Shown here: positions 1 through 64,000 of the stretch, piece after piece | Layout of the letters: every line of letters begins with the position of its first letter | Numbering within the stretch: position 1 is the stretch's first letter | From: Catenovulum maritimum | GTDB taxonomy: Bacteria > Pseudomonadota > Gammaproteobacteria > Enterobacterales > Alteromonadaceae | DNA: 64,000 nucleotides | NCBI RefSeq assembly: GCF_001050375.1 | Contig: NZ_KQ130483.1 | Location: forward strand, 124,001-188,000 | Reading direction: 5' to 3' | Made by a program: the position numbers and the translations under genes | Notes under the pieces: model-generated | Database searches by the model: none | The model's input: only the letters and a program-made list of their open reading frames with translations | Told to the model about the DNA's origin: nothing

Positions 1-242
1 TGTTCAGAGAACCAAACTATGGTCTCTTCCCTCGTCACATCAATACTTTTATCTTGTGCTTCGTCCATCATACCTTTTAATTTTTTAATTTTAATTCGAG
101 CTTCTTGCTCTAATGGACTAACTTGTAACTCACTAGCTGTCGAAATAGTTGAATTATTTTCTGTTTGAACTTCTGGGTTAGTGCAAGCAGACACAAGCAG
201 TGCTAATGGCGCTAAGGTTGCGGCTAACAAATGACGTTTCAT
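1..242 (-). CDS. Putative lipoprotein, 3' part outside window
   Basis: Only the first 80 codons are in the window; the gene continues past base 1. The start ATG (242-240) follows a clear AGGAGA ribosome binding site. The N-terminus has Lys/Arg at residues 2-3, a hydrophobic stretch and a lipobox LVSAC, so the product should be exported and lipidated on the new N-terminal Cys near residue 20. The mature part visible here is hydrophilic, with a Lys-rich segment (KIKKLKG) followed by an acidic region, probably helical. I do not recognise the family from this fragment. The gene is transcribed away from the rest of the window, with about 290 bp separating it from the fumarase gene. Confidence 0.75.
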   Translation of the reverse strand, partial: MKRHLLAATLAPLALLVSACTNPEVQTENNSTISTASELQVSPLEQEARIKIKKLKGMMDEAQDKSIDVTREETIVWFSE

Positions 243-488
243 TTCTTTCTCCTATTGTTTAGCTGCATTAGCAAAACAAATGTTAAATATTTACTTCAAA
301 ATGTTACTAATGAAACTATACACCAACATATCACTTAAATAAACATCATATGTATACTTGTAATGTAAAATATTTTAAAAATACCCTAGTCTAGAAGCGT
401 TTCTTGCTGCCTGTTAACTACGATCCCTTTTTAATTAAATTGCATGTTGGGAAGTTGTTGATTTGAAAATATAAATTAGATTAGATGA

Positions 489-518
489 ACAGCCAGTAGA
501 AAATTTTCTACTGTCTGT
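489..518 (-). terminator. Near-perfect 30-bp inverted repeat downstream of fumarase gene
   Basis: CAGTAGAAAATTTTCTACTG (494-513) is a perfect palindrome, extended to 30 bp by ACAG/CTGT with one mismatch. It lies 17 bp after the fumarase stop codon. There is no long U-tract, so it may act as a weak terminator, an RNA 3'-end stabiliser, or be a protein-binding site. The rest of the 243-534 gap shows no gene. Confidence 0.4.
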
Positions 519-534
519 ATAAAGTCTTCTATGA

Positions 535-2049
535 TTAGCTTAAATCAGCAATCTTAGCGCTCCAAATAGCTGGACCTGTTTCATGAACATTATTACCAGT
601 TGAATCTACCGCAACCGTTACTGGCATATCTTCAACTTCGAATTCGTAAATAGCTTCCATACCTAGATCTTCAAACGCAACAACTTTAGATTTCTTAATC
701 GCCTTAGCAACTAAGTACGCTGCACCGCCAACTGCCATCAAGTAAACCGCTTTATGTTTGCGAATTGAATCAACAGTTGCTGGTCCTCTTTCGGCTTTAC
801 CTATCATGCCCATTAAGCCACTTTCGCTTAACATCATGTCAGTAAATTTATCCATACGAGTTGCCGTTGTTGGACCTGCTGGTCCTACCACTTCATCACC
901 TACAGCATCAACTGGTCCTACGTAATAGATAAAGCGACCTTTAAAATCAACGCCGTTTGGTAAAGCTTCACCACGAGAAATATAATCTTGAATACGCTTA
1001 TGGGCAGCATCACGACCAGTTAATATTTTACCTGATAATAAAACTGTATCGCCCGCTTTCCAAGTTTGCATTTCTTCTGCAGTTAAACTATCAACATTGA
1101 CACGTCTTACATTTTCACCCACTTCAAATGTAAGCTCTGGCCAATCTTCTAAACGAGGTGGTTTCAAGTCTGCTGGACCTGAGCCATCTAATGTGAAATG
1201 CGCATGACGAGTCGCCGCACAGTTTGGTATCATAACTACAGGTTTTGAAGCCGCGTGAGTCGCCTGTGATTTAATTTTAATATCAACAACAGTCGTTAAA
1301 CCACCTAAGCCTTGTGCACCTATACCTAATTTATTGACTCTGTCATAAATTTCTAATCTGAGCTCTTCCTCAGCATTTTCAGGACCTCGCTCAATTAGTT
1401 CTTGGATATCAACTGGATCCATTAAGCTTTCTTTAGCAAGTACACCTGCCTTTTCCGCTGTCCCACCAATACCTATGCCTAACATGCCAGGTGGACACCA
1501 GCCTGCCCCCATAGTTGGTAATGTTTTAACGACCCAATCAGCAATGGAATCACTTGGGTTTAGCATCACCATTTTAGACTTGTTTTCAGAACCGCCGCCT
1601 TTAGCTGCAATCATGACTTCCACTTTATCTCCAGCAACCATATCAATATGAACAACTGAAGGTGTGTTATCTTTAGTATTTTTTCTTGCTCCAGCTGGAT
1701 CTGAAACAATAGATGCTCTAAGCGGGTTATCTGGGTTAAGATAGGCTCTGCGTGTGCCTTCATCAACCATTTGCTGTACCGTTAAATCTGTTTTATCCCA
1801 TTGAACATCCATACCTACTTTCACAAAACAGGTTACTATGCCCGTGTCTTGGCAAATAGGTCTTTTACCATGTGCTGACATGCGCGAATTAATTAAAATT
1901 TGTGCCATCGCATCTTTTGCTGCTGGGTTAATTTCTTTGTGATATGCCTGCTCAACAGCTTTCACAAAATCTAACGGGTGGTAGTAAGATATAAACTGTA
2001 GCGAGTCTTCTATACTATCAATAAAGTCTTGCTGACGAATAACACTCAT
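535..2049 (-). CDS. fumA: Class I fumarate hydratase (Fe-S dependent)
   Basis: This gene encodes the oxygen-sensitive 4Fe-4S fumarase that interconverts fumarate and L-malate in the TCA cycle, a cytosolic homodimer in E. coli FumA/FumB. The 504 residues match the usual class I single-chain length. The alpha catalytic part holds the three cluster Cys residues in ICQDTG (Cys66), WCPPGM (Cys185) and NCAATRH (Cys277); the Fe-S beta (swivelling) domain follows from about residue 300 with VGPAGPTTATRMD. The start MSVIRQQDF is an ATG preceded by an AGGAAT-type ribosome binding site. It is transcribed alone, divergent from pabB. FumA and FumB cannot be told apart from sequence alone, so the symbol is a family-level choice; the function is secure. 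Confidence 0.95.
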   Translation of the reverse strand: MSVIRQQDFIDSIEDSLQFISYYHPLDFVKAVEQAYHKEINPAAKDAMAQILINSRMSAHGKRPICQDTGIVTCFVKVGMDVQWDKTDLTVQQMVDEGTRRAYLNPDNPLRASIVSDPAGARKNTKDNTPSVVHIDMVAGDKVEVMIAAKGGGSENKSKMVMLNPSDSIADWVVKTLPTMGAGWCPPGMLGIGIGGTAEKAGVLAKESLMDPVDIQELIERGPENAEEELRLEIYDRVNKLGIGAQGLGGLTTVVDIKIKSQATHAASKPVVMIPNCAATRHAHFTLDGSGPADLKPPRLEDWPELTFEVGENVRRVNVDSLTAEEMQTWKAGDTVLLSGKILTGRDAAHKRIQDYISRGEALPNGVDFKGRFIYYVGPVDAVGDEVVGPAGPTTATRMDKFTDMMLSESGLMGMIGKAERGPATVDSIRKHKAVYLMAVGGAAYLVAKAIKKSKVVAFEDLGMEAIYEFEVEDMPVTVAVDSTGNNVHETGPAIWSAKIADLS

Positions 2050-2224
2050 AACATTCCTCTGTGGCTATTTTATAGATATTTTTGCTAGCTTAAATAAAGG
2101 CTTAATCCTAAGCTAATATTAGTTGGAAATAGTGACTGTGAATCAAATCAATATTTCCAACTAGATTGGGTATATGATAACCTTGTTCTTCAATATGCGC
2201 CAATCAACTCCAGCCTAATATTAG

Positions 2225-3601
2225 ATGACACCTGATTTATTTTTATTCGAAATTGACTTACCTGCTTCATTAAATTCAAGCTTATTATTTTCTGCTTGTG
2301 CAGATCAAGATGGTGCAATTTTTTTCGATTCTAGCAGCTCAGAGCATGAAAACAGCCGGTTCGATATTATCCTATCTGAGCCATTAAGCCGTTTTTCACA
2401 TGATGAAAAGTCTAATCAGATTGAATGCCCAACAAAAGCATTAAGCTGTGAAACTAACGAGGACCCATTCAGGGTATTATCTCTGCTACATAAAGAATTT
2501 TCGCCCGCCAAATTAATTGAAACAGATTTACCCTTTATTGGTGGTTCAGCTGGGTGGTTAAGTTACGACTTAGGTCGCTCAATAGAAAAAATTCCGACTA
2601 TAGCTAAAAATGATGTCCAAATTCCTTTACTGAAATTTGGTATTTATGACTGGGCTATTATAAAAGATAACCAAACCGGAAAATGGTTTGGAGTAGATTA
2701 CCAGCCCAAACTCAACCGCATTGGTGCTTTGATTGATAAATATAAACAATCTGCTCAAACTCATGCTGAGTTTAAATTAGTCTCTGATTGGCAATCTAAT
2801 ATGACTCAATCAGAGTACATAGATAAATTTAACACGATTAAAGAATACATAGAAAATGGCGATTGCTATCAAATTAATTTGGCGCAAAGGTTTTCAGCCA
2901 AATACACTGGTAGTATTTGGCAAGCTTATTTGCAATTAACCGAAGCGAACAAAGCACCTTTTTCCGCTTACTTGCGAGACTCTGACTTTTCAATTTTAAG
3001 TATCTCGCCTGAACGTTTTTTGCAATTAATCGATTCAGAAGTTGAAACTAAACCAATCAAAGGCACACTCCCACGCGGACAATCATTAAAGCAGGATAAT
3101 GCTTTTAAAGAAAAGCTGCAAAAATCGGCTAAGGACAGAGCTGAAAATCTAATGATTGTTGATTTACTCAGAAATGACATCAGTAGAGTCTGTCAAGCTG
3201 GGACAGTCAGGGTACCTAAACTATTTGAAGTAGAAAGTTTCCCATCTGTACACCATCTGGTGAGTACAGTAACCGGTAAATTAAAAGATAGTAAAGATGC
3301 ATTTGATTTACTCAGGGCATGTTTTCCTGGAGGCAGTATTACAGGTGCACCTAAAATTAGGGCAATGGAAATTATCGAAGAATTAGAACCGCATCGACGC
3401 TCGGTTTATTGCGGCTCAATTGCCTATATAGATTGGCGTGGCAATATGGATAGCAGCATTGCAATTAGAAGCTTAATCGCCGAACAAGATAATATACACT
3501 GTTGGGCTGGGGGCGGCATCGTCATGGATTCCGTTAGCAAAAATGAATATCAAGAAACACTCGATAAATTGAACAAAATACTCCCTGTATTAAAACAATA
3601 A
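2225..3601 (+). CDS. pabB: Aminodeoxychorismate synthase component I
   Basis: PabB converts chorismate plus ammonia (supplied by the PabA glutaminase) to 4-amino-4-deoxychorismate, the first committed step to p-aminobenzoate and folate. The 458 residues have the N-terminal anthranilate-synthase-like domain with GGSAGWLSYDLGR near residue 107, and the C-terminal chorismate-binding domain with PIKGTLPRG, DRAENLMIVDLLRND, FPGGSITGAPK and CWAGGGIV. PIKGT contains the catalytic Lys typical of PabB (TrpE has Ala here), which separates it from TrpE. The nudL gene follows after 19 bp on the same strand; the same pabB-nudL order is found in E. coli (b1812-b1813). The 175-bp gap to the divergent fumarase gene should carry both promoters. 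Confidence 0.95.
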   Translation: MTPDLFLFEIDLPASLNSSLLFSACADQDGAIFFDSSSSEHENSRFDIILSEPLSRFSHDEKSNQIECPTKALSCETNEDPFRVLSLLHKEFSPAKLIETDLPFIGGSAGWLSYDLGRSIEKIPTIAKNDVQIPLLKFGIYDWAIIKDNQTGKWFGVDYQPKLNRIGALIDKYKQSAQTHAEFKLVSDWQSNMTQSEYIDKFNTIKEYIENGDCYQINLAQRFSAKYTGSIWQAYLQLTEANKAPFSAYLRDSDFSILSISPERFLQLIDSEVETKPIKGTLPRGQSLKQDNAFKEKLQKSAKDRAENLMIVDLLRNDISRVCQAGTVRVPKLFEVESFPSVHHLVSTVTGKLKDSKDAFDLLRACFPGGSITGAPKIRAMEIIEELEPHRRSVYCGSIAYIDWRGNMDSSIAIRSLIAEQDNIHCWAGGGIVMDSVSKNEYQETLDKLNKILPVLKQ

Positions 3602-3620
3602 GTATCGATGAGCGCACTAA

Positions 3621-5192
<1,572 letters not shown>

Positions 5193-5418
5193 TTATCTGA
5201 ATACCTTATCAGATTTTTATTACTTTTTAACCAGTTTATACCTTGGAATAAGAAAATTCGATGATTAATTAACAATTTTCTTCTATTTTTTCTCTACTTA
5301 GGCCAATATTAACTAGATATAAACAAATATATTTTTCGATACCCATTATAAAAGGAAAGATTTTGCTAAAATTTTTGAACTCTGCTTTGTATTTTTATAG
5401 CGAAATAAACATAATAAA

Positions 5419-7014
5419 ATGAATGCTCTAAATCGTTATGTAGATAAAAGTTTCTTGATCATAGATGATTTTGCTGAATTTAGATCGTCTCTCAAAAATA
5501 TCCTAATCAGTATAGGCGCTAATGATATTGATATTGCGGTTAATGCTGACTCAGGTCTAGAGCAATATCAACAGAAGCATCATGATGTTGTGCTGTGTGA
5601 CTACAATTTGGGCGACGATAGCAAAGATGGGCAACAATTATTAGAAGAGCTCAACTATCGAGAAATCCTCCGAAAAGACAGCATTTTTATTATGGTAACG
5701 GCTGAGAATTCGATGGAAATGGTCATGGGCGCTATTGAATATAGTCCTGATGATTACCTCACTAAACCATTTACCAAGCAAACGCTCAGAACCCGACTAG
5801 ATAGGGTTTACCAGAAGAAAACTGCACTAAATAGTGTATTAACAGAACTCAATAAACAAAAGCATGAAAGTGCAGTCAACGAATGTAATGAATTAATTAA
5901 AGCAAGAAGTAAATACACTGTCACTTGTTTACGAATTAAAGGCGACTGTATGCTTAGGCTAGGTTTATATACCAAGGCCAAAAAGATTTATGACACAGTA
6001 CTGCAACAAAGAGAAATTATTTGGGCGTTAATGGGCCGAGGAAAATCCTGGTTAGGTTTAGGCCAATATGAATTAGCAATTTCAGACTTTGACAAAATCA
6101 TTAATATTAACCATTCTGCAGTCTCTGCATATGATTTAAAAGCTGAAGCTTTTATTGCTTTAGGGGAAAAACAAAAAGCGTTAGAAACATTAGATCAGGC
6201 ATGTAAAATAAGCCCTAAATCTATTTCACGCTTTAGATTGCATGGTGATTTATCGGTTGATCTAACACAGTTTGATAAAGCATTAATAAGCTACAAAAAA
6301 GTTCTTAGTCTAGGTAAAAACTCAGTAGTTTTAAAAGAAGAAGACCAACTGCATTATTTTAATGCGTTAATCAAATCTTTAGCAACAGCCACAGGCAGTC
6401 AGCAAACAAAATTAACAGCCGAATTTAACCAAAATTTATTACAACAAAAAAAATTAAATAAAGAAAATCAGCAATTCTTGATTTGTTTAAATTTAATTAA
6501 AGCCACCTATTGTATAGAAGTTGATAAAGAAGCCGAACTTGCCCAAACAGTTTCGGATATTGCTATCCAACTAACTAAAATGTCTGACAGCATTCGCGGT
6601 TTTCTACGGGATCAACTAATCCATAGTAAATCCCATTACCCTCAGATTATAGAAAGTTCAAAATCTATTAGCGATTTTTGTGTATCTAATTCAGTCAATG
6701 AGAATAAAGCTTTAAACATTCTGTGGGCAAATGAACAATTTATTAAAGGCTTAAAAGCCGAACAAAAAAAGCAAAATTTAGAGGCTATTAAGATCATCTC
6801 CGAAGCATACCAAGCAGCCGACTTTAATCTTACAATCGCACTCAAATTAATGACTTTAATCATTCAAGAATTTGAAGCTGGCGCACCTGCTGATAAATAT
6901 ATGCAACTATTTGAACATAGTGTCAGAACCGTTAAAAATTTGGATCCTGCTGACCAAAGGTTCACATTATTTAGAAAACATCTGAAATCAATAAAAACAA
7001 TATTAGCGAGATAA
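5419..7014 (+). CDS. Response regulator with TPR-like helical C-terminus
   Basis: The first 130 residues form a CheY-like receiver domain: acidic pair Asp16/Asp17, phosphoacceptor Asp61 in LCDYNLG, Thr in MVTAEN and the conserved Lys in YLTKPF. The remaining 400 residues are alpha-helical, with TPR-like units (A-x-x-x-Y pattern, for example RGKSWLGLGQYELAISDFDKI and AFIALGEKQKALETLDQA). No DNA-binding, GGDEF, EAL or kinase output domain is visible, so output is probably by protein-protein contact. The architecture resembles VieB-type receiver-TPR proteins. A soluble histidine kinase gene follows after 4 bp and is likely translationally coupled, suggesting a cognate pair. The ATG start lacks a clear Shine-Dalgarno site. 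Confidence 0.85.
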   Translation: MNALNRYVDKSFLIIDDFAEFRSSLKNILISIGANDIDIAVNADSGLEQYQQKHHDVVLCDYNLGDDSKDGQQLLEELNYREILRKDSIFIMVTAENSMEMVMGAIEYSPDDYLTKPFTKQTLRTRLDRVYQKKTALNSVLTELNKQKHESAVNECNELIKARSKYTVTCLRIKGDCMLRLGLYTKAKKIYDTVLQQREIIWALMGRGKSWLGLGQYELAISDFDKIININHSAVSAYDLKAEAFIALGEKQKALETLDQACKISPKSISRFRLHGDLSVDLTQFDKALISYKKVLSLGKNSVVLKEEDQLHYFNALIKSLATATGSQQTKLTAEFNQNLLQQKKLNKENQQFLICLNLIKATYCIEVDKEAELAQTVSDIAIQLTKMSDSIRGFLRDQLIHSKSHYPQIIESSKSISDFCVSNSVNENKALNILWANEQFIKGLKAEQKKQNLEAIKIISEAYQAADFNLTIALKLMTLIIQEFEAGAPADKYMQLFEHSVRTVKNLDPADQRFTLFRKHLKSIKTILAR

Positions 7015-7018
7015 CAAA

Positions 7019-7708
7019 GTGAAAAATCAACCACAAATAGACTTTTCTACCGTTCTGGCATCAGCTGTACATGATATGAAAAATTCACTCTGTATGTTGA
7101 TACAATCTATTGATCATTTAAGTTTAAGTGCATCCAAACATAGCCCAGAAGATGCTGAGGATTTGGCACATCTTCATTATGAAGCATCCCGATTAAATAC
7201 TAACTTGCTTCAATTACTCTCTTTATATAGAGCAGAAAAACATCAACTGCCTTTAACAATAGAAGAACATTATATTGTAGATATAGTTGAAGAGTTGATC
7301 GCAAAAAATGAGGTTTATATTAAAAACCGAGAAATAAAAGTGGAGATCAATGTTGATGAAGATTTAGCTTGGTATTTAGACATGGATCTAATCGGCAATC
7401 TACTTAATGACATATTTATCAATGCATTAAGATACTCGAATGAAAAAATCATTATTTCCGGCTATGAAGAAAACGGTAAGCTACATATAAAACTTGAAGA
7501 CAATGGCCAAGGTTACCCAGAATCTATGCTAGATTTAGTAGATATGCCAATGCAACAACTGGATTTGAATGCAGGTAGGACAGGCCTAGGCTTATTTTTT
7601 GCTCGTCTCATTTCATCCGCTCATGAAAACAAAGGCGAAAGAGGTGAAATAAGACTAGAAAACGGTGGTGAATTAGGTGGAAGCGTATTCAAATTGATAC
7701 TTCCGTAA
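7019..7708 (+). CDS. Soluble sensor histidine kinase
   Basis: This 229-residue protein has no membrane segment. Residues 10-60 form a HisKA-like dimerisation helix with candidate phosphoacceptor His18 in SAVHDMKNSL. A HATPase domain follows with N-box NDIFINALRYS, G1 box LEDNGQGYPE and G2 box GRTGLGLFFARLI. It starts with GTG, 4 bp after the stop of the receiver-TPR gene, and is most simply its partner kinase. No input domain (PAS, GAF, periplasmic sensor) is present, so the signal must come from a partner protein. The stimulus and phosphorylation target are not shown by the sequence. Confidence 0.87.
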   Translation: MKNQPQIDFSTVLASAVHDMKNSLCMLIQSIDHLSLSASKHSPEDAEDLAHLHYEASRLNTNLLQLLSLYRAEKHQLPLTIEEHYIVDIVEELIAKNEVYIKNREIKVEINVDEDLAWYLDMDLIGNLLNDIFINALRYSNEKIIISGYEENGKLHIKLEDNGQGYPESMLDLVDMPMQQLDLNAGRTGLGLFFARLISSAHENKGERGEIRLENGGELGGSVFKLILP

Positions 7709-7833
7709 ATGATTTAGTTAAATAAAAGTGTTACTTTTTATCAATTCTGCTTGCAGATAGACTATTTGTTATTATTCTTGTAGTATCAGATGCTTATAAA
7801 AAGTATAAATATTTGTTTTAATCAGGATTTAGA

Positions 7834-8601
7834 ATGATTTTTTCTATTGTAATTGGGCTAGTCATTGCACTAGTTATTTTAGCCATCATAATCAATGCCA
7901 TTCAGCAAAATAAAGAACGACAAGAAGCTGAAAAAAGAACAGAAATGGCAAAATATAAAGTTATCATAGAAGAAACTGAAAGTTTGCTAATGAATGTGGG
8001 TAATATCCCAGTCAGTAAACAGCTAATATTAGTTTTACATCAAAGAGTTTTAGATGCCGTAAAAGCTATGTCTCTGCTTTCGCCTGACTCCTCAGAATTA
8101 AGACAAAGGCTTAGAGATGCAGAAACCCGTGTTCAAGGGGTTACCACTGACGAAAAAGTTCAAGTTGAAGAAAAATTTACCCTGCCAGATGACGACAGAG
8201 CAACCATAGCACTCATTCAAGGCATCAAAAAATTACGTTCTGCATTAAGAGCTGAGCATACCAAAGGTAAAGTCGACACCCACCTTTTCATGAATGAAGA
8301 CAAAAGATTAGACAAACTTCAACTACAAATTAATGTAGAAAGTTTAATGAAGCGTGGCCAATCCGCTAAGCAAACACAAATGCTAGGCTCTGCACGTCAA
8401 TATTTTGAGAAAGCGTTAGCAACAATTGATGCGCAAGCTAACAAAGACGAATACGCACTAAAACGTAAAGCTGAAATAACGACAGAATTGGCTGAGATTA
8501 CAGATAAATTAAAATCATCTAACGCTAAAGATAGATTGAAAAAAGAAGCTGCTGAAAAAGATGATTTAGATGTGCTATTTCAACCTAAAAAGAAATGGTA
8601 A
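7834..8601 (+). CDS. Membrane-anchored coiled-coil protein, unknown function
   Basis: This is a 255-residue protein with one N-terminal transmembrane helix (residues 2-22, IVIGLVIALVILAIIINAI), followed by a long charged, mostly helical region with coiled-coil character (AEKRTEMAKYKVIIEETE; LRQRLRDAETRVQ; ITTELAEITDKLKSS). With Lys/Arg right after the helix, the body is probably cytoplasmic. The ribosome binding site AGGATTTAG precedes the ATG. It ends in a basic tail (QPKKKW). I do not recognise a named family. It lies 125 bp after the kinase gene on the same strand and could be co-regulated with it, but a separate promoter is equally possible. Confidence 0.75.
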   Translation: MIFSIVIGLVIALVILAIIINAIQQNKERQEAEKRTEMAKYKVIIEETESLLMNVGNIPVSKQLILVLHQRVLDAVKAMSLLSPDSSELRQRLRDAETRVQGVTTDEKVQVEEKFTLPDDDRATIALIQGIKKLRSALRAEHTKGKVDTHLFMNEDKRLDKLQLQINVESLMKRGQSAKQTQMLGSARQYFEKALATIDAQANKDEYALKRKAEITTELAEITDKLKSSNAKDRLKKEAAEKDDLDVLFQPKKKW

Positions 8602-8606
8602 AAATT

Positions 8607-8638
8607 TGCCTTTGAGTCTCGACTTGTACTCAAAGGCA
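8607..8638 (-). terminator. Terminator hairpin between convergent genes
   Basis: A perfect 11-bp stem, TGCCTTTGAGT (8607-8617) and ACTCAAAGGCA (8628-8638), with a 10-nt loop. On the minus strand it is followed by AAATTTTTAC, a short U-tract, so it suits termination of the roxA transcript; it may also serve the plus-strand gene that ends at 8601. Confidence 0.65.
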
Positions 8639-8658
8639 CAACTTAACTTCGGACGTTA

Positions 8659-9795
8659 CTAACAATCTTTCGGGTATATATATCCTGAATTAATCCATAG
8701 CAATAACAAGCGTTTACTGTTATCTGAGTCACACAAACTATCTAATTTGCTCGATTCATACAGATCATTATCAGCTAAATACCTTGCTAATTCGATTTGG
8801 TCAGAAGTTAGCGATACCGCTTCACCGTTTAGATAGAGCTGTGTTTTTATAATAGCGACTCTTAAGCCACCTAAACGCACTAATGACTCATATTCTTCGA
8901 ATAAAGATTCAAGCTCTTCTGCGGTTAATTCAGACTCAGGTAATTCAATCGCTAAGTCATGTTTGGCTTGAGTTAAGTAACAACCCAACCATTGATTAAA
9001 AACACCATCTTGTTCAAATTGTTCTAACATCAGTGATTTTAATGATTGAATATCAGCGTCACTTACCTCACTGATATGCTCAGTTAGACTTCTTTCAGGA
9101 TCAGAGAATCGCTTCTTAAAGCTCTCTTCTTGTAAAGCAAAATCGGCAAAAGATGAAAGCAAGTCTTGCTGATTAGGTGCACGAAAACCGACTGAATAGT
9201 TTAGTGAATTCTCAATCGCATAACCCTCATGCGGACAATTAGGCGGTATATAGAGCAAATCACCTGGCTCTAAAACTTCATCAATCAGGGCTTCAAATTG
9301 GCTTACTTGAAGTAAATCAGGATGAGGTATTTCGTTGTTCAAACTCTGAGGCAAGCCAACACGCCAATGGCGCTTCCCCATGCCTTGAATGATAAATACA
9401 TCGTACTGATCTAAATGTGGGCCTACACCGCCATTGGGGGTGGAAAAGCTAACCATGAGATCATCTATACGCCAATTAGGGATAAATCTAAATGGCCTTA
9501 CTAGGTCTGCACCGGTTTCACACCAATGATCGACAGCCTGAACTAACAAAGTCCAATTTTTATCACCATAAGCGCTATAATCGTCAAACGGGCCATGCTC
9601 AACATGCCAATTGTCGTCACTGTCTCGATTTATTATTCTCGACTCTATTTCAGCTTCTGCAGCAAGCCCTGCCAGCTCATCAGGTGATAAAGGATCGATA
9701 AAATCTTTAAACGCATTTTTTATGATGGCTGGTTTTTTCTGCCAATATTCAGCTAAAAATTTAGCTTCATCTAAACTTGAAAATTTATACGTCAT
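8659..9795 (-). CDS. roxA: Ribosomal protein uL16 arginine 3-hydroxylase, cupin/JmjC oxygenase
   Basis: RoxA (YcfD) is a 2-oxoglutarate/Fe(II) oxygenase that hydroxylates an Arg of ribosomal protein L16. The 378 residues fit the family. The iron-binding triad is visible: His127 and Asp129 in GPHLDQYD and His189 in NCPHEG, close to the positions known in E. coli YcfD. A winged-helix-like C-terminal domain (about residues 240-378) follows the cupin domain. ATG start at 9795. It lies 7 bp after an M50 protease gene, within a run of minus-strand genes from yoaA down to here. Confidence 0.93.
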   Translation of the reverse strand: MTYKFSSLDEAKFLAEYWQKKPAIIKNAFKDFIDPLSPDELAGLAAEAEIESRIINRDSDDNWHVEHGPFDDYSAYGDKNWTLLVQAVDHWCETGADLVRPFRFIPNWRIDDLMVSFSTPNGGVGPHLDQYDVFIIQGMGKRHWRVGLPQSLNNEIPHPDLLQVSQFEALIDEVLEPGDLLYIPPNCPHEGYAIENSLNYSVGFRAPNQQDLLSSFADFALQEESFKKRFSDPERSLTEHISEVSDADIQSLKSLMLEQFEQDGVFNQWLGCYLTQAKHDLAIELPESELTAEELESLFEEYESLVRLGGLRVAIIKTQLYLNGEAVSLTSDQIELARYLADNDLYESSKLDSLCDSDNSKRLLLLWINSGYIYPKDC

Positions 9796-9802
9796 AACAG
9801 CC

Positions 9803-10861
9803 TTAATTACTTAAAATTTGTAGTGGTAACTTGAGTATTGGATTGTCTGAATTTGCAAACATCACAATAACCCCTACATGCCCCATACAAAGTAAAACAT
9901 ACCAAATCATGGAAAATATCTGACCATAACGATCGAGTGGAATTAATACAGATGCATGCCTTTGTCGCCACTGAAAAATGGTTTCAATCGCACCAATAAA
10001 CAAGAAAAAAACAAATAAACTTAAACCAAAGACATAAGAAACATAACCGCCTAGGAATAAACCTGACATACAAACCGACAAACCGATCCAGGACCGCATA
10101 GAAAAAGTAACGCTTTTTATAACGTGCCCACCATCAAGTGGCAAAATCGGAAATAAGTTAAATAAATTAAGCAAAGAACTGATTACCGCAGCACCAGCAA
10201 ATAATTCTTGCTCAGTTAAACCGTATAGCACTAGACAGAAAATAGACATTATCAGGCCAAAACATGGCCCCATAATCGAGATAACAACATCTTGCCATCT
10301 GGTATTAATTTTATCGTCGCTTACCGCTAAACCACCAACAAATGGAATTAAATAAATACCTTTAGTCTTAATCCCAAAATATTGCATGGCTTTAACATGT
10401 CCATATTCGTGAGCGACTAAACAAGCAACTAGCACTAAAGCAAATTCCAGCGAAAATAACCAAGCATAACCTGCAACAGAAGCACCAGCCAAAGCAACCT
10501 TAATGACTTTAACACTTTTAAACAGCTTTAAAGCAAGCGCTGCTATACCTAGAAAACTTGTCTTAGGTTTTTCAGCCTGAACATTTAAGCCGGGAATTAA
10601 AAACTCACCGCCTTCTTGCCTTTGATCTTCAAGCCAAAGCTGGTACTGAACTTTCTGTTCTACAAACTGTAGATTTAAACTAACTAAATGAGTTTGATTA
10701 TCATGTGTTAATTCGAATCTGTGAACTAGCTCAGGAGAAACTAATTGATTAAGATCACTTTGGCTAACAAGTTCATTATCTAAATATAGATCCTGCATGC
10801 CTTCTTGGCTTAATCTTAACGATAATGTTTTCCCAACAATGGGTATATTAAGTAGTTCCAA
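9803..10861 (-). CDS. Site-2-protease-type M50 membrane metalloprotease
   Basis: This 352-residue protein has a soluble N-terminal part (about residues 1-100) and then several transmembrane helices. The zinc site HEYGH is at residues 151-155 within a membrane segment, and the second motif LDGGH at 242-246 (NLFPILPLDGGH), the hallmark of intramembrane site-2 proteases. It lacks the PDZ domain of RseP. The start appears to be TTG at 10861 with AAGAG upstream; no suitable ATG exists. It follows the SseB-like gene by 9 bp and precedes roxA by 7 bp. The substrate is unknown; cleavage of a membrane-bound regulator is typical for the family. Confidence 0.87.
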   Translation of the reverse strand: MELLNIPIVGKTLSLRLSQEGMQDLYLDNELVSQSDLNQLVSPELVHRFELTHDNQTHLVSLNLQFVEQKVQYQLWLEDQRQEGGEFLIPGLNVQAEKPKTSFLGIAALALKLFKSVKVIKVALAGASVAGYAWLFSLEFALVLVACLVAHEYGHVKAMQYFGIKTKGIYLIPFVGGLAVSDDKINTRWQDVVISIMGPCFGLIMSIFCLVLYGLTEQELFAGAAVISSLLNLFNLFPILPLDGGHVIKSVTFSMRSWIGLSVCMSGLFLGGYVSYVFGLSLFVFFLFIGAIETIFQWRQRHASVLIPLDRYGQIFSMIWYVLLCMGHVGVIVMFANSDNPILKLPLQILSN

Positions 10862-10870
10862 TGGACACTC

Positions 10871-11257
10871 TTATCTTAAATCAATCGATTTTTTCAAAAA
10901 GTTGACCATTTCAACTGGCAAACCTATACCACCACCATCAAATACAATACTCAACTCTAAATTAGGATGTAGGGTTTTGATAATATCGCCACCTTTTAAA
11001 TAAAGCAGTTCCACACCACCAATTCTCTGAATGTAGTCATCGTCTTCAGAAACAACAACACACAAGCCGCCTTCAACCTTCTGAGAATCATATACATGAT
11101 AATTAAAGCCTTGAGCATCTTTGTCTTCAGGCTTATGAATGGCTACATAAAACTTAGTGTTTAAAAATAATGCGATAAAATCTTCTTGTGAAATTTTATT
11201 GTTTTGTGCATCTAAAATGACTTGCTGAAACTCGGTTAATTTTGCTTGTTCTGACAT
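10871..11257 (-). CDS. SseB-like domain protein
   Basis: This is a 128-residue soluble protein. I chose the ATG at 11257 (MSEQAKLTEF), preceded by AGGATT, over a longer in-frame reading that would overlap the upstream gene. The sequence resembles the SseB N-terminal domain: an N-terminal helix followed by FLNTKFYVAIHKPED, a GGLCVVVSEDDDY strand and a late GGDIIKTLHPNLELSIVFDGG segment. The SseB name comes from a type III secretion context, but small SseB-domain proteins are widespread and this one has no secretion neighbours. Its function here is unknown. It sits in a minus-strand operon with an M50 protease and RoxA. Confidence 0.7.
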   Translation of the reverse strand: MSEQAKLTEFQQVILDAQNNKISQEDFIALFLNTKFYVAIHKPEDKDAQGFNYHVYDSQKVEGGLCVVVSEDDDYIQRIGGVELLYLKGGDIIKTLHPNLELSIVFDGGGIGLPVEMVNFLKKSIDLR

Positions 11258-11264
11258 GATAATC

Positions 11265-12023
11265 CTAAAATTTATAACTAATTTTACTACCGTAAACTGT
11301 ATCGGTTGAGGTTGAATCCCCAATTGGCAAAGAGAAATGTGTTAGCTTGTGATAAAATTCAATATTCAAATTTTCGTTAATAGAAAAATCCAGACCGGCT
11401 TGATTTATTGCTTGCTTGTCTGAAAAGCTATCCACATTCGGTTGATAATAAACTGTGTTTTTAAACGCTATATTGTCATCTAATTCGTATGACATAAACC
11501 ACATTAAATTAAGGCGAACACTAGATCTGTCCATCTCAAGAACAGAAGTAGAGTCAATTTCTTCGTTCATAACACTAATTTCAACGATATGATTTTGATT
11601 TATTTTAGAGCGAAAACCTAAGCCTATTAGAACTCTAGATTTTATATCTCGAAATTCATCTTTCTCATTTTGAGCAAAAATGGAAACATAGCTATTATCT
11701 AATACTTGTTGTAAATGTTTTGCATAAATAAAACTATTATCCAAATTGATCTGGCTGTTAGATTTACCAAAATCACGACCAAAAACCAAAACAGATTTGT
11801 GCCCCTGACCTACCCAAGCTAGGCTGGCATCTAAAGCTAATTTACTAGATTGGTTATTACCCGAGCTACCTTTGTACTCAAAACTCACTTTACTATTTAA
11901 ACCTGGCTGCTTTAGCGACTGTATAGTGCTTTCTGTATTGACGATAGCATTTGAATTAAAGCTCAATCCCAGTAATACAATAACAGATAAAATTTTTCGA
12001 TTTAGTGACATAAATAAACTCAT
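11265..12023 (-). CDS. Secreted, probably outer-membrane beta-strand protein
   Basis: This 252-residue protein has a signal peptide (RKILSVIVLLGLSFNSNA, cleavage near residue 26; MSLNRK at the fifth codon is an alternative start). The mature region alternates polar and hydrophobic residues in short strands and ends in SKISYKF with a terminal Phe, as in proteins folded by the BAM complex. The number of possible strands suggests a small beta-barrel, but no named family is recognised. It lies between the S4-domain gene (5 bp upstream) and the SseB-like gene (7 bp downstream), so it is part of the same transcript. Confidence 0.7.
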   Translation of the reverse strand: MSLFMSLNRKILSVIVLLGLSFNSNAIVNTESTIQSLKQPGLNSKVSFEYKGSSGNNQSSKLALDASLAWVGQGHKSVLVFGRDFGKSNSQINLDNSFIYAKHLQQVLDNSYVSIFAQNEKDEFRDIKSRVLIGLGFRSKINQNHIVEISVMNEEIDSTSVLEMDRSSVRLNLMWFMSYELDDNIAFKNTVYYQPNVDSFSDKQAINQAGLDFSINENLNIEFYHKLTHFSLPIGDSTSTDTVYGSKISYKF

Positions 12024-12028
12024 TTATT

Positions 12029-12415
12029 TTAAAACTTTAATGCCTTACGAGGCTTTTTCTTTCGGGTAATTGGCGCCGGTTGCGCTGGTTGTTCCTGCTG
12101 TACTTGAACAGCTTCTGTTTGCGGTTCGAATACATTGGTTTCAGCTAAGCTTTCATCAACAAACTCATAAGATTGGGTTTCACCTGCTAATGCAATTTGC
12201 AAATATTGTTCATTAAAATAAACCAGATCCCCTGCGTAAACCTTTTTACGCTTCTGAGTTTCGACAACACCATTCAAATAGACATAGCCTTCAGCTATAA
12301 CTTGTTTTGCTTGTGCGCCATCCATTACTAAATTTTCAAATTTAAGTATCTTATATAGTTCGGTTGGTTCTTTGTTCAATTCAACTAATGTTGCATATAT
12401 TTCTGGTTCAGACAT
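12029..12415 (-). CDS. S4-domain RNA-binding protein (YbcJ-like)
   Basis: This 128-residue protein has an S4 RNA-binding fold over residues 15-75: ILKFENLVMDGAQAKQVIAEG, then VYLNGVVETQKRKKVYAGD. The rest is a Gln/Pro-rich linker and a basic tail KKKPRKALKF that could add RNA contacts. YbcJ-type proteins are small S4 proteins thought to act on ribosomal or other structured RNA, but no defined target is known. The C-terminal extension makes it longer than the roughly 70-residue E. coli YbcJ. It follows tsaB by 9 bp. Confidence 0.85.
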   Translation of the reverse strand: MSEPEIYATLVELNKEPTELYKILKFENLVMDGAQAKQVIAEGYVYLNGVVETQKRKKVYAGDLVYFNEQYLQIALAGETQSYEFVDESLAETNVFEPQTEAVQVQQEQPAQPAPITRKKKPRKALKF

Positions 12416-12424
12416 AGTGGGCTC

Positions 12425-13120
12425 TTATTCCTTCCCTGGTAACTTTTTCCAGGTAACATTATCTCTCACATAAATGGGCTGGGCTTGGCTGGCTTCAACA
12501 TAATGACCATTGTTAAACGCTTGCAATGCTAAGTACGCAATATCTAATGCTTCAGGAAAAGCTTGCTCGTTGTCAATTTGAGCTGGAATTTGCGAAGTTA
12601 GAACATCTTGATAGGTCTGCCAACCAGTGCCAATTGCATGCCAGTTAACCGCGGGGTCTAAATTCATTAAGCTATCGACAGGTTTGCAAACTGTATCTGG
12701 CGCAAGCTCTTGGATTGTCCCTAGACTTAATACTTGGTAAACGCCCAGATAAATCTCTCCCATTCGCGCATCGATAGCTGAAATCACTTGTTGTTTTTCA
12801 GTTCTACGAAATACACCATGCGCCATCGCAGCTAAACTAGAGATACCAATAACAGGCTTATTTGCGCCAAATGCAACACCTTGAACAATACCGGTTGCAA
12901 TTCTGACCCCAGTAAAGCTACCTGGACCGCGACCAAATGCAATGGCGTCAACTTGATCTATGGTTAAGCTTGCTTGTTTTAGAACTGAATCCATCATGGC
13001 CAGCAGGCGTTTATTGTGTTCGCGAGGACACACAGCATACTCTGTAAATACTTCACCTTGATTAATCAATGCGGCAGAACAAGCTTCGGTAGAAGTGTCC
13101 AATGCTAAAATAATACTCAT
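12425..13120 (-). CDS. tsaB: tRNA threonylcarbamoyladenosine biosynthesis protein TsaB
   Basis: TsaB is the inactive ASKHA-fold partner that, with TsaD and TsaE, transfers threonylcarbamoyl from TC-AMP to A37 of ANN-decoding tRNAs. The 231 residues begin ILALDTSTEACSAAL and contain AIAFGRGPGSFTGVRI, the TsaB signature. The active-site His residues of TsaD are lacking, as expected. The gene lies 7 bp after yoaA; tsaB-yoaA adjacency is also found in E. coli (b1807-b1808). Confidence 0.95.
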   Translation of the reverse strand: MSIILALDTSTEACSAALINQGEVFTEYAVCPREHNKRLLAMMDSVLKQASLTIDQVDAIAFGRGPGSFTGVRIATGIVQGVAFGANKPVIGISSLAAMAHGVFRRTEKQQVISAIDARMGEIYLGVYQVLSLGTIQELAPDTVCKPVDSLMNLDPAVNWHAIGTGWQTYQDVLTSQIPAQIDNEQAFPEALDIAYLALQAFNNGHYVEASQAQPIYVRDNVTWKKLPGKE

Positions 13121-13127
13121 TTGGTTT

Positions 13128-15050
13128 CTAACTCTTGTTTTTAACTTGTTGTTTCAAAAAATCACAAGCTAGGTTTATATCTCTGGTGCGTTTCATATTT
13201 GGCAGACTTTGCACAAATACTTGCCCATAATTTCGATTGACGACTCTAGGATCACAGATCACTAAAACCCCTTTATCTTTTACATCCCGAATCAATCGTC
13301 CAGCGCCCTGCTTTAAAGTAATGACGGCCTGCGGAATTTGTATTTGATTAAAAGGATCTTCACCTTTTTTACGACAGTTTTCAATTCTAGCTTGGGTTAA
13401 GGGATCATCTGGTGATGCAAAAGGTAATTTATCGATCATTACGCATTTTAGCGCGTCGCCTCGAACATCTATACCTTCCCAAAAGCTCCCAGTTGCTAAT
13501 AAAATTGAATTATCTTCGGCTAAATACTTATCTAATATTTTTTGTTTAGGTATTTCGCCTTGGACTAAGATTGGAAAATCCAACTTAGTCCTTAATGATT
13601 TAGCAACTAAATTCATCACTCGATAACTGGTAAATAAGAAAAAGCAGTTACCTTGGCTCGCAGTCATCAATTTAACAGCTGTTTCAACCAAAACTTTAAT
13701 GACATTTCTATCTTGTGGTTCTGGTAAATAACGCGGAATACATAAAACAGATTGCTCAGGGTAATTAAAAGGGCTGCCTAATTCTAACGATTGGTACTCA
13801 GTTAAGCCCAACAACTTGGTGTAGTGTTCAAAACTATTGTTAACCGACAAGGTAGCTGATGTCATTAACCAGCTTTGATTTTTTTCTTCTCTTAGTTTTG
13901 AAAATTTATCTGCAATAGATAATGGCGTTAAATTTAAACTCGCATGTCTGGCCGTTGTTTCATACCAAAGACTAGCATCTTGTTGAGAAAAATCATTTAC
14001 TCGAGTATAGCTAGTTTTAATAATAACCAGCCTTTCAAAGCAAGCATCTATCGATTTGCATCGACTTAAATTTTGTTTTAATACTTCGTAAGCAAAGTCC
14101 ATCGCTTGGTTTAAGGCAGCTAAACTTGTATCGCATTTGTTGGTTTTAGCCTGTTTTAGCCAATTACCTTTTTCTGCTTCTAATGGAAATTCCAATCTAA
14201 ATTGTTTAGCGCTGGCATCTAGCATTTCCGACGCTTTACCTAATTGTTTTGCATCTTTAACTTCGGTTTTATATGCCAGTTCAATATCTTTTGCGAGTTC
14301 CACTAACTGCCGAGTCGAAAATTTTTCGCCAAAATATTCACAGGCAATATCAGGAATTTGATGTGCTTCATCGAAAACGACTATATTAGAATCAGGTACT
14401 ATCTCACCAAAGCCAGTGTCTTTAACCGCCATATCAGCAAAATACAAATGGTGGTTAATCACAACTAGGTCAGCTTCTGCAGCTTTTTTTCGTGCTTTAA
14501 CTAAATAACAGTCTGCATAATCAGGGCATTCTTTACCAAGACAATTATCTATTGTGCTAGTTACCAAAGGATAGGCTTTTGAATCTTCGTTTATAGTGGT
14601 AACTTCAGCGATATCGCCAGTGTGAGTTTTAACTGCCCAATCAGACAGTTTTTTAAAATCAGCTAGGATAGTTTTATCGTTAAAATAGCCATGGTTTTGA
14701 TGCTGCTTATGTCTAAATAAGCATAGGTAATTACTTCTGCCTTTAAGAAGTGCAGTTTGCGCTTTACTTGCCAGTGCTTTTTTAACTATGGGTAAATCAC
14801 GATGAAATAGCTGCTCTTGAAGATTTTTGGTGCCGGTAGAAATAATGACTTTTCGTTCACTCAGGAGTGCGGGAATCAAGTAGGCAAAAGTTTTTCCTGT
14901 CCCCGTCCCTGCTTCTGCAACCAATAATTCTTTTTGCTGAATTGCTTTAGCGAACGCTGTGGCTAATTCAACTTGAGCTTGTCGAGGTTGATATCCTTCG
15001 ATATTAGTTGCTAACGCCCCGTCAGCAGAAAAGACTTGTTCAAGCTTCAA
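13128..15050 (-). CDS. yoaA: DinG/XPD-family ATP-dependent DNA helicase YoaA
   Basis: YoaA is an iron-sulfur 5'-3' superfamily 2 helicase linked in E. coli to repair of stalled replication (with HolC). The 640 residues show Walker A EAGTGTGKT (46-54), four candidate Fe-S ligands Cys110, Cys170, Cys175 and Cys181, a DEAH box (227-230), and motif VI QGAGRLIRD near the C-terminus. The start is TTG at 15050; the N-terminus aligns with E. coli YoaA from residue 1 and no in-frame ATG exists nearby. The 111-bp gap upstream holds no other gene. Confidence 0.94.
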   Translation of the reverse strand: MKLEQVFSADGALATNIEGYQPRQAQVELATAFAKAIQQKELLVAEAGTGTGKTFAYLIPALLSERKVIISTGTKNLQEQLFHRDLPIVKKALASKAQTALLKGRSNYLCLFRHKQHQNHGYFNDKTILADFKKLSDWAVKTHTGDIAEVTTINEDSKAYPLVTSTIDNCLGKECPDYADCYLVKARKKAAEADLVVINHHLYFADMAVKDTGFGEIVPDSNIVVFDEAHQIPDIACEYFGEKFSTRQLVELAKDIELAYKTEVKDAKQLGKASEMLDASAKQFRLEFPLEAEKGNWLKQAKTNKCDTSLAALNQAMDFAYEVLKQNLSRCKSIDACFERLVIIKTSYTRVNDFSQQDASLWYETTARHASLNLTPLSIADKFSKLREEKNQSWLMTSATLSVNNSFEHYTKLLGLTEYQSLELGSPFNYPEQSVLCIPRYLPEPQDRNVIKVLVETAVKLMTASQGNCFFLFTSYRVMNLVAKSLRTKLDFPILVQGEIPKQKILDKYLAEDNSILLATGSFWEGIDVRGDALKCVMIDKLPFASPDDPLTQARIENCRKKGEDPFNQIQIPQAVITLKQGAGRLIRDVKDKGVLVICDPRVVNRNYGQVFVQSLPNMKRTRDINLACDFLKQQVKNKS

Positions 15051-15161
15051 AAATGCACCACAGCGTAAAATGAAATTATAAAGCGGCGAATTATCCCGTT
15101 TTTTAGCGCAAGACGCTAGGGCTTATTATAAATTAGCCTAAATTTAGACAATGAAAATAGC

Positions 15162-15431
15162 TTAAACCAAAATATCTATATGCTTTGGCCGATCATCGTC
15201 TAAGCTTTCAGCATCCGCTTCATTTTTCTTTTCATCTGGATCAATATCTTGATTTGTATTGCTGAGCTCACGTTTAGCTAGTTGAGTATAACTATGTTTA
15301 AACAGATCCGGTTTTTCTTCATCTTCACTCAACTTGGGATCTTTATCTATTTTTTTAACATTCAGCCTCACTGGTTTAATTGGCGCTTGTACTGTTCTTG
15401 GAATAAAGGGAATGATCAGATCTAAACTCAT
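15162..15431 (-). CDS. Small acidic protein, unknown function
   Basis: This 89-residue protein is preceded by an excellent ribosome binding site (AGGAGGAAT) 6 bp before the ATG, which supports it as a real gene. It begins with a hydrophobic, Pro-containing N-terminus (LDLIIPFIPRTVQAP), then a strongly charged Asp/Glu/Lys region likely to be disordered. There are no Cys, signal peptide or membrane segment. I recognise no family. It is flanked by yoaA and a TusA-family gene on the same strand, each about 100 bp away. Confidence 0.6.
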   Translation of the reverse strand: MSLDLIIPFIPRTVQAPIKPVRLNVKKIDKDPKLSEDEEKPDLFKHSYTQLAKRELSNTNQDIDPDEKKNEADAESLDDDRPKHIDILV

Positions 15432-15534
15432 TTTATTCCTCCTATGTTTGAACGCTAAAAAGCTATACCCTAAAACCTAATAAAGTATCGAAACGACTAA
15501 AATTAAGCCCATATATTTATATCGGCACATAAAT

Positions 15535-15756
15535 CTATAGGATTAAGCTTTTAATTAAATAAGTGCCATCAGACTTTTCAATGATTTCAACTTGATGTCC
15601 TTTATTTTCTAACCAAGCTGGAATATCCTTTAGAGATGTTTTATCAGTTATGCTCTGTTCAATGGTATCGCCTGTTTTACAGTTTTTAAGTAATAACTTA
15701 AGGTTTAGTAAAGGCATTGGGCACATTTGCCCTGTACTATCTAAGCTGAAACGCAT
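15535..15756 (-). CDS. TusA/SirA-family sulfurtransferase-like protein
   Basis: This 73-residue protein has the family fold pattern: an N-terminal strand, then GQMCPMPLLNLK with the CPxP motif (Cys13 in the CPMP), followed by a helix and the GDTIEQSITDKTSLKDIPAW segment. TusA proteins relay persulfide sulfur on the CPxP Cys, for example to 2-thiouridine in tRNA. Family members outside the tus pathway (YedF-like) are common, so the precise role is not fixed. ATG start at 15756; 90 bp separate it from a divergent gene. Confidence 0.85.
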   Translation of the reverse strand: MRFSLDSTGQMCPMPLLNLKLLLKNCKTGDTIEQSITDKTSLKDIPAWLENKGHQVEIIEKSDGTYLIKSLIL

Positions 15757-15846
15757 ATTAAAATTACATTTATTCTGAGTTACTTAATTATAACAAAGAT
15801 ATTTAGGTTTAATTAAGTTACTGCGATAAATTAGAAGGATTTATAA

Positions 15847-16518
15847 ATGAACAGTTCACTCAACAAACCAGTGCTACCTAAAAATCCGACTTTAAAGGAT
15901 ATTAATAAATATAAGAAACAAATGAATTGGGGTGAGTTACCGTCCTTTTATCATATGATGTCTTCTTCAGTTAGTGAGCTAGAATCACTACAAACCATGG
16001 GATTCGATAACGCGTTAAACCGAATCTGTAAAAAAACTAATTGGAACTTAGATTTATTAGGCGGCTATATAGATGACCACAATATCATCCATGTAGAAAA
16101 GAAACCCAGATTAGCGCTTTATCAAGTCATTACTGACAGAGGTTTTGAGATACATTGTTTTCCTTATGCAAAAACCAAAGAGATTGATCAATATGTAAAA
16201 GGTCACAGATTGATGGAGTTTGAAACTTGGGATCCAGGCACTATGAAAATGTTGTGTCGAGTCAATCAAATGCATAAATTTATCGATTTTTATTTTGAGC
16301 GCGGCGATGCTGCTGACCGAGCTCTAATTTTATACGCGATAAAGTCAGTCGAAAAATTAATCGATTATATGCGTGAACATGTTGAAGTGGTCAAAGTTGA
16401 TGGTGTTTCAATCAAACAATATTTTGAATCACAGGAGAAAAAACTAGACGACTGCGAATTGGATTCTCTATTATTAGGTGGCCTAAAAGGGAACGATTTA
16501 TCAAATGGCGGCTCTTAA
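15847..16518 (+). CDS. Conserved-looking hypothetical protein
   Basis: This 223-residue soluble protein is preceded by AGAAGGATT upstream of the ATG. It has mixed alpha/beta composition, with no signal peptide, membrane segment or motif I recognise. Noticeable features are three Trp-containing segments (MNWGELPSF, KTNWNLDLL, ETWDPGTM) and a helical C-terminal third. It lies 24 bp before bepA on the same strand, so cotranscription with the bepA-arsC-wrbA group is likely. Confidence 0.7.
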   Translation: MNSSLNKPVLPKNPTLKDINKYKKQMNWGELPSFYHMMSSSVSELESLQTMGFDNALNRICKKTNWNLDLLGGYIDDHNIIHVEKKPRLALYQVITDRGFEIHCFPYAKTKEIDQYVKGHRLMEFETWDPGTMKMLCRVNQMHKFIDFYFERGDAADRALILYAIKSVEKLIDYMREHVEVVKVDGVSIKQYFESQEKKLDDCELDSLLLGGLKGNDLSNGGS

Positions 16519-16542
16519 TATCAAATATTCTGTTAGGAACTA

Positions 16543-18018
16543 ATGAGTTTGTTTAAGTTTTCAAAATCAATTTGTTTTATTACCATCCTAAGCTTAACTC
16601 AGTTTTGCTTTGTAAATTCAGCTGTAGCCGTTAGCCAGCACAATAAATTACCGACAATAGGCACAGTCGCAGCTGGAACCTTAACGATCGAGAAAGAAAA
16701 ATTAATTGGTCAGGTTATTCGCCGACAGCTAAGGGCAACGTCACCCGTCATATCCGATCCTTTATTGGATGAATATATAAATACCCTAGGAAACAAACTC
16801 GTTTCTCGAGCTAGCGATGTAAGATATCCTTTTGATTTTTACCTAATAAAAAACCCATCAATTAACGCATTTGCCACTTTTGGTGGCGTAGTTGCTTTAC
16901 ATACGCAAACTTTATTAGAAGCTCGTACAGAAAGCGAGCTAGTTTCAGTAATTGCCCATGAAATTGCCCATGTTACCCAACGTCATATTGCACGATCGAT
17001 TGAAGAAACACAAAATAACGCGCCGCTCTCTATCGCTGCGTTACTCGGTGCTATTTTAATTGCAATGGCAGATCCAAGTGCTGGTGCGGCTGCGATTACA
17101 ACGGCTCAAGCTTCGTCGCAACAAATGGCTTTAAACTATACTCGCCAAAATGAAAAAGAGGCAGATAGGATTGGTTTAAGAACTATGATAAATGCTGGCT
17201 ATGATCCGAGAGGTGCACGAGACTTTTTCGTCAGACTAGCTGAACAGTCTCGTTATACCAGCAAATTACCCGCTATGCTTTACTCTCATCCATTACCAGA
17301 TAGTCGAGTAAGCGATATACGTGCAAGAATAGACGGCATGACTCCAGTTAATGCACCATCTAGTTTGAATTTTTATCTAGCTCAAATTAGAACGTCAGTT
17401 ATGTATAATCAAACTCCAGAATATCATGTCGATTTTTATCAAAGCAGAATCGCTAATCCCAATCATCATCAAACCTCGAATATTTTAAATAAATACGGTT
17501 TAGCGCTTGCTTTAATGCGCAATGAAAATTACCTAGCCGCGAACAAAGTCGTAGATGAATTGCTAGAAACAGACTCGAATAACCTGTTTTATTTAGATGT
17601 AAAAACAGACATAGTATTAGGCTTAAAACAGTATCAAGAAATCACTCAATTACTAGAGCAAAAACTCCAGTTGATGCCAAACAACCAAGTTTTGTTGCTT
17701 AATTATGCAAACGCACTAATTCAGGCTTCGGAAAACCAAAAAGCAGTTGATTTGTTAAAAGATTTTATTATCCTGCACCCAGATCATTATCTGGCTTGGC
17801 AATTAATGGCTGATGCATATAAACAGCTTGGAAACAGAGCATTATTTCATCAAGCACAAGCAGAGTTGTATGCGCTCGTACTAGCTTATCCAAAAGCAAT
17901 AGATGAATTGCACACAGCGTCAAATTACATTGACAAGAATTCAGAAATTGATAAAAAAAGAATTTCCGGACGAATTAAACAATTCCGTGAAGATCAGAAA
18001 AACATGAAGAGACTATAA
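16543..18018 (+). CDS. bepA: Periplasmic beta-barrel assembly-enhancing protease BepA
   Basis: BepA (YfgC) is a periplasmic M48 zinc metalloprotease and chaperone that assists LptD maturation and degrades misassembled outer-membrane proteins with BamA. The 491 residues have a signal peptide (about 1-29, ending SAVAV), zinc motif HEIAH (139-143), a downstream Glu ligand in NEKEAD (204-208), a conserved His in YSHPLPDSR (249), and a C-terminal TPR domain from about residue 310. The arsC-family gene follows after 2 bp, as in E. coli yfgC-yfgD. Confidence 0.94.
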   Translation: MSLFKFSKSICFITILSLTQFCFVNSAVAVSQHNKLPTIGTVAAGTLTIEKEKLIGQVIRRQLRATSPVISDPLLDEYINTLGNKLVSRASDVRYPFDFYLIKNPSINAFATFGGVVALHTQTLLEARTESELVSVIAHEIAHVTQRHIARSIEETQNNAPLSIAALLGAILIAMADPSAGAAAITTAQASSQQMALNYTRQNEKEADRIGLRTMINAGYDPRGARDFFVRLAEQSRYTSKLPAMLYSHPLPDSRVSDIRARIDGMTPVNAPSSLNFYLAQIRTSVMYNQTPEYHVDFYQSRIANPNHHQTSNILNKYGLALALMRNENYLAANKVVDELLETDSNNLFYLDVKTDIVLGLKQYQEITQLLEQKLQLMPNNQVLLLNYANALIQASENQKAVDLLKDFIILHPDHYLAWQLMADAYKQLGNRALFHQAQAELYALVLAYPKAIDELHTASNYIDKNSEIDKKRISGRIKQFREDQKNMKRL

Positions 18019-18020
18019 GC

Positions 18021-18947
<927 letters not shown>

Positions 18948-18948
<1 letters not shown>

Positions 18949-19358
18949 TGACAGATAAAACATCTCCTAATTTACAAAAAATTAAAACCGCAAAACTAAT
19001 CGCATTAATTGGCTTTTTTGGTATTTTTCTACTTGTCCCTATATGGCACTTATGGCTAGCGCCACCTATGGAAGGCATGTCAAAAACTTTTGTCATGGCG
19101 ATCTGGTTCACGCCTCTGCTGTTTCCACTAAAAGGGTTAGTCCAAGGAAAACCATACACTTATGCTTGGTCTAATTTTGTATGTATGTTTTATTTTTTAC
19201 ACAGTCTGACTTTAATCTATGCCTCAGAACACGAAAGAATGTTAGCTGGCATTGAGTTTGTTTTCTCTCTCACTTGGTTTTTAGGCGCTTGCTACTATGC
19301 AAAATGGCAAGGGCAATACCTAGGGTTAGGATTAAAGAAATTGAAAAAAGATGCCTAA
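18948..19358 (+). CDS. DUF2069 inner-membrane protein
   Basis: This 136-residue protein has four likely transmembrane helices (about residues 15-36, 45-62, 74-92 and 98-118) separated by short loops, matching the small DUF2069 family often found beside wrbA and hda in gammaproteobacteria. No function is established. It overlaps wrbA by one base and the downstream pseudouridine synthase gene by 8 bp. Confidence 0.85.
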
Positions 19359-20034
19359 TATAGAGTTAATCTACCAGCATTCAGACTTTATTATTGCAAA
19401 TAAACCAGCCGGAATTGATTTTCACAACAATCAAGATAAGTTGGGGTTTTATCATCAAGTAAAATCTCAACTAGATTTAACAGAACTCTACCCTGTTCAT
19501 CGTTTAGACAAAGACACTTCTGGCTTAATCATTTTTGCCAAAACACTAGCTGCGGAGCACTATTTTAACCAAGCGTTGCAACAATCAGGTATTGAAAAAT
19601 ATTACCTTGCGATTAGCCATAATAAACCTAAACAAAAGCAAGGTAGAGTGATTGGTGATATGGAGAAGTCTCGCAATAAAGCTTGGAAAATAACGAGAAC
19701 CAATCTAAATCCTGCCAAAACTTTTTTTTACTCGTATGGATTAGGTAATAAATTAAGATTATTTTTACTTAAACCTTATACGGGTAAAACGCACCAATTA
19801 AGAGTTGCAATGCGATCGCTCTCCGCCGCTATTTTAGGAGACACAATTTACAAAGGTGAATCAGCAGACAGACTCTATTTACACGCCTATGCACTAAAAT
19901 TTAATTATCTAGGGCAAGATATTCAAATAACTAATCTGCCACATTCAGGTAAGCATTTTTTAGATATTTCGTCTAATGAAGAAATTAGAACTAAAATAGA
20001 TAAACCATGGTGCCATAAATGGCCTAAAATTTAA
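19351..20034 (+). CDS. RluA-family pseudouridine synthase
   Basis: This 227-residue enzyme has the RluA catalytic motif HRLDKDTSGL (catalytic Asp near residue 51) and the later TGKTHQLRVAM segment. It has no S4 domain and belongs to the short stand-alone RluA-like group (TIGR01621-like), whose RNA target is not known. The start overlaps the DUF2069 gene by 8 bp, making it the last gene of the bepA group. The protein ends in a basic, Trp-containing tail. Confidence 0.88.
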   Translation: MPNIELIYQHSDFIIANKPAGIDFHNNQDKLGFYHQVKSQLDLTELYPVHRLDKDTSGLIIFAKTLAAEHYFNQALQQSGIEKYYLAISHNKPKQKQGRVIGDMEKSRNKAWKITRTNLNPAKTFFYSYGLGNKLRLFLLKPYTGKTHQLRVAMRSLSAAILGDTIYKGESADRLYLHAYALKFNYLGQDIQITNLPHSGKHFLDISSNEEIRTKIDKPWCHKWPKI

Positions 20035-20062
20035 TATACCAACTAGATGTTCGAGCATAACA

Positions 20063-20578
20063 ATGAAAAACGTCGATAGTAAAAATATAAAATTATTGAA
20101 AGAAATTGTTCATCGCGTCCCATTATTCAGCACTTTATCCGAAGCAGAATCTGAGCTTTTAATCAAAGACGAGGCAAATTTTGTCGTGGCCGAGGCAGAT
20201 GAATTTATCATACATGAGGGTGAAACAGGTGTTCACTTTTATGTTTTATTATCTGGGCTATTAAAAGTCACCAAAGGGACAAATAAAGCCGATGAATTGA
20301 GTGTTATCCATCCTGGCGAGTTTGTTGGAGAAGTTGGTTTTATGACAAACCAAGCCAGAACTGCCAATGTAGTTGCAGTTGAAAAATCAATTCTGCTTAG
20401 ATTAGAACAAGCTTCATTGTCCAGATTTCCAACCAATATTAGAGATCAGTTTAAAGATAAGATAATCGAAGGCTTAATTGACCGAGTTAACCACTTAAAC
20501 GATGAATTGGTGGAGTTGAAGCATATTAATCAACAAAACACAGACAATGGTTTCTATATCCAACTAGACGACAATTAA
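20063..20578 (+). CDS. Stand-alone cyclic-nucleotide-binding domain protein
   Basis: Residues 15-135 form a CRP-type cNMP-binding beta-roll: LFSTLSEAESELL, HEGETGVHFYVLLSGLLKV, GEFVGEVGFMTNQARTANVVA. The phosphate-binding cassette keeps GEVGFMTNQARTA, close to the consensus GE-x-A-L-x5-R-T/S-A. There is no HTH or other output domain in the 171 residues; only a helical, acidic tail follows. It may act by binding a partner. It starts 28 bp after the pseudouridine synthase gene. Confidence 0.85.
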   Translation: MKNVDSKNIKLLKEIVHRVPLFSTLSEAESELLIKDEANFVVAEADEFIIHEGETGVHFYVLLSGLLKVTKGTNKADELSVIHPGEFVGEVGFMTNQARTANVVAVEKSILLRLEQASLSRFPTNIRDQFKDKIIEGLIDRVNHLNDELVELKHINQQNTDNGFYIQLDDN

Positions 20579-20632
20579 TAAAGTAAATCGAAAAGTAAAG
20601 CTAACAAAAAATAGTTTCAGCCTTTAGCTGTG

Positions 20633-21244
20633 TTAGCTCAACCTTTTTGCATTGCGTTTTTTCTCGTCTATTGTCGGTTCTGTACCCGCAATTAACCGAT
20701 TGATATTAGGTATATGCCTAATGATAATCAAGCCAGCTAACATAAGTACTGCAATCGCATATTTGGGTTTTAAAAACCAAACCATTAAAGGTGCGATACT
20801 AACTGCAACAATAGAAGCCAGAGAAGAAAAACGAGTTTTATAGACAACTGCAATCCAAATCACGATTAGCGATAAAGCCAGAGGCAAACCGATAGGCAAC
20901 ATACAGCCATAGGCAGTCGCAACCGCTTTTCCGCCTTTAAATTGATAAAACACTGGGAATATATGGCCAATGCAGCAAGCAATACCAATAAAGCCTAACT
21001 CAACCGGACTAAAGCCGATAAAATAACAAGCATAAACCGCTATAACCGCTTTAATCACATCTAAAAACATTGTTAATGCGGCTGGCTTCCATCCGGCGAT
21101 CCGGTACATATTGGTCGCACCAGGGTTTTTTGAACCATGTTCAACAGGACTTTGGGTATGAAAAAATCGACTGGAAATCCGAGCACCCGATACTGAACCA
21201 ATTAAATAGCTGACAATAATGGCGATTACCAAGGCTGTGCTCAT
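20633..21244 (-). CDS. plsY: Acyl-phosphate:glycerol-3-phosphate acyltransferase PlsY
   Basis: PlsY is an integral membrane enzyme that acylates glycerol-3-phosphate using acyl-phosphate from PlsX, the first step of phospholipid synthesis. The sequence shows the three family motifs: GSKNPGATNMYR, FKGGKAVATAYG and a later conserved loop, across about five membrane helices. I chose ATG 21244 (MSTALVIAI, 203 residues), which matches the usual PlsY N-terminus; a TTG eight codons upstream (21268) is an alternative, but neither has a clear ribosome binding site. It is divergent from folB, as in many gammaproteobacteria. Confidence 0.92.
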   Translation of the reverse strand: MSTALVIAIIVSYLIGSVSGARISSRFFHTQSPVEHGSKNPGATNMYRIAGWKPAALTMFLDVIKAVIAVYACYFIGFSPVELGFIGIACCIGHIFPVFYQFKGGKAVATAYGCMLPIGLPLALSLIVIWIAVVYKTRFSSLASIVAVSIAPLMVWFLKPKYAIAVLMLAGLIIIRHIPNINRLIAGTEPTIDEKKRNAKRLS

Positions 21245-21347
21245 AAAGCTAGTGTTATCCGTGGGCAAAAAAGGTTAAACTGCGCGAAAATAAAAGCTTA
21301 CCTGATTTATGAAGTGAATTCATTAACCAGATGACAAAAGTGTGAAT

Positions 21348-21698
21348 ATGGATCAAGTATTTTTACAAAATTTAAATGTTAAAACTTATATAGGTGTGTT
21401 TGCTTGGGAACAAAGGATCCAACAAGAACTCATTTTAGATATAAAAATTGACTGGCCCAACCATTTATCAGCAAAAAATGACGATTTAACGCTAGCACTG
21501 GATTACAGTCAGGTAGCCGATTTAGTACTCATTTTTTGCGAAAATAACCAATTTGAATTAATAGAGACACTAGCAGAGTCATTATGTGAGCTACTTCGTG
21601 CTCAGTTTTCTTTCTCGGCAATTGAACTAAAAATTACTAAGCCGGGTGCAATTCCGGAAGCTGAAGTAGGTATTTCAATTAGTAGGAAGTATGCTTAA
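21348..21698 (+). CDS. folB: Dihydroneopterin aldolase
   Basis: FolB converts 7,8-dihydroneopterin to 6-hydroxymethyl-7,8-dihydropterin in folate synthesis and also epimerises the substrate. The protein (116 residues) begins MDQVFLQNLNVKTYIGVFAWE, aligning directly with E. coli FolB, so I chose the ATG at 21348 over a GTG two codons earlier. The catalytic Lys sits in ELKITKPGAIP and the Glu in the conserved IGVFAWE. Its stop overlaps the folK-like start. Confidence 0.92.
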   Translation: MDQVFLQNLNVKTYIGVFAWEQRIQQELILDIKIDWPNHLSAKNDDLTLALDYSQVADLVLIFCENNQFELIETLAESLCELLRAQFSFSAIELKITKPGAIPEAEVGISISRKYA

Positions 21699-22207
21699 TG
21701 GCGTTAATTGCAGTCTCTCTAGGAACTAACGTCGCGGCCGAGTATCATTTAACAACGGCAATCCACCTACTACGTCCTTATTTTAAGCATTTATTAATAT
21801 CGCCAGTTTATCAAAGCGAGCCGGTTAAATTCTCTGGCGAAAACTTTCTAAACATATGCTTTGGCGGCGAACTTGATTTAACCTTAGAACAAACTCTAAA
21901 GCTGTTAAAGTCGATTGAAAGTCAGTACCAAAGAGATCGTACTTCAACGAATAAAAGCGAAATAACGCTCGATTTAGACTTACTGTTTTATGATGATCTC
22001 ATCACTGAAATACCGGTTAAATTACCCAGAGCAGAAATTCTAAAAAACGCTTTTGTTTTACAACCTCTAAATGATATTTTTGCTGATAAAATACACCCAG
22101 AAACAAAAACTTCTTATCAGAATTTATGGCAAGCATACGATCAAAGCAGCCAAAAACTTTGGCCGATTAATTTTGATTGGAAAAATAAACGAATGGAAAA
22201 ATTATGA
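21698..22207 (+). CDS. FolK-like protein with altered active site
   Basis: This 169-residue protein has the hydroxymethyldihydropterin pyrophosphokinase (HPPK) fold: [13 protein letters not shown] at the start, [17 protein letters not shown] and [11 protein letters not shown]. Compared from memory with E. coli HPPK, it keeps Arg82/Arg84 (here Arg79/Arg81) and the Mg-binding Asp95/Asp97 (Asp92/Asp94). It appears to lack Arg88, Trp89, Arg92, His115 and Arg121, replaced by Asn85, Lys86, Ile89, Arg111 and a non-Arg. It sits directly behind folB and overlaps uppP by 4 bp. It could be a working but divergent HPPK, or a paralogue with a canonical FolK elsewhere in the genome. Confidence 0.8.
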
Positions 22208-22998
22208 CATTACTGGAAATTATCGTCTTAGCTTTAATCCAAGGCTTTACTGAATTTTTACCTATCTCTAGTTCCGCACACTTGATATTACCCTCACAGG
22301 TATTAGGTTGGCAGGATCAAGGTCTAGCCTTTGATGTGGCTGTCCACATTGGCTCGCTGGCAGCGGTTGTTATTTACTTTCGCAAAGAAGTAGTCGATAT
22401 TCTATCTGCTTGGTTTACCAGCCTGAAAACCAAACAACAAACTGAAAATAGCCAACTCGCGTGGTGGATTATCATTGCAACTATCCCAGCATTATTATTT
22501 GGTCTAGCTTTTAAAGATATTATCGAAAACTATGCACGTTCAACGACAGTCATAGCGACAACAACTATAGTGTTTGGTTTATTATTATGGTGGGCAGATA
22601 GCCGAGCTAAAGAAAATGTACAGTTAACCCAACTTACATGGAAAAATGCCATTGTGATTGGTTTAGCTCAAGCGCTTGCGATGCTCCCTGGCACATCGAG
22701 ATCGGGTATTACGATTACAGCTGGCTTAATGTTAGGTTTAAATCGCGTAGCAGCAGCCCGTTTCTCTTTCTTACTTTCAATTCCAATTATTTTAATTGCA
22801 GGCGGTTATCAAACTTTAAAATTAGCCACATCAGGTGAAGCGGTTGACTGGTTAACAATTAGTATAGGTACGGGTTTATCATTTTTGAGTGCATATGCTT
22901 GTATCTATTTATTTTTATCATTAATTGAAAAGATCGGTATGCTACCTTTCGTGATTTACCGTTTAGCACTTGGCATTGGCTTATTCTTTTTTATATAA
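22204..22998 (+). CDS. uppP: Undecaprenyl-diphosphatase UppP/BacA
   Basis: UppP removes a phosphate from undecaprenyl pyrophosphate to recycle the lipid carrier for peptidoglycan and other surface polymers; overexpression gives bacitracin resistance. The 264 residues are an integral membrane protein with the family motifs: [15 protein letters not shown] near the start and [15 protein letters not shown] in the middle. The start overlaps the folK-like gene by 4 bp (ATGA), so the three genes from folB appear to be one operon. A terminator hairpin follows about 100 bp downstream. Confidence 0.95.
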
Positions 22999-23096
22999 GC
23001 TAGGATCTGTGATTCAAAGAAGCCCTGAGCGATTCTTTATCGGTTTTGTTTGTATCAAGTGTGATGCATAGAGCTGAATCAATATAATTCAGGCAT

Positions 23097-23125
23097 AAAA
23101 AAGTGACTCAAATTGAGTCACTTTT
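23097..23125. terminator. Bidirectional rho-independent terminator
   Basis: GTGACTCAA (23103-23111) and TTGAGTCAC (23113-23121) are flanked by an A-run on the left and TTTT on the right, forming a stem with a very small loop. The hairpin lies between convergent uppP and the DoxX gene and can serve both transcripts. Confidence 0.85.
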
Positions 23126-23151
23126 ATGTTTAGACTTTTAAGCGTATTAAA

Positions 23152-23550
23152 TTAAGATTGTTGTTTATTGTCTATGCTTATCCGACCTGCTCCATTAATC
23201 ATAACAGCGATAAACCCACCTGCTATTGCCAAGTTCTTGAAGAAGTGAATAAACTGGTTTTGATCAGCTAGCTGAAAATGAAATAAAACAGCTGAACTCA
23301 AACACAAACCTGCCAATAAAAACGCAACTAATCGTGTTTTGTAACCTAATATAATCATTAACGCTCCGACAACTTCAGTCGCAATAACTAAAGGTAACAA
23401 AAACGAAGGAACGTCCATCGCTTCCATATATTGGCTTGTGCCTTGATAATTAGATATTTTATTTAACCCCGATATCAAAAAGATTGCGGCTAATAGTAAT
23501 CGAGAAACAAGCTCAATAATCGATTGTTGTTTTTCATTTATATTTAACAT
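23152..23550 (-). CDS. DoxX-family membrane protein
   Basis: This 132-residue protein has four predicted membrane helices and the DoxX pattern: LVSRLLLAAIFLISGLNKI near the start, then PLVIATEVVGALMIILGYKTR and HFFKNLAIAGGFIAV. DoxX-like proteins (YphA/YqjF in enterics) are linked to redox or thiol stress, but a specific reaction is not known. The ATG is preceded by AGGAAAG. It lies downstream of an oxidoreductase gene on the same strand with a 70-bp gap. Confidence 0.88.
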   Translation of the reverse strand: MLNINEKQQSIIELVSRLLLAAIFLISGLNKISNYQGTSQYMEAMDVPSFLLPLVIATEVVGALMIILGYKTRLVAFLLAGLCLSSAVLFHFQLADQNQFIHFFKNLAIAGGFIAVMINGAGRISIDNKQQS

Positions 23551-23620
23551 TAACTTTCCTATTTACATATTTTTCTCTCTAATGAGAGAAATTATTTAAT
23601 CTAATATCTGTTTTAAATTA

Positions 23621-24604
23621 TTAAAAACTCACAACAATTTTGCCATTTGCGGTATTAGACTCTAATAACTCATGCGCTTGTTTAATCTCTGAAAAGTCAA
23701 ATTTCTTAGCGATAATGCTCGGCATAATTCCCTGCTCTATTTGCTTAGCAATCCAATTAAGTGGCGACTCTGATAAAGGCATATCTGGCGTACCTAACAT
23801 ACCACTACTAAAAAAGCTCAATTTAACCGTATTTGGTAAATCCCCCATTAAATTGAAGTTTTCAATAACAGGTAAACCACCTAATAATCCAACAACCGTC
23901 ACCTCACCCCATTTACTAACCGCTTTTAAGCTATCTTTAACTGTTGCTGCGCCAACAACTTCTAGCACTTTGTTGACGCCATCAGGGCATATTGTCAATA
24001 TTTCCTGATGTATATCGCCATTATCTATAACCACATGATCAGCCCCTAGAGCGGTTAATTTAGCCTTAGCATCAAGGTTTCGCGTTGTTGCAATTACACT
24101 TAACCCTCTAGCTTTAGCATAAGTCACAGCTGCCATACCTAATGCAGAAGTAGCGCCACGTACCAATAAGCTTTCGCCTTTTTGTATTTGGAGATTTTTA
24201 TCTAATGCGCCCCAAACGGTTAAATATACCTCTGGCAATGCAGCTAATTCATCGAAAGGTAAATTACTGTCTAGAGGCACAATATTACTGCTAAGGACAT
24301 TAATATACTCAGCATGACTACCATGACGAGCAAACATCATTCCGCCCATGACAGTAGCGACTTTTTGTCCAACCGAAAATTGTTGACTCGGGTCATCAAC
24401 TACTTCACCAACCGCCTCAATTCCGATAGCTTGATTCGGTACAAAAGTGCCGTAGTTACCGCTACGGTAATAACTTTCTGCCTTATTTAATCCAAAAGCT
24501 TTTACTTTAATCTTAACTTCCCCCGTTTTTAGTGCATCAGGTTGAAGTTCAACCACCTCAAGTACATCTAAATTACCGGGTTGTTGTGCGACTGCAGCTT
24601 TCAT
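23621..24604 (-). CDS. Zinc-independent MDR family NAD(P)H oxidoreductase (quinone reductase-like)
   Basis: This 327-residue protein is a medium-chain dehydrogenase/reductase of the quinone oxidoreductase type. The N-terminal GroES-like domain contains KAFGLNKAESYYRSGNYG and the Rossmann domain has RGATSALGMAAVTYAKARG. The Cys/His zinc ligands of alcohol dehydrogenases are absent. The substrate is unknown. The ATG is preceded by AAAGGAGA. It probably forms a transcript with the SnoaL-like gene (29 bp upstream) and DoxX gene, all divergent from a LysR regulator that may control them. Confidence 0.88.
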   Translation of the reverse strand: MKAAVAQQPGNLDVLEVVELQPDALKTGEVKIKVKAFGLNKAESYYRSGNYGTFVPNQAIGIEAVGEVVDDPSQQFSVGQKVATVMGGMMFARHGSHAEYINVLSSNIVPLDSNLPFDELAALPEVYLTVWGALDKNLQIQKGESLLVRGATSALGMAAVTYAKARGLSVIATTRNLDAKAKLTALGADHVVIDNGDIHQEILTICPDGVNKVLEVVGAATVKDSLKAVSKWGEVTVVGLLGGLPVIENFNLMGDLPNTVKLSFFSSGMLGTPDMPLSESPLNWIAKQIEQGIMPSIIAKKFDFSEIKQAHELLESNTANGKIVVSF

Positions 24605-24633
24605 ATCTTCTCCTTTAATATTGATATTTTGTA

Positions 24634-25083
24634 TTATTTACGGGCTTGATTGGTACTAAAGATATACTGGTGAATTTTCCAATTACCTGCTTCTTTTTTG
24701 AAAATGAATAACTCATTGTTACCTTCGTTAATTGTCATCTCATTGGCTAAAATTTGAGTCTTACCTGCTGAGCTGGTTCTTACCCATGCCGTATCTCCAT
24801 TAATTTCTAATTCATGTATCGCAAAATCAATTTTTAACTTGATTGCACTAAATACCCCTTTATATGCTTTATACACCTGATCTTTACCGATTTGTGCTGG
24901 CGCATGTTGCGGCATAAAAGTAGGCGTATTGCTATAAAGATCAATTATTCTGTCAGCATTACTATTGTTTAAAGCCGATTCATATTGCTTAATAACTTTT
25001 ACAATTTCGGCCTGTTCAGTCGCAAATGCTGATTGACTGACCAAAAGCGCAATAGTTAAAAATTTAATCATTTTTTTCATCAT
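24634..25083 (-). CDS. Exported SnoaL/NTF2-like protein
   Basis: This 149-residue protein has a signal peptide (MMKKMIKFLTIALLVSQSAFA) followed by an NTF2-like cone fold of the DUF4440/SnoaL type: VIKQYESALNNSNADRIIDLYS, GKDQVYKAYKGVF, AWVRTSSAGKT, NELFIFKKEAGNWKIHQYIFS. Such proteins bind small molecules or act as cyclases; none is indicated here. It is the first gene of the minus-strand set divergent from the LysR gene. Two adjacent ATG codons are possible starts. Confidence 0.85.
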   Translation of the reverse strand: MMKKMIKFLTIALLVSQSAFATEQAEIVKVIKQYESALNNSNADRIIDLYSNTPTFMPQHAPAQIGKDQVYKAYKGVFSAIKLKIDFAIHELEINGDTAWVRTSSAGKTQILANEMTINEGNNELFIFKKEAGNWKIHQYIFSTNQARK

Positions 25084-25179
25084 AATTTCTCTATTGTGAT
25101 TGTTTTATCCATAAGTTTTTGAAGGTGGCACTATAAATATTTTGTTTTTGGATGATAAGCTGCTAATTTGGCAATGATA

Positions 25180-25195
25180 TTCCCGAATATGGGAA
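25180..25195. promoter_or_regulatory. Candidate LysR operator in divergent promoter region
   Basis: TTCCC-N6-GGGAA is an interrupted palindrome lying 36 bp before the LysR start codon and about 100 bp from the divergent SnoaL-like gene. Its size and place fit a LysR-type autoregulatory site, but this is inference from position only. Confidence 0.35.
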
Positions 25196-25231
25196 AGTAA
25201 TCTATATCTTAAAATATGGTTTAGAAGACTT

Positions 25232-26101
25232 ATGAATTTAGACTCAGCAAAAATATTTGTTTACGTTGCATCAAAAGGCAGCTTTTCAGCTGCCTCGGAA
25301 TATTTAAAAATCCCAGTATCGACAGTAAGTCGCCGAGTCTCTGAATTGGAGCTAGAATTAAATATACGTTTACTAGAGCGCTCAACTCGCCACCTCAGAT
25401 TAACTGAAGCGGGTTCTACACTGTATGAATATATTTCACGCGGTTTAGAGGAAATGGAAGCAGGTTTACTCGCCTTAGCTGAAAAAGAAACTGAATTAAA
25501 AGGTCGGCTTAGGATCTCAATTCCACCTAACTTTATTCCTTGGATGCGCCTGATTGAAAAATTTCAGCTAGCACACCCAAATGTTGAATTGGATTTATTC
25601 GTAAGTGAAAAAAAATTAGATTTAATTGAAGACAGCATAGATGTCGCATTAAGAGTCGGAAATGTAGAAAACTTATCTGTGGTTGCAAGAAGAATTACGA
25701 GTTATCGGCATAGAATAGTCGCCTCACCTAGATTTTTAGAAAAATATCCATTACCTAAACAACCGAGTGACTTAGAGTTGTTGCCCTGTGCTGCTTGGGC
25801 TAAAAAGTCGACAGATGTGACATGGCAAGTTGGTGACGAAAAAATAAACTTAACTCCCAAGATAAGGGCTAATGATTATAAATTCATGCAAGATTTAGCC
25901 TTAAATCATCAATATTTTACTGAAGTACCTCCTTTCTTCTGTAAAAAAGAACTAAAAACAGGAAAACTAGTAGAGTTGTTACCAGAGCATCCTTTGCCCG
26001 AATTTTCGCTGCAACTTGTTTATCCGAGCAGAAAACAAGTGTCACGTATTGCCCGAGTCTATATAGATTATTGCTTGGCTAATTATAATAAACATAATTA
26101 G
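25232..26101 (+). CDS. LysR-type transcriptional regulator (CrgA/DmlR-like group)
   Basis: This 289-residue regulator has the N-terminal HTH (AKIFVYVASKGSFSAASEYLKIPVSTVSRRVSELE, residues 5-39) and the linker ERSTRHLRLTEAG typical of LysR proteins. The effector domain follows from about residue 90 (GRLRISIPPNFIP). The GxLR-IS-P pattern places it in the CrgA/AaeR-like branch. It is divergent from the SnoaL-like, MDR and DoxX genes and is the natural candidate to regulate them; the inducer is unknown. A strong terminator follows about 50 bp after the stop. Confidence 0.92.
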   Translation: MNLDSAKIFVYVASKGSFSAASEYLKIPVSTVSRRVSELELELNIRLLERSTRHLRLTEAGSTLYEYISRGLEEMEAGLLALAEKETELKGRLRISIPPNFIPWMRLIEKFQLAHPNVELDLFVSEKKLDLIEDSIDVALRVGNVENLSVVARRITSYRHRIVASPRFLEKYPLPKQPSDLELLPCAAWAKKSTDVTWQVGDEKINLTPKIRANDYKFMQDLALNHQYFTEVPPFFCKKELKTGKLVELLPEHPLPEFSLQLVYPSRKQVSRIARVYIDYCLANYNKHN

Positions 26102-26147
26102 CTGTATGAGTATTTCTACATAACTAACAAAAGGTTAATTTCAAAGA

Positions 26148-26179
26148 TAAAAAAACCGCCTTTAATTCAGGCGGTTTTT
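26148..26179. terminator. Strong bidirectional terminator
   Basis: AAAAACCGCCT (26151-26161) and AGGCGGTTTTT (26169-26179) form a perfect 11-bp stem with a 7-nt loop, flanked by A and T runs. It separates the convergent LysR and GH43 genes and can end both transcripts. Confidence 0.92.
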
Positions 26180-26201
26180 AAACGAAAACTGATTAAGATA
26201 T

Positions 26202-28145
26202 TTAATCCACAACTCTAAAATAGAAATGCTGACAAATTGTATCTTTCCAAACTTCTTGAATGATATTGTCGCCATTAACAATAGAGCAATCTGAAACTTT
26301 CATGGCTAATCCATAGTGAGAAACCATTCTTAAAGCGCCATTTGGTAAATACTCAAAACGCCATTCGCTATCTCTTTCATTACACTCTGCTTGTACTAAA
26401 TTATCAGCAATATCAACCTTGCCATCACTAACACCGTTGACAGCTAAACATAAGTTATCTGTATTAAGTGATCTAAATTGATAAAAACCATTTTGAGTAG
26501 GTGTTGTTTGCCATTTTTGACAAGCTAAGTCTTTATATTCATGCTGGCTGATATTTGCATCCGCTTCTTTAGAACATTGCTCAACTGTCACAACTTTACC
26601 GCTATTTGCATTAACGATAGCCAGTTTAGAAATCGGTTCTAAACGCCAATCAGTACATTCATTAAAACGATCACCACCGAGTGACACACTCGTTCCTGCA
26701 ACAATCGCACACTCAGCAACTTGTAAATGAGAGATTGATTCAGCATTGGCAAACCTTACCCAACCATCTCTAGATGGATCAACCGACCAACGTTGACAAT
26801 TTGACGAAACCCAATCAGATGCGTTTACAGCAACTGAGCTTGAAGCACAATCATCATGAGTTAAAAAGGTACCAAGTTCACTGTTCGCTAAGCGGAAAAA
26901 ACCGTCATTTGCAGGGTCAACAACCCAAGCAGTGTTATCAGCGGCACAATTATCTACACTCGCATTGCCTGAACTATCACTGGTTAAACACAAGCCTGAT
27001 GTACGGTTAACCAATTTATACTGAACACCTTGAACTTTGGCTTTTAATGGGCCTTGCTCACCGCTAGGGACTGGAATTTGTTTTTTATCCATTTCAGGCT
27101 CACCAAAATTTGGTAATCCATCTTCAGTCCATGTAAAAGATTGAGCTCTCGCAGAGCGTGTCCCACTACAACCATCAGACGGAGATGAGTTGCCATGATA
27201 AATCAACCATTCCTCTGTTCCATCCGGTGAAGTGAAGAAACCATGGTGGCCTGGGCCATAAACACCATTCGCTTTAGAGAAGAAAGGTTTATCAAATTTT
27301 TTCCAAGATTCTGGTTTAACAGGATCATCACCAATTAGCTCAACGACAGCTAACTTATAATCTTCAGTATTACAGAAACTAGATGAATGGGTTAAAAATA
27401 CTCTACCATTATGCTTAATAATTTCAGGGCCTTCGTTCACTTTTAAGCCTGAATGTTCCCACTCGTATACTGGACGAGTAATAATGTTTCTTTCACCCTC
27501 TAACGTCCACGGGTTAGTCATTTTTGAGACTAAATTTACTTGTTCTGGGCCGTCCCACTCTGACCAAGTAAAATATAATTGCCCTTGGTGTTCAAAGTAA
27601 CTACCGTCTATGTTCCAGTGATCTGGCATTGGCGTACCTTTATACATATATGGACCCATAGGATCTGAGCCTTCAGATTCTAAAATATGATTTCTTTGGC
27701 CACCAAAATGCTCTTTAACCCCAGAAGTTAAAATCACGTACCAACGTAATCCTTCAGGTCTTTCTATTGGATGGAATTCAAAAGCCCAGAAATTGTAGGC
27801 TCTGGATGGATCTGAACCTGACCATATGTAATGTGCAGGTGCATCTGCTAACCCAGCAATTGTAGGGGATTTTCTCATCACTAATTGAGAAGTCCAAGTT
27901 GTCGTTGTTAAATAATAATTTCCGTCAAAATAATGCATCCAAGGATCAGCACCATTTCTAATAATTGGATTTGCAAATGTATCATCGGCAATTTGAAGAG
28001 CCGTATTTTGACTAGTTTTTTGTGTAACACTACAGCCTACAATCAAGAAAACACACATCAATGACAAGCCAAGTTGCCTTGATAATTTAATTAAAGACAC
28101 AAAACCAGCTTGGCTATGTCTATTGATTAACGAGAAAAAACTCAT
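26202..28145 (-). CDS. GH43 lipoprotein with C-terminal ricin-type (CBM13-like) repeats
   Basis: This 647-residue protein is probably an arabinan-side exo-enzyme. A signal peptide ends in lipobox LIVGC (Cys38). The GH43 five-blade propeller spans about 55-355, with the three acidic residues expected for inverting GH43 enzymes: Asp67 (GADPWM, base), Asp180 (NIDGSYF, pKa modulator) and Glu238 (NEGPE, acid). The rest (about 365-647) is a run of ricin-like beta-trefoil repeats with Cys pairs and QxW-like ends (CQRW, CQKW), likely sugar-binding. By pattern it looks closest to the GH43_26 exo-arabinofuranosidase group, not proven. It follows the endo-arabinanase gene by 36 bp on the same strand; AGAGGG precedes the ATG. 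Confidence 0.88.
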   Translation of the reverse strand: MSFFSLINRHSQAGFVSLIKLSRQLGLSLMCVFLIVGCSVTQKTSQNTALQIADDTFANPIIRNGADPWMHYFDGNYYLTTTTWTSQLVMRKSPTIAGLADAPAHYIWSGSDPSRAYNFWAFEFHPIERPEGLRWYVILTSGVKEHFGGQRNHILESEGSDPMGPYMYKGTPMPDHWNIDGSYFEHQGQLYFTWSEWDGPEQVNLVSKMTNPWTLEGERNIITRPVYEWEHSGLKVNEGPEIIKHNGRVFLTHSSSFCNTEDYKLAVVELIGDDPVKPESWKKFDKPFFSKANGVYGPGHHGFFTSPDGTEEWLIYHGNSSPSDGCSGTRSARAQSFTWTEDGLPNFGEPEMDKKQIPVPSGEQGPLKAKVQGVQYKLVNRTSGLCLTSDSSGNASVDNCAADNTAWVVDPANDGFFRLANSELGTFLTHDDCASSSVAVNASDWVSSNCQRWSVDPSRDGWVRFANAESISHLQVAECAIVAGTSVSLGGDRFNECTDWRLEPISKLAIVNANSGKVVTVEQCSKEADANISQHEYKDLACQKWQTTPTQNGFYQFRSLNTDNLCLAVNGVSDGKVDIADNLVQAECNERDSEWRFEYLPNGALRMVSHYGLAMKVSDCSIVNGDNIIQEVWKDTICQHFYFRVVD

Positions 28146-28181
28146 ATTACCCTCTTTTATTTTTAAAGCTTTTACGAAAAA

Positions 28182-29213
28182 TTATTTAGTTAGACGACTT
28201 TTATAATTAACTATGTCTTGGTTATTTATTTTTGGCCAACCATCAACTGACCAATCAACGTCGATTATTTTTAATTTAGGCGCGCCATTATCATTGGCGT
28301 CGTATGCATGAAAAACCAATTTAGTTACCCCATCAAATTCATAAATACTGTTGTGCCCTAAGCCATACCAATTTTTATCACCTTGCAAAACTATGCTGCC
28401 GCCACCTTGATCCATAGATTTTCCAGATTTATCTAAGTAAGGTCCCTCAACTTGTTTAGACCGGCCAACTACGACTTTATAAGTACTCTCGACACCTCGA
28501 CAACAAAAATCCCAAGACACAAATTGATAATAAAATTCACCACGTTTAAAGATAAATGGCGCTTCGATAGCACCTGGGTAAGCGTCTAAATCATTAGTTA
28601 AAATTGAGCGTTCTCTTTTTGCTGTACTATGCCAAATCTGTGGCGTGCTAATTTGGGTTAAGGAAGGCGCTAATTTAACCAGCTTAATACCAGACCAAAA
28701 TGAACCAAAAGACATCCAAGTATCGCCTTTCTCATCTTTGATGATATTAGGGTCAATTGCATTCCATAAATCCCTGTTAGGGATAGATTGGATCACTTTA
28801 CCGTGATCAATCCATTTATAATTGTCTGAACTTGAATCTAGGGTTTTGTTGGTAACAACCCCGATAGCAGAAGTATTTTTGCCAAAAGCAGAAATCGAAT
28901 AGTAAAGGTAATAAGTACCTGATTCGAAATAGATATCGGGGGCCCACATATGCCCATCAAAGTTAGGCACAATAGACTCGATCCACTTAGGTGACGAATC
29001 AAATACAGGTTTTAATGGTTTCCAATCCAGCATATTTGTAGATTCATAAAAACTGATCCCTTTACCTGTAGTAAATAAGTAATACTTATTATCAGATTTA
29101 ACCATAACCGGATCATGTGCATGCACTTCAGATGCATGAAGCTTAGACTGAAGTGTTAACATTAAAGACGTAACACCTAAAGCTATAACAATGAAATTTA
29201 ATAGTTTTTTCAC
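28182..29213 (-). CDS. GH43 endo-1,5-alpha-L-arabinanase
   Basis: With the GTG start at 29213 (343 residues), the three catalytic residues fall at Asp34 (HAHDPV), Asp154 (AIDPNI) and Glu217 (GAIEAPF), almost the positions known for Cellvibrio Arb43A (38, 158, 221). That start is preceded by GAGG at 5 bp, whereas an ATG five codons earlier has no ribosome binding site. A signal peptide (about 1-28, ending LHASE) sends it to the periplasm or outside. WAPDIYF and YGLGHNS are further GH43 endo-arabinanase features. It would cut the arabinan backbone, feeding the two exo-type neighbours. First gene of a two-gene operon. Confidence 0.9.
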   Translation of the reverse strand: MKKLLNFIVIALGVTSLMLTLQSKLHASEVHAHDPVMVKSDNKYYLFTTGKGISFYESTNMLDWKPLKPVFDSSPKWIESIVPNFDGHMWAPDIYFESGTYYLYYSISAFGKNTSAIGVVTNKTLDSSSDNYKWIDHGKVIQSIPNRDLWNAIDPNIIKDEKGDTWMSFGSFWSGIKLVKLAPSLTQISTPQIWHSTAKRERSILTNDLDAYPGAIEAPFIFKRGEFYYQFVSWDFCCRGVESTYKVVVGRSKQVEGPYLDKSGKSMDQGGGSIVLQGDKNWYGLGHNSIYEFDGVTKLVFHAYDANDNGAPKLKIIDVDWSVDGWPKINNQDIVNYKSRLTK

Positions 29214-29297
29214 ACACACCTCAAACATTTAACTTAATTGAAAAGAAATAAATCAAAATAATTAATAAAATATAATAGCACACAAAAATTTAAATGC

Positions 29298-29312
29298 TAT
29301 AGTAGTACTATA
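29298..29312. promoter_or_regulatory. 15-bp palindrome in the divergent GH43 promoter region
   Basis: TATAGTA-G-TACTATA is a perfect odd palindrome 31 bp before the plus-strand GH43 start. Its size suits a LacI or GntR-type regulator, and it lies where it could control both transcripts of the arabinan locus. No regulator gene is present in this window to pair with it. Confidence 0.45.
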
Positions 29313-29343
29313 TGATTTTAAGTTTTATTAAATGAGGTTTTAT

Positions 29344-30426
29344 ATGAAACAAAACAAAAGTATCAATTCTCAGTCACGACTTGGTAATATGCTATTAGGC
29401 TTAGTTATGACAGCCGTCCTGAGTTTAACGGGTTGTAAAGAGCAATCTTCCGAAGCTAAAATCAAGGTGCAGCCAATGACAAAACAAAAAGTTGAATATA
29501 ACAATCCCCTCGTTAAGCAAAGAGCCGATCCTTGGATTTGGAAGGATACTGATGACACTTATTATTTCATAGGGTCTGCACCCGAGTTTGATCGTATAGA
29601 ACTAAGATCGTCTAAAACCATTAATGGACTAACAAATGCTGATGCCAAGGTAATTTGGACCAAACACGAAACGGGTCCTATGAGTTACCATATTTGGGCT
29701 CCTGAAATACATAAAATTGATGGTAAATGGTATGTCTACTTTGCAGCTTCAAGAGCCGAAGACATTTGGCACATCTCTATGTATGCACTTTCTAATGAAT
29801 CAGCAAATCCAATGGAAGGCGATTGGGTAGAAGAAGGTCAAGTTGATAGTGGCTGGGAAAACTTTGCACTTGACGCGACTAGCTTTGAGCATAGAGGCAA
29901 GCGCTATATGATCTGGGCACAGTCTAATAAAGAAAGAACCTACAATACAGCTTTATGGATGGCAGAGATGACCAGTCCAACGACAATCAATAAAGAAAAG
30001 GTAATCGCTTTGACTGAGCCAGAATTGCCTTGGGAAATTATTGGTTACAAAGTAAATGAAGGCCCTGCTGTGTTAATTCGAAACGGCAAAGTTTTTGTGA
30101 CTTACTCTGCGGCCGCAACCGATCATAATTATGCAATGGGATTATTATGGGCAGATGAAGATGCGGATTTAATGGATAAAGCATCTTGGAGTAAATCACC
30201 TGAGCCTGTATTTTATATGAATGCGGATAAAAAAAGATTTGGCCCTGGCCATAACAGTTTCACTGTCGCGGAAGATGGCGTAACAGACTTACTCATTTAT
30301 CACTCACGTGATTATTTAGAATTAAAAGGCACGCCGTTAACAGATCCAAACCGAGATGCCAGAGTTAAAGAGATTAAATGGGATGAAAATGGCTTTCCTG
30401 ACTTTGGTCAAAATACAGATGACTAA
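29344..30426 (+). CDS. GH43 lipoprotein, probable exo-alpha-1,5-L-arabinofuranosidase
   Basis: This 360-residue protein (start ATG 29344 preceded by GAGG at 6 bp; a further ATG 12 bp upstream is less likely) has a lipobox LSLTGC (Cys31). The GH43 domain carries Asp62 (RADPWI), Asp177 (ALDATSF) and Glu239 (NEGPAV) as candidate base, modulator and acid. The NEGP and GPGHNSFT motifs resemble the GH43 exo-arabinofuranosidase group and match the other GH43 lipoprotein of this locus in layout but without the ricin-like tail. It is divergent from the endo-arabinanase/exo operon, so the three enzymes form a small arabinan-degrading locus. No transporter or arabinose catabolic genes are adjacent. Confidence 0.88.
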   Translation: MKQNKSINSQSRLGNMLLGLVMTAVLSLTGCKEQSSEAKIKVQPMTKQKVEYNNPLVKQRADPWIWKDTDDTYYFIGSAPEFDRIELRSSKTINGLTNADAKVIWTKHETGPMSYHIWAPEIHKIDGKWYVYFAASRAEDIWHISMYALSNESANPMEGDWVEEGQVDSGWENFALDATSFEHRGKRYMIWAQSNKERTYNTALWMAEMTSPTTINKEKVIALTEPELPWEIIGYKVNEGPAVLIRNGKVFVTYSAAATDHNYAMGLLWADEDADLMDKASWSKSPEPVFYMNADKKRFGPGHNSFTVAEDGVTDLLIYHSRDYLELKGTPLTDPNRDARVKEIKWDENGFPDFGQNTDD

Positions 30427-30445
30427 ACTCAATTAATCCTTAAAT

Positions 30446-30477
30446 CTTGGTTTTCCTACACATTTAGGAAAACCAAG
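30446..30477. terminator. Perfect 13-bp hairpin between convergent genes
   Basis: CTTGGTTTTCCTA (30446-30458) and TAGGAAAACCAAG (30465-30477) with a 6-nt loop, 20 bp after the GH43 stop and 19 bp before the end of the DUF2726 gene on the other strand. There is no U-tract on the plus side. Confidence 0.55.
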
Positions 30478-30495
30478 CACAAGCAAACGGATAAT

Positions 30496-30960
30496 TTAAT
30501 CAGTCACTAAAAAAGGCTTTATAGCCTGCTCAATCTGCTCTAAATCATATTCTTTTTGTGGTTTTATTCTGATAAAAGCATGATTACCTTTCAAACAATT
30601 CAGTACCCAATCATTCTTTCTTTCATTCGGATCTGTAACATCAAATTCGATGACTAAAGTCGTCTTGCCCTGCTTATCAGTAAAAACGAAATCCATTATC
30701 TTCTCGTTAGCTTTACGCACTAGATGCTTTTGCGCAGGTAAAATGAGATTTGATAAAGGCACACGGCAATGCAGATCAAATGAATTGGCCGCTATTTTTT
30801 GTAAAATTAGATGTAATTTTTGTTTTGGGTTGAGCTGAATATGAGTTAATTTTTTACTCGATTGCGAAAGGTCTAGCTTATTTTTCTCTGCTCGATTTTG
30901 GCGAATTTTAACCACGAAAAGTAATATAAAAAATGCGGCTATAACTATGATGAACTTCAT
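30496..30960 (-). CDS. DUF2726-like domain protein with N-terminal membrane helix
   Basis: This 154-residue protein has one N-terminal transmembrane helix (residues 2-17, FIIVIAAFFILLFVV), then a soluble region with the DUF2726 pattern: LNPKQKLHLILQKI, a VPLSNLIL strand, an IMDFVFTDKQGKTTLVIEFD segment and a C-terminal HAFIRIKPQ. DUF2726 is related to restriction-endonuclease-like folds; the DFVF and IEFD strands fit, but a catalytic role is unproven. It is on the same strand as ybbP, 110 bp downstream. Confidence 0.75.
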   Translation of the reverse strand: MKFIIVIAAFFILLFVVKIRQNRAEKNKLDLSQSSKKLTHIQLNPKQKLHLILQKIAANSFDLHCRVPLSNLILPAQKHLVRKANEKIMDFVFTDKQGKTTLVIEFDVTDPNERKNDWVLNCLKGNHAFIRIKPQKEYDLEQIEQAIKPFLVTD

Positions 30961-30971
30961 GTTTGATAAGT

Positions 30972-31015
30972 GACCCTGTAATTTTGATGCCTCATTCTAA
31001 CAAAATTACAGAGTC
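30972..31015. terminator. Hairpin downstream of ybbP
   Basis: CTGTAATTTTG (30976-30986) and CAAAATTACAG (31001-31011) form a perfect 11-bp stem, extended by GAC/GTC after one mismatch. It lies 56 bp after the ybbP stop and just before the DUF2726 gene start. It has no clear U-tract, so it is a candidate only. Confidence 0.45.
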
Positions 31016-31070
31016 GCTAAAGCAAATTAGTTAATTAAACAATATAAAGCAAAACCGCCAAGTGAATCCG

Positions 31071-33611
31071 CTAGGCTAAACTTCTTAACAAAGCTTGCGT
31101 ATTTATGGTTAATAAACGCCAACAAGTTAATAAGCCTAAGCTGCCAACGACAGTTGCACCAACCACAGGTCCCAATAACCAATACTGCCAGTGAAAACTA
31201 GCCTGCATATTAAATACTTGTGTTTGAATGATATAAAGTGCTATTTCATTAGATAAAGCCGCAAATAACCCCGCGATTAACCCTAAACAAATAAACTCAT
31301 ATGCAACACTGAGCCTAAGTACTTTAGAGCTAGCCCCTAAGGTTCTTAAAATAACTAACTCTTGCTTACGTTCATGGAAACTAGACTGGATTTGAGCGAT
31401 TAAAACTAAGCCACCCGCAATCACGACCAGTACTAAGATAAATTCAACGGCCAACGAAGCTTGAGATGTTATTTCTCTAATTTGGTTAATAATCGCATCT
31501 ATATCAATCAAGCTCGTGGTTTGAAATTGATTCATTAACTGACTCAGTTCAGCTTTTTGGTTTTGATCCACATAAAAGCTCGCAATATAACTAGGGGACA
31601 AAGACTCAAATACAGGTGGATTAAATATCATAAAGAAATTAGGCTTCATGTTTTCCCATTTAACTGAGCGAATGCTAGTGACTTCGGCTGAAAACTCCCA
31701 ACCTGCTATATTAAAACTTAACTTATCTCCAAGTTTTAACTCCATTCTTTCAGCCACACCAGATTCAATCGAAACTTGAGGTTTAGTCTCCTCTGCCTGC
31801 CACCAACTACCAGCAACAACTTCGTTATCAATAGGCACACTTGGGTAAGCCGTTAAGTTGAGTTCTCGACCAAAAGAACGAGGTGCTGATTGTTCAACTT
31901 CTGAGTCTTTCTTTTTCTTTTCTTTAGAAACTTGATCACGCACTGGGATGTCATTAACCGCAATCAATCGCCCACGGGTAACTGGATAAGTATCCGTTAA
32001 ACTTATCCCCTGTTGAGCAAATGCTTGGCTAAAATTATCTACCTGATGATTTGGAATATTAACGGCAAAATAATTAGGCGTTCCTTCTGGTATTTGATCT
32101 TGCCATTGAGTTAACAAATCATTTTTTAGTACTAACACTATCATTAAAAGCTGTAATGCTATGGTAAAGCTAATTAGTTGGACACTGTTAGCTTGCGCTC
32201 GACGATACAAACCAGCAATAGCCAATTTAAGCGCACTCCCAGCTTGAGCACCTGCCACGCGCCCGCTCCAAATAATGCTTCGAGATAAAATAAGCAAAAC
32301 TAAAGTCACAGCACCAGCAGAAACAAATAATGCCAAACTTAATTTTAAATTACCGCTATACAACCACATAAGCACAAATATTGCTGAACCGGAAAAAATC
32401 CAATTGAGCCAATCTTTGTTGTCACCGCCAGTTAATTGTCGGCGTAAAACTCTAAGCGGTGGAATATCAAACAATTTAATCAAAGGGTAAACTGAAAATA
32501 GTAACAAGCTTAATAACCCAGTTGATATTGCCAGCCACCAAGGCCTATAGCCTACATTGGGTAATTCACCTGGTAAATAATCTGCCAACAAGCCTAGCAC
32601 CAACTGCTGGCCTAGATATCCAATCAGTAAACCTATACCAATACCGACAAGGGCAAGCCAAGCAAGTTGGATGATAAAAACAGACTGAATTTGTGCTTTG
32701 GAAGCACCTAAAGTTTTTAAAATGGCAACTAAATCAAAATGACGCTGACAATATCTTGAGGCTGCGACCGCAATCGCAACCGAGGCTAAAATAATGCCAA
32801 GTAAACTAGCAAGTAAAAAGTATTTTTCGGCTCGGCGAACATTTCTTAAAATTCGGTTATCGCCACTTTCTAAGGATGTCCATTTATGCACATCTCGATT
32901 TAATTTTGGTAAAAGCCAATCTTCGTATTCAGATAATTTAAGCTTATCGCCAGCTAAGCCAAGTAAAAATTGAAATCGCCCGCCTGGTTGGACCAAATTT
33001 GTTGCAGCTAAATCCGCTTTATGTATTAAAGCCAAACTATTCGAGTTAAATGGATTTAAGTTAGCATCCGGGACACTTGATAAAATTTCGGTGTACTTTA
33101 ATTGGATATCACCAATTTCAACTAAATCGCCTTTCTCTAATTTTAAGTTAGTAACAAGTTTACTGTTCAACCATATTTCACCAGGTTGGATCCGAGTTTC
33201 CGCAACTTCGGATTTTCCCCATGGTACTTGAGTGACAAGTAACTCACCTCGTAAGGGGTAAGCCTGATCGATTGCTCTAATGCTCGCAAGCTGCATTTCA
33301 TCTTGAAAGAAGAGCATAGATGAAAATCTAACCTGTGTAGCCGTATTTAATTCAGTAGCTTTAGCCTGACTAATCCAATCTTCAGATATATTTCTCGAAG
33401 AGGTTAATACACTATCCGCGGCTAAAAAATTACTCGATTGTTGCTGAAGCCCTGCTTGCAGTTTTTCACTAAATAGCGCCAGCGAAAAAACAGCCGAAAC
33501 CGCTAACACCATAGCAAATAGTATGATGCTTAACTCGCCACGTTTAAATTCTCGAAATAGCAGTTTAAATGCAAAGGAGGATGACGCCACCACTTGATTA
33601 ATTGCCAGCAT
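31071..33611 (-). CDS. ybbP: ABC transporter permease, FtsX/MacB-like (YbbP family)
   Basis: This 846-residue protein is the large permease of the YbbA-YbbP ABC system, with ten-helix FtsX-type architecture: an N-terminal helix, a large periplasmic domain, a central membrane block and a second FtsX repeat near the C-terminus (LVLIAQIQSSFHERKQELVILRTLGAS). Start ATG 33611 is preceded by AGAGG at 6 bp; a TTG two codons earlier is less likely. It overlaps the end of ybbA by 14 bp. Function is unknown; the family is associated with export or with membrane lipid or lipoprotein handling. Same arrangement as E. coli ybbA-ybbP. Confidence 0.92.
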   Translation of the reverse strand: MLAINQVVASSSFAFKLLFREFKRGELSIILFAMVLAVSAVFSLALFSEKLQAGLQQQSSNFLAADSVLTSSRNISEDWISQAKATELNTATQVRFSSMLFFQDEMQLASIRAIDQAYPLRGELLVTQVPWGKSEVAETRIQPGEIWLNSKLVTNLKLEKGDLVEIGDIQLKYTEILSSVPDANLNPFNSNSLALIHKADLAATNLVQPGGRFQFLLGLAGDKLKLSEYEDWLLPKLNRDVHKWTSLESGDNRILRNVRRAEKYFLLASLLGIILASVAIAVAASRYCQRHFDLVAILKTLGASKAQIQSVFIIQLAWLALVGIGIGLLIGYLGQQLVLGLLADYLPGELPNVGYRPWWLAISTGLLSLLLFSVYPLIKLFDIPPLRVLRRQLTGGDNKDWLNWIFSGSAIFVLMWLYSGNLKLSLALFVSAGAVTLVLLILSRSIIWSGRVAGAQAGSALKLAIAGLYRRAQANSVQLISFTIALQLLMIVLVLKNDLLTQWQDQIPEGTPNYFAVNIPNHQVDNFSQAFAQQGISLTDTYPVTRGRLIAVNDIPVRDQVSKEKKKKDSEVEQSAPRSFGRELNLTAYPSVPIDNEVVAGSWWQAEETKPQVSIESGVAERMELKLGDKLSFNIAGWEFSAEVTSIRSVKWENMKPNFFMIFNPPVFESLSPSYIASFYVDQNQKAELSQLMNQFQTTSLIDIDAIINQIREITSQASLAVEFILVLVVIAGGLVLIAQIQSSFHERKQELVILRTLGASSKVLRLSVAYEFICLGLIAGLFAALSNEIALYIIQTQVFNMQASFHWQYWLLGPVVGATVVGSLGLLTCWRLLTINTQALLRSLA

Positions 33612-34404
33612 AGTCAACCTCTGTTTGATTTACACCTAGAAGGTTTGTATCAGATGATTCTGGGTTTTCTTTGGTATTGACTGCTTGATTAGATTTAGAG
33701 GGGACATCAACTAAAGCAGGCTGTAACGCTTCCACTATACTCAACTGGCCAGAGTGCATTTTAAATTGCTTTTCACAACGCTGGGCTAACTCAGGATCAT
33801 GCGTCACTATTACTAAAGTTGTGCCTTGCTCTTGGTTTAATTTAAATAACAAATCTTCAACTAAATCTGCATTTTCTGAATCTAGATTTCCCGTTGGTTC
33901 GTCAGCAAACAACAAAGCAGGACGACTAGCAAAAGCTCTGGCAATCGCAACTCTTTGCTGCTCACCACCAGATAATTGATTTGGGTAATGACTGGCTCTA
34001 TCGGTTAGACCTACTTCATCGAGCAATTTAACAGCTTGCGCATGTGCATCTTTTTGAAAACTTAACTCAAGCGGCAACATCACATTTTCAAGCGCTGTCA
34101 AACTTTGCACTAGCATAAAAGACTGAAACACAAAGCCAACTTTATCCGCTCTAAGTTTTGCTCTTTGCTCTTCATTATATTGATGAACTGCCTGACCCGC
34201 TAAATAAACCTCGCCAGAAGTGGCTGTATCTAAACCGGCTAATAAACTTAATAAGGTAGATTTGCCTGAGCCAGAGCGACCAATAATGGCAACTGTCTCA
34301 CCTTGAAAAATAGTCAAATCACATTCATGTAATATCTTGAGTTCATTGCCATTAGCGGTTACTGTTTTAGATAATTGGTTAACTCGAAGAATTTCTGAAC
34401 TCAT
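33598..34404 (-). CDS. ybbA: ABC transporter ATP-binding protein YbbA
   Basis: This 268-residue ATPase is a LolD-like ABC protein: Walker A GRSGSGKST (residues 42-50), Q-loop in VFQSFML, signature LSGGEQQR, Walker B LLFADEPTGNLD and H-loop VTHDPE. It has an extended C-terminus of about 30 residues after the ABC domain. It pairs with the overlapping ybbP permease. Its ATG overlaps the divergent tesA ATG by two bases (TCATGA), so its ribosome binding site lies inside the opposite gene. Confidence 0.94.
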   Translation of the reverse strand: MSSEILRVNQLSKTVTANGNELKILHECDLTIFQGETVAIIGRSGSGKSTLLSLLAGLDTATSGEVYLAGQAVHQYNEEQRAKLRADKVGFVFQSFMLVQSLTALENVMLPLELSFQKDAHAQAVKLLDEVGLTDRASHYPNQLSGGEQQRVAIARAFASRPALLFADEPTGNLDSENADLVEDLLFKLNQEQGTTLVIVTHDPELAQRCEKQFKMHSGQLSIVEALQPALVDVPSKSNQAVNTKENPESSDTNLLGVNQTEVDYAGN

Positions 34405-35080
34405 GAAAATAACATCCTTAATCTCAAATAAAATTTTATTAATCTTTATACTAACTGTTGGCTTTTCAGTTCAATCTAATGCAGAAATAAATAACCAGAC
34501 CTCTAATTCCGAACAAACCCAACAACAAAAGTTAATGATATTAGGTGACAGTTTGTCTGCTGGTTATTCTATGCAAATAGAAGAATCTTGGGCACACCTG
34601 CTAGCCCAAAAATGGCAAAAATCGGCCCCTAACCTAAGTATTATTAATGCCAGTGTCAGTGGTGAAACAACTGATGGTGGTCTTAATAGATTGCCGAACC
34701 TGTTAAAACAACATCAACCTAAATGGGTATTAATAGAGTTAGGTGGTAATGATGCACTTAGAGGTTTTAACTTAAATCTAATTAAACAAAATTTAATTAA
34801 TATAGTTCAATTAATTAAAAAAAATAACGCCCTGCCAATTATGACCTCAATCAAAATACCACCAAATTATGGTAAAAGGTATACAGAAACCTTTACTAAG
34901 CAATTTTCACTCATTGCAGCACAAGAAAATATCCCATATTTTTCATTCTACCTTGAGGAAATAGCATTAAATCCGGATTTAATGAAAAAAGATGGTATCC
35001 ATCCAAACGAAAAAGCACAGCCATTGATTGCTGAGCATGTTAACAAAGAGATAAACCGGATAATTAACCTGACTTTATAA
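34403..35080 (+). CDS. tesA: Multifunctional acyl-CoA thioesterase I / lysophospholipase L1
   Basis: TesA is a periplasmic SGNH hydrolase with thioesterase, arylesterase and lysophospholipase L1 activities. From ATG 34403 the protein has 225 residues, with a signal peptide ending near residue 27 (SVQSNA). Active-site features are GDSLSAGY (Ser50), Gly in the oxyanion hole, GGND (112-115) and DGIHPN (Asp195, His198). I use this start because it aligns with the family, although a longer reading frame extends into ybbA. The divergent pairing with ybbA is the same as in E. coli (b0494-b0495). Confidence 0.94.
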   Translation: MKITSLISNKILLIFILTVGFSVQSNAEINNQTSNSEQTQQQKLMILGDSLSAGYSMQIEESWAHLLAQKWQKSAPNLSIINASVSGETTDGGLNRLPNLLKQHQPKWVLIELGGNDALRGFNLNLIKQNLINIVQLIKKNNALPIMTSIKIPPNYGKRYTETFTKQFSLIAAQENIPYFSFYLEEIALNPDLMKKDGIHPNEKAQPLIAEHVNKEINRIINLTL

Positions 35081-35160
35081 ATGAATTTGTATAAAGAGTT
35101 CAGATTCAAAATAAACTAGCGAGTGTTATCTCTATTTTGGTGATATGGCACTTTGCTTGC

Positions 35161-35202
35161 TTAGTTAGATTAATTCAATTGAAATTAAATTAATCTAACT
35201 AA
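35161..35202. repeat. Perfect 15-bp inverted repeat after tesA
   Basis: TTAGTTAGATTAATT (35161-35175) and AATTAATCTAACTAA (35188-35202) with a 12-nt spacer, about 80 bp after tesA and 25 bp before the next start codon. It is AT-rich with no U-tract. It could be a terminator for tesA or a regulator site for the downstream lipoprotein gene. Confidence 0.5.
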
Positions 35203-35226
35203 AATTGTCAAATTAATGACTTAAGC

Positions 35227-35901
35227 ATGCCGATTTATAAAGCCTTTATTACCTCAATGATACTGAGCACAGCCTTAATTAGCTGCTCAACTAATATAAA
35301 CAAGCCCAAAAAGCTTGGGGTTATCCGTGCTTTACCAAAAACGAATCTAATCTCGAGTCCAGTTACTCTTGCTCAACTTAATCTTACACAAGGTCATAAC
35401 CAGGATACATTACACAACCCAACTCGGTTAAATTCTGGACTGTCGAAAAGTCAATATAACCTACCCTCAATAAAAAGCTCACATGAATTAATCTCAAGAG
35501 AAATACGCTTTTTGATTATGGATCTGGTTACCAATGACTTCAGTAATCAAGTATTACAAGCAAATATAATTTATCAAACCAGCCTAAAAACGATTAATCA
35601 ACAAACTCACACATCGAACATGTTTGATAATTTTATTTTGCATCAAGCTAAGCAATTTGGTTTAAATCTATATACAGATAATAGGCTGGATTCATTAAGT
35701 TCAGATAACCAACTGTTTCTATCAACGTCAAGTCTAAATATGGATCAAGGGATTCTACTGACTGCCCAAATTAGCCAAGCAAACAGTCAAATTTTATCTA
35801 CCGCGCAGCGTTTAATTCAAGTCTCTATGTTTGAACAAATCCAAGATACTGGATTTAAAGATGGTATTGACTTATCTAAGTACCCAAAGGTTTCAAATTA
35901 G
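35227..35901 (+). CDS. Putative lipoprotein at the edge of the DUF4402 pilus locus
   Basis: This 224-residue protein has a lipobox ALISC after a short hydrophobic segment, so it should be a lipoprotein. The mature part has a long low-complexity stretch and a C-terminal region with strand pattern LFLSTSSLNMDQGILLTAQI and ILSTAQRLIQV, which resembles the end of FlgO-type domains, only weakly. It is convergent with the minor pilin gene. A similar lipoprotein lies on the other side of the locus, so the two may be related accessory proteins. Confidence 0.65.
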   Translation: MPIYKAFITSMILSTALISCSTNINKPKKLGVIRALPKTNLISSPVTLAQLNLTQGHNQDTLHNPTRLNSGLSKSQYNLPSIKSSHELISREIRFLIMDLVTNDFSNQVLQANIIYQTSLKTINQQTHTSNMFDNFILHQAKQFGLNLYTDNRLDSLSSDNQLFLSTSSLNMDQGILLTAQISQANSQILSTAQRLIQVSMFEQIQDTGFKDGIDLSKYPKVSN

Positions 35902-35945
35902 TCTTTTTATCCAAGAATGCTAAGCCATTCTCTTCATTAACTTCA

Positions 35946-36425
35946 CTATAAGGCTTGGTATTCAATATCAAAACTAAAGCTGATTGATAGCGCGGCTGGT
36001 ATCGTCTCATTAATATTAAGTATCCCTCCTATGTCAATATTTATAATACCATCACTACCTGTGATAATCTCTTCAGCCACTCCAGCGATTCCATCTATGC
36101 TAGTGCCATAATCATTGGATAATATAAATTTTTGTTCAAAGGCTATATCATAATCAGCATCGACGGAGGTATAAATTCTAATCCTAAATCTTTCATTCGC
36201 CCCTGAAATAAGCTGATATTGCCCTTGTTTTGAATTTCTTAAACAAAAGCTAGCACCAAGAATAATTTGCCCATTACTAGGGTCCATTTCACAACTGCCC
36301 GACTTCGGCACTAGGCTGCCAAAAGACAAATTTTGTACTTGAGTTAGGCTAGCGCAATTGGTTTCAAAACTGAATACGAGCGCTATAAATACTAAATACT
36401 GAGTCAGGTTATATTTTTTTAACAT
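35946..36425 (-). CDS. DUF4402-like minor (possibly tip) pilin
   Basis: This 159-residue protein (ATG 36425, preceded by a GC-rich GCGGGGG stretch; a longer frame runs into the usher gene) has a signal peptide ending near residue 26 (ETNCAS). The rest follows the DUF4402 pattern: VQNLSFGSLVPKSG, a GQYQLISGANERFRIRIYT strand and a closing DIGGILNINETIPAA... DIEYQAL. Two Cys in the N-terminal half could form a disulfide. As the last gene of the operon, it is the likely minor or tip subunit, by analogy with chaperone-usher systems; not shown. Confidence 0.75.
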   Translation of the reverse strand: MLKKYNLTQYLVFIALVFSFETNCASLTQVQNLSFGSLVPKSGSCEMDPSNGQIILGASFCLRNSKQGQYQLISGANERFRIRIYTSVDADYDIAFEQKFILSNDYGTSIDGIAGVAEEIITGSDGIINIDIGGILNINETIPAALSISFSFDIEYQAL

Positions 36426-39400
36426 AAGCCCCCGCAGGTTTTTTTGCACCTAACTGCTCAAGAATAAGCTTGGCCTGCTGATGGCTATTAAAACGACCAA
36501 GATAAACTCGACACCAAGCATGATTACGAATAACAAACACAGGCAAACTAAATTCAGCTTGTTCTTTACGTTTAATCGCTTCGCAGGAAGTATTACTTTG
36601 TGCCGCCGCTAATTGGATTGCATATATAGCGTGAGAGTTTACATGCTCGTTTTGTTTTAAAATAGTTACTTCAGTTAGATTGTTTTGGACAGATCGCTTA
36701 ATCGGCTGCTGGACCGAATGCTTGGCTGGGGGCTTGGCAGAAATTAGCTCAGTTGTGCTCGGCGCTACTATTTCTAATGCTTGTTCAACCTGTTCAACAT
36801 CTAACCGCTGTAAGCTGAAACTAGCTAATTCAACTAGATCTCGACTGCCGTCTATTTTGACATCAATAAATTCAGGTACTGAGATTAAGCCTTTTTCATG
36901 TAAAAAGGATTGCTCAATCCTAACTTGATAATAGCCAGGCCAAACTTTATCAAATATAAACACATGATCAAATTCGCTATAACTTGTCTTTACGACCTTT
37001 CCATCTCTAACTAATTCTATTGGTAAATATTGAGGTTTATAACTCGAATCATCCAACTCAAATTCTAGTTGACCAATTAACTCGGCAGCATAATTGTAAG
37101 GTAAATCCAGATCGATAATGCCACCAGGGTGGCTGAACACCTTAAAATCTGCATAAATTGGGGTCAAATTACTCGCTTTAGTGTCATGGGCATTAACATA
37201 AATCTGAGTGGGTACCTGCGAAGTTAGCCCAGTCAGATATACAGCACCATTTTCACCAGAAACTTTATCTATCCACTGTTTTTTTCCACCAAACTTTAGG
37301 TTTTCAATGACTTCATCAGAGCGATCATAAATAGCATTTTGATTGTGATCGATAAAATTAAACAAATCCAAAGTACCCGACGCAGGACTGTAGCCATAAT
37401 TGATATCAATTTGATCCTTATGATAATCCCAATCAAGATTAAAACTTATGCCCAGCGCAACTTGCCAATGTGATTGATTATCCGCCTGAGCACTCATGGT
37501 TAAGTTATAATCATCTCTTTGCCAACTCAAATAACTGGTCAGATTATAATGATCCCCTTTATTAGCTTGCAGGCTAGTTTGGTTATTCAGTTTGGGGGAT
37601 ATCCGCCAATTTAAATTTAATCTAGCCGAATCAAAATGCGACTGTCCCGCGTTAGGTTTTAAATCAAAACTCGCGAGCGCTCTAAAATTAATATCGTCCG
37701 TTAAGCGAGTAGAAATTGCAATGTCGTCTGTCACTGAATTTGTATCAGGTCCATAACGATAACGAGTCACGTTGGTAAAATTAAATCGTCTATATCGCCA
37801 TGATAACCGAGTCGCTAAACTATCATAGCGAGTCATATTGTTTAAGCTCGAATCAGTTTGCTCAACTTGACTTTGATTACCACTAATTAACCAAGCTAAT
37901 TTTTTAAATCGACCGGAAAATGAAGCGCTGAAGTCCGTTCTAATCTCGTCATTATTACTAATGCTATTAAGACTTTGATATTGACTTAACCGCCTAGCAC
38001 CAAGCTGATAACGAATTGAATTACTAAATAAACTACCGAGTAAATCTAGCTCTGCACCATATCCTGATTCTCCTTGATGCTTAAGATTTACATCTAATAA
38101 TGCATTATTTAGCTGTTGCGTTAATGACAATATATATTCTGCATTAGCGGAAGCGCTTGCTGTCGCCTGTTGCTGAAATATTGAAAGTCCCAAAGTAGTA
38201 CTAGAACTTAAGCCATATTCAGTTTGTATATATCCTGCTAAATTGGACGATTCTTCACGATTAAAAATACTCGAATCATTAAACATGCTATGGCGAGTAT
38301 CAAATACGCCTCCGGTATAATTAAAACTCCCGACTTTAAGTTGATTACCGCCAATTATGATTTCACGCACTATGGTGTCTTCTTCACCAAATTCGCCATA
38401 GAGTTTAATCTCGAACCTATTCACACCATAGCTAGTTTCAACTTGCTCAAATTTAATCAAGCCATCAGTCGAAACTTGACCGGTTTGGATTAGATAACCA
38501 TTACTATAAAGTTCTGCTTGCCAGTTTGCTGGTGCAAATTCCTCTAACGTAATTGCGCCATAATAATTAGTGTATCTACGCTCTAAACTACTAAAAGTGA
38601 AACCAACCCCAGAGTAAGCGACGCCCGCTCGGTTATTATTTACTGTCACATCACCAAATTGATACTGACTTAAACCAGCAAATAAGCTTTGATTCGGGCT
38701 AGGTTTAAATCGAGAAAAAGTCATTCTTGCATTTAAATCGTCACCTTTTACTTGGCTTAAATTAATATTAGCGGAATGATAAAGAATGTCGTTGTAGCTA
38801 TGTAAATTATATTGATAGCCCAAATCTGTGTTATCAGACTGATTCAGATTTAACCTTACAGCCCCTTTGGGTGGTGTGTATAAACGATATTTATCTGGAA
38901 TGACAAATTCAAAATTTGGTTCTGTATTTCTAGACTGACTAACGACACTTCTCTTAGCTCTAGCAATACGTTTTTGAATCGGAAACACATCAGTATTCGC
39001 TTTAAAGCTGAATAATAAAGCTGAAAAATCAAGCTGAATACTTGCGTCTATCAAATCTGCAAAATCTTTCACATTCAACCACAGATCTTCTGAAGTGATA
39101 AAGTAATGGTATTGTTTTAGTTGTTTGAAGTCTAACGCCAAAACTTGACCATTAATTTTGCCAGCTAAGATGGTTTTTTCAGGATTAAAATTAAGGTTTA
39201 GTTCCAGACTAGATGAGATAAAGTTAACGGGTAAATAGAAGTCTCCCTGATAAGATAAGACATCTATACTCTCTAATATTCTGGTTCTGTCCGATAATTC
39301 AATATCAAACAACTCGTAATTCGCCGCACTTGGGTTTAACGCTTCTGCATTAAGCTTAGTGATACAAATTGAGTGCAGTATCAAACAGCTAAGAATTAAC

Positions 39401-39429
39401 TGTCTTATGAAATTTAAGGCTGAGTCCAA
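36409..39429 (-). CDS. Outer-membrane usher with C-terminal SPOR-like domain
   Basis: This 1006-residue protein has the features of a fimbrial usher of an alternate chaperone-usher class: signal peptide (about 1-28), N-terminal domain with SYQGDFYLPVNFISSSL, then a long beta-rich barrel region (about 165-680). It is followed by a Ca-binding-like segment DHNQNAIYDRSDE near residues 688-700 and carboxypeptidase-like domains (about 700-870). The last 74 residues (933-1006) look like a SPOR domain: YAIQLAAAQ, then WCRVYLGRFNSHQQAKLILEQLG. SPOR domains bind denuded peptidoglycan. The start seems to be TTG at 39429, 16 bp inside the chaperone gene, with no better codon. Confidence 0.82.
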   Translation of the reverse strand: MDSALNFIRQLILSCLILHSICITKLNAEALNPSAANYELFDIELSDRTRILESIDVLSYQGDFYLPVNFISSSLELNLNFNPEKTILAGKINGQVLALDFKQLKQYHYFITSEDLWLNVKDFADLIDASIQLDFSALLFSFKANTDVFPIQKRIARAKRSVVSQSRNTEPNFEFVIPDKYRLYTPPKGAVRLNLNQSDNTDLGYQYNLHSYNDILYHSANINLSQVKGDDLNARMTFSRFKPSPNQSLFAGLSQYQFGDVTVNNNRAGVAYSGVGFTFSSLERRYTNYYGAITLEEFAPANWQAELYSNGYLIQTGQVSTDGLIKFEQVETSYGVNRFEIKLYGEFGEEDTIVREIIIGGNQLKVGSFNYTGGVFDTRHSMFNDSSIFNREESSNLAGYIQTEYGLSSSTTLGLSIFQQQATASASANAEYILSLTQQLNNALLDVNLKHQGESGYGAELDLLGSLFSNSIRYQLGARRLSQYQSLNSISNNDEIRTDFSASFSGRFKKLAWLISGNQSQVEQTDSSLNNMTRYDSLATRLSWRYRRFNFTNVTRYRYGPDTNSVTDDIAISTRLTDDINFRALASFDLKPNAGQSHFDSARLNLNWRISPKLNNQTSLQANKGDHYNLTSYLSWQRDDYNLTMSAQADNQSHWQVALGISFNLDWDYHKDQIDINYGYSPASGTLDLFNFIDHNQNAIYDRSDEVIENLKFGGKKQWIDKVSGENGAVYLTGLTSQVPTQIYVNAHDTKASNLTPIYADFKVFSHPGGIIDLDLPYNYAAELIGQLEFELDDSSYKPQYLPIELVRDGKVVKTSYSEFDHVFIFDKVWPGYYQVRIEQSFLHEKGLISVPEFIDVKIDGSRDLVELASFSLQRLDVEQVEQALEIVAPSTTELISAKPPAKHSVQQPIKRSVQNNLTEVTILKQNEHVNSHAIYAIQLAAAQSNTSCEAIKRKEQAEFSLPVFVIRNHAWCRVYLGRFNSHQQAKLILEQLGAKKPAGAYVKKI

Positions 39430-40175
39430 GATGCGCTCGCGTTACCGAACTTTTCGGATTCGACAAACCTAAGTTTCAGCTTACCGCTGGCTTTATTTTT
39501 TAAAGTTAACGACTTTGGTAAACTCTGAGTTTGTTGATAAATAGAGAGGCCTTTGACAAAAGTAAGGATATTATCTGATTCGTCTAAAACATCGATTCGG
39601 CCGTATAAAGAACGATTACCTTCTCGATTAAGATTAAATTGTATAGTTTGCTGATTATTCTGTTCTAAAATATCGACATCAGAAAAATGCACTTTTGCGC
39701 CTAGCTGACCTTTTCTAACAATTACCGGAATATTAAAGACAAAATTGGGGGTTATTTGCATTTTTTGATCTGTTGCTTTGACCAAATTCTTGCATCTTAA
39801 ACTTAAATACGAAACCCACTCCGCATTAGGTTGACGGCGCAAGTTACGGGCTATAACTTTGATTTTTTGAGCTTGATTAGGCTCTAGCCTAATTCTTTTA
39901 GGTGACGCTCGTAGCAAAGCTTTGGCACTAGTTGTCGGGCCATTTCCATTTTTGACGCTTCTTAATTGTCCATTGGCTGTTACATTAAAATCGATAAACT
40001 GAGTTGTACATTCGGCTGCCGAAGTGCCTTGATTATAAAACTGGTAGTCATATTTAGGATTCGCTTCAGTCAATAATATCCTATGTTCTGTTAAATGCAT
40101 TTTAGGCTGAGCATAACAGTAATTTGTTATGCTCAAACAAAAAATAAAACTAGAAAATAGAAATTTCAACAACAT
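39414..40175 (-). CDS. PapD-like periplasmic fimbrial chaperone
   Basis: This 253-residue protein has a signal peptide (about 1-22) and the immunoglobulin-like chaperone fold: a first-domain strand LTEHRILLTEANPKYDYQFYNQG, then SPKRIRLEPNQAQKIKVIARN, corresponding to the G1 donor-strand region. A second domain follows, ending in a LKLRFVESEKFG strand. It would carry the DUF4402 subunits to the usher. It sits between the major pilin (stop 40176) and the usher gene, which it overlaps by 16 bp. Confidence 0.85.
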   Translation of the reverse strand: MLLKFLFSSFIFCLSITNYCYAQPKMHLTEHRILLTEANPKYDYQFYNQGTSAAECTTQFIDFNVTANGQLRSVKNGNGPTTSAKALLRASPKRIRLEPNQAQKIKVIARNLRRQPNAEWVSYLSLRCKNLVKATDQKMQITPNFVFNIPVIVRKGQLGAKVHFSDVDILEQNNQQTIQFNLNREGNRSLYGRIDVLDESDNILTFVKGLSIYQQTQSLPKSLTLKNKASGKLKLRFVESEKFGNASASWTQP

Positions 40176-40766
40176 TTAATATGTCGCCGTTATATCGAAT
40201 TGCTCAGTATAAGTTGTGTTCGCTGTTAAACTCGTTGAGCCTATCGTAATAGTGCCACCAATAACCAAATTAATATTGCCAGAAGTGGTATCTAACGTCA
40301 TAGTTTCTGGCTGATCACGGGTAACCGTCGTTGCCGCTGAATAGGCAGCCGTATCATCAACCGCTAAAATTTCTGGATCAAAATTAAAATCTGTCGCAGA
40401 AACTGAACTCACTGTGATGTTAACCGTTTGTCCTGGCTCACCATTCAAAACGTATATCCCAGAGAAGTTATTCGTGACTGAATCAGATATGTTAATACAA
40501 CCAGCTCCGCTTAAGCCATCTGTGATATCTGCATTTGCCACAGCACCTGTGCCAGTCGTGTCATTAAAACTAGGCGAAGTAGTACACTGTGAACTCGCCG
40601 TGCCAAATACATTCTGACCAAAAGATAATGAGCTTACCTGAGTAATATTTAAGTCTTGTAAGGTAACAAAGCCGACATCAAAGGATAATGTAACCGCTGC
40701 TAACATACTACTATTGAGTAAAGCAGCAGTAAAAATACCTTTTTTTAATATTTTTTTTGCTTTCAT
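40176..40766 (-). CDS. DUF4402-like major pilin
   Basis: This protein (196 residues from ATG 40766, preceded by GCGAG at 6 bp; an ATG two codons upstream is possible) has a signal peptide ending about residue 24 (SSMLAAV). The DUF4402 pattern is clear: VSSLSFGQNVFG near the start, GEPGQTVNITV in the middle and LVIGGTITIG... FDITATY at the end. The mature protein is rich in Thr, Ser, Ala and Asn, as expected of an extracellular fibre. It is the first pilus gene in the operon, fitting the main structural subunit. Two Cys in the N-terminal half may form a disulfide. Confidence 0.82.
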   Translation of the reverse strand: MKAKKILKKGIFTAALLNSSMLAAVTLSFDVGFVTLQDLNITQVSSLSFGQNVFGTASSQCTTSPSFNDTTGTGAVANADITDGLSGAGCINISDSVTNNFSGIYVLNGEPGQTVNITVSSVSATDFNFDPEILAVDDTAAYSAATTVTRDQPETMTLDTTSGNINLVIGGTITIGSTSLTANTTYTEQFDITATY

Positions 40767-40797
40767 TTGCATCTCGCTTTCTAGTTTATTTTTTAAT

Positions 40798-40813
40798 TGT
40801 CAATAATATGACA
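40798..40813. promoter_or_regulatory. Candidate dyad site in front of the pilin gene
   Basis: TGTCA-N6-TGACA, 32 bp upstream of the major pilin start. A similar TGTCA-N6-TGAC occurs at 35206-35220, just before the lipoprotein at the other end of the locus; 13 of 17 aligned positions match. A shared regulator is possible, but the motif is short. Confidence 0.3.
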
Positions 40814-40881
40814 GGCTTATCGCCTTTTTATCCATAATCTAAACAGCAAAATTCGCGCCACATAGATAAACAGCTATAAAT

Positions 40882-41415
40882 TTAGTTAAAAGGCAATGAA
40901 ACTCGGTAGCTAGCCGCCAGTTTATTGTTAGCTACTGGCTTAACTGATGTTGTAATAATGAGCCGTTGATTTTCAATTTCAATTTGTCCATCTAGAACAA
41001 AGCGGTTAATGCTTGCCGCTTTATTAACAAGAGCATGTGCAACAATATGCCCATGTTTTTCTCTAGTTCCCAATTTTTGTTTAATTAGCCGACTTAAGTC
41101 TTCCGATAAACCCTTAAGAGATTGATGGCTATGAGTAACTTGATAAGGCTTAGCGGCAATAAAAGCTGATGGACCGAGTTGTTTGTCTATTTCATAAATG
41201 ATTCGCTCCGCAACAACAGGCAGCTGTTTAGGTAAATAATCAGGCATACTAGGAATAAAATTAGGGGTTGCGGGCATGTTTGAAGCATTAGGCTGTACTT
41301 GGTGACCATAGCCATAATAAGCAAATTGATTCGCCACATGCTGATGATAATCCATCGAGGAGCAACTCAATAATGATAAGCAAATTAACCCAACAAAATA
41401 ACAACGACTAAACAA
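40882..41415 (-). CDS. Second putative lipoprotein at the DUF4402 locus
   Basis: This 177-residue protein has a lipobox LLSC near residue 18 after a hydrophobic segment. TTG at 41415 appears to be the start codon; no ATG precedes the signal sequence. A Pro/Asn-rich linker (PATPNFIPSMPDYLPKQLPV) follows, then a helical and beta C-terminal domain with FVLDGQIEIENQRLIITTSV and AASYRVSLPFN, again faintly FlgO-like. It lies 115 bp upstream of the major pilin start on the same strand and may be the first gene of the pilus operon. Confidence 0.65.
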   Translation of the reverse strand: MFSRCYFVGLICLSLLSCSSMDYHQHVANQFAYYGYGHQVQPNASNMPATPNFIPSMPDYLPKQLPVVAERIIYEIDKQLGPSAFIAAKPYQVTHSHQSLKGLSEDLSRLIKQKLGTREKHGHIVAHALVNKAASINRFVLDGQIEIENQRLIITTSVKPVANNKLAASYRVSLPFN

Positions 41416-41557
41416 TTTAAATCACAACCTAAAAAATGACACAAGAATTTGAACAACTAAGATAAGTATCACTAACGCAATAAATACGCCAACCTACTCA
41501 ATAAGTCAGGCTAAAATTCTACTTTTTACCACACGCTATACATTAAAGTGGATTAAG

Positions 41558-41722
41558 TAATACCAATCCATCCTAATTATTGCTCAATTTTACTAGTTAA
41601 AAAGCACGTAAACTGCGTTATGAATTTTGCTATTAGTTTACTAGTAGCGGCAATTCATGCCTTGTTAGCGCACTTTTTTTCAACGTAAAATATAGATCAA
41701 AAATTTAGGTGAACTGGTATTA
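41558..41722. repeat. 165-bp imperfect palindromic repeat (MITE-like), copy A
   Basis: Ends TAATACCA (41558-41565) and TGGTATTA (41715-41722) are perfect inverted ends; the two halves align with each other along almost their whole length (shared ATTTTAC, ATGAATT and GCTA blocks). It lacks any ORF, so it is a non-autonomous element or hairpin repeat. It shares the internal blocks AACAAGG-TGAATT and AAAATTCA-ACGCAGTT with the shorter repeat at 50005-50109. Confidence 0.7.
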
Positions 41723-42050
41723 GATTGATAATTTAGAGCAACACGTATTTCTACGACGAAAAATTTAAGCCTACAAAGATGTCATGGCTGCGTTTGGGCG
41801 AGAATTAAGACTATAAACTCAAACTTAGAGCTAAATCAAATTATTTTACGCTCATTAACAACCTCGATATCTGTGGTTAAAATCACTCAGTTCAGCTTCT
41901 AGACTTCCCCTAACACATGCTAAACTTAGTACTCATCTCAGCTTGTTAATTAAGCAGACAAGTTTCATAAAATTGACGAATTTAATGGTGTCTATGTTTT
42001 GATATTCACTATTGCCATATTTTCGTGTACAAGCAAAATGAACAGGTCGC
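41723..42050. other. Intergenic stretch without a recognisable gene
   Basis: This part of the 980-bp gap between the lipoprotein gene and hisG has no open frame with plausible signals and no RNA gene that I can recognise. It separates the palindromic repeat from the his promoter. Confidence 0.5.
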
Positions 42051-42056
42051 TAGCCC

Positions 42057-42085
42057 TTGATTATAAGGCTTAGATAAGGTAAATT
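42057..42085 (+). promoter_or_regulatory. Candidate sigma-70 promoter of the his operon
   Basis: TTGATT (42057-42062) and TAAATT (42080-42085) are separated by 17 bp and each match the consensus at four of six positions. Transcription would begin near 42092, giving a short 5' leader before hisL. Confidence 0.35.
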
Positions 42086-42121
42086 TGCAACCCGAATTTA
42101 AACTGAAAAGTTGAATATTAA

Positions 42122-42178
42122 ATGAATACTATGAATTACTTGAATACACTTGGCCATCATTATCATCATAACCAATAG
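42122..42178 (+). CDS. hisL: His operon leader peptide
   Basis: This 18-codon frame, MNTMNYLNTLGHHYHHNQ, is too short for routine gene finding but is clear: four His codons within five (42155-42169) just before the stop TAG (42176-42178), directly followed by an attenuator and hisG. Ribosomes stalling at the His codons when charged His-tRNA is scarce would change the downstream RNA fold. A second ATG at 42131 is an alternative start; neither has a strong ribosome binding site. Seven-His leaders are known in E. coli; four here. Confidence 0.88.
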   Translation: MNTMNYLNTLGHHYHHNQ

Positions 42179-42264
42179 CCTTCAGGTAATCGAAGGCACT
42201 ACCCTATTGTAGCCTTCCGATGTAATCATTTTAAAACCCTCGGAAGTGAACCGGGGGTTTTTTT
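42179..42264 (+). promoter_or_regulatory. His attenuator (pause, antiterminator and terminator stems)
   Basis: Mutually exclusive stems can be read: B CCTTC (42179-42183) with C GAAGG (42192-42196); C GAAGGC (42192-42197) with D GCCTTC (42212-42217); D CTTCCGA (42214-42220) with E TCGGAAG (42240-42246); and the terminator E AAAACCCTCGG (42233-42243) with F CCGGGGGTTTT (42251-42261), 11 bp with one G-U pair, followed by a T-run. Stalling at the His codons leaves B free, so B:C and D:E form and transcription continues. A ribosome at the stop codon covers B, so C:D and E:F form and transcription ends. Confidence 0.88.
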
Positions 42265-42395
42265 ATACTTCATAAGCAAAATAAGATTGAAGCATAATTA
42301 ACAGAATTAACCAGATTAAATAAAACCAAAGTACGCAAGATATCTAAAATGAAAATCGCAACGTACTGTTTTATCAATTAAATTAGGAAAAACAG

Positions 42396-43586
42396 ATGTC
42401 CCTATACGACGCTGTTATGGCTATTCCAAGAAGTGGCCGAACGTTCGAAAATTTTATCAGCAAACTGAGTAGCCAAACCCAAGATTTGCCTAATGCAGAA
42501 GCCTTAATCAAGGCCGTTAAAGCAGGTAAAAAACGTAAAGATCAAAATTACGCAGTTGCAAGTCAGTATTTAACTGAACTACAAAGCTCTCCCGTTGCCA
42601 GTAATTTAGGCTTATTTATTGACAGAAAACGCGAAGAAAGACCGTATCGTGTCGGTTTTTTAGGCGCAGATGTCGAAATTGGTGGCTTAAATGTACGAAT
42701 TGAAGGTGATGAGCCACACAACTGCTCTTCACTGGTCGGCTTAGGTGAAGCTGATATCGCAGTTGCCGGTTTGGATGAATTACTCGCAGTTACCCACAAT
42801 TCGTTAAGTATGTCTGCGACTAAATGGGGTATGTACAACTACAACCTGAAAAAAGAACATAAAGTTCGCATTGCAGGTTCTGCTATGTTGACCCGATACA
42901 ATGATGTCGTTTCTCGCGAAGTCCAAGATATGGTTGGCTTTTTCCTAATTGCTAAGCAAAGGCCAAGTAGCGGACCTAACACTGGCTACCCTAAAGATTA
43001 TTTAGAGCATTTAGAGACGCACAAGAACAAAGTATTTGTTAAAGGTAGATACGTAGAGAAAGTACGAAAATCTTATCCTAAATTAAATATTGAGCCTGTG
43101 CATGACGTTGAAGATGCAGTTAACGATAGCGAAACAGGCGACGTCGGTTTAGAAATCGTACAAACAGGTTCTACATTAAGACGTAAAAATTTAGTATTAC
43201 TCGGTGCGCCTTTGTTTTTATCCGAGAGTTTATATGTGGTTGACTACTACAAATATAACTCTGGCACTGAAGATTCACTTAAAGCCTTATTAGACACATT
43301 CGCACCTGTCGGTTATTTTGAACAGCAAAGACTAGAACAATTTGCCTATTGGTATCATGCATTACAAGAAAACTTAGGCGATAGTTGGATTAATAAACCT
43401 AGAATCGAAGATATTTTCTGTAGCCATCAAGATTCGGTTCGTGGTTTGAGGCCATACAGTTTAAAAACTCGCTATTGGACCCCATCTGATAGTTACAAGC
43501 GTGATGATGCTTTTCAATTTGTTGAAAACTCAATCAGCGAGTTAAAAGATATTTATAATCAAGTTGTCAGCGGGCAACTAAAATAA
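42396..43586 (+). CDS. Divergent ATP phosphoribosyltransferase-like protein in the hisG position
   Basis: This 396-residue protein occupies the hisG slot: first gene after the attenuator, 26 bp before hisD, with a good AGGAAA ribosome binding site. It is not close to ordinary HisG, but HisG elements can be traced. VMAIPRSGRTFENF resembles the N-terminal IALPKGRL segment. GEADIAVAGLDELL (117-130) resembles the domain-II start (AADLGIVGKDVL-like). IVQTGSTL (254-261) matches the end of the PRPP-binding signature, with the usual Asp replaced by Glu253. It carries an extra stretch of about 40 residues after the N-terminal motif and a C-terminal part (about 290-396) with no evident HisG_C regulatory domain. 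No hisZ is nearby. Most likely it performs the first step of histidine synthesis, ATP plus PRPP to PR-ATP. Confidence 0.78.
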   Translation: MSLYDAVMAIPRSGRTFENFISKLSSQTQDLPNAEALIKAVKAGKKRKDQNYAVASQYLTELQSSPVASNLGLFIDRKREERPYRVGFLGADVEIGGLNVRIEGDEPHNCSSLVGLGEADIAVAGLDELLAVTHNSLSMSATKWGMYNYNLKKEHKVRIAGSAMLTRYNDVVSREVQDMVGFFLIAKQRPSSGPNTGYPKDYLEHLETHKNKVFVKGRYVEKVRKSYPKLNIEPVHDVEDAVNDSETGDVGLEIVQTGSTLRRKNLVLLGAPLFLSESLYVVDYYKYNSGTEDSLKALLDTFAPVGYFEQQRLEQFAYWYHALQENLGDSWINKPRIEDIFCSHQDSVRGLRPYSLKTRYWTPSDSYKRDDAFQFVENSISELKDIYNQVVSGQLK

Positions 43587-43612
43587 AACGTTAAATAACG
43601 GAGACGCTTTAA

Positions 43613-44911
43613 ATGCAAACACTTGTTTGGCAATCATTATCTCCTGAGCAGCAAGCTTCGGTATTACAACGCCCTGCCCTTGGTGACAGTGCAAAATTGT
43701 CTGAATTAGTAAAAGACATCATCAGCCAAGTTCGCCAAGATGGCGATCAAGCGATTTTTGAATTAACCAAGAAATTTGATGGTTTAGATTTAGCTGACTT
43801 AAGAGTGAGCAAAGCTGAAATTGACAATTCAGAAAATGAGTTAGGCGATAATATAAAAGCAGCCATTGAGCTGGCACACAAACAAGTTAAAGTATTTCAC
43901 GAAGCGCAAAAGCAAGACGTAATAAAAGTAGAAACTACACCGGGTGTAATTTGCGAATTACACAACCAACCAATTGAAGCTGTTGGTTTGTATATCCCAG
44001 GTGGTACAGCGCCATTACCTTCTACTGTATTAATGCTTTCTACACCGGCTCGTATTGCTGGTTGTAAACGTTTAGTGCTTGCAACGCCTCCAGGTAAAGA
44101 CGGCAAGATTAAAGCGGAAATTCGCTATGCTGCTAAAATTTGTGGTGTTGACGAAATATATATGGTTGGTGGCGCACAAGCCATTGCTGCATTAGCCTAC
44201 GGCACGCAAAGTATTAAGAAAGTGAATAAAATATTTGGTCCGGGCAATAGCTTTGTCACCGAAGCTAAACAACAGGTTAGCCAAGATCACATGGGCGCAG
44301 CAATTGATATGCCTGCAGGTCCATCAGAAGTATTAGTGATTGCAGATGAACAAGCTAATCCTGAATTTGTTGCTGCAGATTTATTATCTCAAGCTGAGCA
44401 TGGTAAAGACTCTCAAGTTATTTTATTAACCACGAGCCAAGCGCAAGCTCAAGCCTGTGCGCAAGCGGTTGAAAAACAATTAAAACAACTACCAAGAGAA
44501 GAAATTGCAGCTGGCGCTTTATCGCATAGCCGCATCATAATTACTGAGTCGATTGACCAAGCTATCGAAGTTAGCAATGAATATGCACCAGAGCATTTAA
44601 TTGTTCAAACTGAAGATGCTCGTGCTTTACTCCCAAGACTAGAAAATGCAGGTTCTATCTTCTTAGGTGCTTATTCACCTGAATCTGCTGGTGACTATGC
44701 AAGCGGAACGAATCACGTTTTACCGACATATGGTTACACAAAAACCTATAGCAGCTTAACCCTAGCGGATTTCTCTAAGCGCTTTACAGTGCAAGAGTTA
44801 ACTAAGCAAGGGTTAGAAGCAATTGGTCCAGCGATTATGGACTTAGCAGCAGCAGAAAGTTTAGATGCGCATAAAAATGCCGTCGCTGTCCGTTTAAATA
44901 GTTTAAAATAA
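43613..44911 (+). CDS. hisD: Histidinol dehydrogenase
   Basis: HisD catalyses the last two steps of histidine synthesis, oxidising L-histidinol to histidine with two NAD+ and a zinc ion. The 432 residues match the family: LYIPGGTAPLPSTVLM, FGPGNSFVTEAKQQV, DMPAGPSEVLVIADE, and LSQAEHGKDSQVIL, which carries the conserved zinc/catalytic His. The C-terminal DYASGTNHVLPT includes another conserved His. A GGAGACG ribosome binding site precedes the ATG. Confidence 0.97.
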   Translation: MQTLVWQSLSPEQQASVLQRPALGDSAKLSELVKDIISQVRQDGDQAIFELTKKFDGLDLADLRVSKAEIDNSENELGDNIKAAIELAHKQVKVFHEAQKQDVIKVETTPGVICELHNQPIEAVGLYIPGGTAPLPSTVLMLSTPARIAGCKRLVLATPPGKDGKIKAEIRYAAKICGVDEIYMVGGAQAIAALAYGTQSIKKVNKIFGPGNSFVTEAKQQVSQDHMGAAIDMPAGPSEVLVIADEQANPEFVAADLLSQAEHGKDSQVILLTTSQAQAQACAQAVEKQLKQLPREEIAAGALSHSRIIITESIDQAIEVSNEYAPEHLIVQTEDARALLPRLENAGSIFLGAYSPESAGDYASGTNHVLPTYGYTKTYSSLTLADFSKRFTVQELTKQGLEAIGPAIMDLAAAESLDAHKNAVAVRLNSLK

Positions 44912-44922
44912 GCTAAATTAAT

Positions 44923-44972
44923 GGCCATTAGACGAGTTGGCAGATAATTATTGATGCAAACTCGTTAAGGCC
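44923..44972 (+). other. Hairpin between hisD and hisC
   Basis: ACGAGTTGGCA (44932-44942) and TGCAAACTCGT (44955-44965) form an 11-bp stem with one mismatch, enclosed by GGCC/GGCC at 44923-44926 and 44969-44972. It is in the longest gap (95 bp) of the his operon and has no U-tract. It could be an RNA-processing or stability element. Confidence 0.5.
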
Positions 44973-45006
44973 GAAGAAAATTATTTGCTCATTGAAAGAG
45001 AGAGTT

Positions 45007-46071
45007 ATGAGTCTTGCAGATCAATTAACCAGAGAAAACATTCGAGGTTTAGTGCCTTACGCTTCAGCTCGTCGCAGCATGTCTGGCGGCGACATCTGGT
45101 TAAACGCTAACGAATCACCATTTGCTAATGAATATCAATTAGATAGTAGCGTGCTAAACCGCTACCCTGATTTTCAACCAAGTAAGCTTATTGAGTCTTA
45201 CGCCAGTTATGCAAAAGTATCAAAAGATCAAGTTTTAGCCAGCCGCGGTGCAGATGAAGCCATTGAATTATTAATTCGTACCTTTTGCGAAAATGATGAT
45301 CAAATATTAATTTGCCCACCGACATACGGTATGTACGCAATTAGTGCTGAAACTTGTAATATAGCTACCAAAAAAGTGCCGCTTAAGCCTGACTTTTCGT
45401 TAGACCTTGAAGCCATTACTCAGGCGACCGATAAGGTTAAGCTGGTATTTATCTGCTCACCAAATAATCCAACAGGGACCAGTGTTGACCATGAGCAAAT
45501 TAAAGCAGTTTTAGATATTTTTAAAGACAAAGCAATTGTTGCGGTTGATGAAGCTTATATTGAGTTTTCTGCAGACAACACCACGGCAGGCTGGGTTAAC
45601 GACTATCCGAACCTAGCTGTACTTAGGACCATGTCAAAAGCCTTTGGCTTAGCTGGTATTCGCTGCGGTTACACATTAGCAAATAAAGACATAATAAACG
45701 CTATGAGTAAAGTGATTGCACCTTACCCTATCAGCTGGCCTGTTGCGCAAATTGCAACACAAGCCCTTTCAGCTGAAGGCTTAGACAGAATGCAATCTCA
45801 ATTACAACAGATTAACGCGCAAAAACAAATTATAGTCGATGCATTAGACTCGCTTGACTATGTTTATGAGCAGGTGCCGAGTGACTCCAATTTTGTCATG
45901 TTCCGCACTAAAGCCAAGCAAGCTTTATTTAAAGCTTTAGTTGAAAATGGCATATTAATTAGAGACTACTCAAGCCAAATTATGCTTGATGACAGTTTAA
46001 GAATTTCAGTGGGTAGCGAATCCGAAACCCAAGCATTACTTAACGTAATGACTAATTTTTCAGGAAACTAA
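45007..46071 (+). CDS. hisC: Histidinol-phosphate aminotransferase
   Basis: HisC is a PLP-dependent aminotransferase that makes L-histidinol phosphate from imidazole acetol phosphate and glutamate. Start ATG 45007 (354 residues) fits the E. coli alignment ([15 protein letters not shown]) and is preceded by GAGAGAG; a TTG five codons earlier also reads in frame. Fold type I features are [19 protein letters not shown], the VDEAYIEF loop and the PLP Lys in [15 protein letters not shown]. Confidence 0.95.
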
Positions 46072-46072
46072 A

Positions 46073-47142
46073 ATGGCAAGACAAGCAATATTATTTATTG
46101 ATAGAGATGGCACATTAGTCGCAGAGCCACCTGTAGACTATCAATTAGATACATTAGAAAAACTGGTCTTTGAACCAAATGTAATACCAGCCATGCTTAA
46201 GTTAAAAGCAGCTGGTTTCCAACTTGTAATGGTTACAAACCAAGATGGTTTAGGCACAGATAGCTTCCCTACCGCGGATTTTGAACTTGCTCATAACAAG
46301 ATGATGGATATCTTCGCATCTCAAGGCGTTGTGTTTGATGACGTTTTAATTTGCCCACATTTTGAAGCCGACAATTGCAGCTGCCGTAAACCTAAATTAG
46401 GCATGGTAAAAGACTATTTACAACAAGGTAAAGTAGACTTCGAAAATTCATATGTTATTGGTGACAGAGCAACAGATATTCAGCTTGCCGACAATATGGG
46501 CATAAAAAGTTTCCAATATGGTCAGCCTGATATTAACTGGGACAGCATAGTTGAAGCATTAACGGTTAAAGCAAGAACCGCTAAAATTGAGCGCAACACC
46601 AGCGAAACTCAAATCACGGTTGAGGTAAATTTAGACAAACAAGCTAAAGCAGATATAGCAACAGGTGTTGGCTTTTTTGACCACATGCTAGATCAAATTT
46701 CAACCCACGGCGGCTTCTACATGAATATCAAAGTAGATGGTGATTTACATATAGACGATCATCACTCAGTAGAAGATACAGCACTTGCATTAGGCTTAGC
46801 GCTTAAACAAGCTTTAGGTAACAAACGTGGCATAGGTCGTTTTGGTTTTAGCTTACCTATGGACGAATGTTTAGCCCAGTGTTCGTTAGATATTTCTGGT
46901 CGCCCTTTCTGCAAATTTGAAGCTGATTTCACAACAGAAAAAGTCGGTGAAATGGCAACTGAAATGGTGCCTCATTTCTTCCGTTCTTTAGCTGATAGCA
47001 TGTTAATTACCTTACACTTGTCTACAGATGGCGATAACGATCATCATAAAGTTGAAAGCTTATTTAAAGTATTTGGCCGAGCATTACGTCAAGCAATTAG
47101 AATTGAAGGCAACGAATTACCAAGCAGTAAAGGTGTTTTATA

Positions 47143-47143
<1 letters not shown>
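46073..47143 (+). CDS. hisB: Bifunctional histidinol-phosphatase / imidazoleglycerol-phosphate dehydratase
   Basis: This 356-residue fusion matches E. coli HisB. The N-terminal HAD phosphatase has FIDRDGTL (Asp10 and Asp12) and the zinc loop [15 protein letters not shown]. The C-terminal IGP dehydratase begins near residue 166 and has [27 protein letters not shown] and the later [19 protein letters not shown], whose His residues bind manganese. It catalyses steps 7 and 9 of histidine synthesis. It starts 1 bp after hisC and overlaps the hisH start by one base. Confidence 0.97.
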
Positions 47144-49245
<2,102 letters not shown>

Positions 49246-49252
<7 letters not shown>

Positions 49253-49866
49253 TTACACTTGAAAACCTAGACCAATTAGCTTGGGAAAAAGGCGACGGCA
49301 TGCTGCCGCTAATCGTGCAAAATGCATTTTCAGGCAAAGTACTAATGCAAGGCTTTGCTAACAAAGCAGCGTTAGAAAAAACGTTTGAATCAGGCTTAGT
49401 CACTTTTTACAGCCGCAGTAAAGACAGATTATGGACTAAAGGTGAAGAATCTGGCAACAGCTTGAACCTAGTTGAATTATCAACTGATTGTGATCGCGAT
49501 AGCTTAATCGCTTTAGCGCAGCCAGTTGGACCAACTTGTCATACTGGAACTGAAACTTGTTGGGATACAGAAGCCCAGCCGCACTTAGCTTTTTTAAGTG
49601 ACTTACAAGATGTCATTGCATCGCGTAAAGGTACAGATCCAGAATCAAGCTACACAGCTCATTTATATTCTCGTGGTGTAAAACGCATCTCACAAAAAGT
49701 GGGTGAAGAAGGCGTAGAAGTCGCGCTTGCTGCAACCTCTGGTGATAAAGATGAGTTAATTTGTGAATCAGCTGATTTACTATATCACTTAACCGTGTTG
49801 CTTCAATCTATGGATTTAAGCTTAACTGACGTAATAGATAAACTGAAAGAGCGACACGCTAAATAG
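49246..49866 (+). CDS. hisI: Bifunctional phosphoribosyl-AMP cyclohydrolase / phosphoribosyl-ATP pyrophosphatase
   Basis: This 206-residue HisIE fusion carries out steps 2 and 3 of histidine synthesis. The N-terminal cyclohydrolase domain has [23 protein letters not shown] and [12 protein letters not shown], which holds zinc and magnesium ligands. The C-terminal pyrophosphatase domain has [18 protein letters not shown] and [13 protein letters not shown]. The GTG start at 49246 is preceded by GGAG. It ends the operon, 20 bp before a strong terminator. Confidence 0.96.
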
Positions 49867-49885
49867 CCAATTTGTTCTTTTTTTT

Positions 49886-49912
49886 AAAGGCTAACCTATG
49901 TTAGCCTTTTTT
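49886..49912 (+). terminator. Rho-independent terminator of the his operon
   Basis: AAAGGCTAAC (49886-49895) and GTTAGCCTTT (49900-49909) form a perfect 10-bp stem with a 4-nt loop, followed by a T-run, 20 bp after the hisI stop codon. Confidence 0.93.
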
Positions 49913-50004
49913 ATTTGTTTCATTTTCTCATTATAATTTTAGAACCTTAACTCTGGATAAGAAATTAGCTAATTCCTTGAAGTTATAGATATTATTTAAT
50001 TTTA

Positions 50005-50109
50005 TTTCTTGAGAGGTATTTTTCTCGGAACAAGGTGAATTTGCAAGTAACAGCTAGCTATATTACTTTAAAATTCAACGCAGTTATCAGAAAAAAGGCC
50101 CTCAAGAAA
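50005..50109. repeat. 105-bp imperfect palindromic repeat, copy B
   Basis: Perfect inverted ends TTTCTTGAG (50005-50013) and CTCAAGAAA (50101-50109); the interior contains AGCTAGCT at the centre. It shares the blocks AACAAGG-TGAATT and AAAATTCA-ACGCAGTT with the 41.6-kb repeat, in the opposite orientation. It is probably a degenerate member of the same family. The rest of 49867-50148 shows no gene. Confidence 0.65.
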
Positions 50110-50148
50110 GCCAGTTGTTATCCCTAGTTGAAGTTAAAAGGAAATAAT

Positions 50149-50655
50149 ATGTCTTCATTAAAAGACCAGTTTTTAAAAGCGGGTTTAGTTAATAAAAAAC
50201 AAGCTAATAAGGCGAAGAAATCGAGTAAAAAATCTCGAACTCTAAAAAAAGAAGTCCAAGCAGCAGCTGAAGCAAAAAAATCAGAGCTGTTAGCTAAAGA
50301 TCAACAAGCAAACGATGCGCTTAACCAACAAGCTAAAGAAAAAGCAATAGCGGCACAAATAAAGCAATTGATCCAAAGCCATACGATTGCACCAGCGGGT
50401 GAAATTGAATATAACTTTGAGTTTCAATCTAAAGTTAAAACTATTAGAGTTTCGCAGCAACAAAAAAATCAACTCGTTAATGGTCAGGTTGCAATTGCTG
50501 CAGTTAATGACACCTGCTCTATTATTCCAACTGCGATAGCAGAAAAAATAAACCAGAGAAACGAAGGTTATATAGTTTTATTAAATACACTTCAAGAAAC
50601 TGAAGAAGATGATCCATACGCAGATTATCAAATACCAGATGATTTGATGTGGTAA
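50149..50655 (+). CDS. DUF2058 (YaiL-like) protein
   Basis: This 168-residue soluble protein matches the DUF2058 pattern: SLKDQFLKAGLVNKKQANKAKKSSKKSR, a basic N-terminal helix, then an Ala/Gln-rich helical region and a C-terminal domain with FEFQSKVKTIRV and YADYQIPDDLMW. E. coli YaiL is annotated as a nucleoprotein/polynucleotide-associated protein without a proven role. ATG 50149, preceded by AAGGAA, is chosen over a start seven codons upstream. Confidence 0.87.
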   Translation: MSSLKDQFLKAGLVNKKQANKAKKSSKKSRTLKKEVQAAAEAKKSELLAKDQQANDALNQQAKEKAIAAQIKQLIQSHTIAPAGEIEYNFEFQSKVKTIRVSQQQKNQLVNGQVAIAAVNDTCSIIPTAIAEKINQRNEGYIVLLNTLQETEEDDPYADYQIPDDLMW

Positions 50656-50702
50656 AACCCTCGCTGAATTATAATATAATACCCAGTTTGATATTCAGCT
50701 TC

Positions 50703-50728
50703 AAAGGCTTGCAATGACAAGCCTTTTT
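50703..50728 (+). terminator. Rho-independent terminator
   Basis: AAAGGCTTG (50703-50711) and CAAGCCTTT (50718-50726) with a 6-nt loop, then further T residues. It lies 47 bp after the DUF2058 stop and should end that transcript. Confidence 0.88.
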
Positions 50729-50814
50729 ATTAGCGGCTTAATAGACTGCTAATACTCCAGTAAAATTATTGAAGTCCATCCATCAAAGTAACCACTCTAA
50801 CTAGACTCATCAAT

Positions 50815-53800
50815 TTAGTAAATATGATGATAGCCACCTAATTCACGCCACCAGCCCATAAATTTATGTAATAAAACATAATTAACAGGAACTAATACAA
50901 GTGTAATAAACGGCGCTAGCAATATACCAAACCCAAGTGATACAGCCATAGGGACCAAAAACTCAGTTTGACTAGACTGATCTAAAATTATGGGTAACAA
51001 GCCTAAAAAAGTGGTCATTGAAGTTAATACAACAGGCCTAAAACGAGTAGATGTAACTTGTAAAACTGCCGCTTGGAGTTGTTGGCTTTTTTGATATTGT
51101 TTATTAATAAACTCAACTAATACTACAGCGTCATTTACTACCACCCCAACCAACGCCATGATACCCACAAAGCTCATCATAGTTAGGTTTAAAGACAACA
51201 GCCAATGCCCTCCCATAGAGCCTATCATGCTGAAAGGAATCACAGACATAACAATCAATGGCTGACTGTATGATTTAAAAGGGATCGCAATAATAGCGTA
51301 AATAACTATGCTTGCAGCTAAAATCCCCCACTTAAGTGAATCAAGTGTTTCACCTAATGCTTTGCTTTCACCCACTAAATTAATATCAACATTTGGAAAA
51401 ATAATTTTTACTTCTTTAATAAAAGTTTCTAGATGTTTATTAAGCTCATTAATATCAACTTGGGGATTAGATAAATCAGCTGTGATATCTATGCTTCTTT
51501 GATGATTGTATCGATTAATAACCTCTGGACCCGATTCTATTTTAAAATCAGCTAATTGCGAGAAAGGGATAACTTTATTATCCGGTAGGTGGATTAAAAA
51601 GCGTTTTAAATGGACGATAGATTTACGTTCAGTTTCGGGTAAACGCAACATGACTTTAACCGTTTGATCGCCTCTTAACACTCGTTGGATCTCTATTCCA
51701 TAGAATGCAGCTTTAACTTGTTGCGCCAAATCATTTCGAGAAAGCCCGAGCGTTTTCGCTAACGGTGTTAATTCCAATAATAAGGTTTTTTGTCCAAAAG
51801 TGTAATTATCTGAGATATCTTCGACATACTGAAAAGAAGACAATTTGTTTTTAATAATATTCGACACTTTTTCTAGTTCAACTAAATCCTGTCCTGTAAC
51901 TCTAAAGTCAATTAATTGTTGCGCTTGCGCTGCTTGTGACTCGATAACGATACTTTCAACCCCAGGTAGTGCACCAATTTTAGCGCGCCATTTCTGTTCT
52001 AACTCTATACTACTGATATCTAATTCATGTAACTCTTCAGGGACTAAATCAAAACTAATTTGTCCGACTAAACCTTGCTGATTGTCTTGTATTCTTGCAC
52101 CAGAGACGGAAACAATATTACGAATGATCGACTGGCCTTGCTCATCTAAATATTCATTTTGCAGCTGCTGGGCTTTTTGACTGATACTTAACACATGTTC
52201 ATCTAACACGCTAAAATCTGTTCCGGCTGGCATCACAATAGTTCCCATTACCTTGTCACTTGAAATTTTTGGGAAAAACAAAAATTTATTTTCGCCAGTA
52301 AAAACAGCAGAGAAAGCGACTAAGAAAAAACCTATAAAAATGATTAAGCAACTATGGAGGTTTTTAATACACCACTGCAATGTTGGCTTGTAATATTTAG
52401 CGATACCTAATTCAAATGCTTGAGCAAACTTCTGCTGCAAACCAAGAAGAGAGTTAGATTTTTGCACTGGTCTTAACTTGACAAATTTTAAACGTGAAGG
52501 CAGCACCCATTTTGATTCGATTAAGCTCAGCAATAAGACAGGGATGACAACCGCTGGAATTTGAGATAACAGAGCACCATGTGCGCCATCAACAAAAAAC
52601 AACGGCGTAAATGCGACGATACTGGTTAAGACCCCAAGCGTAACCGGTTGGGCAACTTCTTTAGTTCCTGCAACTGCAGCATGTAATCCAGTTTCAGCAT
52701 GCTCAAGGTGAGTATAAACATTTTCACCTGTCACAATGGCATCATCAACGACCATGCCTAAAACTAATATAAAGCCAAACAAACTAATAATATTAATGCT
52801 GACACCTAAAATTGGCATCATTAAAAATGCACCCATAAAACTAATAGGTACACCAATAAAAACCCAAAATGCGACAGCTGGCCTTAAAAATAATGTCAGC
52901 ATTAACAGTACAAGAATACCGCCATATACAGCACTAATCGCTAACCCTTCTAAACGTTTTTCTAAAACTTCAGCATGGTCAGCCCAGTAAGCAAGCTTAA
53001 TATCACTATTCAATTCTGTTTGTTTATAAGCTAAATATTGCTTCACTATCCTAGCTAGCTGAGTCGCTTTTTGTTGCTTATTTTGTAAAACGTCAATAAA
53101 AATCGCCGGTTGGCCATTGAACCGAGTTTTAATTTCTTGGTAGGCCAGTGCATCTGTTATGTTTGCAATTTGACTCAGGGTAATTCGGCTACCATTTGAC
53201 TGATGTTTTACCACCACATTTGAGAGCTGCTCTGCATTATAGGCTTGCCCTAACGATCGAATAATTACCACACCACCAGTTGTTAATATGTTACCTGCAC
53301 TGATATCTTGAGCATTAGTATTAATTGCCTCTGCAATATCTTCAAGTTTAAGCTGATATCTTTGCAAAGCTTGATTAGAAACCTCAATCGCAATCTCATG
53401 TTCAGCTTGATTACGAATCACGACTTTCTTAAGTTTGGGTTGTAATATCAGCTCTTGCTTTATTTTTTCAGCCGCTTGCTGGATAACATACTCATCGGTT
53501 GAGCCATAAACCACTAAACTAATGACAGGTGAAAATTCATTGGTGAAACTGACTTCTGGATTATCTATTTCAGGGGGCAAGGTATTAATCGAATCAATTG
53601 TATTTTTAATTTTCATTAAAATTTCTTGAGCGTTTTGATCGTCTGCAACGCTCGCAAACACTCTAGCTAATCCCATTCTAGATTCACTAGAAACATCCTC
53701 GACCCCAGTTAATTCTCTAATCGCATTTTCAATATGTCGTGACACTTTGATTTCAACGTCACTTGCACTCGCGCTCGGGTATTTTATCGATACTTGTATT

Positions 53801-53928
53801 TGGTCTCGAGTTAATTGCGGAAAGACTTGCTGAGGTAAATTAAAAGCAAGTGACCAAGCACCAGCCAATACAATGACTATCATCAATAAATTGGCAGCGA
53901 TATCATTCTTAGCAAACCAAGCTATCAT
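50815..53928 (-). CDS. RND efflux transporter, AcrB-like HAE1/AcrD family
   Basis: This 1037-residue inner-membrane pump has the twelve-helix RND pattern with two large periplasmic loops. TM4 carries the conserved proton-relay Asp pair in GMVVDDAIVTGENV, and TM10 has VVVNDAVVLVEFIN. It should drive drugs or other compounds out through an MFP and outer-membrane channel with proton exchange. The substrate cannot be read from sequence. The ATG overlaps the adaptor stop by 4 bp, making it the third gene of an OMF-MFP-RND operon read on the minus strand. Confidence 0.93.
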   Translation of the reverse strand: MIAWFAKNDIAANLLMIVIVLAGAWSLAFNLPQQVFPQLTRDQIQVSIKYPSASASDVEIKVSRHIENAIRELTGVEDVSSESRMGLARVFASVADDQNAQEILMKIKNTIDSINTLPPEIDNPEVSFTNEFSPVISLVVYGSTDEYVIQQAAEKIKQELILQPKLKKVVIRNQAEHEIAIEVSNQALQRYQLKLEDIAEAINTNAQDISAGNILTTGGVVIIRSLGQAYNAEQLSNVVVKHQSNGSRITLSQIANITDALAYQEIKTRFNGQPAIFIDVLQNKQQKATQLARIVKQYLAYKQTELNSDIKLAYWADHAEVLEKRLEGLAISAVYGGILVLLMLTLFLRPAVAFWVFIGVPISFMGAFLMMPILGVSINIISLFGFILVLGMVVDDAIVTGENVYTHLEHAETGLHAAVAGTKEVAQPVTLGVLTSIVAFTPLFFVDGAHGALLSQIPAVVIPVLLLSLIESKWVLPSRLKFVKLRPVQKSNSLLGLQQKFAQAFELGIAKYYKPTLQWCIKNLHSCLIIFIGFFLVAFSAVFTGENKFLFFPKISSDKVMGTIVMPAGTDFSVLDEHVLSISQKAQQLQNEYLDEQGQSIIRNIVSVSGARIQDNQQGLVGQISFDLVPEELHELDISSIELEQKWRAKIGALPGVESIVIESQAAQAQQLIDFRVTGQDLVELEKVSNIIKNKLSSFQYVEDISDNYTFGQKTLLLELTPLAKTLGLSRNDLAQQVKAAFYGIEIQRVLRGDQTVKVMLRLPETERKSIVHLKRFLIHLPDNKVIPFSQLADFKIESGPEVINRYNHQRSIDITADLSNPQVDINELNKHLETFIKEVKIIFPNVDINLVGESKALGETLDSLKWGILAASIVIYAIIAIPFKSYSQPLIVMSVIPFSMIGSMGGHWLLSLNLTMMSFVGIMALVGVVVNDAVVLVEFINKQYQKSQQLQAAVLQVTSTRFRPVVLTSMTTFLGLLPIILDQSSQTEFLVPMAVSLGFGILLAPFITLVLVPVNYVLLHKFMGWWRELGGYHHIY

Positions 53929-55097
53929 AAGGCAGCTCTTTGGTTAAAGTTAATTTCAGCATAGAAAGGATTAACTAAGATACCTTCAGGAATCTGCCCG
54001 AGTGGCGTAATGACAAGTGAATCTCCCGTGATTAAACCTTGAGTAATAATAGCAAAATCTTCATTACGCCAAGCAAGAGTGATATCCCTTTTAATCAACT
54101 TATTATTCTCAACAAGATAAACAAACTTATTTTGATAGATGGCTTTATTCGGTATGACTGCCACCATTTTTAAGCGCCGGCCGCTAAATTCAGCTGTGAC
54201 ATATTGACCTATCTTCAACGCAGATTTACCTTTTTTAGCTTCACCAAACGGCTCTTTTATTTGAACGATAACATGCAACTGCTGACTGGCTTGGTCGATT
54301 TGGCCTTCGGTTCTTATCAGCTCCGCCGTCCACTCTTCTTTTTTGCCCAAATGAGAATATATATAAACTGGCGGGAATTCCTCATGGCTCGAATTAAGAT
54401 CAATATCAGGTAAATCAATAAAATTTAAATCTTCATTTTTTAAGGGGAGTCGTATCTCTAGCGCATCAATAGAATATATCTCACCCAAGGTTTTATCAGC
54501 ATTGACCACTTGGCCAATAGACACTGATTTTTTTAAAGTATGGCCATCATATGGTGCTAAGATATCTGTTCTGGATAAATTCAATTTCGCTTTTTGTAGT
54601 GCAGCTTGTGCAGATAGCAATTTAGCTTCAGCTGCGGCTAGTTGAGGTTTACGACTTACGAGCTGAGGTGCCGGTATATCATTATTTTCGTTCCAATCCA
54701 GTAAAGCTTGTTCCGCTCTTGCTTGCTCTTCTAGTAATTTTTGTTGAGCATCTAAATAACCAGCATTTGCAACCCTTACATCTGATCCATAATCTCGTTT
54801 ATCGATAGAGACTAACAATTCACCTTTCTTAAAAAAACCGCCATTTCTAAAGTTCGGGCTTGTATAAATCACTTCCCCTTTAACATGAGTAGTTACTAAT
54901 CCTTGAGTTCTTGCTTGGATTCGACCATACGACTCGATTTCAGGGACAAAATCTTGTAATTCAATTCTACTTACTTGAACATTAATTTTGGCTTTATCTG
55001 GAATAATTAAAGTCTCTTCTCGACCGTCAGTAAACCAATAAAGCGCAATAAACAAACTAAACAGGCTAATTAATACAAGTGGAAAACTGTCTTTCAT
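53925..55097 (-). CDS. RND efflux membrane fusion protein
   Basis: This 390-residue HlyD/AcrA-type adaptor starts at ATG 55097 (one base past the OMF stop, preceded by AAAGG). An N-terminal membrane anchor (SFPLVLISLFSLFIALYWF) is followed by barrel-sandwich halves (VTTHVKGEVIYTSPNFRNGGFFKKGELLVSID and LAPYDGHTLKKSVSIGQVV) around a helical hairpin (about 120-180). An OMF gene is upstream and the RND pump downstream. A longer frame starting at 55166 would overlap the OMF gene and is not preferred. Confidence 0.92.
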   Translation of the reverse strand: MKDSFPLVLISLFSLFIALYWFTDGREETLIIPDKAKINVQVSRIELQDFVPEIESYGRIQARTQGLVTTHVKGEVIYTSPNFRNGGFFKKGELLVSIDKRDYGSDVRVANAGYLDAQQKLLEEQARAEQALLDWNENNDIPAPQLVSRKPQLAAAEAKLLSAQAALQKAKLNLSRTDILAPYDGHTLKKSVSIGQVVNADKTLGEIYSIDALEIRLPLKNEDLNFIDLPDIDLNSSHEEFPPVYIYSHLGKKEEWTAELIRTEGQIDQASQQLHVIVQIKEPFGEAKKGKSALKIGQYVTAEFSGRRLKMVAVIPNKAIYQNKFVYLVENNKLIKRDITLAWRNEDFAIITQGLITGDSLVITPLGQIPEGILVNPFYAEINFNQRAAL

Positions 55098-55098
55098 A

Positions 55099-56547
55099 CT
55101 AGGAACCTTTACTATTATTATTAGATGATTCTGGAGCTTGTGCTGAATCGAACCAGTCGCCACCAAGCGCTGAATATAAATTTAAATACTGAGTAATATG
55201 GTTAAATTTAGCTTTAATCAGTTTTATTTCATTATCGATTAAAGCATTTTGAGCATTAAGATAAGTTGCATAATTTCCTAACCCCTGATGATACCTGTTT
55301 TCTGCTAGTCTTAGAGCCTGTTGAGAATTTGCCCAGAGAATTTCAGCTGTATCTATTTCGTACTCGGTTAATTGCTTTTTACTTAAACTATTTTCAACTT
55401 GCAAAAATGCATTGTAAGCAGTTATTAGGTAGTTAAGCTCTACCTTATCCAACTCTATTTCTGCTGACTGTTGTGCTCTTTTATATCGGCCTGCTGCAAA
55501 AATAGGAGCAAAAACCTTAGCTTTCAAATTCCAAGTAATGTCTCCAAATTTAACCAGCTTAGATAACTCGTCACTAGACTCTTCTGTATCAAGCGTAAGT
55601 GAAAAACTAGGAAATCTATTTTTATATTGAATTGCAACATTAGTCTGTTGATTAAGTATATTTAACCAAGCTAGGCGTAAATCCGCTCTTTGTTCAAGTA
55701 ATTGAGCAGGCAAAACCTTGGGTAGCTCAGGTAAGCTATCATCAAGCTTAAACTCAGATAAAATATCTTCATGTAATTGAGGGTAATCACCAAAAATAAT
55801 AGAAATATTTCGATTTAACTGAGCGAGTTGGTTTTGTTCTTTTAATAAATTCGCTTCGGCTGAGCGATAGGCATTTCTTGCGCCATAAACAGCGGATAAA
55901 TTGACTAAACCTCTTTTATACTGTTTTTCGAGACTATTCAGTTTTCTTGCAGCAATATCGACTTTTTCAAATAACAAATTTTGCAATTTAGTCGATTGAA
56001 TCACTTGCAAATGGAGTTTAGAAAACTGCATGGCTAAATCGAACTGCTGGGATTGATAGCGAATAATATTTTGCCAATAGGTGAATTGTTTTTGTTTAAC
56101 TTGATCGCCCAACTTTCCCCAAACATCGAGTGGCATCGCACTAGCAGCCCCCAGCTTAAGGTTAGTACGATCTTTATTGCGATGAAATTCAAAATTACTA
56201 TTTAAGACAGGTAAATATTTTGAATTTTCACTTGTAAGGCTTAACTTTGATTGCTGTATACTGTAATACTGCTTGTTTAAGTTAATATTGCTCGTTATGG
56301 CTTGCTTAGTTAAGTGATGGAAATTCTGACCAAATAACGATTTAACCCAATTAAATTCTTCAATAAAATAAGCTTTGTCTTCATCTGAATCCCTAGCAAT
56401 ATCAGCTAAATCATTGGCTGATGCAGCTTGCCCCCAATTTTCAGGCAAGTTTAGCTTATCCAAAACTTCAGATTCATGCTTTAGGCTACAGCTTGTGCAA
56501 AAAAATAAGAGTCCTAATGCCTGAACCCCAACTTGAATAAATCTCAT
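55099..56547 (-). CDS. Outer-membrane efflux lipoprotein (TolC/NodT family)
   Basis: This 482-residue protein is an OMF of the NodT lipoprotein type: lipobox FCTSC at about residue 20, then alternating long helical segments and beta strands in the two-fold repeat typical of TolC (for example LEQRADLRLAWLNILNQQ and LEQQYKRGLVNLSAVYGARNAYRSAEANLLKEQNQ-like periodic helices). It is the first gene of the OMF-MFP-RND operon, divergent from cmoA. The gap 56548-56727 should hold both promoters. Confidence 0.9.
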   Translation of the reverse strand: MRFIQVGVQALGLLFFCTSCSLKHESEVLDKLNLPENWGQAASANDLADIARDSDEDKAYFIEEFNWVKSLFGQNFHHLTKQAITSNINLNKQYYSIQQSKLSLTSENSKYLPVLNSNFEFHRNKDRTNLKLGAASAMPLDVWGKLGDQVKQKQFTYWQNIIRYQSQQFDLAMQFSKLHLQVIQSTKLQNLLFEKVDIAARKLNSLEKQYKRGLVNLSAVYGARNAYRSAEANLLKEQNQLAQLNRNISIIFGDYPQLHEDILSEFKLDDSLPELPKVLPAQLLEQRADLRLAWLNILNQQTNVAIQYKNRFPSFSLTLDTEESSDELSKLVKFGDITWNLKAKVFAPIFAAGRYKRAQQSAEIELDKVELNYLITAYNAFLQVENSLSKKQLTEYEIDTAEILWANSQQALRLAENRYHQGLGNYATYLNAQNALIDNEIKLIKAKFNHITQYLNLYSALGGDWFDSAQAPESSNNNSKGS

Positions 56548-56727
56548 GATCAGATGGGAACCCCAAATTTGAAACTAAGAAAAACAACCAATTTAAACGG
56601 TTAAAAACAAAGATCTTTTTATTCGATTTATAAAATCTTATTTAATAATAGAATAAAATCAGCAAGTGTATCTATTTTCGGGTAAAATTCACTACCAAAT
56701 TTTAAATTAGATTCAAATTTACGTTAA

Positions 56728-57456
56728 ATGAACAAGACTGATAATATTTTTGCGACCGCTCAAGAAGAAGTAAAAGACTTTGTATTTGATGATAATGTCG
56801 CTGAAGTTTTTCCAGATATGATTAAACGTTCTGTGCCTGGCTACCAAACTATGATCTCAACCATAGGTCACCTCGCTCATGAGTACGCGCAGGATAACAG
56901 TCAAATATACGATTTGGGCTGTTCTTTAGGCGCCGCTACGCTGTCAATTAGACGTAAATTAACCGCAAAAAATTGCACTATTATCGCTGTTGATAACTCC
57001 CAAGCTATGGTTAATAGATGCCAACAACATCTGAATAACTATAAGAGTGAGATTAAAACTCAAGTTTTGTGCGACGACATTATGAACATCGATATTCAAG
57101 ATGCCTCTATCGTGGTACTCAATTTTACCCTGCAATTTATCAGCCCGAGTCAAAGAGACACATTAATCAAAAATATCTACCAAGGCATGAAACCTGGTGG
57201 CATATTAATCATTTCTGAAAAGTTAGTTTTTGAACAAGCAAATATCCAAAGCGTTATAGATGAACTTCATCTCGATTTTAAGCGTGCTCAAGGTTACAGT
57301 GAATTAGAAATTAGCCAAAAAAGAGCATCAATTGAAAATGTTCTCATTCCAGATACTTTAGAGCAGCATTATAAGCGCTTTGAACAAGCTGGCTTTAATA
57401 AAATGAGTCAGTGGTATCAATGCTTTAATTTTTCTTCTTTAATCGCAATCAAGTAA
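56728..57456 (+). CDS. cmoA: Carboxy-SAM synthase
   Basis: CmoA makes carboxy-S-adenosylmethionine from SAM and prephenate, used by CmoB to modify U34 of several tRNAs. The 242 residues start with the CmoA signature ATAQEEVKDFVFDDNVAEVFPDMI and show the Rossmann motif I YDLGCSLGAATLS. cmoB follows after 6 bp, as in E. coli. The ATG has only a weak ribosome binding site. Confidence 0.96.
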   Translation: MNKTDNIFATAQEEVKDFVFDDNVAEVFPDMIKRSVPGYQTMISTIGHLAHEYAQDNSQIYDLGCSLGAATLSIRRKLTAKNCTIIAVDNSQAMVNRCQQHLNNYKSEIKTQVLCDDIMNIDIQDASIVVLNFTLQFISPSQRDTLIKNIYQGMKPGGILIISEKLVFEQANIQSVIDELHLDFKRAQGYSELEISQKRASIENVLIPDTLEQHYKRFEQAGFNKMSQWYQCFNFSSLIAIK

Positions 57457-57462
57457 TTAAAC

Positions 57463-58422
57463 ATGTTTGAACAATTTTTTCGACGCATCCTAAATTCAGA
57501 GTTAGCTCACTGGATAGAAACCACCCCTATCCTATTAAAAAAATGGCAAAAAGAAGCCTTGCATGGTGATTACCATCAATGGCAAAAATCCTTAAAAAAC
57601 TTGCCGGACGCTAAGCCTTCAAAACTAGCGTTAAAATCACAAGTTACAATAGGCCAACCGGATGACCTAGAAATTGGCCAACAAAAACGTCTTGAAAAAT
57701 TACTACAAAACTTTAAGCCATGGCGCAAAGGTCCATACCAGCTGTTTCAAATAGATTTGAATACAGAATGGAGAAGTGATTGGAAATGGGACAGACTACT
57801 AGCCCATATTTCCCCTTTAAAAAACAGAACGGTGCTAGATGTAGGCTGTGGTAATGGCTACCACATGTGGCGCATGTTAGGTGAAGAAGCAAAACTTGTG
57901 ATTGGTGCAGACCCAACTCAGCTATTTTTAGCTCAATTTGAAGTGATGCAAAAATATATCCAGTCGGAAAATGTTCACTTGTTACCTTTAGGCATTGAGC
58001 AATTACCAAAAAGTGATGGTTTTGATACCGTATTTTCAATGGGTGTTTTATACCATAGAAAATCGCCACTCGACTTTTTACAACAGTTAAAAGATCAACT
58101 CAAGCCTGGTGGCGAACTAGTCCTAGAAACTATAGTTATCGAAGGCGATGCAAATCAGGTATTAGTGCCGGGTGACAGATACGCTAAAATGCGCAATGTT
58201 TGGTTTATACCTAGCAGCCAAGCACTTTGCCATTGGTTAGAGCGAGTCGGTTTTAAAAACATTAGAGTAGTAGATGAAACAGTCACCTCACTTGATGAGC
58301 AAAGAAAAACGCCATGGATGGAAAACGAATCTTTAGCTGACTTTTTAGACCCAAATGACAGAAGTAAAACCATAGAGGGTTACCCTGCGCCAATACGTGC
58401 TGTTATTATTGCAAATAAATAA
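57463..58422 (+). CDS. cmoB: tRNA U34 carboxymethyltransferase
   Basis: CmoB uses carboxy-SAM to convert 5-hydroxyuridine at tRNA position 34 to cmo5U, widening codon reading. The 319 residues have a unique N-terminal part with [23 protein letters not shown] and the Rossmann motif [15 protein letters not shown] around residue 125, plus [14 protein letters not shown]. It ends the cmoAB operon. A 174-bp gap with no gene I can see follows. Confidence 0.95.
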
Positions 58423-58596
58423 AACTATACATAAAACATAGGTTTGCTACACTCAAATAACAAAATTTGCTTTAGCTATTCAAGCTAGAAATATGAAAGC
58501 TAAACCATAAGCGAGTATACATTGGCTGGGTTTGGGTTATAAACATAACGTCTGTAGCTAATGGGAAAATAAACAAAATACAAACAGGAAGAAACC

Positions 58597-59004
58597 ATGA
58601 ATCAAGCTGAAATCACAAAATTAATGGAAGAGTCTTCTCAAGATGCGGTTCAATACATAAAAAGTGAATACGATGTTGAGCTCGATTTTAGCTTGGAAAG
58701 TATCTCATTAATCGATAAAGCCATACTATGGAGCATGGCAAAATTGAAAGATGAACAAGATAAAGAAAAATTTATTTTTGTCGTATGTAATATGTTTGGT
58801 GCCTACATAGGCGAAACTTTCAAAAAACATATCGGCGGCGAATGGCTTTACGATGAAACCGACCCTGAAGCACCAAGCGTTTATTTAGCTTTTAGCGGTA
58901 AAACCTACGCTTTTGCTGGTATCTGTTACGAAAAACTGATTAACGATGTAAATACCAGCGTTAAGAAGTACTTTGATTTAGCGATTAGTAATGTGACGCA
59001 GTAA
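58597..59004 (+). CDS. Conserved-looking hypothetical protein
   Basis: This 135-residue soluble protein is preceded by AGGAAGAAACC upstream of the ATG. It has a helical N-terminus and the pattern FGAYIGETFKKHIGGEWLYD (G-A-Y-x-G-E...G-G-E-W), which I have seen in small uncharacterised proteins, followed by a beta part (YLAFSGKTYAFAG) and a helix. No function is known. It is followed by a perfect 12-bp hairpin. Confidence 0.7.
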   Translation: MNQAEITKLMEESSQDAVQYIKSEYDVELDFSLESISLIDKAILWSMAKLKDEQDKEKFIFVVCNMFGAYIGETFKKHIGGEWLYDETDPEAPSVYLAFSGKTYAFAGICYEKLINDVNTSVKKYFDLAISNVTQ

Positions 59005-59019
59005 GATATTTTACATTCG

Positions 59020-59056
59020 TTAAGAGAGTAGAACCATAAAAACACTACTCTCTTAA
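59020..59056. terminator. Perfect 12-bp hairpin between convergent genes
   Basis: TTAAGAGAGTAG (59020-59031) and CTACTCTCTTAA (59045-59056) with a 13-nt loop. Neither side has a long U-tract, but it lies between the convergent hypothetical and glycosyltransferase genes and may end both transcripts. Confidence 0.55.
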
Positions 59057-59060
59057 AACA

Positions 59061-60935
59061 TTAAAAATGCAAACGAACTAAATTATCTGAGTGATCACTT
59101 AGCTCACTTAGAATCTCTTCAATGTGGTTAATCGGCGTAATCAGAACGGATGTATTTGGATAATCTTTTATTTCTTCGGCCGTAATAACTTTGATACCTT
59201 CGAAGACCTTAACGCCTTCAAACGACAGTTTTTTATCAATACAAGCTACAATCTTACCTTTTAGAATAGGTAAAACTAATTTAGAAATAGTACCAACTCC
59301 ATACAAGATAAATTTATCTTCGCTAGAATAACTCTCTAGGCGATTAATTAAATTAACTACCATTGAATAATTACTTTGCTCAGGTAAAGTAGGTAAACTA
59401 AGAGTGTTTTTGCTGTCAGTAAACTCAATTATGCCATCGCATGGGTTAGAAATTAGTAAGAGTCCATTAGCTTTATTAACTTTGTAATCTAAAGTTGAAT
59501 TTTTTCTGACATGCTCTATACATTTATCTATTTCTGCTTCGGTTTCATTGATATATAAAATGTAGCCATTAGGGTTAAGGGTATTTAAAAAATCGTTAAA
59601 TAAATTAATGAAAGAATCTGTTTTTCGGCAAATAATTAAATTTGCTGACCATTGAGTATCAACTGAAACTTTCACATCTTTCCATGCTTGAGATGTCTTA
59701 GAGTTTATGACTCTTAAATAACCTCTATGCTTTATAAGGCTCGAGTATAATATGGCAGATAAGTTATGAGGCCCTGTAATATCATCGACAATATTCCATT
59801 CTTCAAGTACGTACAGTTCAGTATCTTTATAGAGAGAAGAAGCAAATAAGCCTGAAAAACCCGATAAACTATCAACATCAATTAAACAAGATAACCTATC
59901 ATCTTTAAACAAAGTTGCTATTAACGCTGATGCTTTTGTTTCTGCATTAGACGTCGATATTCCTTTGTAATTGGTAGAGGACAATTCAAATTTAAACCTT
60001 TCAACTGCTTGAATCTCAGAATTACTAACTACTGCTATGCTCCGTTTTCTTGTTTCATCACTAGATAAAACCTCATTGCTGCACTTTTTACTACTTTTAT
60101 AAACCTGATAATTATTGTCAATAGTTGCCCACTGCGCATCATTGCTAGTATATGCCTTTGGGATTTTATGATCAGGTTTAACTTTAATAGCATCAACCCT
60201 CCCGCCTGTTGGTTCATGCTCCATGTCATAGACTAATGCACCGCAAGAGTGTAAGTCATACCACTCATTTTTAAACATAAACCTTAGAGTTAGCTCAATA
60301 TCATTCCAGCCCCAGCCATAATCTAACTTTTTATCTAAACCACCTATTTCACTTATTAAATTTTTATGGAACATTAGCAAACCAGCCCCACCATAAAGGA
60401 AACCGCCGTAGGCTGGGCTCTTTTCTAACTGCCATGATCTCATACGCAGATATCTTTCCCAACTGGAGATGTCTGGTTGGGTATTAACAAAAGAAGACGG
60501 TATTTTATAACGACCACAATTAAAATATTTATTGGAGGGCTCTGATATTAAGGACTTTTCATCCAGCACGTCAAATATCGCCCTAAACGTTGAAGATGGG
60601 ATAATTGTATCCGCGCCACAAAATGCAACATACTCTGAATTTGACTTATCAAAAGCAAAATTAATTAAACTACATGCTGGTATGCCATTTTTACTTATAT
60701 CAGTTGGTTCAAAGTGAAAAAATCGAGTTATAAGCTGAGCGTTTTCACTGAGATCCATCACTTGATGTAATGGACATTCACTTTTCCAGTCAGCAACAAC
60801 AACTTCGCAAGCGTTTAAACAACCAATTTTTGATAATGAATGAGCAATAAAATTTATTGTTGTCGTGATTCTATACAAGAAATCTGGTGTATAGTTATCA
60901 TTTCTTCCGAATAGACAAATTGACAATTTTTTCAT
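59061..60935 (-). CDS. Multidomain glycosyltransferase
   Basis: This 624-residue protein seems to have three parts. Residues 1-260 form a GT-A transferase: FGRNDNY at the start, FCGADTIIPS with an acidic metal-site candidate (the usual DxD region), and the C-terminal catalytic element GWGWNDIEL, as in beta-1,4-galactosyltransferase-like and chondroitin-synthase-like enzymes. A middle part (about 300-510) has a faint SAM-methyltransferase look (LSCLIDVDSLSGFSGLFASS). The last 90 residues (KFILYGVGTISKLVLPILKGKIVACIDKK) resemble the PglD N-terminal/nucleotide-binding domain. It is the last gene of the sugar operon. The acceptor is unknown. Confidence 0.75.
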   Translation of the reverse strand: MKKLSICLFGRNDNYTPDFLYRITTTINFIAHSLSKIGCLNACEVVVADWKSECPLHQVMDLSENAQLITRFFHFEPTDISKNGIPACSLINFAFDKSNSEYVAFCGADTIIPSSTFRAIFDVLDEKSLISEPSNKYFNCGRYKIPSSFVNTQPDISSWERYLRMRSWQLEKSPAYGGFLYGGAGLLMFHKNLISEIGGLDKKLDYGWGWNDIELTLRFMFKNEWYDLHSCGALVYDMEHEPTGGRVDAIKVKPDHKIPKAYTSNDAQWATIDNNYQVYKSSKKCSNEVLSSDETRKRSIAVVSNSEIQAVERFKFELSSTNYKGISTSNAETKASALIATLFKDDRLSCLIDVDSLSGFSGLFASSLYKDTELYVLEEWNIVDDITGPHNLSAILYSSLIKHRGYLRVINSKTSQAWKDVKVSVDTQWSANLIICRKTDSFINLFNDFLNTLNPNGYILYINETEAEIDKCIEHVRKNSTLDYKVNKANGLLLISNPCDGIIEFTDSKNTLSLPTLPEQSNYSMVVNLINRLESYSSEDKFILYGVGTISKLVLPILKGKIVACIDKKLSFEGVKVFEGIKVITAEEIKDYPNTSVLITPINHIEEILSELSDHSDNLVRLHF

Positions 60936-60938
60936 AAT

Positions 60939-61928
60939 TTATTGATTATCACTAAAAACAATATGAGTACCTCTTTGCTCAAAAGAAAATGGAACATGCA
61001 AAAATTTAGATAGGCTAGATTTCACTTTGGATTGCTTATTTGGTTCAACAAATAACAACATAAAACCACCAGCCCCAGCACCACATAGTTTTCCTCCAGT
61101 AGCGCCTGCAGCTATAGCTGCCTCATACATTTGATCAATTTCTGAATTAGAGATTTTATGAGTTAGTGACTTTTTTAGCATCCATGCTTCATGCAATAAG
61201 CAGCCAAATTCATTAATTGGGATACTAGAGTCATCTAAAATATTAATTGCATGTGTAACCATTTCCTTCATGGCGTTCAATTCAATGATTTTACTCGGTG
61301 TATTTTTTATCTGTTCAGCTGCCACAACAGATGAAATACGAGAAAAGCCTGTAAAAAACAACATTAAATGTCTTTCTAGCTCTTTTCTTCTTTCTCTTTT
61401 AATCGCAATTGGAGAGACAATAGGATGGCGATTTGAGCTAAATTTAATTTTATTAAGCCCACCATAAGCAGCTGCAGTCTGATCTTGAGAACCAACATTT
61501 TCTTTTAAGATTTTTTGTTCAATCTCAAGAGCATCTTGACATAATTCGCTCTTAGTGACATCTAAGCCTTTTAAAGCATAAAGTGAATGCAGTAAGCCAA
61601 CGGTGAAAGATGAAGAAGAGCCTATACCGGACATTGCTGGGATATCGCTAGTGTGAACAATTTCGATACCATCTGTAATTTCAGCGTAATTCAGACACGC
61701 ACGAACGGAAGGATGACTAATCTCGTCAATAGAATTAGTTTCCTCGCGTTTGGTATATCTTATTCGATATTTGTGATCAAAGAATGGTGGTAAATATCTT
61801 GCTGTAATATAACAATACTTATCAATTGTAGTGCTTAAAACCGTGCCGCCATGTTTGTCATAAAAAGCGGGGAAATCAGTTCCGCCACCAAAAAAAGAAA
61901 TTCTAAAGGGTGTTCTGGTAATAATCAT
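60939..61928 (-). CDS. GHMP kinase, HddA-like (heptose 7-phosphate kinase family)
   Basis: This 329-residue kinase has RTPFRISFFGGGTDFP at the start, the ATP-binding GSSSS motif in PAMSGIGSSSSFTVGLLHS and the C-terminal GGKLCGAGAGGFMLL, all as in D-glycero-D-manno-heptose 7-phosphate kinases of the HddA type, which feed GDP-heptose synthesis. Other sugar kinases share these motifs, so the substrate is inferred. It overlaps the epimerase gene by 4 bp and is separated from the glycosyltransferase gene by 3 bp. Confidence 0.83.
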   Translation of the reverse strand: MIITRTPFRISFFGGGTDFPAFYDKHGGTVLSTTIDKYCYITARYLPPFFDHKYRIRYTKREETNSIDEISHPSVRACLNYAEITDGIEIVHTSDIPAMSGIGSSSSFTVGLLHSLYALKGLDVTKSELCQDALEIEQKILKENVGSQDQTAAAYGGLNKIKFSSNRHPIVSPIAIKRERRKELERHLMLFFTGFSRISSVVAAEQIKNTPSKIIELNAMKEMVTHAINILDDSSIPINEFGCLLHEAWMLKKSLTHKISNSEIDQMYEAAIAAGATGGKLCGAGAGGFMLLFVEPNKQSKVKSSLSKFLHVPFSFEQRGTHIVFSDNQ

Positions 61929-62875
61929 AACTGGCTTTTATACCACTCGATGGTTTCCTTTAACCCTTTTGTTATCGGCGTTTTCGCATCAAAGTTTAGT
62001 TTTTCTTTTGCTTTATCAACATTAATCAAACGTTTTGGGATCATAGTGGGCTTGGATTCGTCATAACTAACTTGAGTGTCTTCAAGTCCTTCTAGTTGGA
62101 GCAAAGTCGCCAGCAAGTCTCGCAAACAGTATCCCTGACCCGATGCTATGTTATAAATATCAAACATTTTTTCTGAATCTAGGGCTGCGAAAATTCCATC
62201 AACGACATCATCAACATAGATCAAATCTTTAATGTCCTTACCATCGCCCCACACTGACATTGGATTATGTTTTTCAACTACTCTACGAATAAACGCTGGT
62301 AAAACATGTGATGTTTCCCAGTCAAAATCATCATAAGGCCCATACATATTGCCTGGTCTAATAACAACGACTTGCATAGGATTAGCAATTTTCTCTGCAT
62401 ACATTCTGCAAATTTCTTCAGAAAAATATTTCATCGAAGCAACTGTATGATATTTATGAAAGTATTCACCAGTATGATCTGTCTCTTTCATCGGTAAATC
62501 AGATACAGGGTAGACAGTATTACTGCTAACGAATATAACTTTTTTGACACCTGCGGCATGAGCAGCTTCCAATAAATGGGCATTCAGTACCAAATTAGGG
62601 GTAAGTAAAGCTAATGGCTGCTTTTCAATTACCAAAGCGCCTGCTGTGTACGCAGCGCAGATAATTAGTATATCCATACCTTCACACGCTTTGGCACAAT
62701 CTGACTGAACGGTTAAATCTGTATGCAACCATTCGATCTTCTGAGATTCAATTTGTGGCTTTGACTGATGCAAAGTTGCCCTGACATATGCTGATGTATC
62801 CAAAAGCCGTTTGATTAAATTAGTCCCTAAAAAACCAGCTCCACCAGCAACTAATACCTTTTTCCCATCAAACAT
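61925..62875 (-). CDS. NAD-dependent epimerase/dehydratase, extended SDR family
   Basis: This 316-residue protein has the Rossmann motif VLVAGGAGFLGTNLIKRLL and later RPGNMYGPYDDF, close to GDP-fucose synthase-like and other sugar epimerases. The usual catalytic YxxxK reads VASMK instead (YHTVASMKYFSEE), so the Tyr seems absent from the normal position. It is the paralogue of the partial gene at the window end. It overlaps the RmlC-like gene by one base and the kinase gene by 4 bp. Confidence 0.82.
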   Translation of the reverse strand: MFDGKKVLVAGGAGFLGTNLIKRLLDTSAYVRATLHQSKPQIESQKIEWLHTDLTVQSDCAKACEGMDILIICAAYTAGALVIEKQPLALLTPNLVLNAHLLEAAHAAGVKKVIFVSSNTVYPVSDLPMKETDHTGEYFHKYHTVASMKYFSEEICRMYAEKIANPMQVVVIRPGNMYGPYDDFDWETSHVLPAFIRRVVEKHNPMSVWGDGKDIKDLIYVDDVVDGIFAALDSEKMFDIYNIASGQGYCLRDLLATLLQLEGLEDTQVSYDESKPTMIPKRLINVDKAKEKLNFDAKTPITKGLKETIEWYKSQL

Positions 62876-63387
62876 TAAACTCTTCTCCCTAAATCATCTC
62901 TTTGCGAAAGAATTGGATTATCAATCGGCCACCAAATGTTAAATTTAGGATCATTCCATTTATATGTAAACTGGCCATTTGGATTATAATAAGTACTTTG
63001 TTTATAGTGGAAAATAGCTCTATCACTTAATACCAAATGTGCATTCCCGTGCTTTGGCGGAATGAGCACTTGTCTGGCGTTAGTTTCGGACAAATCAAAT
63101 GCAACCCATTGACCAAATAACTCAGATTCAGTGTCACAGTTAACAACAACTAATCGGAAGCAGCCCTCTATACAACTAACTAATTTCCATGTTTCTGTAT
63201 CACCATGAATTCCTCGAAGTACATGCTTTCTTGACATCGAAAAGTCGTCTTGCACAAAATCAATCGAGATCCCTTGTTTCTGGTATTCTTCTCGATTATA
63301 AGACTCCAAATAAGTCCCTCTGAAATCTTCAAAATAGTCCAACTCAATTAATTTAACATCCGGTAAAGCTGTCTCTAAAACTCTCAT
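62875..63387 (-). CDS. RmlC-like sugar 3,5-epimerase (cupin)
   Basis: This 170-residue cupin protein resembles dTDP-4-dehydrorhamnose 3,5-epimerase and its GDP-sugar relatives: FRGTYLESYNREEYQKQG, the catalytic-His motif VLRGIHGD, HGNAHLVLSDRAIFHYKQSTYY. Such enzymes epimerise C3 and/or C5 of 4-keto sugars. In Campylobacter, a related protein (MlghB) acts on GDP-6-deoxy-4-keto-heptose. It overlaps both neighbours by one base. Confidence 0.85.
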   Translation of the reverse strand: MRVLETALPDVKLIELDYFEDFRGTYLESYNREEYQKQGISIDFVQDDFSMSRKHVLRGIHGDTETWKLVSCIEGCFRLVVVNCDTESELFGQWVAFDLSETNARQVLIPPKHGNAHLVLSDRAIFHYKQSTYYNPNGQFTYKWNDPKFNIWWPIDNPILSQRDDLGRRV

Positions 63388-64000
63388 TATTTACCCTCAA
63401 CAAAGTAATTTTGTTTGTTCTTATATTCTTCTCTATTTTGCATAAACCAGTTCCAAGTCTCTTGCAAGCCTTGAATTAAAGATGTTTTATGCTCGTAACC
63501 AACTAATTGTTTGGCTAAGGATACGTCCATTACTCGTTTAGGAAATCCACTTGGTTTACTAGTGTCAAACTCATAATTAAAATCAATAAAAGAATTTAAC
63601 GATTCAACTAACTGCTTAATAGTATAACCTTCGCCACTACCCAAGTTGATAAAAGGATGCTCACCTGTTCCGTGAATCAAAGTTTGTAAAATCCCAACAG
63701 CTACATCTCTGCTATATGCAAAATCACGAATCGCTGATCCGTCTCCCCATACAACAACTGGATCTTCTTTATTCGCAATTCTATGCATTAAAGTTGGAAT
63801 CACCATGGCATTTTTAGGATCAAAATTATCGCCTGGGCCATAAACATTGCAAGGGCGAACAACCGAATAACCGGACAACCCATATTGTTCTTTGTAGGCT
63901 TGGATTTGAAGTTCAGCGACTCGTTTGGCATGTCCAGGGTAAGTGTCCATAGGTTCACCCTCTGCGCCATTTGACTCTACAAATACTTCAGCACTTGAGT
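63387..64000 (-). CDS. NAD-dependent epimerase/reductase, partial at right edge
   Basis: The gene runs in frame to the window edge without a start (an internal Met at 63950 is not the start), so its N-terminal Rossmann part is missing. Visible are SSAEVFVESN, then TYPGHAKRVAELQ, where the Tyr is one residue further from the Lys than in the normal YxxxK, and RPCNVYGPGDNF. It is related to the 61925-62875 protein and to GDP-fucose synthase-type reductases. It overlaps the RmlC-like gene by one base, so all four genes form one operon. Confidence 0.82.
   Translation of the reverse strand, partial: SSAEVFVESNGAEGEPMDTYPGHAKRVAELQIQAYKEQYGLSGYSVVRPCNVYGPGDNFDPKNAMVIPTLMHRIANKEDPVVVWGDGSAIRDFAYSRDVAVGILQTLIHGTGEHPFINLGSGEGYTIKQLVESLNSFIDFNYEFDTSKPSGFPKRVMDVSLAKQLVGYEHKTSLIQGLQETWNWFMQNREEYKNKQNYFVEGK

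Follow-up and report, generated by a model that had tools for sequence, protein, structure and literature searches.

A divergent homologue of ATP phosphoribosyltransferase at the hisG position of the Catenovulum maritimum histidine operon

The his operon of the window and its leader

The 64,000-nucleotide stretch of Catenovulum maritimum DNA analysed here (the window) carries a histidine biosynthesis operon on its forward (+) strand, with the gene order hisX-D-C-B-H-A-F-IE. "HisX" is a label we coined for the 396-residue product of the first gene (42396..43586, ATG start), a putative divergent ATP phosphoribosyltransferase (ATP-PRT) encoded in the slot of hisG. ATP-PRT catalyses the step that opens histidine synthesis and is subject to feedback regulation. 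The original prediction, made from the DNA letters, had described an unusually long reading frame with a few HisG-like motifs heading an otherwise ordinary his operon, and inspection of the sequence confirms the reading frame, its position and the motifs. The remainder of the operon is ordinary: hisD (43613..44911; TIGR00069, 544 bits), hisC (44992..46071; TIGR01141, 379 bits), bifunctional hisB (46073..47143; NF003937, 612 bits), hisH (47143..47760; TIGR01855, 221 bits), hisA (47757..48494; TIGR00007, 258 bits), hisF (48476..49252; TIGR00735, 356 bits) and hisIE (49246..49866; NF002747, 275 bits), the last encoding the user of phosphoribosyl-ATP (PR-ATP), all lie on the + strand and all seven exceed their NCBIfam equivalog cut-offs. 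Two genomes from other genera of the same family have the order hisG-D-C-B-H-A-F-IE, with a long-form hisG (HisGL) as the first gene, as hisX is in the window.

Upstream of hisX on the same strand is a His-rich leader open reading frame of 18 amino acids, four of them His (42122..42178, stop included), followed by a terminator-like hairpin and a T run (42233..42261; two such sites, against a mean of 0.3 in shuffled sequences). The fold of the leader region is better than that of 200 out of 200 shuffles (z -3.48), and on the strength of the leader, the hairpin and this comparison the his attenuator proposed earlier is plausible. Rfam, at its gathering score, gives no his leader match upstream of hisX. 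Short reading frames encoding three or more His lie ahead of hisX both in the window and in 6/6 Catenovulum-type relatives, and ahead of hisG in both of the same-family genomes inspected, counts that carry no shuffle control; none with at least three His is found upstream of hisX in the Chloroflexi member of the family (L024). From these sequence features, attenuation likely controls hisX in the Catenovulum types. Further upstream, on the reverse strand (36409-40772, -), are three adjacent genes that by eye encode usher-like (1006 aa), chaperone-like (253 aa) and pilin-like (198 aa) proteins; the trio gives no Pfam match at E 0.001 and is possibly a divergent surface-fibre system. Between this cluster and the his leader sits a gene for a 177-aa protein (40882-41415, -), by eye a probable lipoprotein, which has no Pfam match.

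The HisX family and its homology to HisG

A scan of a genome collection yielded 24 relatives of HisX. Six are from Catenovulum, Gayadomonas or Alteromonadaceae and are conserved end to end at 80-82% identity; thirteen are Thiotrichales-type or gammaproteobacterial (49-59% identity), with bearers that include Thioploca, Thiomargarita and Beggiatoa kin; four are from Bacillota MAGs (44-47%) and one is from a Chloroflexi MAG (L024, 36%), the protein of which ends about 60 residues earlier than that of the window. Across all 25 aligned sequences 73 columns are invariant, residue 335 being the final one, and with 24 relatives and this degree of conservation the reading frame is not a chance one. 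Neither Pfam nor NCBIfam names the family. The Pfam HisG model (PF01634) scores the window protein at 16.5 bits (E 0.0081), under its cut-off of 25.5, and covers residues 248-288 only; at E<=1 it matches 22 of the 25 members, with a best E of 0.00059 and every match below the cut-off. NCBIfam gives no match to the window protein up to E 1, and a single member out of 25 touches TIGR00070 (E 0.044). The C-terminal regulatory domain HisG_C (PF08029) is absent from the two Pfam families that the window protein matches at E<=10, a threshold to be read with the fact that HMMER filters discard most matches above E about 0.1. It is likewise not among the seven Pfam families that match any of the 25 HisX proteins up to E 1, and is detected in 10/10 Chloroflexi HisGL proteins used as a control.

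Several features stand out along the protein (all coordinates on the + strand). Residues 10-15, I-P-R-S-G-R (42423..42440), are by profile alignment the counterpart of the K-x-G-R / S-K-G-R strand-loop of HisG; they contain the motif PRSGR (residues 11-15), in which P11, G14 and R15 are invariant and R12 is present in at least 90% of the 25 rows. An insertion of some 40 residues had been proposed, and the predicted model has helices there, at 34-46 and 52-64 (about residues 26-70; 42471..42605), which fall in a gap of the HisG profile alignment. Within the N-terminal lobe, conservation is highest in residues 100-130, from VRIEGDEPHN..SSL to GEADIAVAGLDELL (42693..42785), with GEADIAVAGLDELL itself at residues 117-130. 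The C-terminal part, residues 305-396 (43308..43583), is all-helical in the model, with no strands after residue 305, and replaces HisG_C, in keeping with the Pfam result and with the earlier suggestion that the regulatory domain is missing.

Is this protein a HisG at all? AlphaFold2, given the 25-sequence alignment, produced a model of the window protein with a pLDDT of 81.5 and a pTM of 0.83, in which residues 107-115 have pLDDT <50. In a Foldseek search of the PDB, the best 50 of 1130 matches (E<=10) to this model are all ATP-PRTs, at a best E of 2.5e-8 and 11-16% identity; the top matches are a 210-residue ATP-PRT and the short-form enzyme (HisGS) of P. arcticus. A model of the Chloroflexi member, built from a 15-sequence alignment (pLDDT 79.1, pTM 0.77), behaves in the same way, with ATP-PRTs making up all of the best 50 of 1160 matches (best E 3.9e-10), although the two alignments have rows in common and the models are thus not fully independent. 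HisG belongs to the type II periplasmic-binding-protein-like fold class, and it is ATP-PRTs alone, out of that class, that appear among the best 50 matches for each model, arguing against a non-HisG fold. Taken by query length, the TM-scores reach a modest 0.35-0.42 for the window model and 0.42-0.49 for the Chloroflexi member, and with rmsd values of mostly 5-8 A the way the lobes are arranged is uncertain.

Profile comparisons agree with the models. Aligned with hhalign to a set of 51 canonical HisGs, from which a filter had excluded 9 of 30 added short-form loci, the HisX profile places its columns 4-302 on columns 7-212 (probability 88, E 3e-6) and spans the catalytic core. The match is moderate against two short forms (probability 84) and weak against the 20 HisGs of the window's own order alone (probability 7, E 0.005). 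Searched against 177,635 PDB sequences, the profile has six matches at E<=10, and 6/6 are ATP-PRTs, with E values of 0.56-1.7 that are singly not significant. Its weak whole-genome matches are canonical HisGs in 12 cases out of 12, ten identified by Pfam and two by a PF01634 match at the same place. In single-sequence comparisons the similarity is low: phmmer of the window protein against the PDB returns chance-level matches alone, none of them HisG, and in pairwise alignments with four HisGs only the Chloroflexi one beats its 200 shuffles (long form L092, score 84 against a shuffle maximum of 52, n=200). Taken as a whole, HisX is a remote homologue of ATP-PRT that lies below the Pfam HisG cut-off. 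Ten of the 12 weak profile matches (L092-L101) are long-form, canonical HisGs from the Chloroflexi class, the closest to HisX among the canonical proteins encountered, which offers a lead on origin.

Predicted active site and comparison with the known ATP-PRT forms

The PRPP signature of HisG reads D-[LIV]-x-x-[ST]-G-x-T-[LMI]. The corresponding PRPP phosphate loop of HisX lies in residues 250-261, VGLEIVQTGSTL (43143..43178), where T257-G258-S259-T260 matches the HisG loop and [ST]-G-x-T-[LI] is kept in 25/25 members. The replacement of the signature Asp by Glu, already pointed out in the original prediction, is a property of the whole family: the residue is Glu253 in the window protein and Glu in all 25 HisX sequences, versus Asp in 51/51 of the canonical HisGs compared. 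A second acid, E239, is invariant in HisX and falls opposite the Glu of the G-[SA]-x-E motif when aligned with HisG. For P. arcticus HisGS, one report (PMC9734150) describes E163 as hydrogen-bonded to the PRPP 3'-OH, R32 and R56 as poised to aid the departure of pyrophosphate, and D179 as replaceable with small effect. Judged from spacing, E163 would be the Glu of G-[SA]-x-E and D179 the residue before T-G, and R101 of HisX may be the counterpart of R56. In the proposed active site, the loop T257-G258-x-T260 would be retained for the PRPP 5'-phosphate, E239 and E253 probably serve as the acids that bind the ribose, with E253 standing for the usual Asp, and the basic residues R12, R15 and R101 of the N-terminal lobe probably face phosphates. 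HisX would then condense ATP and PRPP to PR-ATP, which would be handled by HisIE.

Two forms of ATP-PRT are described (PMC8305728, PMC10795190): HisGL, of about 292 residues (292+/-11), which carries its feedback domain at the C terminus, and HisGS, of about 214 residues (214+/-9), which works with HisZ. With HisGL (PF01634 plus PF08029) HisX shares the predicted core fold and the T-G-x-T-L loop. However, HisGL has the ACT-like HisG_C where HisX has a helical tail, and Asp in the signature and no inserted helices where HisX has Glu, inserted helices and about 100 residues more. HisGS resembles HisX in having a catalytic core without HisG_C, but is about 180 residues shorter and needs HisZ, whereas HisX is expected to act alone, since no HisZ partner is found: the HisZ model TIGR00443 scores above its cut-off in 0/25 HisX genomes, and a HisGS control genome (G023) passes. 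This result and the length of 396 residues rule out a HisZ-dependent short form. Sub-threshold HisZ matches (none in G269, fragmented in G268) were rejected as candidates and read as HisS from their length, a reading backed at three loci by an anticodon-binding domain. By domain content, length and HisZ, HisX belongs to neither known form, and of the two modules known to sense histidine, HisG_C and HisZ, the models used find neither. Feedback control may differ, as first suggested. The inserted helices and the helical tail would set it apart from both.

HisX could also be an ordinary HisG that has diverged fast, with a decorative insertion and tail and the usual feedback inhibition by histidine. 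Such a protein would share with HisG the fold, the PRPP loop and the operon slot, as HisX does. However, the divergent form is kept in four lineages with its 73 invariant columns, which means that HisX is not one fast-evolving gene; both known carriers of histidine inhibition are missing from the model searches; and at 396 residues the protein lies outside both of the length ranges given above (PMC8305728). We consider this explanation unlikely. The HisX family is coherent, and very probably constitutes a third ATP-PRT architecture. A fuller version of this reading, in which the third architecture is self-contained, has a Glu-based PRPP signature, is either free of feedback or equipped with a new sensor in the insertion or tail, and has spread between phyla and ousted the usual enzyme, even within a working operon, has a good chance of being correct. 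Among the papers listed by a literature search that excluded preprints and most subscription papers, none describes such an ATP-PRT form in its title or the start of its abstract. If true, a third form devoid of the known regulatory modules would offer nature's own test of other ways to run or regulate this step, in an enzyme termed a promising antibiotic target (PMC10795190).

Distribution and the probable replacement of HisG

The HisX family is rare and scattered. It is found in 1/247 genomes of the window's order and, with the profile, in 1/398 genomes drawn from its phylum, the single hit in both cases being the window's own genome, and in 8/8 genomes of the window's genus, again with that genome included. 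Strong matches occur in 2/63 genomes of the order of Thiolinea; the profile is found in 4/17 genomes from the order of the Bacillota MAGs and in 1/343 from the class of the Chloroflexi MAG. Carriage by viruses or plasmids was considered and rejected: none of 19 candidate viral-contig stretches encodes a HisX relative and plasmid records give no match.

A check of the window's genome, which is 99.99% complete, for another hisG gave no PF01634 match, so that it has no other hisG that Pfam recognises. PF01634 is also absent from the genomes of all 24 relatives, many of which are MAGs with completeness not given, and hisD is present in every one of them. HisX and HisG do not occur together in any genome examined (one genome of the window's genus, G614, was left out). 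In the sample of the window's order HisG is present in 227/247 genomes, and the 18 same-family genomes from other genera all have HisG and none has HisX. The 20 genomes lacking HisG are that of the window and 19 others; these 19, of which several are very small, lack HisX too. When the order of Thiolinea and that of the Bacillota MAGs are combined, HisG is present in 0/6 HisX genomes versus 68/74 others (Fisher test, p 3e-6, ignoring shared ancestry). The six of those 74 with neither protein (G622, G625, G626, G627, G656 and G662) are from the order of Thiolinea and may be incomplete genomes, auxotrophs or bearers of yet another form. Given these six and the 19 of the order sample, a genome that lacks HisG need not carry HisX.

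The neighbourhoods of hisX differ between lineages. In the window, as in six relatives, it holds the hisG slot. The his clusters of the four Bacillota HisX genomes start at hisD, and two relatives without HisX have hisZ-hisG-hisD and hisG-hisD, respectively. The Chloroflexi member has a single gene between hisX and hisD-C-B; this gene (L024, 7039-7788) encodes 249 residues and has no Pfam match at 1e-8. At 17 of the 24 loci there is no his gene within the flanks examined. In three Thiotrichales-type loci hisS lies immediately upstream of hisX (L005, 2891-4228; L007, 4646-5980; L009, 4478-5839), each with its anticodon-binding domain, an adjacency that provides a histidine link outside the his operon.

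The 17 loci without a his neighbour, together with the weak sequence similarity to HisG and the exchange of the signature Asp for Glu, would fit a HisG-fold protein with another role, such as a regulator or an enzyme of other phosphoribosyl transfer, in organisms that obtain PR-ATP from an unrecognised enzyme or take up histidine. This is very improbable, as HisG is missing from 25/25 HisX genomes while hisD is kept in all 24 relatives, HisIE, which requires PR-ATP, is kept in the window and in the Bacillota genomes, and hisX follows a his leader and occupies the slot of hisG in the window as well as in six relatives. That a normal hisG is simply missing from the assemblies and the reading frame is a chance or fused one can be dismissed, since, although many relatives are MAGs and 6/61 Thiotrichales-order genomes without HisX also lack HisG, PF01634 is absent from the nearly complete genome of the window and from that of Catenovulum sediminis (L002), which has a complete chromosome record, and the Catenovulum types conserve the frame over its whole length. 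The predicted fold, the missing hisG and the lack of HisG in every HisX genome instead support a distinct form of ATP-PRT, as first suggested. We conclude with high confidence that HisX, with its HisG-like core, serves as the ATP-PRT of this organism and has displaced hisG.

How might this exchange have come about? In a tree of the 25 HisX sequences, the seven rows of Catenovulum type form a group (100/99) that also holds Cocleimonas, Thiolinea and one gammaproteobacterial MAG, separately from the remaining Thiotrichales-type rows. The tree has no outgroup, so any direction of transfer is inferred; its midpoint root is for drawing only, and L024 is on a very long branch. Because HisG is kept in all 18 genomes sampled from other genera of the family, the simplest interpretation is that the gene entered the genus by transfer and took over the place of hisG, and hisX probably displaced hisG in the Catenovulum genus by horizontal transfer. 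The donor was most likely Thiotrichales-like, and the incoming gene would now stand behind the local his attenuator. This would make the operon a clean case of a core gene swapped in place for a remote homologue. HisX is also a candidate for the missing first step of histidine synthesis in giant sulfur bacteria (Thioploca, Thiomargarita and Beggiatoa kin); if annotated by the cut-offs of Pfam or NCBIfam, these would be recorded as lacking that step. Further neighbours of hisX in the family include xseA-, murD- and secretion-type genes. At three loci (L008, 1179-2546; L010, 2688-4097; L013, 4584-6059) the gene beside hisX encodes the large subunit of exonuclease VII, with DUF5710 as its N-terminal domain.
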